Shown here: positions 1 through 25,396 of the stretch, piece after piece
How the letters are laid out: each line of letters starts with the position of its first letter
Position numbering within the stretch: position 1 is the first letter of the stretch
Virus record (IMG/VR): IMGVR_UViG_3300042691_006821
Location: 1-25,396 of that record
Origin: a virus
Strand: one strand, 5' to 3'
DNA: 25,396 nt
Translations under genes and position numbers: made by a program
Notes under the pieces: generated by a model
Seen by the model: the letters and a program-made list of their open reading frames with translations, nothing else
Databases searched by the model: none
Told to the model about the DNA's origin: nothing

Positions 1-326
1 TCCTGCCGTACACGCCGCTGCCTGAAAGCCTGGTGACCAAACTGAAGGAAATGGCACAGTCGCAGGTTGACCCGAACGCGATACAGGCGCAGCAGCAGGC
101 CCAACAGCTTGAGCAGCAGGGCGTCGAGGCTGAGATCGCCAACACGCAGGCCGACACGGCAAAGAAGCAGGCCGAGGCGCAGAAGATCGCGGCAGAGGCC
201 GGCACGGTGCAGCCCAAGCTACAACTTGAGGCTGCCAAGCAGATGCACGACGCCCAGCAGGGCGTCCACAGAGACTTGAGGCCAATGCCTCCTGGTAATC
301 CCCGGTTCCGGGGTTCGGCTGCCTGA
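1..326 (+). CDS. Phage portal protein, C-terminal end (partial)
   Basis: The frame is open from the window edge to the TGA at 324-326, so only the last ~107 residues are seen. They begin LPYTPLPESL and continue into a long Gln/Ala/Glu-rich heptad-like stretch (QAQQQAQQLEQQG, then AEIANTQADTAKKQAEAQ) that should form a coiled coil. P22/N4-type portal proteins often end in such an Ala/Gln-rich helix, and the next genes are scaffold and major capsid, which is the usual order. The portal would form the dodecameric DNA-entry ring at one head vertex. A perfect hairpin (CCCCGG-TT-CCGGGG, about 300-313) lies in the last codons, with no T tract after it. The identification rests on position and the C-terminal composition, because the conserved portal core lies outside the window. 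Confidence 0.6.
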   Translation, partial: LPYTPLPESLVTKLKEMAQSQVDPNAIQAQQQAQQLEQQGVEAEIANTQADTAKKQAEAQKIAAEAGTVQPKLQLEAAKQMHDAQQGVHRDLRPMPPGNPRFRGSAA

Positions 327-357
327 CCGATTCAGGCTTCATCGCAAGGATGCAAAC

Positions 358-1191
358 TTGAGCACGCTACCAAATGACGGGGGTGAAGCCCCCGAAGTGA
401 CCGACGTTGCCCAGATGGACGATACCGCGCTTGACGCGGCGTTACAGGGCAAGGAGACAGAGGAAGCCTCGGAAACCACCGAGGCGACCGAAACCACGGA
501 AGACGGCAGGCCAAAATTCGTTCCCCATGCCGCGCTGCATGAGGAGCGGCTGAAGCGCCAGGCAATCGAGAAGGAAGCCGCCGACCTCCGCAACTGGCAG
601 CGCCAGATGATGGAGCGGTTCCAGGCCGCCGAAGCGCGCAAGGCGCAGGAGGACGCACCCAAGCCGCCGTCGCTGGATGATGATCCCATCGGCGCCATCG
701 TCCACAAGCTGGACACGGTGGAAGGCCGGTTACAGGAAGATCAGCGGCAGCGGCAGTTGCAGGCCGAAGCGCAGGCGTGGAACCAGTACGTCGAGCGTGA
801 CCGGCAGCAGTTCATGGCGCAGGCACCGGACTACACGGACGCGCTCAACCATCTGGCAGAGAACCGCGCCACCATGTACCGGGCGATGGGCTATCAGGAT
901 CACGAAGTCAACGCCCTGCTGAACCAGGACGCCAATGCTTTCGCCGCACGGGCGCGTCAGACGGGCATGAGCCTGTCGGCCATGCTCTATCAGGCCGCGA
1001 CCGCCGTGGGCTACCAGAAGCCCGCTGCGGGGCAGGACACCACTACCAAACTGGCAACCATCGCCAGGGGACAGGAAACCACCCGGAACGCGGGCGCGGG
1101 CAAGGCGAAAGCCAGCCTCACCCCTGCGGACCTCCTCGCCATGTCGGACAACGACTTTCTGGCGAACTTCGACAAGGTAATGAAGGAATAA
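358..1191 (+). CDS. Scaffolding-like capsid assembly protein
   Basis: A 277-residue acidic, highly helical protein. The first ~50 residues are Glu/Thr-rich and look disordered. A charged coiled-coil region follows (about 60-165: EERLKRQAIEKEAADLRNWQ and RLQEDQRQRQLQAEAQ), and the C-terminus is a compact segment, LTPADLLAMSDNDFLANFDKV. Phage scaffolds have this composition and sit directly upstream of the major capsid gene, as here. It would guide procapsid assembly and then leave or be degraded. The start is a TTG at 358 with an AAGGA Shine-Dalgarno at 346-350, 7 nt upstream; the first in-frame ATG is well inside the conserved-looking part. The family is inferred from position and composition, with no catalytic motif to anchor it. 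Confidence 0.6.
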   Translation: MSTLPNDGGEAPEVTDVAQMDDTALDAALQGKETEEASETTEATETTEDGRPKFVPHAALHEERLKRQAIEKEAADLRNWQRQMMERFQAAEARKAQEDAPKPPSLDDDPIGAIVHKLDTVEGRLQEDQRQRQLQAEAQAWNQYVERDRQQFMAQAPDYTDALNHLAENRATMYRAMGYQDHEVNALLNQDANAFAARARQTGMSLSAMLYQAATAVGYQKPAAGQDTTTKLATIARGQETTRNAGAGKAKASLTPADLLAMSDNDFLANFDKVMKE

Positions 1192-1317
1192 CCACCCTTC
1201 TTCGTCATGCGGACGTTAAACGCTTCGGTGTAGTCGCCGTTACCGACTTCTTCGCCCGCAGCCAGCGTCAAGGGCTGAACCAAACCCAAATCACATCATC
1301 CAGCAAGGAGATACACC

Positions 1318-2382
1318 ATGGCTGACACCAGCTATGCAGTGAACGACTCACTTGCCGTACAGTTGTGGGCGAAGAAGCTTGAAGCGGAAGTTCTCAAGCA
1401 GACCTACATCGGCAAGTTCATCGGCGAGAGCGCGGATTCCCTCATCCACAAGAAGAAGGAACTCGGCACCAACGCGGGCGACAAGGTCACCTTCGGTCTG
1501 CGTATGCAGCTCGCGGGTGACGGCGTCGAAGGCGACGGCATCCTGGAGGGCAACGAGGAATCGCTGACCACCTACAGCGACGCCGTCTACATCAACCAGC
1601 TCCGTCACGCTGTCCGCTCGGGCGGCAAGATGTCGGAACAGCGCGTTCCGTTCAGCGTCCGCAACGAGGCCATGAGCGGCCTGAAGGACTGGATGGCCGG
1701 CCGCGTCGATACCGCGTTCTTCAACCAGATCTGCGGCGTCACCGACCAGACGGACACCCGCTACACCGGCCACAACGCGACCATCGCGCCGAGTTCGACC
1801 CGGCTCCTGATCGCCGAGACCGGCTCCACCACGGAAAGCCAGATCGACAGCGGCGACACGTTCAACCTGACCTGGGTTGACGAGGTCGTCACTCGCGTGA
1901 AGCTGTCCACCCCGCTGATCCGCCCGATCATGGTGGACGGCGAGGAGAAGTACGTGATGTTTCTGCACCCCTACCAGGTGCGGGACATGCGGACCTCGAC
2001 CACCACCGGCCAGTGGCTCGACATCCAGAAGGCGGCGCTGTCCGCCAACGGCTCGAAGAAGAACCCGATCTATACGGGCGCCCTCGGCGAGTACAACGGC
2101 GTCGTGTTCCACGAGTCCACCCGCATCCCGGTCGGCACCAACTCGGGCACGCCCATCACCACGGTTCGCCGTGCGGTGCTGTGCGGCGCGCAGGCGGCTG
2201 CCATCGGCTTCGGCAAGGGCACCGAGGGCGTTTCCTCGGCGAACTGGACGGAGAAGTCGTTCGACTACGGCAACAAGCTTGGCGTGGCCGGCGGCCTCAT
2301 CTGGGGTCTGAAGAAGACCGTCTACAACAGCGTGGATTTCGGCACCTTCGTCGTGTCGTCCTACGCTGCTGCTTCAGCGTAA
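1318..2382 (+). CDS. Major capsid protein, N4-gp56 family
   Basis: A 354-residue protein whose N-terminus (SLAVQLWAKKLEAEVLKQTY, then IGKFIGESADSLIHKKKEL) and the following GDKVTFGLRMQLAGDGVEGD segment match the N4-gp56 class of HK97-fold major capsid proteins. The Gly-rich loop 'GDGILEGNEESL' and 'YINQLRHAVRSGGKMSEQR' are also typical, as is the later 'MFLHPYQVRDMR'. Length is normal for the family. A strong Shine-Dalgarno (AGGAG at 1306-1310) sits 7 nt before the ATG, as expected for a highly expressed gene. It follows a 126-bp gap after the scaffold-like gene. This is the shell protein of the head. Confidence 0.92.
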   Translation: MADTSYAVNDSLAVQLWAKKLEAEVLKQTYIGKFIGESADSLIHKKKELGTNAGDKVTFGLRMQLAGDGVEGDGILEGNEESLTTYSDAVYINQLRHAVRSGGKMSEQRVPFSVRNEAMSGLKDWMAGRVDTAFFNQICGVTDQTDTRYTGHNATIAPSSTRLLIAETGSTTESQIDSGDTFNLTWVDEVVTRVKLSTPLIRPIMVDGEEKYVMFLHPYQVRDMRTSTTTGQWLDIQKAALSANGSKKNPIYTGALGEYNGVVFHESTRIPVGTNSGTPITTVRRAVLCGAQAAAIGFGKGTEGVSSANWTEKSFDYGNKLGVAGGLIWGLKKTVYNSVDFGTFVVSSYAAASA

Positions 2383-2394
2383 GGAGAAACGGAC

Positions 2395-2799
2395 ATGCCT
2401 ACCGGAACTGCCGGAACCGCTGCCCGGCTCTACCCGACCCAGCAGGTTCACTACCTGCGCAAGTCGATCGACTACACCATGGACGGCGACACCGTGACCA
2501 TCGGGACCATTCCCGCTGGTTCGCTGGTGATCAAGGCCATCTCTGGTGTTTCCGTCAACGTCGCCTTCAACGGCAACAGCAGCAACGTGCTGGACATCGG
2601 TCCCTCGACCGACTCCGGCACGAACCTGTGGATGACCTCCGGGTCGCTGGCAACCATCGCACTCGTCCCCTTGGACGAAGCGGTGACCATGCTGGTGGCG
2701 TCCGACACTGTCGTTCAGTGCCTGGTGACCTCGACCGCCTCGGCCTCGGCCGGCACGGCGGAAGTGATCATCTGCTACATCCCGGACAACGACCAGTAA
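2395..2799 (+). CDS. Small beta-rich head protein (possible decoration protein)
   Basis: 134 residues, predicted mostly beta strand, with the pattern VTIGTIPAGSLVIKAISGVSVNVAFNG and repeated Thr/Ser/Val runs, and no charged helices. Proteins with an 'IPAGs.v....V.V...FN' sandwich are common immediately after phage major capsid genes and are usually called head decoration or minor structural proteins, but function varies. An AAGGAG Shine-Dalgarno directly follows the capsid stop codon, so the two are translated from one message. A strong hairpin without a T tract follows the gene. The exact role is unknown. Confidence 0.6.
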   Translation: MPTGTAGTAARLYPTQQVHYLRKSIDYTMDGDTVTIGTIPAGSLVIKAISGVSVNVAFNGNSSNVLDIGPSTDSGTNLWMTSGSLATIALVPLDEAVTMLVASDTVVQCLVTSTASASAGTAEVIICYIPDNDQ

Positions 2800-2805
2800 T
2801 GGGGT

Positions 2806-2825
2806 GGGGAGGCTTCGGCCTCCCC
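2806..2825 (+). promoter_or_regulatory. Strong hairpin after capsid genes (attenuator or mRNA stabiliser)
   Basis: An 8-bp GC stem closed by a UUCG tetraloop (GGGGAGGC-TTCG-GCCTCCCC) lies between the small head protein and the adaptor gene. The following bases are TAACC, so it lacks the T tract of an intrinsic terminator. Such hairpins after capsid genes typically protect or partly attenuate the message, which would give more capsid than adaptor. That role is inferred. Confidence 0.6.
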
Positions 2826-2843
2826 TAACCACCGGAGGGCGAC

Positions 2844-3485
2844 ATGAGCACATTCGGCGACATGAAAACCCGCATTGCGGACGAGTTGGACCGCAGCGAT
2901 TTGACGACGCAGATTGGTTTGGAAATTCTGACGGCCATTGCCCATTACGAGAACCAGCGGTGGTCGTGGAGCGAGATCAGGGCGACGGCTTCGACCGTGG
3001 CGAACATCCCCTATGTGGCGGTCCCGTCCAATTTTCTGGACGAGGATTCGCTCAAGATCACCATCAGCGGCGATTACGAGATCATGCGCCGCGTGACCTA
3101 CGAATACCTCGACAAGATCGACAGCGGCACGGATGAAGCGGAGCCGTCCTGCTATGCCTTCTATGCGGGCCAGATCAGGCTCTATCCGATCCCCGACGCG
3201 GTCTACACGCTGACGTTCTCCTACATCGGATCGCAGACCGCGCTCTCGGCGGATGCGGACACGAACGATTGGACCAATGAGGGCGAGGCGCTAATCCGCG
3301 CTCGGGCCAAGGCGGCGGTGAAGATGAACTACTTGCAGGACGCAGGCGCGATGGCCGAGGCCCAAGGCTATGCTCTGAACCGCATGGACTTCCTCTGCAC
3401 GGCTGAAGCGTCGGCCTACAACTCGCTGCGCCGCAAGGCCGACATGAAGACCTCAACCAATACCATTCAGGCGTGGTGCATATGA
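2844..3485 (+). CDS. Head-tail adaptor (connector) protein
   Basis: 213 residues. The N-terminus (STFGDMKTRIADELDRSDL, then IGLEILTAIAHYENQRWSW) and the central 'PSNFLDEDSLKI ... YEYLDKI' and 'YPIPDAVYTLTFSYIGSQTAL' resemble podoviral adaptor proteins of the P22 gp4/T7 gp11 functional class, which dock under the portal and connect it to the tail. Helical ends around a beta central domain, and the position between head and tail-hub genes, agree with this. A good Shine-Dalgarno (CGGAGGG) precedes the ATG. Its TGA overlaps the ATG of the next gene (ATGA), so the next gene is translationally coupled. Confidence 0.7.
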   Translation: MSTFGDMKTRIADELDRSDLTTQIGLEILTAIAHYENQRWSWSEIRATASTVANIPYVAVPSNFLDEDSLKITISGDYEIMRRVTYEYLDKIDSGTDEAEPSCYAFYAGQIRLYPIPDAVYTLTFSYIGSQTALSADADTNDWTNEGEALIRARAKAAVKMNYLQDAGAMAEAQGYALNRMDFLCTAEASAYNSLRRKADMKTSTNTIQAWCI

Positions 3486-4945
3486 AGCAGACCCTTGGGT
3501 TTGCCGATTACCTGCCGGATCAGCCTGACTTTCAGAACCCCGGCGTGCCTCTCGCAACCAACGTGGTCCCGAAGGCGCGGACGTTCGGCCCTCTGGCAGC
3601 ACTGGCGGGATATACCGCTGCCCTTGCTGCCGCTCCCAAGGGTGCCTACAGCTTCCAGCGGGACGGAACTAACTACGTGTTCGCCGGCACCGCCACGGCG
3701 CTCTACAAGCTCCAGGCGGCGAAGACATGGGAGACGGTCACCCGCTCGTCAGGCGTTGCCTACGCGACCGCCACGGACGATGCATGGCGGTTCGTGGATT
3801 TCGGCGACTACGTGGTCGCGGTCAACGGGACGGACGCCACCCAGTATTATGATGTCGGGTCGTCAACGGACTTTGAGCCGCTATCCGGTTCGCCGCCGAT
3901 TGCCCACCACATCGCCATCGTGAAGCAGTTCCTGGTGCTGGGGAACCTTTCGACGGATTCGACGGCGCTGCGCTGGTGTGCACAGGGAAACGTCACGAGC
4001 TGGACCATCGGCGTCGGGCTGGCCGGCGACCAGATCCTGCCGGATGGCGGCGAGATCCTCGGCCTGGTGGGCGGCGAATACGGACTGATCTTCCAGCGCC
4101 GGGCCATCCAGCGGATGGACTACCAGCCCGGCAGTCCGCTGATCTTCTCGTTCGCGCCTCTGGTGTCGGGTGAGAACTCGGTTGGCTGCATGGCGGCGGG
4201 TTCCATCGTGGAGCATCGCGGGGGTGTGTATTTCATCTCCGACAACGGCTTTGAGTACTGCGACGGCGTGTCGGTTCGGAACATCGGCACGCAGCGGGTC
4301 AACGACTTCTTCCTGACGGACTGCGACCGGGCGCTAACCTACCTCATCACGGCGTCCGTGGACCCGGTTCTCGGCATCATCATGTGGTCATATCCGGGAC
4401 AGGGAAATTCGGGCGCGGCCAATCACCAGCTAATCTACAACCCTTTTGTGGACAAATGGTCCTACGCCGAGCAAACGGCGCAGTTCCTGATGCAGGGCTA
4501 TTCCTTCGGCTACACGCTGGACGATCTGGACGCCATCACCACCAATCTGGACCTCCTGCCTTACTCGCTCGATAGCGTCTACTGGCAGACCGGCGCGGTT
4601 CTCCTGGGCGGGTTCGACAGCAACAACAAGTTCGGGTTCTTCAACGGCCTCGCGCTGGAAGCGACTATCGAGACGACCGAATGGGGCGGCGACACCACAT
4701 CCAAGGTGATTTCTGCGCGGCCTCTCGTTGCAGGCGTGTCCACCTGTGAAGTGGAAATCGGCTCGCGCTACATGCAGGCCAGCGACCCGACTTACACGAC
4801 GGCAGCGGTGATGAACGACCGTGGCAAGTGCAACATGCGCTCGAATGGCAGGTATCACCGGGCGCGGCTCACGATCCCGTCGCAGACCTTCTGGCAGCAC
4901 GCCCAGGGGGTTGATATCGAATTTGAGTACACCGGGGACCGATGA
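3482..4945 (+). CDS. P22 gp10-like propeller tail protein (DNA stabilization / tail hub)
   Basis: About 487 residues from the ATG at 3482. A GTG nine bases upstream is in frame, but the ATG overlaps the previous stop as ATGA and is preferred. Many short beta blades are visible, each with repeated GGEYGLIFQRR- or YFISDNGFEYCDG-like turns, plus W/Y-rich strands, as expected of a beta-propeller. Segments such as 'ALRWCAQGNVTSW', 'GCMAAGSIVEHRGGVYFISDNG' and 'YNPFVDKWSYAE' are typical of phage stabilization/tail-hub propellers. In P22 such a protein closes the tail channel after DNA packaging. Assignment rests on motif style, length and position; confidence in a tail propeller is good, but in the exact P22 role only moderate. 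Confidence 0.75.
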   Translation: MKQTLGFADYLPDQPDFQNPGVPLATNVVPKARTFGPLAALAGYTAALAAAPKGAYSFQRDGTNYVFAGTATALYKLQAAKTWETVTRSSGVAYATATDDAWRFVDFGDYVVAVNGTDATQYYDVGSSTDFEPLSGSPPIAHHIAIVKQFLVLGNLSTDSTALRWCAQGNVTSWTIGVGLAGDQILPDGGEILGLVGGEYGLIFQRRAIQRMDYQPGSPLIFSFAPLVSGENSVGCMAAGSIVEHRGGVYFISDNGFEYCDGVSVRNIGTQRVNDFFLTDCDRALTYLITASVDPVLGIIMWSYPGQGNSGAANHQLIYNPFVDKWSYAEQTAQFLMQGYSFGYTLDDLDAITTNLDLLPYSLDSVYWQTGAVLLGGFDSNNKFGFFNGLALEATIETTEWGGDTTSKVISARPLVAGVSTCEVEIGSRYMQASDPTYTTAAVMNDRGKCNMRSNGRYHRARLTIPSQTFWQHAQGVDIEFEYTGDR

Positions 4946-5325
4946 GCATCGCATCCCGGTTCGACAACACGCCATCGGCTTTCGCTCGGTGGGTGTGGAA
5001 CGTCGCGGACGCCATTAACAACCTGCTGAACCGGGTCTACCTGCCGTTCTGGAAAGAGACTTCCGGCACGGTCACGTTGGAAGCGGAATGGACCTTTGTG
5101 CTGTGCGACACCTCGGGCGGGGCGTGTACGCCGACCCTACCGACCGGCACACCCAAGGGGCGGTCTGTCATCATTCAGGACAGCGGCAACGCGGGAGCGA
5201 ACAACATCACCATCACGCGAGGCGGAACGGACACCATCAACGGCGCGAATACGCTGGTGATCTCCACCAATTACGGACGGCGCACGCTGTTCTCTGACGG
5301 GGCGGGCAAGTGGTATTCGGCATAG
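4942..5325 (+). CDS. Small tail/fiber-like structural protein
   Basis: 127 residues, starting as ATGA overlap with the propeller gene. An N-terminal helix (about 1-35, FARWVWNVADAINNLLNRVY) is followed by a beta-rich domain: TLEAEWTFVLCDTSGGACTPTLP, then RSVIIQDSGNAGANNITITR, then DTINGANTLVISTNYGRRTL and a terminal FSDGAGKWYSA. This Gly/Asn/Thr pattern ending in a 'W(Y/F).A' strand is common in phage fiber and spike modules. It could be an adaptor between tail hub and fiber, or a short spike. No enzymatic motif is visible. Confidence 0.6.
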   Translation: MSIASRFDNTPSAFARWVWNVADAINNLLNRVYLPFWKETSGTVTLEAEWTFVLCDTSGGACTPTLPTGTPKGRSVIIQDSGNAGANNITITRGGTDTINGANTLVISTNYGRRTLFSDGAGKWYSA

Positions 5326-5723
5326 TGCCGATCCCCACGGAGAATGTTGCTCAGGTCTGGCCGCTGGTGGTCCCGCTTTTCCGCAAGGGCTGCGAAGGAA
5401 CGACGGTGACGCCCGAATATCTCCGGGGCGTGTTCCTGACGGAGATGGCTCGCCTCTGGATCGTATGGGCGCCCGATGAGGCTCGCCCGGTGGCGACGTT
5501 CGGAACGCAGGTAGTTGACAACAATGCCACGATCTTTGCCATGGCCGGTTCCGGCGCCGGCGGGTGGATGCAGGAACTTCTGAAAACTACGGAACGCTGG
5601 GCAAGGCACAACGGTGCCAGGCAAGTCGTCATCAATGACGCCCGCTTGGGCTGGGCAAAATTCCTGAAGGATTACGACATGGAACGCAACGGCGACAAAG
5701 CCACTTACAGGAGGGCTGTCTGA
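5310..5723 (+). CDS. GNAT-like protein in the virion module
   Basis: 137 residues. The layout resembles a shortened GNAT (acetyltransferase) fold: N-terminal IPTENVAQVWPLVVPLF helix, central strand 'RLWIVWAPDEARPVATFGTQVV', then a helix with 'AGGWMQELLKTTERWARHNGARQVVIND' and the late motif 'GWAKFLKDYDMERNGDKATYRR'. Proteins like this sit in tail regions of several podoviruses (T7 gp13-like class) and are virion or assembly proteins rather than proven enzymes. The canonical acetyl-CoA loop (R/Q-x-x-G-x-G/A) is not clear; a weak GSGAGGW stands in its place, so activity is doubtful. The start is ambiguous: GTG at 5310 (used here) or GTG at 5325, which overlaps the previous TAG. Its TGA overlaps the next ATG (TGATG). 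Confidence 0.6.
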   Translation: MVFGIVPIPTENVAQVWPLVVPLFRKGCEGTTVTPEYLRGVFLTEMARLWIVWAPDEARPVATFGTQVVDNNATIFAMAGSGAGGWMQELLKTTERWARHNGARQVVINDARLGWAKFLKDYDMERNGDKATYRRAV

Positions 5724-8143
5724 TGCCTATGGCACTCCCCGCCATTGGTCTAGCTGGTTCAATTGCGGGCGGGGCGCTGTCCGGTGCCGCTGGCAAGAAG
5801 ACCAAGACCACGACCAACGCAACGACCGTTGCCGAGCCGTACAAGCCGACGATCCCGTATCTGGACGAGATACTGAGTTCGTCGCAGGCGCTGTACCAAG
5901 CTAACCCGCGACCGTCGTTCGGCCCTTCGGCGGTCCCGAATGCCTCGGCGCAGACGACTGCCGCCCAGAAACAGATCACGGACCTTTCGAAGACCCCGAC
6001 CGGCCTGATCCCGGCAGCGCAGACGGCTGTGCAGAACACCATCTCGGGCAATTACCTCAACTCGTCTCCCGGCACGGCGGCGCTTGCGGGCATCGCGGGC
6101 GGTGGGTCGCAGAACCCCGCAACCGGAATGTCTGGGCAACTCGCGGGCGGCTACAACGACCCGGCCATGGGCTTCAACAACGCGCTGATGCGTCAGGGCT
6201 ACAACGACCCGTCGCAGAGTCTTTATGGCCAGATGGCCGGAATGCAGGCCGGCGACAACTCATCGGGCCTGTTCGGTCAGGCGTCCGGGATGCAGGCTCA
6301 GAGCCTTGGCAACCCCTACTTCACCGCAGCGGGCGGTCAGACGGCAGGGCAGGGCGCAATCGACATGTACGGCCAACTGGCGGGCACGCAGGCCAACACC
6401 AGCGCCCTCGGCCAGTACGCCAACCTGGGGGGCATGCGTGCCGACCAGTCGGGCATGGGCCAGTACGCCAACATCGGCGGCATGAGCGCCACAGCCAACC
6501 CTGACGGAGGCGTCTATTCCGGCTTGGCAAACGGGACCAACCCCAATTCGCAGGTGTTTGGCGACTTCGCGCAGGGCAGCTTCAATCAAGGCGCCAACAC
6601 CTACGAGCAACTGGCAAACCGGCAGTACACCGACCCGTCCAGTGCGGCCATGGCGGATTACCTGACGCCGTTTGCCAACGGCTCGCTGTCGGATGTGAAC
6701 AGCAACCCGTATTTGCAGGGCATGCTCGACATCCAGTCGCGGCGGATCTCCGACAGCGTCAATTCCATGTTCGGCGCCGGCAACCGCTACGGCTCGGGCG
6801 CCAATCAGCAGGTTCTCGGGCGCGAGATCGGTGACGCGGCGACGCAGATGCTCGGCTCTGCCTATGAGAACAACATGGGCCGTCAGTTGAGCGCGGCTGG
6901 CCAGATGGCGGGCATTGGCGAGAACCGGGCGTCTCGGGACTTGCAGGCGATGTCCACGGGCGCGGCGGGCATGGAAGCCCAGCGCCTCAACAACCTTGGA
7001 CAGCAATTCCAGGGCGCGCAGGCAGGCGTCAACTCTGCCCTTGCCGGCGCACAGGGCCTCACCGGGCAGGCGCAGTTCAGCGACCAGTTCGGCATGAACG
7101 CGGCGCTTGCCGGCGCCCAGGGGCAGCAGGGCATCCGCCAGTTCGCGGACCAGTTCGCGGCGCAGAACGCACAAGCGGGAGCGGCGGGGACGGCTGGCAT
7201 AAACCAGTTCGCGGACCAGTTCGGCGCGTCCAATCTGGCGCAGGGCGCTTCCGGCATTCAGAACCAGTCCCAATTCGGCGACCAGTTCAACCAGAACGCC
7301 CTCCTGAACGCTGGCAGCGCGTTGCAGGCATCGGGCCAGAACGCCGATGCGTTCAACCTGCAAGCCCTTCTGTCGGGCGCGCAGGGCCTACAGGGCAACC
7401 AGCAGTTCTCGGACCAGTTCGGCCTCAATGCGCTCAATCAGGGCGCAGCGGGCCTCGGGACGGGTGCGGCAAACCAGATACAGGCGCAGACCGGCGCGGC
7501 CAATGCGCTCTCGGCTGGTGCAGGAAACCAGTTCCAGTCGGCGCTCTCGGGCACTGGTTTGCAGGCGCAGATCGGCCAGCAGAACATCGGCAACGTGATG
7601 GGCGCTGCGGGTGCGTTGAACGACGCCTACAGCCGCGAGCGCGAGAACATGCTGAACGCGACCAACAACGCAGCACCGCTGGATCAGGCGCGGTATCTGG
7701 ACAGCCAGATGTTGGGTCAGGTCGGCGCGCAGAAGGACGCCCTTGCGGCGGCGAAGGCTGCGGAGGCGCAGGCCCGGTTCCAGTACGAGAACAACCAGGC
7801 GCCCTATGCGGCGCTCGACCAGTACCTTAACACGGTCGGCTCGATTGCCGGGCTTGGCGGCACAAAGACGCTCAACGGCACGTCCGTGACCAAAGAGGGC
7901 GGCGGTCTCCTGAACGGCATTGCGGGCGGCATCGGCGGCGCAATGTCGGGCATTGGCGCAATGTCGTCGGGCATGGGTTCGGGGGGCGCTGGTATGGCCG
8001 GCATGTCTTCCGGCTTCTCGCAGTTCATGCCATCCATGGGCGGCATGAGCATGGGCGGTGCGGGGGCTAACCCATTCTCGTTGATGAACTACGGCATGAT
8101 GCCGATGAGTTCCTACGGCGGCAACACCCTGAGCCTGAGGTGA
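5723..8143 (+). CDS. Large Gly/Ala/Gln-rich internal virion or ejection protein
   Basis: 806 residues, low complexity. The N-terminus is a hydrophobic glycine-zipper (AIGLAGSIAGGALSGAAG, residues ~6-23). Two sets of degenerate repeats follow: at ~133-256 units built around (Y/G)GQ(M/L)AG(M/T)QA, and at ~425-580 units of about 24 residues, QF.DQFG.NA...GA.G. A helical central block (NPYLQGMLDIQSRRISDSVN, GAGNRYGSGANQQVLGREI) is conserved in style in many phage structural proteins. The C-terminus is Gly/Met-rich (GGIGGAMSGIGAMSSGMGSG). Position after the tail hub and before two more ejection-like proteins suggests a virion protein injected with the DNA. Function is inferred from composition and context only. 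Confidence 0.6.
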   Translation: MPMALPAIGLAGSIAGGALSGAAGKKTKTTTNATTVAEPYKPTIPYLDEILSSSQALYQANPRPSFGPSAVPNASAQTTAAQKQITDLSKTPTGLIPAAQTAVQNTISGNYLNSSPGTAALAGIAGGGSQNPATGMSGQLAGGYNDPAMGFNNALMRQGYNDPSQSLYGQMAGMQAGDNSSGLFGQASGMQAQSLGNPYFTAAGGQTAGQGAIDMYGQLAGTQANTSALGQYANLGGMRADQSGMGQYANIGGMSATANPDGGVYSGLANGTNPNSQVFGDFAQGSFNQGANTYEQLANRQYTDPSSAAMADYLTPFANGSLSDVNSNPYLQGMLDIQSRRISDSVNSMFGAGNRYGSGANQQVLGREIGDAATQMLGSAYENNMGRQLSAAGQMAGIGENRASRDLQAMSTGAAGMEAQRLNNLGQQFQGAQAGVNSALAGAQGLTGQAQFSDQFGMNAALAGAQGQQGIRQFADQFAAQNAQAGAAGTAGINQFADQFGASNLAQGASGIQNQSQFGDQFNQNALLNAGSALQASGQNADAFNLQALLSGAQGLQGNQQFSDQFGLNALNQGAAGLGTGAANQIQAQTGAANALSAGAGNQFQSALSGTGLQAQIGQQNIGNVMGAAGALNDAYSRERENMLNATNNAAPLDQARYLDSQMLGQVGAQKDALAAAKAAEAQARFQYENNQAPYAALDQYLNTVGSIAGLGGTKTLNGTSVTKEGGGLLNGIAGGIGGAMSGIGAMSSGMGSGGAGMAGMSSGFSQFMPSMGGMSMGGAGANPFSLMNYGMMPMSSYGGNTLSLR

Positions 8144-8147
8144 TCCG

Positions 8148-9413
8148 ATGAACCCTTTCATGTATCCGTCCCTCGCATTCGGCATGTTCGGTCGGCCCAA
8201 TGACCCGCGCTATGCGGAGCAGATGCAGCAGCCTATGCCGCAGCAGATGCCGCCCCAGATGGACATGCCGCCGGTTCCGCAGATGCAGGGCGCCTACGAC
8301 CCCAACGAACCCATGAATGTCCCCTTCGGCCTGAAGATGAACAGGGGTCAGGTGGACTATATGAAGGACTTGGGAGCGGGCATCGGCAAGGCGTTCGACA
8401 ACCCGGTGGTGCAGGCGCTGTCCTACGCCAACGAGCGCAAGGACCAGCGGCGGGCCTATGACCGCGAAGGCGCGCAGCAGGACTTCTCCAATCAGCTTGA
8501 AGTCCGCAAGCTGATGAACGAGGAAGAGAAGGGCCGCAAGGTCAAGTGGCAGCTCGGGTCGATGTACGACGACAGCGGGCGCGAGCAGAAAATCATGTAC
8601 AACGAGAGCGACCCGTCCGACTACAGGCCGCTCGGCGGGCAGAAGAAGCCGGAACTCGGTGCGCTGTACAAGATCGTCGGCAAGGGCGGTGAGGTGGTCT
8701 ACGAGAGCGCCGAGAACGCCCAGGGCAAGACGCCGTATGAAAAGCCCGACCGCGCACAGCCGGGGTTCAGCGTCCGCACCAACCCGGACGGCTCCACGGA
8801 GTTCGTCTACGGCGAATCCGCCGGCCTGACCAGCAGCAACCAGACGAGGGTGCAGGGCGACATCATCAACGCGCAGGACGGCATTGCGCGGCTGGATTCC
8901 ATCGCTCGGGGCTTCAAGCCGGAATATCAGCAGCTTGGCACCCGTCTCGGCGCAGCGGTCACCGCCGGCAAGGAAAAGCTGGGCATTGATGTCAACCCGG
9001 CAGACCAGAAGGTGCTTCAGGACTTTACCCAATACAAGCGCGAGGCCATCGACAACCTGAACCTGCGGATCAAGGAACTGACGGGCGCGGCCATGGGTGT
9101 GCAGGAAGCCGACCGCATCATTGCGAGCCTGCCAAACCCCGGACAGGGGTTGACCGATGGCGACAGCCCGACGCAGTTCAAGTCCAAGCTGGACGGCACC
9201 ATCCGGTCGCTGAAAGAAGTCGAGGCTCGCCGCATCTACACGACGCAGAAGGGCATTCAGCCGAGTTCCATTCCGCTGGGCAGCATGGGCAGCGTGATCG
9301 ACAAGCGCGGCGACGAGATCGCGGAACAGGTCCGCAAGTCGAATCCTGGCGCCGATGAGCGGCAGATTGAACAGGTCGTTGAACAGCAACTCAAGCGGGA
9401 GTTTGGCATCTGA
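8148..9413 (+). CDS. Internal virion/ejection protein candidate
   Basis: 421 residues. The N-terminal ~50 residues are Met/Gln/Pro-rich (QMQQPMPQQMPPQMDMP). A helical domain with many charged residues follows. Near residues ~285-365 there is a block of the form DFTQYKREAIDNLNLRIKEL, TGAAMGVQEADRIIASLPNP, F-KSKLDGTIRSLKEVEARR. This 'LN..IKELTG......EADRI...LPNP' block is widespread in phage internal or structural proteins. The C-terminus is a charged helix (DERQIEQVVEQQLKREFGI). A Shine-Dalgarno (GAGG, ~8138-8141) overlaps the end of the preceding gene. The stop overlaps the next ATG as TGATG. Likely the second of three proteins ejected into the host. Confidence 0.6.
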   Translation: MNPFMYPSLAFGMFGRPNDPRYAEQMQQPMPQQMPPQMDMPPVPQMQGAYDPNEPMNVPFGLKMNRGQVDYMKDLGAGIGKAFDNPVVQALSYANERKDQRRAYDREGAQQDFSNQLEVRKLMNEEEKGRKVKWQLGSMYDDSGREQKIMYNESDPSDYRPLGGQKKPELGALYKIVGKGGEVVYESAENAQGKTPYEKPDRAQPGFSVRTNPDGSTEFVYGESAGLTSSNQTRVQGDIINAQDGIARLDSIARGFKPEYQQLGTRLGAAVTAGKEKLGIDVNPADQKVLQDFTQYKREAIDNLNLRIKELTGAAMGVQEADRIIASLPNPGQGLTDGDSPTQFKSKLDGTIRSLKEVEARRIYTTQKGIQPSSIPLGSMGSVIDKRGDEIAEQVRKSNPGADERQIEQVVEQQLKREFGI

Positions 9414-11389
9414 TGTCATCATGGTCTGACAGGTTGTTCTCCGCACCCACTGATGAGCCTACTGAGCGGAAGAAGTATTCTGACCGGCTGCTTGCGCCGT
9501 CCATGGATGTGGCCGTGCCTGAGGCGCCAACCGCTCAACCCGAGGGCTTCACCAACATCCTGACGGGCAACCCTATCGGCGGATATGGCCTGACGGACCT
9601 TGCCGCCAGCAAGATGACCATGGGACTGTCGGACAAGGCCGCTGCCGGCGCTCAGTCGCTTTTTGGGGATCAGACCTACGACGACGCACTGGCGCAGCGG
9701 GACGCGGACAAGGCTGCTTACAAGGAAGCCAACCCCGGCAAGGATTGGGCCACGCTTCCCGTCAACCTGCTGGGCGGCGCTCCGGTTGCTGGCGTGGCCA
9801 TGAGCCCGGTAAGGGCTGGTGCGTCGGCTGGCGCGGTCAGTGGTGCAGTGTCCGGGTTCGGCCAGTCGCGCGGTTCTGCGGGTGAGCAGGCATTTGACAC
9901 GGCTCTTGGCGGGGTTGCGGGCGCCGGGTTCGGTGCGTTGGCCGGCTACCTTCTGCCCAAAGCTACCGAGTACATCGGCGGTCTGGTCACCAAGGGAGCA
10001 GATAAGCTGCGCGGCAAGAGCGTGTCCGAGGCAGAGAAGATCCTTGTGAACGCAATGCAGCAGGACGGACTTTCCCCTGCCGAGGCGGGCGCTATTCTGG
10101 ACGAAGCGCGCAAGCGTGGCGTGCCCATGTCGCTGTCGGACGCTGGTGACAACCTTCGCGGGCTGGCGTCCAGCCTGTCGCGCAAGCCCGGTGACGCCCG
10201 GACTCTCATGCGGGATGCGGTCATTAGCCGGCAGGAAGGCCAGACGGAGCGCATCCAGTCTGCTATCAGCCGTGATCTCGGCGGCACGACGAACGTGCGC
10301 GAGGCGTCGGATGCGCTGATCAAGTCGGCTCGAAATAAATCAGGACCGCTGTTCAAAAAGGCTTTTGAAGAAGCCCCCGTCACTTGGACCACAGAGCCGG
10401 GGTCTACCCTCGGTCGGTTGCTCGCCACCCCTGCGGGAAAGAAGGCGTTGAAGAACGCAGTCACCATTGCGCAGAATGAGATGGACGATCCGACAGTTCT
10501 TGGGTTCAACCTGAACGATCAGGGCGATGTCATTTTGGATGGCGTTCCGGGAATGCGCACCCTTCATTATGTCAAGCGTGGCCTTGACGATGTCGTGGAG
10601 GAATCCCGCGATAAAACGACCGGAAAGCTGGTGTTCAACACCGACAACGAAAGGGCCACCAACAACGTCCGGGCACTATTTGTCAGTGAGTTGAAAAGGG
10701 TAAACCCCACTTACGGGGACGCGCTCAAGGAATACGCTGGCGATGCCGCCATGGCCGAGGCGCTGCGGAAGGGTTCGCGGGCAATCAACCGTTCCGCCGA
10801 TGACATCGCAGCCGAGACGCAGGCAATGACGCCTGCTGAGTTGGAGCAGTACAAACTCGGCGTGCGCTCGGCACTCGCCAACTCTCTGGACAGCAAGGTA
10901 GACGGGGCCGACAAGGCCAAGTTCCTGGTGGGCACGCCGAAGAAGCGCAAGGCCCTCGCAAAGCTGTTCGGCGGCGAGGAAGGGCTGGACAACCTGATCG
11001 CTACGCTCGGTGACGAGGCCGCGACCACGGCCACCTATAACCGGATCAACACCGGATCGCCGACCGCCGCCAACCTCGCTGACGACACCAACCTTGAAGG
11101 GCTATCGAACCTTCTTGATGTCGGGCTTAACGTCAAGGGTGGGCGCTACCTCAACGCTGCGAGGCTGCTGTTTTCGGGAGGCAAGGACGCCACGGACAAA
11201 GCTGCGGCCATAACGCGCGCGGAGCTGGCTGACATCCTCACGCGAACCGACCCGGCTGACTTGCGGGAACTCCTCCGTAATGCCGGTGTCCAGAACCTCC
11301 GGCAAACTGGCGTCCTCACTCGGCGTCCATACATCGGCAGTGCTGGGGGTGTAGGTGCCGGCACGATTCTTCCCGGTGCGATGGACTGA
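9413..11389 (+). CDS. Large ejection protein candidate with glycine-rich membrane segments
   Basis: 658 residues, starting in a TGATG overlap. Residues ~120-185 are a run of Gly/Ala-rich hydrophobic stretches (LLGGAPVAGVAMSP, AGASAGAVSGAVSGFGQS, AFDTALGGVAGAGFGALAGY), like the membrane-crossing parts of podoviral injection proteins. Before this lies the segment QSLFGDQTYDDALAQRDADK, common to large phage or prophage virion proteins. The rest is helical, with a middle domain around 'LDDVVEESRDKTTGKLVFNTDNERATNNVRALFVSELKR' and 'YGDALKEYAGDAAMAEALRKG'. It would help form the DNA conduit across the cell envelope. No lytic or protease motif is seen. Two hydrophobic ORFs lie on the opposite strand over its end and the following gap. 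Confidence 0.65.
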   Translation: MSSWSDRLFSAPTDEPTERKKYSDRLLAPSMDVAVPEAPTAQPEGFTNILTGNPIGGYGLTDLAASKMTMGLSDKAAAGAQSLFGDQTYDDALAQRDADKAAYKEANPGKDWATLPVNLLGGAPVAGVAMSPVRAGASAGAVSGAVSGFGQSRGSAGEQAFDTALGGVAGAGFGALAGYLLPKATEYIGGLVTKGADKLRGKSVSEAEKILVNAMQQDGLSPAEAGAILDEARKRGVPMSLSDAGDNLRGLASSLSRKPGDARTLMRDAVISRQEGQTERIQSAISRDLGGTTNVREASDALIKSARNKSGPLFKKAFEEAPVTWTTEPGSTLGRLLATPAGKKALKNAVTIAQNEMDDPTVLGFNLNDQGDVILDGVPGMRTLHYVKRGLDDVVEESRDKTTGKLVFNTDNERATNNVRALFVSELKRVNPTYGDALKEYAGDAAMAEALRKGSRAINRSADDIAAETQAMTPAELEQYKLGVRSALANSLDSKVDGADKAKFLVGTPKKRKALAKLFGGEEGLDNLIATLGDEAATTATYNRINTGSPTAANLADDTNLEGLSNLLDVGLNVKGGRYLNAARLLFSGGKDATDKAAAITRAELADILTRTDPADLRELLRNAGVQNLRQTGVLTRRPYIGSAGGVGAGTILPGAMD

Positions 11390-11464
11390 CCAGACAGCCT
11401 TGACGAGAATGTAAAGGGGCAGGGCCGCTACAGCCGCCAGAACCGCCAACGCTTCCAGGCTCAC
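11102..11464 (-). CDS. Questionable antisense ORF with N-terminal membrane segment
   Basis: An open frame of 120 codons from GTG at 11464. Its first ~24 residues (MSLEALAVLAAVAALPLYIL plus VKAVW) form a plausible transmembrane segment and are encoded outside the plus-strand gene. The rest is antisense to the end of the ejection protein gene. It begins in a GTGA overlap with a 25-residue hydrophobic ORF upstream. A weak AGGGTG lies before the GTG. Long antisense frames are common by chance in GC-rich genes, so this is recorded only because of the paired hydrophobic starts. Confidence 0.15.
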   Translation of the reverse strand: MSLEALAVLAAVAALPLYILVKAVWSVHRTGKNRAGTYTPSTADVWTPSEDASLPEVLDTGITEEFPQVSRVGSREDVSQLRARYGRSFVRGVLASRKQQPRSVEVAPTLDVKPDIKKVR

Positions 11465-11538
11465 CCAAACACCCTGTTAAGCCCGAATATCGCGGCCACC
11501 GCGACGACTCCCACAATCAATCTGGCGAGTATCCACAT
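11461..11538 (-). CDS. Questionable 25-aa membrane peptide ORF
   Basis: ATG at 11538 encodes a single hydrophobic helix (ILARLIVGVVAVAAIFGL) and stops at 11461-11463, overlapping the GTG of the next minus-strand ORF. It lies wholly in the 194-bp gap between two plus-strand genes, where no plus-strand gene is seen. No good Shine-Dalgarno is visible. It may be a real tiny membrane protein opposing the late genes, or chance. Confidence 0.2.
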   Translation of the reverse strand: MWILARLIVGVVAVAAIFGLNRVFG

Positions 11539-11583
11539 CGCTGGAATATGCGCGCCTGCAACCCACCGTTCAAGAGGTAACCC

Positions 11584-12642
11584 ATGGCCATCAAAGCTTG
11601 GTCCACGACAGCCGCGTCCAACGTCAACGCTCTGACCGGCGTCGGGCTGGGGTTTGACGAAAACCAGTTGCCCTCGCTGGTGAACAATGCGGCGCGGGAA
11701 CTGATGGCGCAGATCGCCGCGTTCGTGGCCGATGCCTACACCGGAAAGTGCCCGTACTACGCCGCAGGCGGCACGGCAAACGCCATCACGGTTACCGCGT
11801 CACCAGCCGCCACCGCATACGCCGCCGGTCAGGGGTTCGTGATCCTGGCGGGCGCAACAAATACGGGCGCGGTAACGCTCAACGTCAACGCCCTCGGGAC
11901 CAAGGCCATACAGCTCTGCGGGACTGCGCTGAAGGGTGGGGAAATCATCTCGGGCAGTCTGTTCATGGTCTATTACGACGGAACGCAGTTCGAGCTGATG
12001 ACCACGGCGCTCTATGCCCGTGAGAACGCCACCTACAAGCACCTGGGCGTCGGGCTGGGATCGTTCGCCACTTCGGACGGCGGCAACGTCGATGAAGGCA
12101 ACACGGCCATCGGAAACGGCGCGCTCGCAACCATCACAGCGACCTCGGGCAAGGGCGCCACGGCTGTTGGTGAAGGCGCTCTCGCGGCGATGACCACGGG
12201 GCAGGGGAACACGGCGGTTGGCAGGGCGGCAGCCGATGCGGTGACCACCGGGAACCAGAACACCGCCATCGGCAACAATGCCCTTGGCGCGGCGACCTCG
12301 GGTGGAACCAACACGGCGGTGGGCAGATCGGCGGGCTTGGCGATCACCACGGGCGATGGAAACACCATTATCGGCAATACGGCCAACGGGGCGGCAACAA
12401 GCACCGCCAATGCAACGGCGGTGGGCAATGCTGCTGTGGCGGCGTCCGGTGGCCTTGCGCTCGGCGCTGGTGCAACAGCGGCTGCAAACACGCTGGCCCT
12501 TGGTTCATCGGGGACGGCGCTGACAACTCAGACGACCATTGGGGCCAATGGTGCCGCGTCTGCGCTGACCGCCAATCCGGTGGGCTACCTTGTCGTTACT
12601 TTGAACGGCACTGACCGAATTATTCCCTACTACACGAAATGA
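11584..12642 (+). CDS. Tail fiber with YadA-like head repeats
   Basis: 352 residues. The N-terminal ~150 residues (KAWSTTAASNVNALTG, QLPSLVNNAARELMAQIAAF, then AITVTASPAATAYAAGQGFV and FMVYYDGTQFELM) match the attachment and shaft parts of phage fibers. From about 165 to 325 there are at least eight repeats of the form N-T-A-(V/I)-G-x2-A-x4-(T/S)-(T/S)-G, such as GNTAVGRAAADAVTTGNQ and NTAIGNNALGAATSGGT. This is the left-handed beta-roll of trimeric adhesin (YadA/Hia) heads. The C-terminus is a short strand NGTDRIIPYYTK with no chaperone domain. A good Shine-Dalgarno (AGAGGT) precedes the ATG. The fiber would be the trimeric receptor-binding organ of the short tail. Confidence 0.8.
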   Translation: MAIKAWSTTAASNVNALTGVGLGFDENQLPSLVNNAARELMAQIAAFVADAYTGKCPYYAAGGTANAITVTASPAATAYAAGQGFVILAGATNTGAVTLNVNALGTKAIQLCGTALKGGEIISGSLFMVYYDGTQFELMTTALYARENATYKHLGVGLGSFATSDGGNVDEGNTAIGNGALATITATSGKGATAVGEGALAAMTTGQGNTAVGRAAADAVTTGNQNTAIGNNALGAATSGGTNTAVGRSAGLAITTGDGNTIIGNTANGAATSTANATAVGNAAVAASGGLALGAGATAAANTLALGSSGTALTTQTTIGANGAASALTANPVGYLVVTLNGTDRIIPYYTK

Positions 12643-12646
12643 TTAA

Positions 12647-12671
12647 CCGCCAGTTGGGCAACAGATGGCGG
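12647..12671 (+). terminator. Weak hairpin after the tail fiber gene
   Basis: A 6-bp inverted repeat CCGCCA ... TGGCGG with a 13-nt loop starts 5 nt after the fiber stop and is followed by AATTTC. It could be a weak terminator or attenuator between virion and lysis modules. The T tract is poor, so confidence is low. Confidence 0.3.
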
Positions 12672-12703
12672 AATTTCAACCTCCTGAATAAGAGGAGCAG
12701 ACG

Positions 12704-12754
12704 ATGGCCGGCAACAACAACGCTCATGGGCGGCACGCACGATGGAGGCCCTGA
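12704..12754 (+). CDS. 16-codon leader ORF upstream of the lysis module
   Basis: ATG at 12704 has an excellent Shine-Dalgarno (GAGGAG at 12692-12697, 6 nt upstream) and encodes 16 residues rich in Asn, His and Arg before a TGA at 12752-12754. The next gene starts at 12742, inside this mini-ORF and in another frame, and has no Shine-Dalgarno of its own. The layout suggests that translation of the leader opens or delivers ribosomes to the next start. The peptide itself may have no function. Confidence 0.4.
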   Translation: MAGNNNAHGRHARWRP

Positions 12755-13140
12755 AATGGCTATTCAGCCTGCTCTGGCCACCGACCCATGAGGATCCACA
12801 CCTCAATCGATGGCAGAAACACATGGCAGGCTCCATGATTATCACCACGTCGGCAATCCTCGGCCTCGCGCTGGCGGCAACCGGCAGTCTGGAAAGTTAC
12901 GGCGTCAGCGGCTTCGCGTCCGCGCAAGAAATCGCCCAGGTCCAGCAGGCAACGAACGACATCCAAGCCCGCTTGATTGAGCGGGACATCTACGACGCCA
13001 AGCGCGAGCAGTGCCGGGCGATGCGGGAGGATGACGCTGCCGCCAAGCCTGCAACCCTGAGACGGCTGGAGGAACTCCGTGAGGACTACCGGCGCGTCAC
13101 CGGGCGGGATTATCGGGTTCTGGGGTGTGACGAGATATGA
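12742..13140 (+). CDS. Membrane-anchored coiled-coil protein, first gene of the lysis region
   Basis: 132 residues. An aromatic N-terminus (MEALKWLFSLLWPPTHEDPH) is followed by a transmembrane segment at ~30-48 (SMIITTSAILGLALAATGSL), then a charged helical tail (SAQEIAQVQQATNDIQARLI, DIYDAKREQCRAMREDDAAA, LRRLEELREDYRRVTGRDYR). The family is not recognised. It sits immediately before a muralytic enzyme and overlaps it as ATGA, so it may be an accessory lysis or membrane protein, though it could also be virion-associated. It has no Shine-Dalgarno and probably depends on the 16-codon leader ORF that overlaps its start. Confidence 0.7.
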   Translation: MEALKWLFSLLWPPTHEDPHLNRWQKHMAGSMIITTSAILGLALAATGSLESYGVSGFASAQEIAQVQQATNDIQARLIERDIYDAKREQCRAMREDDAAAKPATLRRLEELREDYRRVTGRDYRVLGCDEI

Positions 13141-13604
13141 GCTACCATCCCGGCCAGTTTAAAGACTTCGTAACCGCCACCCTGCAAGGCTTCAAGCCCA
13201 TCCCGTTCAGCGAGAAGGCGGTGACGCTGCTGCTGATGACGGCGGCGCATGAAAGCGACCTCGGGCGGTTCCTGAAACAGAACCCCGGCCCAGCTCGAGG
13301 TGCCTGGCAGATGGAGCCGGCTACGCTGGACGATCACCTGGCGTGGATGCGATCGAAGCGCCCGGAGATGTTCAACCGCGTCGAGGAACTTCGCCCGCCC
13401 GCGCTGACGCCCAAGGACGCGCTGATGCTATGCCTGCCCTATGCCTGCATCATGGCGAGGGTGCACTATTTTCGCCGCCCAGATCCGATCCCGGAGACGC
13501 TGCAAGGCATGGCGGCGCTGGCCAAGAAGGTGTTTAACACCGAGGCCGGCAAGGCAACCCCCCTGAAATATCTGGACGCCTATCGGAAGTTCTATGGCGA
13601 CTGA
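13137..13604 (+). CDS. Lysozyme-like muralytic protein (endolysin candidate)
   Basis: 155 residues. The core MTAAHESDLGRFLKQNPGPA-RGAWQMEPAT corresponds to the 'AA.ES.LG.yL.Q..GPA.G..QMEP' motif of a phage lysozyme/transglycosylase-like family. Glu39 in HESDLG is the likely catalytic acid and Gln55-Met56 of WQMEP lies in the substrate groove. The C-terminal helix (PLKYLDAYRKFYGD) is also typical. There is no signal peptide or SAR segment, so release would need a holin, and a two-TM holin candidate follows with an 11-nt overlap. It would cleave the peptidoglycan glycan chain. Family membership is recognised from the motif; the bond cleaved is not determined. Confidence 0.72.
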   Translation: MSYHPGQFKDFVTATLQGFKPIPFSEKAVTLLLMTAAHESDLGRFLKQNPGPARGAWQMEPATLDDHLAWMRSKRPEMFNRVEELRPPALTPKDALMLCLPYACIMARVHYFRRPDPIPETLQGMAALAKKVFNTEAGKATPLKYLDAYRKFYGD

Positions 13605-13869
13605 CCCGCGCCAGGGCACATGGAAGGTCCGGCGACGGATCATTCACGCCACGCTGGTGTTTTGCGCCATGCAGGTCGCTTACCTGACGTTCAGGGGCGA
13701 GGACACCCGGCTTAACGAGACGCTGGCCATGTCGGCTTATGCGCTCGCCGGCGCCGTCATCGGGTCTTACGTGTTCGGGGCCGTGTTCGAGGACACCCGC
13801 ATCCGCCCGCGTCGTCGTGAATCCTACGGCGAGGATGAAAGCGGCAGCGGCTACAACTACGGAGGGTGA
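13594..13869 (+). CDS. Two-TM holin candidate
   Basis: 91 residues: a short basic N-terminus (RQGTWKVRRR), a hydrophobic segment at ~16-33 (IIHATLVFCAMQVAYLTF), a polar turn (RGEDTRLNET), a second hydrophobic segment at ~43-63 (LAMSAYALAGAVIGSYVFGA) and a charged, Arg- and Gly-rich C-tail. This is the topology of class II holins. The pattern 'IGSYVFGAVFED' recurs in alphaproteobacterial phage holin-like proteins. It overlaps the muralytic gene by 11 nt and precedes the spanin genes, exactly where a holin is expected. It would form the pore that releases the endolysin. Confidence 0.75.
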   Translation: MATDPRQGTWKVRRRIIHATLVFCAMQVAYLTFRGEDTRLNETLAMSAYALAGAVIGSYVFGAVFEDTRIRPRRRESYGEDESGSGYNYGG

Positions 13870-13906
13870 GGTGAGCATCGCCACCGCAACAAACAAGGAG
13901 AAAACC

Positions 13907-14065
13907 ATGATCAACGCCAATCTGATCAGCCACGCCCCGGCGTGGAAACTGGCCATCATCCACTACGTCGCCAAGGCGCTGGGCGTGCTGGTCAAGGTCG
14001 AGGGCATCCCCTTCGGCAGCAACCGCAACATCAAGCTGCATCACACCGGCAACACTTCCGCATGA
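13907..14065 (+). CDS. 52-aa conserved-looking protein between holin and spanins
   Basis: ATG at 13907 has a perfect AAGGAG Shine-Dalgarno 6 nt upstream (13895-13900). The 52 residues include LAIIHYVAKALGVLVKVEGI and PFGSNRNIKLH. The middle is amphipathic to hydrophobic and could lie on a membrane. An in-frame GTG at 13871, with GGAGG upstream and only 1 nt after the holin stop, would add 12 residues, so two starts are possible. The stop overlaps the Rz start as ATGA. Function is unknown; the position suggests a role in lysis or lysis timing. Confidence 0.65.
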   Translation: MINANLISHAPAWKLAIIHYVAKALGVLVKVEGIPFGSNRNIKLHHTGNTSA

Positions 14066-14508
14066 TCCCCTTTGCCATCCCGCTCGCCCTGAAAACCCTG
14101 CCCTGGCGCTGGTTCATGTACGGCGCCGCCGCGCTTGCCGTCCTGCTTGCCTGCTGGTGGGTCGTGGACGCCATCGGGGACAGCCGCGAGGAAAAGGTGC
14201 GCGCTGAGTACGAAGCCGCCCAGCGGGCCGCAGAGGCTAAGGCGCAAGCCGATAGCTGGGCGCTGGTGGGCGACATCAACGCGATTGACGCATCCGTGAC
14301 CGCAGGCAAGGCCAACACGAAGAAAGCGGAGGACCGATATGCTGCCGTCATTCAAGGCGAGGCTGCTGTTTTCTATCTCGCTAATCCTGACTGCCGCCCT
14401 CCTTACCGGCTGTGGTGGGCAAACGATCAACTCGCGCGTGAACTTGCCACCGCTTCCGGCCTCAGTGTCAGCGCCCTGTCAGGAGATCAAGGTGCTGGGC
14501 AGCGATGA
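14062..14508 (+). CDS. Rz-like inner-membrane spanin (i-spanin)
   Basis: 148 residues from the ATG that overlaps the previous stop (ATGA); the same frame is open further upstream but there covers other genes. A transmembrane anchor lies at ~15-38 (WFMYGAAALAVLLACWWVVD), followed by a long helical periplasmic part (EEKVRAEYEAAQRAAEAKAQ) and a further helix around KANTKKAEDRYAAVIQGEAA, as in Rz proteins. The Rz1-like lipoprotein gene begins inside it in another frame, the classic nested/overlapping spanin arrangement. Together they would fuse inner and outer membranes in the last step of lysis of a Gram-negative host. Confidence 0.8.
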   Translation: MIPFAIPLALKTLPWRWFMYGAAALAVLLACWWVVDAIGDSREEKVRAEYEAAQRAAEAKAQADSWALVGDINAIDASVTAGKANTKKAEDRYAAVIQGEAAVFYLANPDCRPPYRLWWANDQLARELATASGLSVSALSGDQGAGQR

Positions 14509-14626
14509 CCCTGCGCTGATCTGGTCGGCGAACAGGTATCACATGAAGGCGCTGGCTGACTGCGAACTATCCCGCCGTGGGGCTGTGGATGCGTATGAGG
14601 CAGCGCGGGCGGTGAATAACCAGTGA
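14339..14626 (+). CDS. Rz1-like outer-membrane lipoprotein spanin (o-spanin)
   Basis: 95 residues. A signal peptide (MLPSFKARLLFSISLILTAA) ends in a clear lipobox, L-L-T-G-Cys25. The mature protein is short and starts with a Pro-containing stretch (VNLPPLPASVSAPCQEI). A GGAGGA Shine-Dalgarno lies 5-6 nt upstream of the ATG. The gene starts inside Rz in a different frame and ends 118 nt after the Rz stop. The lipobox and nesting make the o-spanin call strong. It is the last plus-strand gene of the late region. Confidence 0.82.
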   Translation: MLPSFKARLLFSISLILTAALLTGCGGQTINSRVNLPPLPASVSAPCQEIKVLGSDDPALIWSANRYHMKALADCELSRRGAVDAYEAARAVNNQ

Positions 14627-14733
14627 GGGGTGCGGGTCAGATTACCGAGCGAACACCTTCTGACTAGGTGATGGGCACATGTGTCGGCCCCTAGCCGCTT
14701 CCTTTTCGCGCACAGCGCACATCCTACCACCAT

Positions 14734-14771
14734 CTAGCCCCCATCCCCAACAGGATTGTCAGTGGGGCTAG
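14734..14771. terminator. Possible hairpin between convergent late and accessory genes
   Basis: An 8-bp perfect inverted repeat CTAGCCCC ... GGGGCTAG with a 22-nt loop lies where the plus-strand lysis genes meet the minus-strand accessory genes. Its right arm overlaps the last codon of the minus gene at 14768. There is no T tract on either strand, so it is only a candidate bidirectional terminator. The rest of the gap (14627-14733) shows no gene. Confidence 0.3.
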
Positions 14772-14938
14772 TGCGGTCGCGCTGGCGGCATCGTGGAACG
14801 CTCGGCAAGCAGGTCGAGTACTACGCCGGCCTCTTGCACAATGGCGTCCATTTGATCTTTCCCACTAATGGCTCCGGTGATCAGGCCGACGCAATCCATC
14901 AATGCCGCGAACGCTCGCTTGTCCAGTTCGTCCATCAT
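14768..14938 (-). CDS. Small 56-aa acidic helical protein, unknown
   Basis: ATG at 14938 (a second ATG follows directly) has a strong purine-rich Shine-Dalgarno, GAGGGAGAGG. The product begins MMDELDKRAFAALMDCVGLI and continues with DQMDAIVQEAGVVLDLLAER, so it is predicted to be two helices. No family is recognised. It is the last gene of the minus-strand accessory cluster and starts 9 nt after the stop of its upstream neighbour. Confidence 0.65.
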   Translation of the reverse strand: MMDELDKRAFAALMDCVGLITGAISGKDQMDAIVQEAGVVLDLLAERSTMPPARPH

Positions 14939-14946
14939 CCTCTCCC

Positions 14947-15102
14947 TCAGTTAGTCCTTATCGGACAGCTACTCCGTACTCGGTGGGCGGTCAAGCGCTC
15001 GACGTGGGACAGGAGGTTGGATAGGGCTGCTCTGGCAGCAGGGTGCATTATGTAGCCGTACTCAGCCAGCAACCGCCGTGCTTCGGCTATCGCGTCACTC
15101 AT
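14947..15102 (-). CDS. Small 51-aa helical protein, unknown
   Basis: ATG at 15102, with an AGGGAGA Shine-Dalgarno, gives MSDAIAEARRLLAEYGYIMH followed by PAARAALSNLLSHVERL and a basic tail. A longer frame exists upstream, but it would run into the neighbouring gene; the ATG used here has the ribosome site and an 8-nt overlap with the upstream gene. It is a two-helix protein of unknown role in the accessory cluster. Confidence 0.65.
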   Translation of the reverse strand: MSDAIAEARRLLAEYGYIMHPAARAALSNLLSHVERLTAHRVRSSCPIRTN

Positions 15103-15346
15103 GGTTATCTCCCTGTTCGCCAGCCAGTGCGGCGCGGGCATTCTCCACAAGAGCCTCATAGCCGCCTTCGAAGTCAGCGCTGTCGTACATTTCCTCGTCC
15201 ATCTCGCGGGCCAGTTTCTGTCCCGCCACCGCGCCCAGCGCCTCCCGCAGCCGCACCACCTCGTCCGCGAGGGACACCAGCACCGCGGCGTTGTCGCCGT
15301 CCCACCGCTCCCCGTCTGTCAGTCGTGCGATCAGGTCGTCGCTCAT
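15095..15346 (-). CDS. Small 83-aa hypothetical protein with N-terminal coiled coil
   Basis: The product starts MSDDLIARLTDGERW, then has a coiled-coil heptad run (VLVSLADEVVRLREALGAVA) and an acidic segment EEMYDSADFEGGYEALVENA. 'MSDDLIARLT' followed by a 'vrRLREAL' coil is a common arrangement for small alphaproteobacterial phage proteins of unknown role. It starts in an ATGA overlap with the wing-helix-like gene upstream. No catalytic motif is seen. Confidence 0.7.
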   Translation of the reverse strand: MSDDLIARLTDGERWDGDNAAVLVSLADEVVRLREALGAVAGQKLAREMDEEMYDSADFEGGYEALVENARAALAGEQGDNHE

Positions 15347-15591
15347 GGCTTATCCCCAAACAGCGCGTCCATACCCTTCTCGGTGATCTTCCACAGCCGT
15401 GATTCCTTGTAGTTGCCGGTGCCCTTGTCGTCACGCAAACCAACGCCGTCGATCAGCCCATCATCGTACATCTGCTGTAGGTATGCGTGCGACACGCGGC
15501 CCAAGTCGCTTTCGCGCATATACCCCTTCCGCCAGATGTGCTTCGGCGTCTCGTGCATCAGTTGCAGAATCTTCTTGGTCTTGTCGCTCAT
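15343..15591 (-). CDS. Small winged-helix-like protein, unknown
   Basis: 82 residues, MSDKTKKILQLMHETPKHIW, then YMRESDLGRVSHAYLQQMYDD-type helices, a GLIDGVGLRDD turn and a final strand/helix, KESRLWKITEKGMDALFG. The order helix-helix-helix-two strands, ending with 'W.ITEKG..aL', is typical of winged-helix domains, so DNA binding is possible. It starts 1 nt after the methyltransferase stop and may be co-regulated with it. No specific family is recognised. Confidence 0.65.
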   Translation of the reverse strand: MSDKTKKILQLMHETPKHIWRKGYMRESDLGRVSHAYLQQMYDDGLIDGVGLRDDKGTGNYKESRLWKITEKGMDALFGDKP

Positions 15592-15592
15592 C

Positions 15593-17092
15593 TCATCCCT
15601 CCTGTTTCATCATTTCGTCCACCATCTGGATCCTAGTGCCCAGCCACCGCATCACCGGCACCGCCATGGAGTTGCCCAGCGCCTTGTATCGAGGCCCGTC
15701 AGCGGCAGGCTTGCCGCGATACGGCACCGCCGTGTAGTCGTCAGGGAAGCCTTGCAGGCGCTCGCACTCGCGCGGCGTCAGGCGGCGGACGGCCATGGCG
15801 TGCATGACAGACGGAACGGCAGTGCTGCCGTTGTTCACGGCTTGCAGCGTTGGCGAGTATTCCTCTGTGACGAACGCACCGCCCGCCGCTTCGGACTGGC
15901 CGGATTTGAACGCAATGGCCGGCTGCATCACATAGTCGCCGCCCTGGTTGCCGCCGACCGGGTTGGTCATCAGCGGCTGGGCACCGTCTACCTCGCGGGC
16001 CTTGAAGTCTTTGCCGCTGTTCTGCGGCATGATGGAATAGGCCACCAGCGGCGCCGCATCACCCTTGCCGGTTTCACCCGACTGCGCCTTGAGCGGCGGG
16101 ACGATGGTGTCAGGCGCGCCGCGTCCGTTGCGGGCGTAGCGGGACTCGAAGGCCACAGCCGGCGGATGCGCGCCCGCCGCGAGCGGATGGCACGGGTCGC
16201 CCGGCTTCGGGTTGCTGTAGTTCGACGCGCTGGTGATCTGGGTGGTGTCAAAGGCGATGGCTGTCGGGTTTTTCGCGCCCATCGAGGGGGCCAGGTCGGC
16301 CGTCGTGGCGCATTGCGTTCCCGAGAGGTTTTGCGGGAAGGCAATCAGCCCTTCCATCGTATCAACGTCCGTGCCAGGCGGTCGGTGGCCTCCAGTACGG
16401 TTGCCGCCAGCCCGCAGCGTCGGGTGCAGGTCAGCCGCGATCAGGTGCCCGCTGGCCGCTCCATGCGCGCCGGGGTCATAGCCGCCTGTTCCAGCGCGAG
16501 CCTCAAGGGTTCCGGCAACTCTCTGCCCCGTGCTGCGGCGCGGCGCAGGATCCCCGCGCAGGCTTTCGCGCTCAAATAGAACCGCTGCGGCAGGTCGCCA
16601 GTCTCCAAGATATCCGACAACGAACACACGCTTGCGTCGTTGGGCCAGTCCGAAATACTGAGCGTCAAGAACTCGGTAGGCAAACCCATACCCGCACTCT
16701 GCCAGCGCCCCGAGGATGGAGCCAAAGTCCCGTCCTCCGTTTGACGACAGGACTCCGGGGACGTTCTCCCAAACCAGCCAGCGGGGCCGTGTTCGAAGAG
16801 CAAGCCGACAGAACTCGAGGGCCAGGTTGCCACGGTGGTCACCCAGTCCGCCGCGCAGGCCGGCGACGCTGAAACTCTGGCAGGGGGTTCCACCCACAAG
16901 AAGGTCGATTGCTCCAACGTCCGTCTCCTCAATGGTGGTGAAGTCGCCGAAGTTACGGACGGCGGGATAATGATGTGCCAGAACGGCAGACGGGAACTTG
17001 TCGATCTCGGCGAAGCCTGCGGCCCGCCAGCCGAGCGGATGCCATGCGACCGTCGCGGCCTCGATGCCGGAGCATACGGACAGGTAGCGCAT
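15593..17092 (-). CDS. C5 cytosine DNA methyltransferase with repeat-rich recognition region
   Basis: 499 residues from the ATG at 17092, which overlaps the upstream stop as TGATG; the frame is open further upstream, but that is the neighbour's shadow. All key C5-MTase motifs are visible: motif I (LSVCSGIEAATVAWHPLG, SAM binding), motif IV GGTPCQSFS with catalytic Cys71, motif VI ENV at Glu109, motif VIII QRRKR at 151-155, motif IX RRLTPRECERLQGFPDDY, motif X YKALGNSMAVPVM. The variable region between VIII and IX is unusually long (about 280 residues) and holds about five degenerate units, each starting (I/V)A(F/Y) and mostly carrying a P-L-x-A or S-P-T-L-x-A element. It methylates cytosine in a sequence that cannot be read from the protein. 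No restriction enzyme gene is nearby, so it likely protects phage DNA from host restriction. Confidence 0.93.
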   Translation of the reverse strand: MRYLSVCSGIEAATVAWHPLGWRAAGFAEIDKFPSAVLAHHYPAVRNFGDFTTIEETDVGAIDLLVGGTPCQSFSVAGLRGGLGDHRGNLALEFCRLALRTRPRWLVWENVPGVLSSNGGRDFGSILGALAECGYGFAYRVLDAQYFGLAQRRKRVFVVGYLGDWRPAAAVLFERESLRGDPAPRRSTGQRVAGTLEARAGTGGYDPGAHGAASGHLIAADLHPTLRAGGNRTGGHRPPGTDVDTMEGLIAFPQNLSGTQCATTADLAPSMGAKNPTAIAFDTTQITSASNYSNPKPGDPCHPLAAGAHPPAVAFESRYARNGRGAPDTIVPPLKAQSGETGKGDAAPLVAYSIMPQNSGKDFKAREVDGAQPLMTNPVGGNQGGDYVMQPAIAFKSGQSEAAGGAFVTEEYSPTLQAVNNGSTAVPSVMHAMAVRRLTPRECERLQGFPDDYTAVPYRGKPAADGPRYKALGNSMAVPVMRWLGTRIQMVDEMMKQEG

Positions 17093-17394
17093 CACCGCGC
17101 CCCCGTGGCACGACCGGCAGCAGATGCTGCGCCATGGCGCGACAAAGCCTCCTGAACGGATGGAGGGCAATACTGAATGCCGTACTGCTCCGACGCCCAC
17201 AGAACGAACGCTTCGGCGTGCTTGTCCGCATAGCCGGTAGCCTTGTCGATCATCGCCTCAAATCTGGTGGCGGGCTTGTTGGGCCATGCAATGCCAGTGT
17301 CTGCCGTGAACTGCTTCTGGGCGTCAAGCTGCCTGTAAACCCACTCGATGTAGCCGCGCCAAGCTGGGTAGCCAAAGTCTGCGTCGGTTACCAT
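17092..17394 (-). CDS. 100-aa hypothetical protein next to the methyltransferase
   Basis: ATG at 17394 has GGAGGT 6 nt upstream; the in-frame GTG at 17400 would leave no spacing, so the ATG is chosen. The product (DADFGYPAWRGYIEWVYRQL, then TGIAWPNKPATRFEAMIDKA, YADKHAEAFVLWASEQYGIQ) is helical and rich in Trp/Tyr, and family unknown. The stop overlaps the methyltransferase start (TGATG). Its last codons contain one copy of a 37-bp repeat whose other copy lies upstream of its own start. It may be a small partner of the methyltransferase, but that is only suggested by coupling. Confidence 0.65.
   Translation of the reverse strand: MVTDADFGYPAWRGYIEWVYRQLDAQKQFTADTGIAWPNKPATRFEAMIDKATGYADKHAEAFVLWASEQYGIQYCPPSVQEALSRHGAASAAGRATGAR
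17106..17142 (-). repeat. 37-bp repeat, copy A (upstream of the methyltransferase)
   Basis: Conserved blocks are TGGCACG, nine variable bases, AGATGCTGC, one variable base, CCATGGCGCGA. Copy B at 17411-17447 has the same blocks and spacing. This copy ends 14 nt before the methyltransferase ATG and also encodes the C-terminus of the 100-aa protein. It overlaps the 12-bp palindrome GCGCCATGGCGC (17129-17140) and the inverted repeat CAGCA-GA-TGCTG. Confidence 0.7.
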
Positions 17395-17600
17395 CAGCAC
17401 ACCTCCACGGTGGCACGGGCGACCTTAGATGCTGCCCCATGGCGCGAACCGCCAACCGGGCCGTGACAAACGCCGTTGATTTCGTTGAGATTTACCTGTT
17501 CATCTGGAACAGCGTTGTTTCCAACTCGCCTGCTAACCCATTGACGGCTAGTGCGCGAACACATAGCGAACGCGGTGGAAAACCCGCAGAAATCCGCCAT
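17394..17600 (-). CDS. Questionable ORF adjoining attP, ends with the repeated SRHGAAS segment
   Basis: ATG at 17600 opens a 68-codon frame that ends at 17394-17396 in a TGATG overlap with the 100-aa gene. Its end (VGGSRHGAASKVARATVEVC) resembles the end of that gene's product (LSRHGAASAAGRATGAR), because both are written by the 37-bp repeat. The upstream part shows no recognisable domain and spans a likely integrase arm site. It may be a gene remnant trimmed by att recombination, a small real gene, or chance. No clear Shine-Dalgarno is visible. Confidence 0.25.
   Translation of the reverse strand: MADFCGFSTAFAMCSRTSRQWVSRRVGNNAVPDEQVNLNEINGVCHGPVGGSRHGAASKVARATVEVC
17411..17447 (-). repeat. 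37-bp repeat, copy B (upstream of the 100-aa gene)
   Basis: Same blocks and spacing as copy A (17106-17142), offset by 305 bp. It ends 17 nt before the ATG at 17394. Here the central palindrome is imperfect (GCCCCATGGCGC). The common position just upstream of two starts suggests a shared regulatory site, or a duplicated gene junction. Confidence 0.7.
17517..17529 (+). repeat. Integrase arm-type repeat, left arm
   Basis: GTTTCCAACTCGC, identical to 17657-17669 and close to 17678-17690. It lies about 80 bp from the tRNA-like core on the side away from int. Direct repeats flanking the core of a phage att site are the usual arm-type integrase binding sites. The binding role is inferred. Confidence 0.5.
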
Positions 17601-17605
17601 TGTCG

Positions 17606-17655
17606 GCTGACTCTTAATCAGCGGGTCCAAGGTTCGAGTCCTTGCATGCCCACCA
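17606..17655 (+). other. attP core: 3' half of tRNA-Lys (CTT)
   Basis: From 17606 the sequence reads as the 3' half of a tRNA. It has an anticodon stem-loop GCTGA-CTCTTAA-TCAGC with anticodon CTT (Lys), a 5-nt variable loop, a T arm CAAGG-TTCGAGT-CCTTG, acceptor 3' strand CATGCCC, discriminator A and CCA (17653-17655). The 5' half is missing: no GGGCATG acceptor strand or D arm lies upstream, so this is not a functional tRNA gene. It sits directly beyond the int stop and is flanked by repeats. The identity block from anticodon loop to CCA is what tyrosine integrases use in tRNA-targeted attP sites, where it restores the host tRNA on integration. Confidence 0.88.
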
Positions 17656-17656
17656 A

Positions 17657-17669
17657 GTTTCCAACTCGC
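17657..17669 (+). repeat. Integrase arm-type repeat, right arm, copy 1
   Basis: GTTTCCAACTCGC starts 2 nt after the tRNA CCA end and abuts the int stop codon. It is identical to 17517-17529. Confidence 0.5.
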
Positions 17670-18728
17670 TCATTTTCGTTTTCCAACTGCCGCCTTCTTC
17701 CGGTACGCCGACAGGGCGGTAATTCCAATGCCGGCCATCTCCGAATCCCTCGGTAGATACGTCTCGATAATCGTCGCTATCGACTTCACGGTGTGGCCGG
17801 TGACCGCCGCGATTGTCTCCCGCGTAGCGCCGCCTCGCGCCATGTGCACCACAGCCGTTCGGCGTAGATCGCGGAACTGGATAGACGCTCGGACGCCAGC
17901 CTTGGCGCGAACCTCGGCAAACTTCTTTCTGAACAGATGCTCGGAGTAGGGCGCGCCAGTCGCCTCGCAGACCACCAGCGTCTCGTCGCCGCCCCAGGTC
18001 TTGATGGCACGCATAGCGTCCGGTGTTAGTGGCACGTTCACCAGCGCGCCGGTCTTGCGTTGCTTGACCTCGATGCTGCCGACCTTCACCTGGCCGCTGG
18101 TCGCCACCAGAACGTCGCCTTCGCGCTGCCCGGTATCGTAACCCAGCCGAACAGCCAGCGCCATTGATGGCATACCAAGGTCGAGCGCGGCGGCGATGAA
18201 AGCATCAACCTCCTCCTGCGCCCAAACCTGATCGCGCGGCGCCTGCCCGTGGATGGCTATGCCGGCCAGCGGATTCACGGCCAGCTTGCCCTCGCTCATG
18301 GCAAACTTCATCAGGATGCGAAACACGCGCATGACGGCGTTCGCCTGCCATGGGTTCTTGTAGAGCGCCCGATACCATTCCTTCACGCCGGGTGCGGTGA
18401 CTTGCTCAATGCGGAAGTCACCGCAGAACCGCTCAATCAAGTCAAGGCACTGGTCATAGCCGCGCCGCGTCTTCGGCGCTTTGCTGGTGAAGGCATGATC
18501 CGCCCGGTATCTCCCAATCAACCACGCCACGGTGTCTTTCCTGGCGGGCGCGTCGTCCTGACGCTCGGCATCAAGCGCGGCATTCAGTTCCTCGGCGCGG
18601 CGGATCGCCTCGGCCTGGTTCCGGCCAAGCGCCTCAGCGCGGAATCCAGCAGCAAGCGCCGTCCTTGACGGCTGCCAGTACCAGCCGGCCCCCTTGCGGA
18701 TCAGATGCCGAATCTTCACGGTGCCCAT
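17670..18728 (-). CDS. int: Tyrosine integrase
   Basis: 352 residues. The N-terminal ~60 residues form the arm-binding and linker region, ~65-150 the core-binding SAM-like domain (TVAWLIGRYRADHAF, KTRRGYDQCLDLIERFCG), and ~165-340 the catalytic domain. Catalytic residues are Arg202 (YDTGQREGD), Lys225 (KQRKTGA), Arg289 (FRDLRRTAV), His312 (VTGHT) and nucleophile Tyr324 (IIETYLPRD). The usual first His of the HxxR box is Arg286 here, a substitution seen in some integrases. It integrates and excises the phage at the tRNA-Lys site that lies just past its stop codon. Its start overlaps xis by 13 nt, so both come from the early-left operon. Confidence 0.95.
   Translation of the reverse strand: MGTVKIRHLIRKGAGWYWQPSRTALAAGFRAEALGRNQAEAIRRAEELNAALDAERQDDAPARKDTVAWLIGRYRADHAFTSKAPKTRRGYDQCLDLIERFCGDFRIEQVTAPGVKEWYRALYKNPWQANAVMRVFRILMKFAMSEGKLAVNPLAGIAIHGQAPRDQVWAQEEVDAFIAAALDLGMPSMALAVRLGYDTGQREGDVLVATSGQVKVGSIEVKQRKTGALVNVPLTPDAMRAIKTWGGDETLVVCEATGAPYSEHLFRKKFAEVRAKAGVRASIQFRDLRRTAVVHMARGGATRETIAAVTGHTVKSIATIIETYLPRDSEMAGIGITALSAYRKKAAVGKRK
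17678..17690 (+). repeat. Integrase arm-type repeat, right arm, copy 2
   Basis: GTTTTCCAACTGC, sharing TTTCCAACT with the other two copies. It lies within the last codons of int, 22 bp (about two helical turns) from the neighbouring copy. Confidence 0.45.
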
Positions 18729-18973
18729 GCCCTCGCCCTTTCCAGCAGCGGATCAGGCTTGTTATTAAGTTTCTTGCGGCGGTTCCAGGCAAGGTCAATC
18801 TCCTCGCGGTCCCATACTTTGCGCCCGCCTTTCTTGCCGCGCCGTTCCGGTGCGGGCCACAGACCGGCGCCGACCTCCTCGCGGAAGGTGGTCACGCCGA
18901 CACCCACATAGGCAGCGGCCTCCTCCTCGGAAAGCCCCCTCGGCCAGTTCGGGATGTCGGCGCGGATGCCCAT
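18716..18973 (-). CDS. xis: Excisionase / AlpA-type HTH DNA-binding protein
   Basis: 85 residues. A MerR/AlpA-like winged HTH: LSEEEAAAYVGVGVTTFREE (recognition helix region), then a wing with WPAPERRGKKGGRKVWDREE and IDLAWNRRKK. Such small proteins encoded just upstream of int act as recombination directionality factors that bend att DNA and favour excision. It overlaps int by 13 nt and starts in a TGATG overlap with the nuclease gene. The Xis role is inferred from fold and position. Confidence 0.8.
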   Translation of the reverse strand: MGIRADIPNWPRGLSEEEAAAYVGVGVTTFREEVGAGLWPAPERRGKKGGRKVWDREEIDLAWNRRKKLNNKPDPLLERARAWAP

Positions 18974-19344
18974 CAGCCGACTATCTCCCTAAGCGCCGCT
19001 TCCACATCTCTCCCGGTGTCCAGCGCCCAGCGCAGGTAGCGGATTTGCGCCAGAGCCTTCAGCGCATCCATTCGGAGAAACTGATCCTCGGCAAATACGT
19101 CCTGTGTGAACGCAGCCTGGCGCTTGTCGAACTCAAGATGGATGTCATGACGGAGCGGGATGCAGTTCCAGTCGCTCGCCTTCATGCCTCGGGCGTAGTT
19201 CCCGAAACTGATGTGCGCCGGGTCCACGCCCTGACCGCCCATCTCCGAGTATTCGTAGCCGCTGAACAGGCACGGCTGGTTCCGCAGGTGCTGGGTGTAC
19301 TCGCCGTCCACGACGCGGGGGTGCTTGGGGTTGTAGGCGTTCAT
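18973..19344 (-). CDS. HNH-like phage recombination nuclease
   Basis: 123 residues. A compact beta-beta-alpha-metal nuclease pattern is seen: Cys25-L-F-S28-G, VDPAHI (Asp41, His44), then GMKASDWNCIPLRHDIHLEF with His66 and His69, and a helical end. This matches small HNH-type proteins found in phage recombination operons (Ref/NinG/DUF968-like group). The usual second Cys of the CxxC knuckle is Ser28, so zinc binding may be reduced. Located between the recombination genes and xis, it may nick or trim recombination intermediates. The family assignment is by motif only. Confidence 0.68.
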   Translation of the reverse strand: MNAYNPKHPRVVDGEYTQHLRNQPCLFSGYEYSEMGGQGVDPAHISFGNYARGMKASDWNCIPLRHDIHLEFDKRQAAFTQDVFAEDQFLRMDALKALAQIRYLRWALDTGRDVEAALREIVG

Positions 19345-19820
19345 CAGCGGATCATCCCCCTATGCTCGTATTCGAAGCACAGATCGCTGAAGCGTTTCAG
19401 CGCCTCGGGGTCGGTGCGGAACTCGGTGGTGGACTTGACCCCCACACGGTAGCGAAGCTTGTCCATGGTGACGGCCTCTGTTTCGTCAGGCCGATAATCG
19501 TGATGCGGCATCGTGGGGATCAGCCACCGTTGAAAGTCGGCGGTTCCGGCCAGTACATGCGCCTTCGCAATCGCCTTGTCGGCCGGCGACTTGTCCCGCT
19601 TTACATCCTCGGGTGCCGCAGGCTGTTCGTCATCACCAATCAGGGTGACGGCGATCATAACGCGCTGCCCGTTCTTGCCGCTGGGCAGGCCACGGAAGGG
19701 GTGCTGTTCCTCGCTCTCGTGGAGTTGGAGCGTGATGGTGCGCCCGTTGGTGCTGCTGTCGCCCCAACGAAGCAAAAGCGCCTCGTCGGCGTAGATCGTC
19801 GCTTTCTGGATGCTGGTCAT
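19344..19820 (-). CDS. Conserved phage hypothetical protein next to SSB
   Basis: 158 residues, starting TSIQKATIYADEALLLRWGD, then STNGRTITLQLHESEEQHPF and a short catalytically silent beta domain with GQRVMIAVTLIGDDEQ. The second half has KSPADKAIAKAHVLAGTADF, a 'W...MPHHDYRPDETEAV' segment and a final helix. I recall similar proteins beside SSB and ERF genes in rhizobial-type phages, all of unknown function. TGATG overlaps on both sides place it firmly in the recombination operon, so a role in DNA metabolism is likely but unproven. Confidence 0.7.
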   Translation of the reverse strand: MTSIQKATIYADEALLLRWGDSSTNGRTITLQLHESEEQHPFRGLPSGKNGQRVMIAVTLIGDDEQPAAPEDVKRDKSPADKAIAKAHVLAGTADFQRWLIPTMPHHDYRPDETEAVTMDKLRYRVGVKSTTEFRTDPEALKRFSDLCFEYEHRGMIR

Positions 19821-20188
19821 CAGAACGGAATCTCCGACCCATCGTCCAGATCGTCACGCGGCGCGTGGTTTCCGCCGCTTTCTTTCGGGCTTTCCAGGCT
19901 CAGACGGTCAGCCACGACCTCCCAGACATACTTGGTCTCGCCGTCCTTCTCATACGAGCGGGTGGCGATGCGGCCCTGCACCAACACCTTGCTGCCCTTC
20001 TGGACATACCGCTCAACCACTTCCGCCGTCTTGTCGAACGCAATGCAGTTGAACCATGTCGTGTTGTCTTCGCCCTTGCGCTTTTCGCTGACAGCGACGG
20101 AGAACGACGCAACCTTGGTGCCGTTGGTTGTGGTGCGGATTTCGGACTTGCCGACGTTTCCGAGAACAATGAGGGTCTGATAACTCAT
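19820..20188 (-). CDS. ssb: Single-stranded DNA-binding protein
   Basis: 122 residues. OB-fold signature: TLIVLGNVGKSEIRTTTNGT, VASFSVAVSEKRKG, TTWFNCIAFDKTAEVVERYV, QKGSKVLVQGRIATRSYEKD, then WEVVADRLSLE. A short linker follows, ending in the acidic tip DDGSEIPF that recruits partner proteins. Length is slightly shorter than host SSBs, as usual for phage. It coats ssDNA made by the exonuclease and works with the ERF annealase encoded directly upstream. Confidence 0.95.
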   Translation of the reverse strand: MSYQTLIVLGNVGKSEIRTTTNGTKVASFSVAVSEKRKGEDNTTWFNCIAFDKTAEVVERYVQKGSKVLVQGRIATRSYEKDGETKYVWEVVADRLSLESPKESGGNHAPRDDLDDGSEIPF

Positions 20189-20925
20189 TAGAGGGCCTTT
20201 CGTGCTTCATAAGCGGCTTGGACGCGGGCGAACTGGTCGGGGGCGGTGTCGCGCAGCTTGATCAGCTTGGAGCCGGCCTCCAGCACCCAGCCCTCGTCGT
20301 TAATGTCGATCACGCCGTGTTTCTCGTTGAGGATCGAGAACACACCGCCGAGGGTGGCCGGCTCGCCCATCGCCGCCACCAGGGCGTCGGTGAACTTGAC
20401 TGCTGCCGGCGAAGGCCCTGCCGCTCCCTTATCCGTGCTTTCGGGGGCGGCTTGCTGCTCAGGCGAGGGGGTGCCTGGCACGGCGCGTGGTTGGGCCTTC
20501 TTGGGTTCGGCGGTAGACCCTTGTGCGGCCTCGTTGCCGTCATCGTCCGATGTGGCGATGTTGGCGAGCGCGGAGACGGCATATCGACGGGCGTAGGTTA
20601 ACGCTGACCCGACAGCCTGCGGGTTGTTCGGCTGGCTCACAGGCATCTCTAGCCGGCCCTCCATGCTCTCGCCGCTGCTGTGGACCAGCATGGCGCGGAT
20701 GACGATCCGGTTCTCGGACCAGCCATCGGGCACGCACATGATGGCGATCCCGTTCTCGGCCAGCACGCGGGCGGCTTCGTTCACCGCTTCCAGGTCCGCG
20801 TACTTGGACTTGAAGTGCGGGTTGCTGGCGTCCTTCGCGGCGGGCTTCATCTGCGCCTGTGCGGCGGCTAGAGCCTTAGCAAGCTGCCCGATCTTCACCG
20901 GGGCAATAGGTGTCATGTCGTTCAT
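20188..20925 (-). CDS. erf: ERF-family single-strand annealing protein
   Basis: 245 residues. The N-terminal ERF domain (~10-150) shows NPHFKSKYADLEAVNEAARV, a central VIRAMLVHSSGESMEGRLEM and the hallmark GSALTYARRYAVSALANIAT followed by SDDDGNEA. A Pro/Ala/Glu linker (~135-170) and a small C-terminal helical domain complete it. ERF proteins anneal ssDNA during phage recombination and circularisation (P22 Erf). It overlaps the exonuclease gene (ATGA) and the SSB gene (TAATG), so a full exonuclease-annealase-SSB set is co-translated. Confidence 0.93.
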   Translation of the reverse strand: MNDMTPIAPVKIGQLAKALAAAQAQMKPAAKDASNPHFKSKYADLEAVNEAARVLAENGIAIMCVPDGWSENRIVIRAMLVHSSGESMEGRLEMPVSQPNNPQAVGSALTYARRYAVSALANIATSDDDGNEAAQGSTAEPKKAQPRAVPGTPSPEQQAAPESTDKGAAGPSPAAVKFTDALVAAMGEPATLGGVFSILNEKHGVIDINDEGWVLEAGSKLIKLRDTAPDQFARVQAAYEARKAL

Positions 20926-21728
20926 GCTGCACTCCTGATGCTCAAAGCGCCCGCCTTGGAGCGTTTGACGATGATGTTGTGGCCGGCAACCTCGGAGGCA
21001 TCCTCGGGCACCAGAGCCTTGATGTTTTTCTCAGCGGCCCTGAAAGTGTCGGCAGCAGCCTTGCTGGCGATCCAGTCGGCAGCGTATGACGCCCACTCGT
21101 TCTGTCCGGTCATATCGTAGACCTTGAACGTGGTCGGCTTGGCAGCGATGACCGGCGCGTCCGATGGCGGGACGTTGAACGCCACGCAATCACGGAAATC
21201 TTCCAGCGCCTTCAGGACCGAAGCCCAATAGGCATCATCCCATTCGACCATCACCCACTCGTAGTTCTGCGTGCCATGCAGGATCGACAGGATCGCCCGC
21301 CCCGCACCCGTCAGGTACATCTGCACATGAACTTGCGGGAGATACCGCTGTACGGCGTCATCGACCTTCGAGAACGCACCGATGTGCTTGGCCTCAAAGA
21401 TCGCCGTCTCACCGTTGTATTCAACCCTGCCGTCCAGCGTGGCGCGCAGCCAATCGTTGTGCAGAACATCCTGGCGACCGGTCACCTTCATGCCGGTGAC
21501 CTTCTCGAACCACGCGACGTTGAACGGCTCAGTGTAACTGCCCATCTGCACCGGCAGCACATCCGACAAATCTTCCGGCTCGACCTGTCCGGTCTTTTCC
21601 ATCCACAGCCGGTGACGCTTTTCGGCATCGCCGCCGCAAATCGTCGGGGCTTCTGAGGCGTTGATGAAGCCCTTGCGCTCTGCAAGTGCCTCGGCGCTCA
21701 AACCATATGACACGCCATCAATCAGCAT
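20922..21728 (-). CDS. YqaJ/lambda-type recombination exonuclease
   Basis: 268 residues. A PD-(D/E)xK nuclease core is visible: INASEAPTICGG near the N-terminus, Glu67 in QMGSYTEPFN, Asp99 in LRATLDGRVEY, and Glu112-Ala-Lys114 in IFEAKHIG. This is the YqaJ-like (lambda Exo superfamily) arrangement and its length is normal. It would degrade one strand of linear DNA to give the substrate for the ERF annealase next to it. It starts inside the end of the 57-aa gene (11-nt overlap). Confidence 0.92.
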   Translation of the reverse strand: MLIDGVSYGLSAEALAERKGFINASEAPTICGGDAEKRHRLWMEKTGQVEPEDLSDVLPVQMGSYTEPFNVAWFEKVTGMKVTGRQDVLHNDWLRATLDGRVEYNGETAIFEAKHIGAFSKVDDAVQRYLPQVHVQMYLTGAGRAILSILHGTQNYEWVMVEWDDAYWASVLKALEDFRDCVAFNVPPSDAPVIAAKPTTFKVYDMTGQNEWASYAADWIASKAAADTFRAAEKNIKALVPEDASEVAGHNIIVKRSKAGALSIRSAA

Positions 21729-21891
21729 GTTTCACATCCTTCTCAGGCACATCCACATGGATGACGCTGGCCCCAACGCGCACATCGTAGTGCATCTCGC
21801 CGTGGTGAAAGCAGCGCCCGACGATGACGCCGACCACTTCCTTGCCGTCGATCTTGGCGATGGCGTTCTTGGACCATGCGGGGCGGTTCAT
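21718..21891 (-). CDS. 57-aa hypothetical protein before the exonuclease
   Basis: ATG at 21891 overlaps the upstream stop as ATGA, and the TGA at 21718-21720 lies inside the exonuclease start region. The product (NRPAWSKNAIAKIDGKEVVG, VIVGRCFHHGEMHYDVRVGA, VIHVDVPEKD) looks like a small beta barrel with SH3-like strand spacing. Family unknown. Tight overlaps on both sides argue that it is a real gene. Confidence 0.72.
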   Translation of the reverse strand: MNRPAWSKNAIAKIDGKEVVGVIVGRCFHHGEMHYDVRVGASVIHVDVPEKDVKHAD

Positions 21892-22088
21892 ATCAAATCT
21901 CCATGTTTGCGCGCCCGCCGCTGGTACAGGTCCACGTGTCGGCGCTTGAGATGCTCGACCACACTGCCGGTGATGCGCTCACCGCAGCCTGGACACTTCG
22001 GGGTTTCGGTCTTGCCGTGCCTTCTGGTCTGCCAGCCGCGAAATGCCGCGAGGGACTGGCGCTCTGAGATCGTGAGTGGGCGGTTCAT
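21888..22088 (-). CDS. 66-aa protein with a C2H2-like zinc finger
   Basis: The ATG at 22088 (ATGA overlap with the upstream gene) gives NRPLTISERQSLAAFRGWQT, then a finger of the form C32-x2-C35-x10-H46-x4-H51 (CPGCGERI...VEHLKRRH), and a basic tail RRARKHGD. A C-x2-C-x10-H-x4-H finger with a basic tail suggests nucleic-acid binding, somewhat like a minimal Ros/MucR-type finger. The family is not recognised. The longer upstream frame is the shadow of the next gene. Confidence 0.7.
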   Translation of the reverse strand: MNRPLTISERQSLAAFRGWQTRRHGKTETPKCPGCGERITGSVVEHLKRRHVDLYQRRARKHGDLI

Positions 22089-22309
22089 GGCTTTGGCTCC
22101 CAACACGGGCACTCGGCACCATCCGCTTTGTCCCTGCTGGTTCGCTTGTAAGGACGAAACCCATATTGCTTGGTGATGCTGTCGGGCAGAACGGTGGTCG
22201 GCGCGGGCCAAAGACAGTCGCTGCGAGTGTATCTTGCAAGACGGCCTGTAGGTGTCTTGGTGGCGCGATCATAGTCCCACCACTTGCAGGTTGAGCATTG
22301 CTGTTTCAT
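22085..22309 (-). CDS. 74-aa Cys/Trp-rich phage protein
   Basis: ATG at 22309 overlaps the stop of a 32-codon membrane gene (ATGA). Cys5-x2-Cys8 in QQCSTCKWWDYD, a middle SDCLWPAPTT and a terminal CPCWEPKP form a likely Zn knuckle. 'CSTCKWWD ... C.WP ... C.W.P' is a common pattern for small phage and prophage proteins of unknown function. The stop overlaps the next ATG. It is probably regulatory or host-directed, but that is a guess. Confidence 0.72.
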   Translation of the reverse strand: MKQQCSTCKWWDYDRATKTPTGRLARYTRSDCLWPAPTTVLPDSITKQYGFRPYKRTSRDKADGAECPCWEPKP

Positions 22310-22404
22310 CCGAAGTGACCTCCATAGACGCCCCAAGCCACACAGCCGATAAGCGCGGCCAGCAGTGCCAGGGTAATGGTGTCGTTCCAGTCGCCGCTGG
22401 TCAT
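22306..22404 (-). CDS. 32-aa single-pass membrane peptide
   Basis: ATG at 22404 overlaps the upstream DUF551 gene stop (ATGA), and the TGA at 22306-22308 overlaps the ATG of the Cys-rich gene (ATGA). Residues ~9-27 (TITLALLAALIGCVAWGVYG) are one hydrophobic helix. The perfect junctions on both sides fit this operon's style and argue that it is translated. Role unknown; candidates are a superinfection-exclusion or host-membrane modulator. Confidence 0.65.
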   Translation of the reverse strand: MTSGDWNDTITLALLAALIGCVAWGVYGGHFG

Positions 22405-22604
22405 GGCATCACCGGAGGGACGGGGAGCGGCGTCCAATAAGTGGGCATGATGACCTTACGCATCGGGTCGCGCTCGAACACGTGCCTGTGCCCACGGTAG
22501 ATGGCCACGGTCACGGCAAAGTGGTATTCCGCCCTCGGGTCGAACACCAAAACTCTGCGGCCGGGTTCCGGCAACTGCTCTTTGACGCTGATCCATTCAG
22601 TCAC
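22401..22604 (-). CDS. DUF551 domain protein
   Basis: The family signature is clear: EWISVKEQLPEPGRRVLVFD at the N-terminus and THW/YWTPLP-type ending (PTYWTPLPVPPVMP). DUF551 proteins are common in phages and have no known function. The start is set at the GTG at 22604, which overlaps the upstream stop (GTGA) and has GGAG 8 nt before it; another GTG at 22610 would add two residues but leaves too little spacing. Confidence 0.85.
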   Translation of the reverse strand: MTEWISVKEQLPEPGRRVLVFDPRAEYHFAVTVAIYRGHRHVFERDPMRKVIMPTYWTPLPVPPVMP

Positions 22605-22858
22605 CGGCACTTCTCCGCTATATGACGCCGCGCCACCACGATGGCCTTGGCCTGCTGAACCAGCTTGATGGCCTCATGCATGTCGCCGGATTGCTCGGCC
22701 AGCGTCTCCAGCTCGCGGATGAAGTCGTCGGCCTCGCTCTCGGCGCGGTTCAGGTCGTCGATAAACTCGTCATCAGCCTCCAGCGCGGCCATGCGTGCCC
22801 GATAGGCGCGGCTTTCGTACAAGGTCGAGAAGCGCGGGTATTCGTCCAGATCGCTCAC
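22601..22858 (-). CDS. 85-aa acidic coiled-coil protein, unknown
   Basis: GTG at 22858 overlaps the upstream stop (GTGA). The product is nearly all helix: RAYRARMAALEADDEFIDDL, NRAESEADDFIRELETLAEQ, HEAIKLVQQAKAIVVARRHI. No family recognised. The acidic coiled coil suggests an interaction partner or small inhibitor-like protein. Part of the early-left operon. Confidence 0.7.
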   Translation of the reverse strand: MSDLDEYPRFSTLYESRAYRARMAALEADDEFIDDLNRAESEADDFIRELETLAEQSGDMHEAIKLVQQAKAIVVARRHIAEKCR

Positions 22859-23073
22859 GATGCGTCTCCATCCGGCTTGGCCAGTTCCATGGACCGGAAC
22901 GCATTGGCCAAATCGTGGCCCAATTGCTGCTCCATGATCCGCTTGCGCCGGTAGTCGGTCAGGTCGGTGACCTTGGCGTCATTGAACCGCTGGCGGGCCG
23001 CAACGAGCGTGGCGAATATCTCGCGCACATCGCAGGGCGGCTCTACGTCGCAGGGGGTGAAATCATCGCTCAT
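22855..23073 (-). CDS. 72-aa hypothetical protein of the early-left operon
   Basis: The ATG at 23073 has GAGGAGG 7 nt upstream and overlaps the first operon gene's stop (TGATG); a GTG one codon earlier (23076) is less well spaced. The product starts MSDDFTPCDVEPPCDVREIF, with two Cys, then a helical part (RRKRIMEQQLGHDLANAFRS). Family unknown. Confidence 0.7.
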   Translation of the reverse strand: MSDDFTPCDVEPPCDVREIFATLVAARQRFNDAKVTDLTDYRRKRIMEQQLGHDLANAFRSMELAKPDGDAS

Positions 23074-23300
23074 CACGCGGCCTCCTCTACCTTGACGGGC
23101 AGTGCCTCGACCGCATCGGTCAGCAGCTTGGCAAAGGCGCGCAGGCCGTCAGCGTTGATCTGCATGGACATGTGCGCGGCACCGTATGCAGCCTGCATGG
23201 TCACCGACACGCCACCGTTGGCGTGCAGGAACACATGCGCGCTGCCGTTCAGGTCCGCATCGCCGGCAAGTTCGACGCTCTTGTGGTGGTAGATGCTCAT
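23073..23300 (-). CDS. 75-aa hypothetical protein, first gene of the early-left operon
   Basis: ATG at 23300 with a GGGAGAGAG Shine-Dalgarno. The longer upstream frame would run through the promoter/operator and is rejected. Residues ~1-55 look beta-rich (SVELAGDADLNGSAHVFLHA, NGGVSVTMQAAYGAAHMSMQ) and the end is helical (LRAFAKLLTDAVEALPVK). It is the first product made from PL, where lambda-like phages encode an antiterminator or host-takeover protein. It has no Arg-rich N-type motif, so antitermination is not supported. Function unknown. Confidence 0.72.
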   Translation of the reverse strand: MSIYHHKSVELAGDADLNGSAHVFLHANGGVSVTMQAAYGAAHMSMQINADGLRAFAKLLTDAVEALPVKVEEAA

Positions 23301-23313
23301 CTCTCTCTCCCTC

Positions 23314-23328
23314 GCCGCGTGGTGCGGC
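23314..23328 (-). promoter_or_regulatory. Hairpin at the 5' end of the PL transcript
   Basis: On the minus strand the leader reads GCCGC-ACCAC-GCGGC, a 5-bp GC stem just after the predicted PL start point (~23332) and before the first Shine-Dalgarno. It may stabilise the message or serve as a site for transcript modification. Inferred. Confidence 0.4.
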
Positions 23329-23335
23329 TGTGGGA

Positions 23336-23350
23336 TGGAATTTAATTCCA
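23336..23350. promoter_or_regulatory. Operator OL1 (perfect palindrome)
   Basis: TGGAATTTAATTCCA, identical to 24060-24074. Its left part coincides with the -10 of PL, so a bound repressor would block PL. Confidence 0.85.
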
Positions 23351-23367
23351 CTATCGGGGTAAGTCAA
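23339..23367 (-). promoter_or_regulatory. Promoter PL (early-left)
   Basis: Read on the minus strand: -35 TTGACT (23367-23362), a 17-bp spacer, -10 TAAATT (23344-23339). This is a good sigma-70-type promoter. The predicted start is about 23332, leaving a ~30-nt leader before the ATG at 23300. Operators lie on its -10 (OL1) and just upstream of its -35 (OL2). Confidence 0.75.
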
Positions 23368-23375
23368 ACGTTTTG

Positions 23376-23390
23376 TGGAAAATAATTCCG
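23376..23390. promoter_or_regulatory. Operator OL2 (imperfect)
   Basis: TGGAAAATAATTCCG keeps the GGAA-N5-TTCC half-sites. Its centre is 40 bp from the OL1 centre, and it lies just upstream of the PL -35 and just after the repressor stop codon. Confidence 0.75.
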
Positions 23391-23397
23391 CGTTTTG

Positions 23398-24003
23398 TTA
23401 GATGGGGCGGCGCACTATGGCGACAGGAGCAACCCACGCGAGGCGCACGTCAACGATGTCCTCGAATGCGCGGTTGTAGCTTTCCAGCGTGTAGACGCCG
23501 GGTTTGGTGCCACTCTTTAGAACCTTCAGATAGCCTTCGCCGTCCTCGGTCATCACAACGCAGTCGTGGCCGATGCACCGTGCTATATCCAGCCCGCGCT
23601 GGCGGGAACAGAAAAGCATGTCGCCGTCACGGTAGACCGGGAGCATGGATCGCCCGCGCACCTGAATGGCGATAGGGTCGGTGGCGTCGAGGTCGAGCGA
23701 CACATAATCCAGGCCGGCGCCCTGGCCGTGGTCGTCAAACGGGATGAACTGCTCGCCGGCTGATACGCTACCGACAAGAGGATAGCCCGACAGCTCGGGG
23801 CCGATCCCTTCTTTAAGCCATATCCGCTGTATGCCCAATGCGTCCGCCAGCTTATCCAGAACGTCGCCGCGAGGCTGCTTAACCTTGCCCGCAAGATACT
23901 TGTAAACGGATTCCTTCGGCAAGCCCGCCGCACGCGCCAACTCGGCGCCGCCCAGCGGACTGGCGTTGAATTTGGAGATCAGCCTTTTAGCCCACGCTTC
24001 CAT
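23398..24003 (-). CDS. CI/LexA-type self-cleaving phage repressor
   Basis: 201 residues from ATG 24003; upstream in-frame codons run through the operators and are rejected. The N-terminal HTH (~8-60) includes LGGAELARAAGLPKESVYKY and LDKLADALGI. The C-terminal S24 peptidase domain has the cleavage site Ala82-Gly83 (VGSVSAGEQF), nucleophile Ser119 (VRGRSMLPVYRDGD) and general base Lys160 (GYLKVLKSG). So RecA-stimulated self-cleavage, and SOS induction, are expected. No Shine-Dalgarno is visible before the ATG, so the message may be leaderless, as for lambda cI. It is flanked on both sides by operator pairs, as in a lambda-like immunity region, and represses PL and PR. Confidence 0.93.
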   Translation of the reverse strand: MEAWAKRLISKFNASPLGGAELARAAGLPKESVYKYLAGKVKQPRGDVLDKLADALGIQRIWLKEGIGPELSGYPLVGSVSAGEQFIPFDDHGQGAGLDYVSLDLDATDPIAIQVRGRSMLPVYRDGDMLFCSRQRGLDIARCIGHDCVVMTEDGEGYLKVLKSGTKPGVYTLESYNRAFEDIVDVRLAWVAPVAIVRRPI

Positions 24004-24018
24004 TATCGGAGCATGGCG

Positions 24019-24033
24019 CGGAACAAAATTCCG
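24019..24033. promoter_or_regulatory. Operator OR2 (imperfect)
   Basis: CGGAACAAAATTCCG, with a wider CGCG...CGCG frame from 24017 to 24035. It lies directly upstream of the repressor ATG and is centred 41 bp from OR1, mirroring the OL spacing. It should control repressor autoregulation (PRM), whose -10/-35 I could not place with confidence. Confidence 0.75.
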
Positions 24034-24051
24034 CGTTAGGGAATACGAGGC

Positions 24052-24080
24052 TTGCATCGTGGAATTTAATTCCATAGGAT
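24052..24080 (+). promoter_or_regulatory. Promoter PR (early-right)
   Basis: -35 TTGCAT (24052-24057), 17-bp spacer, -10 TAGGAT (24075-24080). The spacer contains OR1 almost exactly. The expected start is ~24087, which is the A of the cro ATG, so the cro message would be leaderless. Confidence 0.65.
24060..24074. promoter_or_regulatory. Operator OR1 (perfect palindrome)
   Basis: TGGAATTTAATTCCA, identical to OL1 and placed between the -35 and -10 of PR. Confidence 0.85.
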
Positions 24081-24086
24081 GCCTAC

Positions 24087-24296
24087 ATGGCAACGATCAC
24101 AGAAATAATCAATACCTGCGGTGGCCCGAAGGCTGTTGCAGATGCGCTTGGCCTCAAGGACGGCGTCCGCAAGTGGGCGCAGATCGGCATCCCGGATCGG
24201 CACTGGGCAAAGCTCATTGACATGTCCAAAGGGAAGCTGAAGCCCGCGACGATCTTCGCCGCGAACCAGCAGGCACGCAGTTCGGAGGCCGCATGA
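24087..24296 (+). CDS. Cro-like HTH regulator
   Basis: 69 residues: ITEIINTCGGPKAVADALGL (first HTH helices), KDGVRKWAQIGIPDRHW (recognition helix), AKLIDMSKGKLKP. 'I....GG..AVA.ALG....aV..W...GIP..hW' is the YdaS/Cro-type HTH seen opposite phage repressors. It starts at the expected PR transcription start, with no Shine-Dalgarno. It is the divergent partner of the repressor and would bind the same operators. The stop overlaps the HNH gene (ATGA). Confidence 0.85.
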   Translation: MATITEIINTCGGPKAVADALGLKDGVRKWAQIGIPDRHWAKLIDMSKGKLKPATIFAANQQARSSEAA

Positions 24297-24745
24297 CTGT
24301 GTGCTTGCTGCTTCGCAGTGGAGGCCACTGCATGATCGACGCTGACGATTACGAGTCCGTCGTTGCCGCCGGTATTTGGACTGCCTATAGGCCGAACCGG
24401 AAATACGGCAGCCTCTACGTTTATTCGACGAACCGGAATATCGGCGCGTTGCATCGCTTCCTGATGCAGCCGTCGTCCGGTCTGGTGGTGGACCACATCA
24501 ACGGCGATACGCTGGATAACCGGCGTGAGAACCTGAGGATTTGCACCCACGTAGAGAATTTGCGGAAGGCAAAAGTCAGCGTTCGCAACCGCACAGGTGT
24601 AAAGGGCGTTTCGCATCATCGCGGCGGGTACTACGCCAAGTTGTCGAACACGTATCTCGGCTATTTCCCGACGATTGAGCAAGCGGCAGCAGCCAGGCGC
24701 GAAGCTGAGGAAGCCCGTTGGCTGACCAATCGGGTCGCCGCATGA
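24293..24745 (+). CDS. HNH endonuclease with AP2-like DNA-binding domain
   Basis: 150 residues. An N-terminal strand region (DADDYESVVAAGIWTAYRPN) leads to the HNH core: LHRFLM (His54), VVDHINGDTLDNRRENLRIC with Asp67-His68, Asn76 and Asn80, and then HVENLRKAK. A C-terminal AP2-like part follows (RTGVKGVSHHRGGYYAKLSN, YLGYFPTIEQAAAARREAEE). Phage HNH-AP2 proteins are usually homing endonucleases. It starts in an ATGA overlap with cro, with GGAGG a few bases upstream. It may be a selfish insertion rather than an essential early gene, but it has not disrupted cro. Confidence 0.88.
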   Translation: MTVCLLLRSGGHCMIDADDYESVVAAGIWTAYRPNRKYGSLYVYSTNRNIGALHRFLMQPSSGLVVDHINGDTLDNRRENLRICTHVENLRKAKVSVRNRTGVKGVSHHRGGYYAKLSNTYLGYFPTIEQAAAARREAEEARWLTNRVAA

Positions 24746-24845
24746 CCTTTTATTCATCGAAATCCCCGCAAGACGCACCCCACCATGCTGACAACTTTGC
24801 GCGCCCGTCGAGCGCGGCGCAAATGGGCAGAAGTGGTAAGCCGTT

Positions 24846-24934
24846 TGGGGCAACGAAATCAGGAACCCCGCGCTGGGCATGTGAGAAACAGCTACGGCGG
24901 CGCGGCAACCTTGAGGCTTCGGCCTCCTTTTCTT
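24846..24934 (+). ncRNA. Structured RNA motif, copy 1, ending in a terminator
   Basis: Order: TGGGGCAAC, CAGGAACC, an 8-bp basal stem (CCGCGCTG 24868-24875 with CGGCGCGG 24898-24905), an apical 3-bp hairpin (TGT/ACA) with loop GAGAA, then TACGG before the 3' strand and CAACC after it, then a UUCG terminator. Copy 2 at 25155-25250 keeps the same order and unpaired bases, while the stems change by paired substitutions. Likely an RNA element of the early-right transcript. Confidence 0.65.
24913..24934 (+). terminator. Intrinsic terminator T1
   Basis: GAGGC-TTCG-GCCTC stem-loop followed by CTTTTCTT. Plus-strand orientation, about 170 nt after the HNH gene. Confidence 0.8.
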
Positions 24935-24936
24935 CG

Positions 24937-24977
24937 CATCCGCACAGCACGGATGACGCTGGTGTCATCGCGCCAGC
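24937..24977 (+). other. Two further hairpins between T1 and T2
   Basis: CATCCG (24937-24942) pairs with CGGATG (24950-24955), and GCTGG (24958-24962) pairs with CCAGC (24973-24977). They continue the chain of RNA structure. Confidence 0.5.
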
Positions 24978-24981
24978 ACTT

Positions 24982-25005
24982 CCCCGGCACGCCGGGGCTT
25001 TTCTT
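24982..25005 (+). terminator. Intrinsic terminator T2
   Basis: CCCCGG-CACG-CCGGGG stem-loop followed by CTTTTCTT. Plus-strand orientation. Confidence 0.82.
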
Positions 25006-25032
25006 CGAATGGCTGTGACCCCCTCCAGCCTA

Positions 25033-25080
25033 GTCCCAACTGCCACTTGTCCGGGCCCCCTCCCTGGCGGTCGTTGGGAC
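25033..25080 (+). other. Long hairpin H6
   Basis: GTCCCAAC (25033-25040) pairs perfectly with GTTGGGAC (25073-25080). The adjacent TGCCA (25041-25045) pairs with TGGCG (25065-25069), extending the helix. Confidence 0.6.
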
Positions 25081-25094
25081 GCCCCTTTCATCTC

Positions 25095-25120
25095 CGCTGG
25101 TTCCCTCCCTGTTGCCAGCG
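25095..25120 (+). other. Hairpin H7
   Basis: CGCTGG (25095-25100) pairs with CCAGCG (25115-25120), 14-nt loop. It resembles the GCTGG/CCAGC hairpin at 24958-24977. Confidence 0.5.
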
Positions 25121-25126
25121 TCGAGC

Positions 25127-25160
25127 GCCCCAGCCGGTCCCACAGCCTCCCGGCTGGGGC
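25127..25160 (+). other. Hairpin H8, 11-bp perfect stem
   Basis: GCCCCAGCCGG (25127-25137) pairs with CCGGCTGGGGC (25150-25160), 12-nt loop. Its right arm contains the TGGGGC that begins motif copy 2, so the two structures may compete. Confidence 0.7.
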
Positions 25161-25250
25161 AACATTCAGGAACCCTGCACGGGATCAGATGAGGAATCGA
25201 TACGGCCGTGCAGCAACCTCGGCGGGGCTTCGGCCTCGCCTTTTTCTTTC
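25155..25250 (+). ncRNA. Structured RNA motif, copy 2, ending in a terminator
   Basis: Same order as copy 1: TGGGGCAAC, CAGGAACC, an 8-bp stem (CTGCACGG 25175-25182 with CCGTGCAG 25206-25213), an apical GAT/ATC stem with loop GAGGA, TACGG, CAACC, then a UUCG terminator. It lies just upstream of the DUF2312 gene and could gate its expression. Confidence 0.65.
25221..25250 (+). terminator. Intrinsic terminator T3
   Basis: GGCGGGGC-TTCG-GCCTCGCC stem-loop (one G-U pair) followed by TTTTTCTTTC. It ends 17 nt before the next ATG, so expression of that gene needs readthrough or a promoter I could not see. Confidence 0.85.
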
Positions 25251-25266
25251 AGCATAGGAGCGCGCG

Positions 25267-25396
25267 ATGGACGCCATGAGCCATGACCCGGAGACGGGCG
25301 AAGTCCTGACAAGCCCGGTGGCGACCATCAACATCGCGGGCGCCGCCGGCCAGTTGAAATCCATCGTGCAGCGCATCGAGCGCGTGGCCGAGGAGA
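25267..25396 (+). CDS. DUF2312/GapR-like DNA-binding protein, N-terminus (partial)
   Basis: ATG at 25267 with an AGGAG Shine-Dalgarno 6 nt upstream. The 43 visible residues contain ETGEVLTSPVATINIAGAAG and then GQLKSIVQRIERVAEE, which fits the start of the DUF2312 coiled-coil domain (typically 'QLr..iERIErLEeEK'). The founding member, GapR, is an alphaproteobacterial protein that binds overtwisted AT-rich DNA during replication. A phage copy next to the replication side of the genome would fit. Only the N-terminus is seen. Confidence 0.6.
   Translation, partial: MDAMSHDPETGEVLTSPVATINIAGAAGQLKSIVQRIERVAEE

Follow-up and report, generated by a model that had tools for sequence, protein, structure and literature searches.

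A duplicated structured RNA beside predicted terminators in the early-right leader of a temperate, lambda-like phage

Results

The early-right region of the phage

The window, the whole stretch of DNA that was analysed, is a linear IMG/VR viral fragment of 25,396 bases. It carries genes for a Phage_capsid_3 capsid protein, a YqaJ exonuclease, an ERF annealing protein, an integrase, an S24-type CI repressor and a Cro-like protein, and represents a temperate, lambda-like phage. The relatives of the capsid, repressor, exonuclease and Cro proteins are all distant and many belong to phages of Alphaproteobacteria; the host is likely to be alphaproteobacterial. The phage also encodes a C-5 cytosine DNA methylase, at 15593-17200.

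Putative operators, recognized as palindromes, flank the cI gene on both sides and mark the pL and pR regions. The palindrome at pR is repeated at 23336-23350 (pL), and variants of it lie at 23376-23390 and 24020-24037. The features of the region are:

23398-24093, minus strand: CI-like repressor with an S24 peptidase domain; the true start is probably downstream of 24093
24060-24074, plus strand: operator-like palindrome TGGAATTTAATTCCA at pR
24087-24296, plus strand: Cro-like regulator, first rightward gene (PF14549 sub-threshold, phrog_8008)
24293-24745, plus strand: HNH_3 endonuclease
24746-25266, plus strand: early-right leader, untranslated and hairpin-dense (fold z -1.95)
24846-24911, plus strand: copy 1 of the structured RNA, pentaloop GAGAA
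24913-24926, plus strand: predicted terminator T1, adjoining copy 1, 5-bp UUCG hairpin and CTTTTCTT
24982-24997, plus strand: predicted terminator T2, between the copies, 6-bp all-GC hairpin and CTTTTCTT
25033-25080, plus strand: hairpin H1, arms GTCCCAAC and GTTGGGAC, C-rich interior
25095-25120, plus strand: hairpin H2, arms CGCTGG and CCAGCG, loop TTCCCTCCCTGTTG
25128-25159, plus strand: hairpin H3, arms CCCCAGCCGG and CCGGCTGGGG
25155-25219, plus strand: copy 2 of the structured RNA, pentaloop GAGGA
25221-25240, plus strand: predicted terminator T3, adjoining copy 2, 8-bp UUCG hairpin and TTTTTCTTT
25267-25396, plus strand: likely GapR/UPF0335-like gene, 5′ end, partial at the window end (best PDB matches, GapR chains)

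The leader lies after the pR-type operators and cro. From the HNH stop (24745) it runs through copy 1, T1, two hairpins, T2, H1 to H3, copy 2 and T3, which ends shortly before the start of the GapR-like gene. The identity of that early gene is likely, and is drawn from the first 43 residues of a cut gene, for which the best match had an E value of 0.25 only. An earlier note on this DNA had placed both copies between cro/HNH and the next gene, each running into a UUCG terminator, and both points are borne out: the copies sit in the untranslated leader, with T1 directly 3′ of copy 1 and T3 directly 3′ of copy 2. Between 23300 and 25396 there are six terminator-like sites against 2.1 expected, the first three listed being T1, T2 and T3. 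No promoter-like sites were found near the copies. The 3′ arm of H3 includes the conserved TGGGG of copy 2.

Anatomy of the two copies

Comparison of the real window with itself gave 69 pairs of 30-mers reaching 23/30 identity at offsets of 60-600 nt, against none in one shuffle. The two diverged copies occupy the positions described earlier and start 309 nt apart. As had been noted, they share unpaired blocks in the same order: TGGGGCAAC, CAGGAACC, the loop GAGRA, TACGG and CAACC. Each copy forms one two-tier hairpin, with a basal and an apical stem, flanked by these conserved unpaired blocks. The basal stem pairs 24868-24875 with 24898-24905 in copy 1 and 25175-25182 with 25206-25213 in copy 2, and the apical stem pairs 24877-24882 with 24888-24892 (with a bulged A) and 25185-25190 with 25196-25200, respectively.

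Covariation between the copies

The two copies are a genuine structured RNA conserved by selection. In a hand alignment of the 13 pairs, six differ between the copies, each on both sides, and all remain canonical, with no broken pair. Three of these changes fall in the 8-bp basal stem (CG>TA, GC>AT and TG>GC), exactly as first reported. Compensatory change in the apical stem was also confirmed, but the original count of two rises to three once the gap is correctly placed (GC>TA, TA>GC and GC>AT). Substitutions occupy 12 of the 26 paired columns compared with 2 of the 38 unpaired ones. A MAFFT alignment gave five double changes in 12 pairs; controls in which the partner strand was slid gave none, with 21-50% of cells paired versus 100% in the real register.

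In simulation, 12 substitutions placed at random kept every one of the 13 pairs canonical with a probability of only 2.05e-5, a null that takes no account of mutational bias or of post hoc structure choice, although the effect is large. Shuffling of the 3′ letters was weak by itself (17/500), as expected for two sequences, and thermodynamic folding of the isolated copies (z -1.78 and -2.95) gave only moderate support to the hairpin.

Indels of 2 nt and 1 nt between the copies break any common reading frame, and a peptide likeness seen in one frame (MRN-YG-AAT) stops within the element at these indels, leading us to reject protein coding. The out-of-frame indels and the compensation of every stem change uphold the claim that selection acts on RNA structure and not on protein. 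Because the fixed unpaired bases are carried on a drifting but still paired scaffold, the pattern is that of a protein-, polymerase- or ligand-binding RNA.

Searches for relatives of the element

The comparison with Rfam bore out the view that the element belongs to no described family: there was no match to Rfam 15 at the gathering threshold, and none near threshold with E values of up to 10. The only likeness, far below threshold, was to the small RNAs (sRNAs) SorX, SorY and ar14, with scores of 14.9-17.4 against gathering thresholds of 46-111. A reading as a self-cleaving HDV-like ribozyme, suggested by GGGGCAAC and a hairpin, was discarded, as there was no Rfam ribozyme match up to E 10 and the remaining helices would not fit into the stretch ahead of copy 2.

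The covariance model R1 scored the two copies at 93.8 and 92.1 bits, whereas nothing else in the window exceeded 9.9. Across approximately 1,570 Pseudomonadota genomes (samples of 385, 397, 391 and 398 genomes, from the class, two orders and the phylum) the best score was 25.3 bits and no homolog was found; related viral loci gave nothing convincing. The covariance search advised in the earlier note yielded no further homologs in the sampled genomes or related viral loci, an outcome that the note had listed as counting against its reading. As a sensitivity control, model R2, made from copy 1 alone, recovered copy 2 with a score of 60.5 bits (E 3e-12), so homologs diverged to the same degree would have been detectable in the sequence searched. 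Since none was found, the evidence consists of two paralogous copies in one genome, and the element is an orphan structured RNA.

Eight covariance matches at 21-25 bits were judged to be chance, as their number was at or below expectation and their structures were broken or truncated; one of them lies inside a coding gene. In a related phage (L238), a 15-bit match is antisense to the operon, and the match in another (L239) fails to align with it. Pattern scans of IMG/VR and GTDB contigs gave chance matches only, by inspection. Two near-identical contigs do not include the leader, and no comparable leader was found at Cro-related loci or in an HNH relative. A short hairpin, GGGCAACCGCAGGAACCCG...TACGGG, is conserved among five Bradyrhizobium genomes and partly resembles the 5′ motif; this was rejected as a homolog because the hairpin around TACGG is a different one and is not matched by the model.

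Discussion

To our knowledge, few RNA elements act directly on terminator read-through, and the standard example is HK022 put. In lambdoid phages terminators stand ahead of the early genes, whose transcription requires polymerase that can resist them, a resistance that HK022 put confers as RNA alone: put is approximately 70 nt long, occurs in two related copies and acts on RNA polymerase without phage proteins (PMC9378689). Each put site consists of two long stem-loops, and there is one such site after PL and another after PR (PMC9378689). By analogy, put is the closest functional counterpart of the element described here, which is likewise a structured RNA of approximately 65-70 nt, present in two similar copies in a lambdoid early leader upstream of terminators. 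On this anatomy, put-like antitermination is plausible. However, each copy has a single basal-plus-apical hairpin in place of two stem-loops, and both copies, the only two in the window, lie on the right arm. A scan of HK022 positions 24000-34000 with R1 for similarity to putL and putR reached only 5.5 bits, with no match. Because fold, arm distribution and sequence all differ, the element is not a member of the put family.

Lambda nut is, by the same kind of comparison, a weaker analogue. It shares the early-leader position and a U-A-closed pentaloop of GNRNA type, but boxB has no counterpart to the element's long conserved unpaired flanks.

We tentatively favour a reading in which the copies are paralogous, cis-acting RNA elements of the pR leader that control read-through of T1-T3 by RNA polymerase, although we would put its probability at somewhat less than even. 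T1-T3 separate cro/HNH from the downstream early genes, and the elements would set how far host RNA polymerase reads through them. If the leader is transcribed, as we infer, each element would fold while leaving the polymerase, its conserved unpaired bases would make contact with the elongation complex, or else with a Nus factor or a phage factor, and this contact would let polymerase pass T1-T3. An RNA that binds protein or polymerase fits because there are six compensatory pairs while the unpaired bases are nearly invariant. In the left operon, the R1 window scan found no copy of the element, and there are no strong terminators on that strand; as element and terminator array are both confined to the right arm, control of terminator read-through is favoured. 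No N-like protein was recognized among the left-operon proteins, where small uncharacterized ORFs matched no N family. Several observations weigh against read-through control: no homolog was found outside this phage, a copy set directly against its terminator would suit an attenuator or an sRNA just as well, and model folding of native copy 1 from 24746 still forms T1 (0.95). The one-arm, two-tier arrangement also speaks against a mechanism of the put type. The more ambitious proposal is that the element represents a separate class of RNA for processive antitermination, related to put in neither sequence nor fold; it would modify alphaproteobacterial RNA polymerase, and its tandem use would carry the enzyme past a series of terminators. 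We judge this unlikely. The initial interpretation is thus supported in part: it stands as regards selection on RNA structure, leader position, terminators and the lack of a known family, and the functions it offered stay candidates. Support is strong for the structure but not for the mechanism or the phylogenetic breadth.

The layout of conserved unpaired bases with a terminator directly downstream is also that of riboswitches and attenuators, and the copies could be tandem attenuators, each an aptamer-like sensor for a protein or a metabolite, with the folding of the adjoining terminator depending on its state. In model folding, a copy 1 transcript starting at TGGGGC adopts an alternative fold that removes T1 (probability 0.001). 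When upstream sequence was added, however, the probability of T1 returned to 0.95-0.96, and the antiterminator pairing is not retained in copy 2, whose terminator T3 keeps a probability of 0.98-0.999; mutually exclusive pairing is thus predicted for the isolated copy 1 but not for copy 2. No Rfam riboswitch matches. A second potential switch lies in H2, where GGTTCC-N6-GTTGCC (25099-25116) is the exact complement of GGAACC and GGCAAC, the two conserved unpaired blocks of copy 2 (25158-25174). Such a complement was seen in 16 of 20,000 shuffles, for a match found post hoc, but the pairing is predicted at 4% or less, with H2 itself predicted to win, and by inspection copy 1 has no such partner. 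The motif may be a masking switch for copy 2, absent from copy 1, and for want of a partner in copy 1 it is left out of the proposed mechanism. Overall, attenuation seems rather unlikely.

Slightly more doubtful is the proposition that the leader gives rise to one or two phage sRNAs, by processing or by initiation within it, with each copy and its terminator as their 3′ module. At their 3′ ends sRNAs usually carry a hairpin and a terminator, H1-H3 (25020-25160) are very stable (z -3.66) with CCUCC in or near their loops, and the alphaproteobacterial sRNAs SorX, SorY and ar14 share the order of hairpin and UUCG terminator, as well as C-rich loops like those upstream of copy 2. Against this stand the distance of their Rfam scores from threshold, the want of a promoter-like site and the marginal CCUCC enrichment (4 versus 1.5 expected; 230/5000 shuffles). 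A nut-like site, at which an arginine-rich phage protein of N type binds the apical hairpin and renders polymerase terminator-resistant, is improbable. The lambdoid boxB loop is GNR(N)A, which the U-A-closed pentaloops GAGAA and GAGGA fit, but the plus strand of 24746-25266 contains no match to the boxA sequence CGCTCTTTA within two mismatches, no N-like gene was recognized, and the window scan gave no left-arm copy. Least probable is a duplication of no regulatory role, kept merely as terminator-adjacent hairpins: its occurrence in one genome only would agree, but neutral drift does not give stems that diverge by paired changes around fixed unpaired bases.

A duplicated, strongly conserved and unclassified RNA placed before terminators, in what is apparently an alphaproteobacterial phage, is a candidate for a second kind of read-through RNA or, alternatively, for a phage-borne attenuator. 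The element is compact and testable, as comparison of the two copies already defines the bases to mutate.

The hairpins at 25020-25160 form a distinctive tract of their own, with loops rich in C (46% C, 9% A), CCUCC motifs resembling anti-Shine-Dalgarno sequences and a weak Rfam similarity to ar14.
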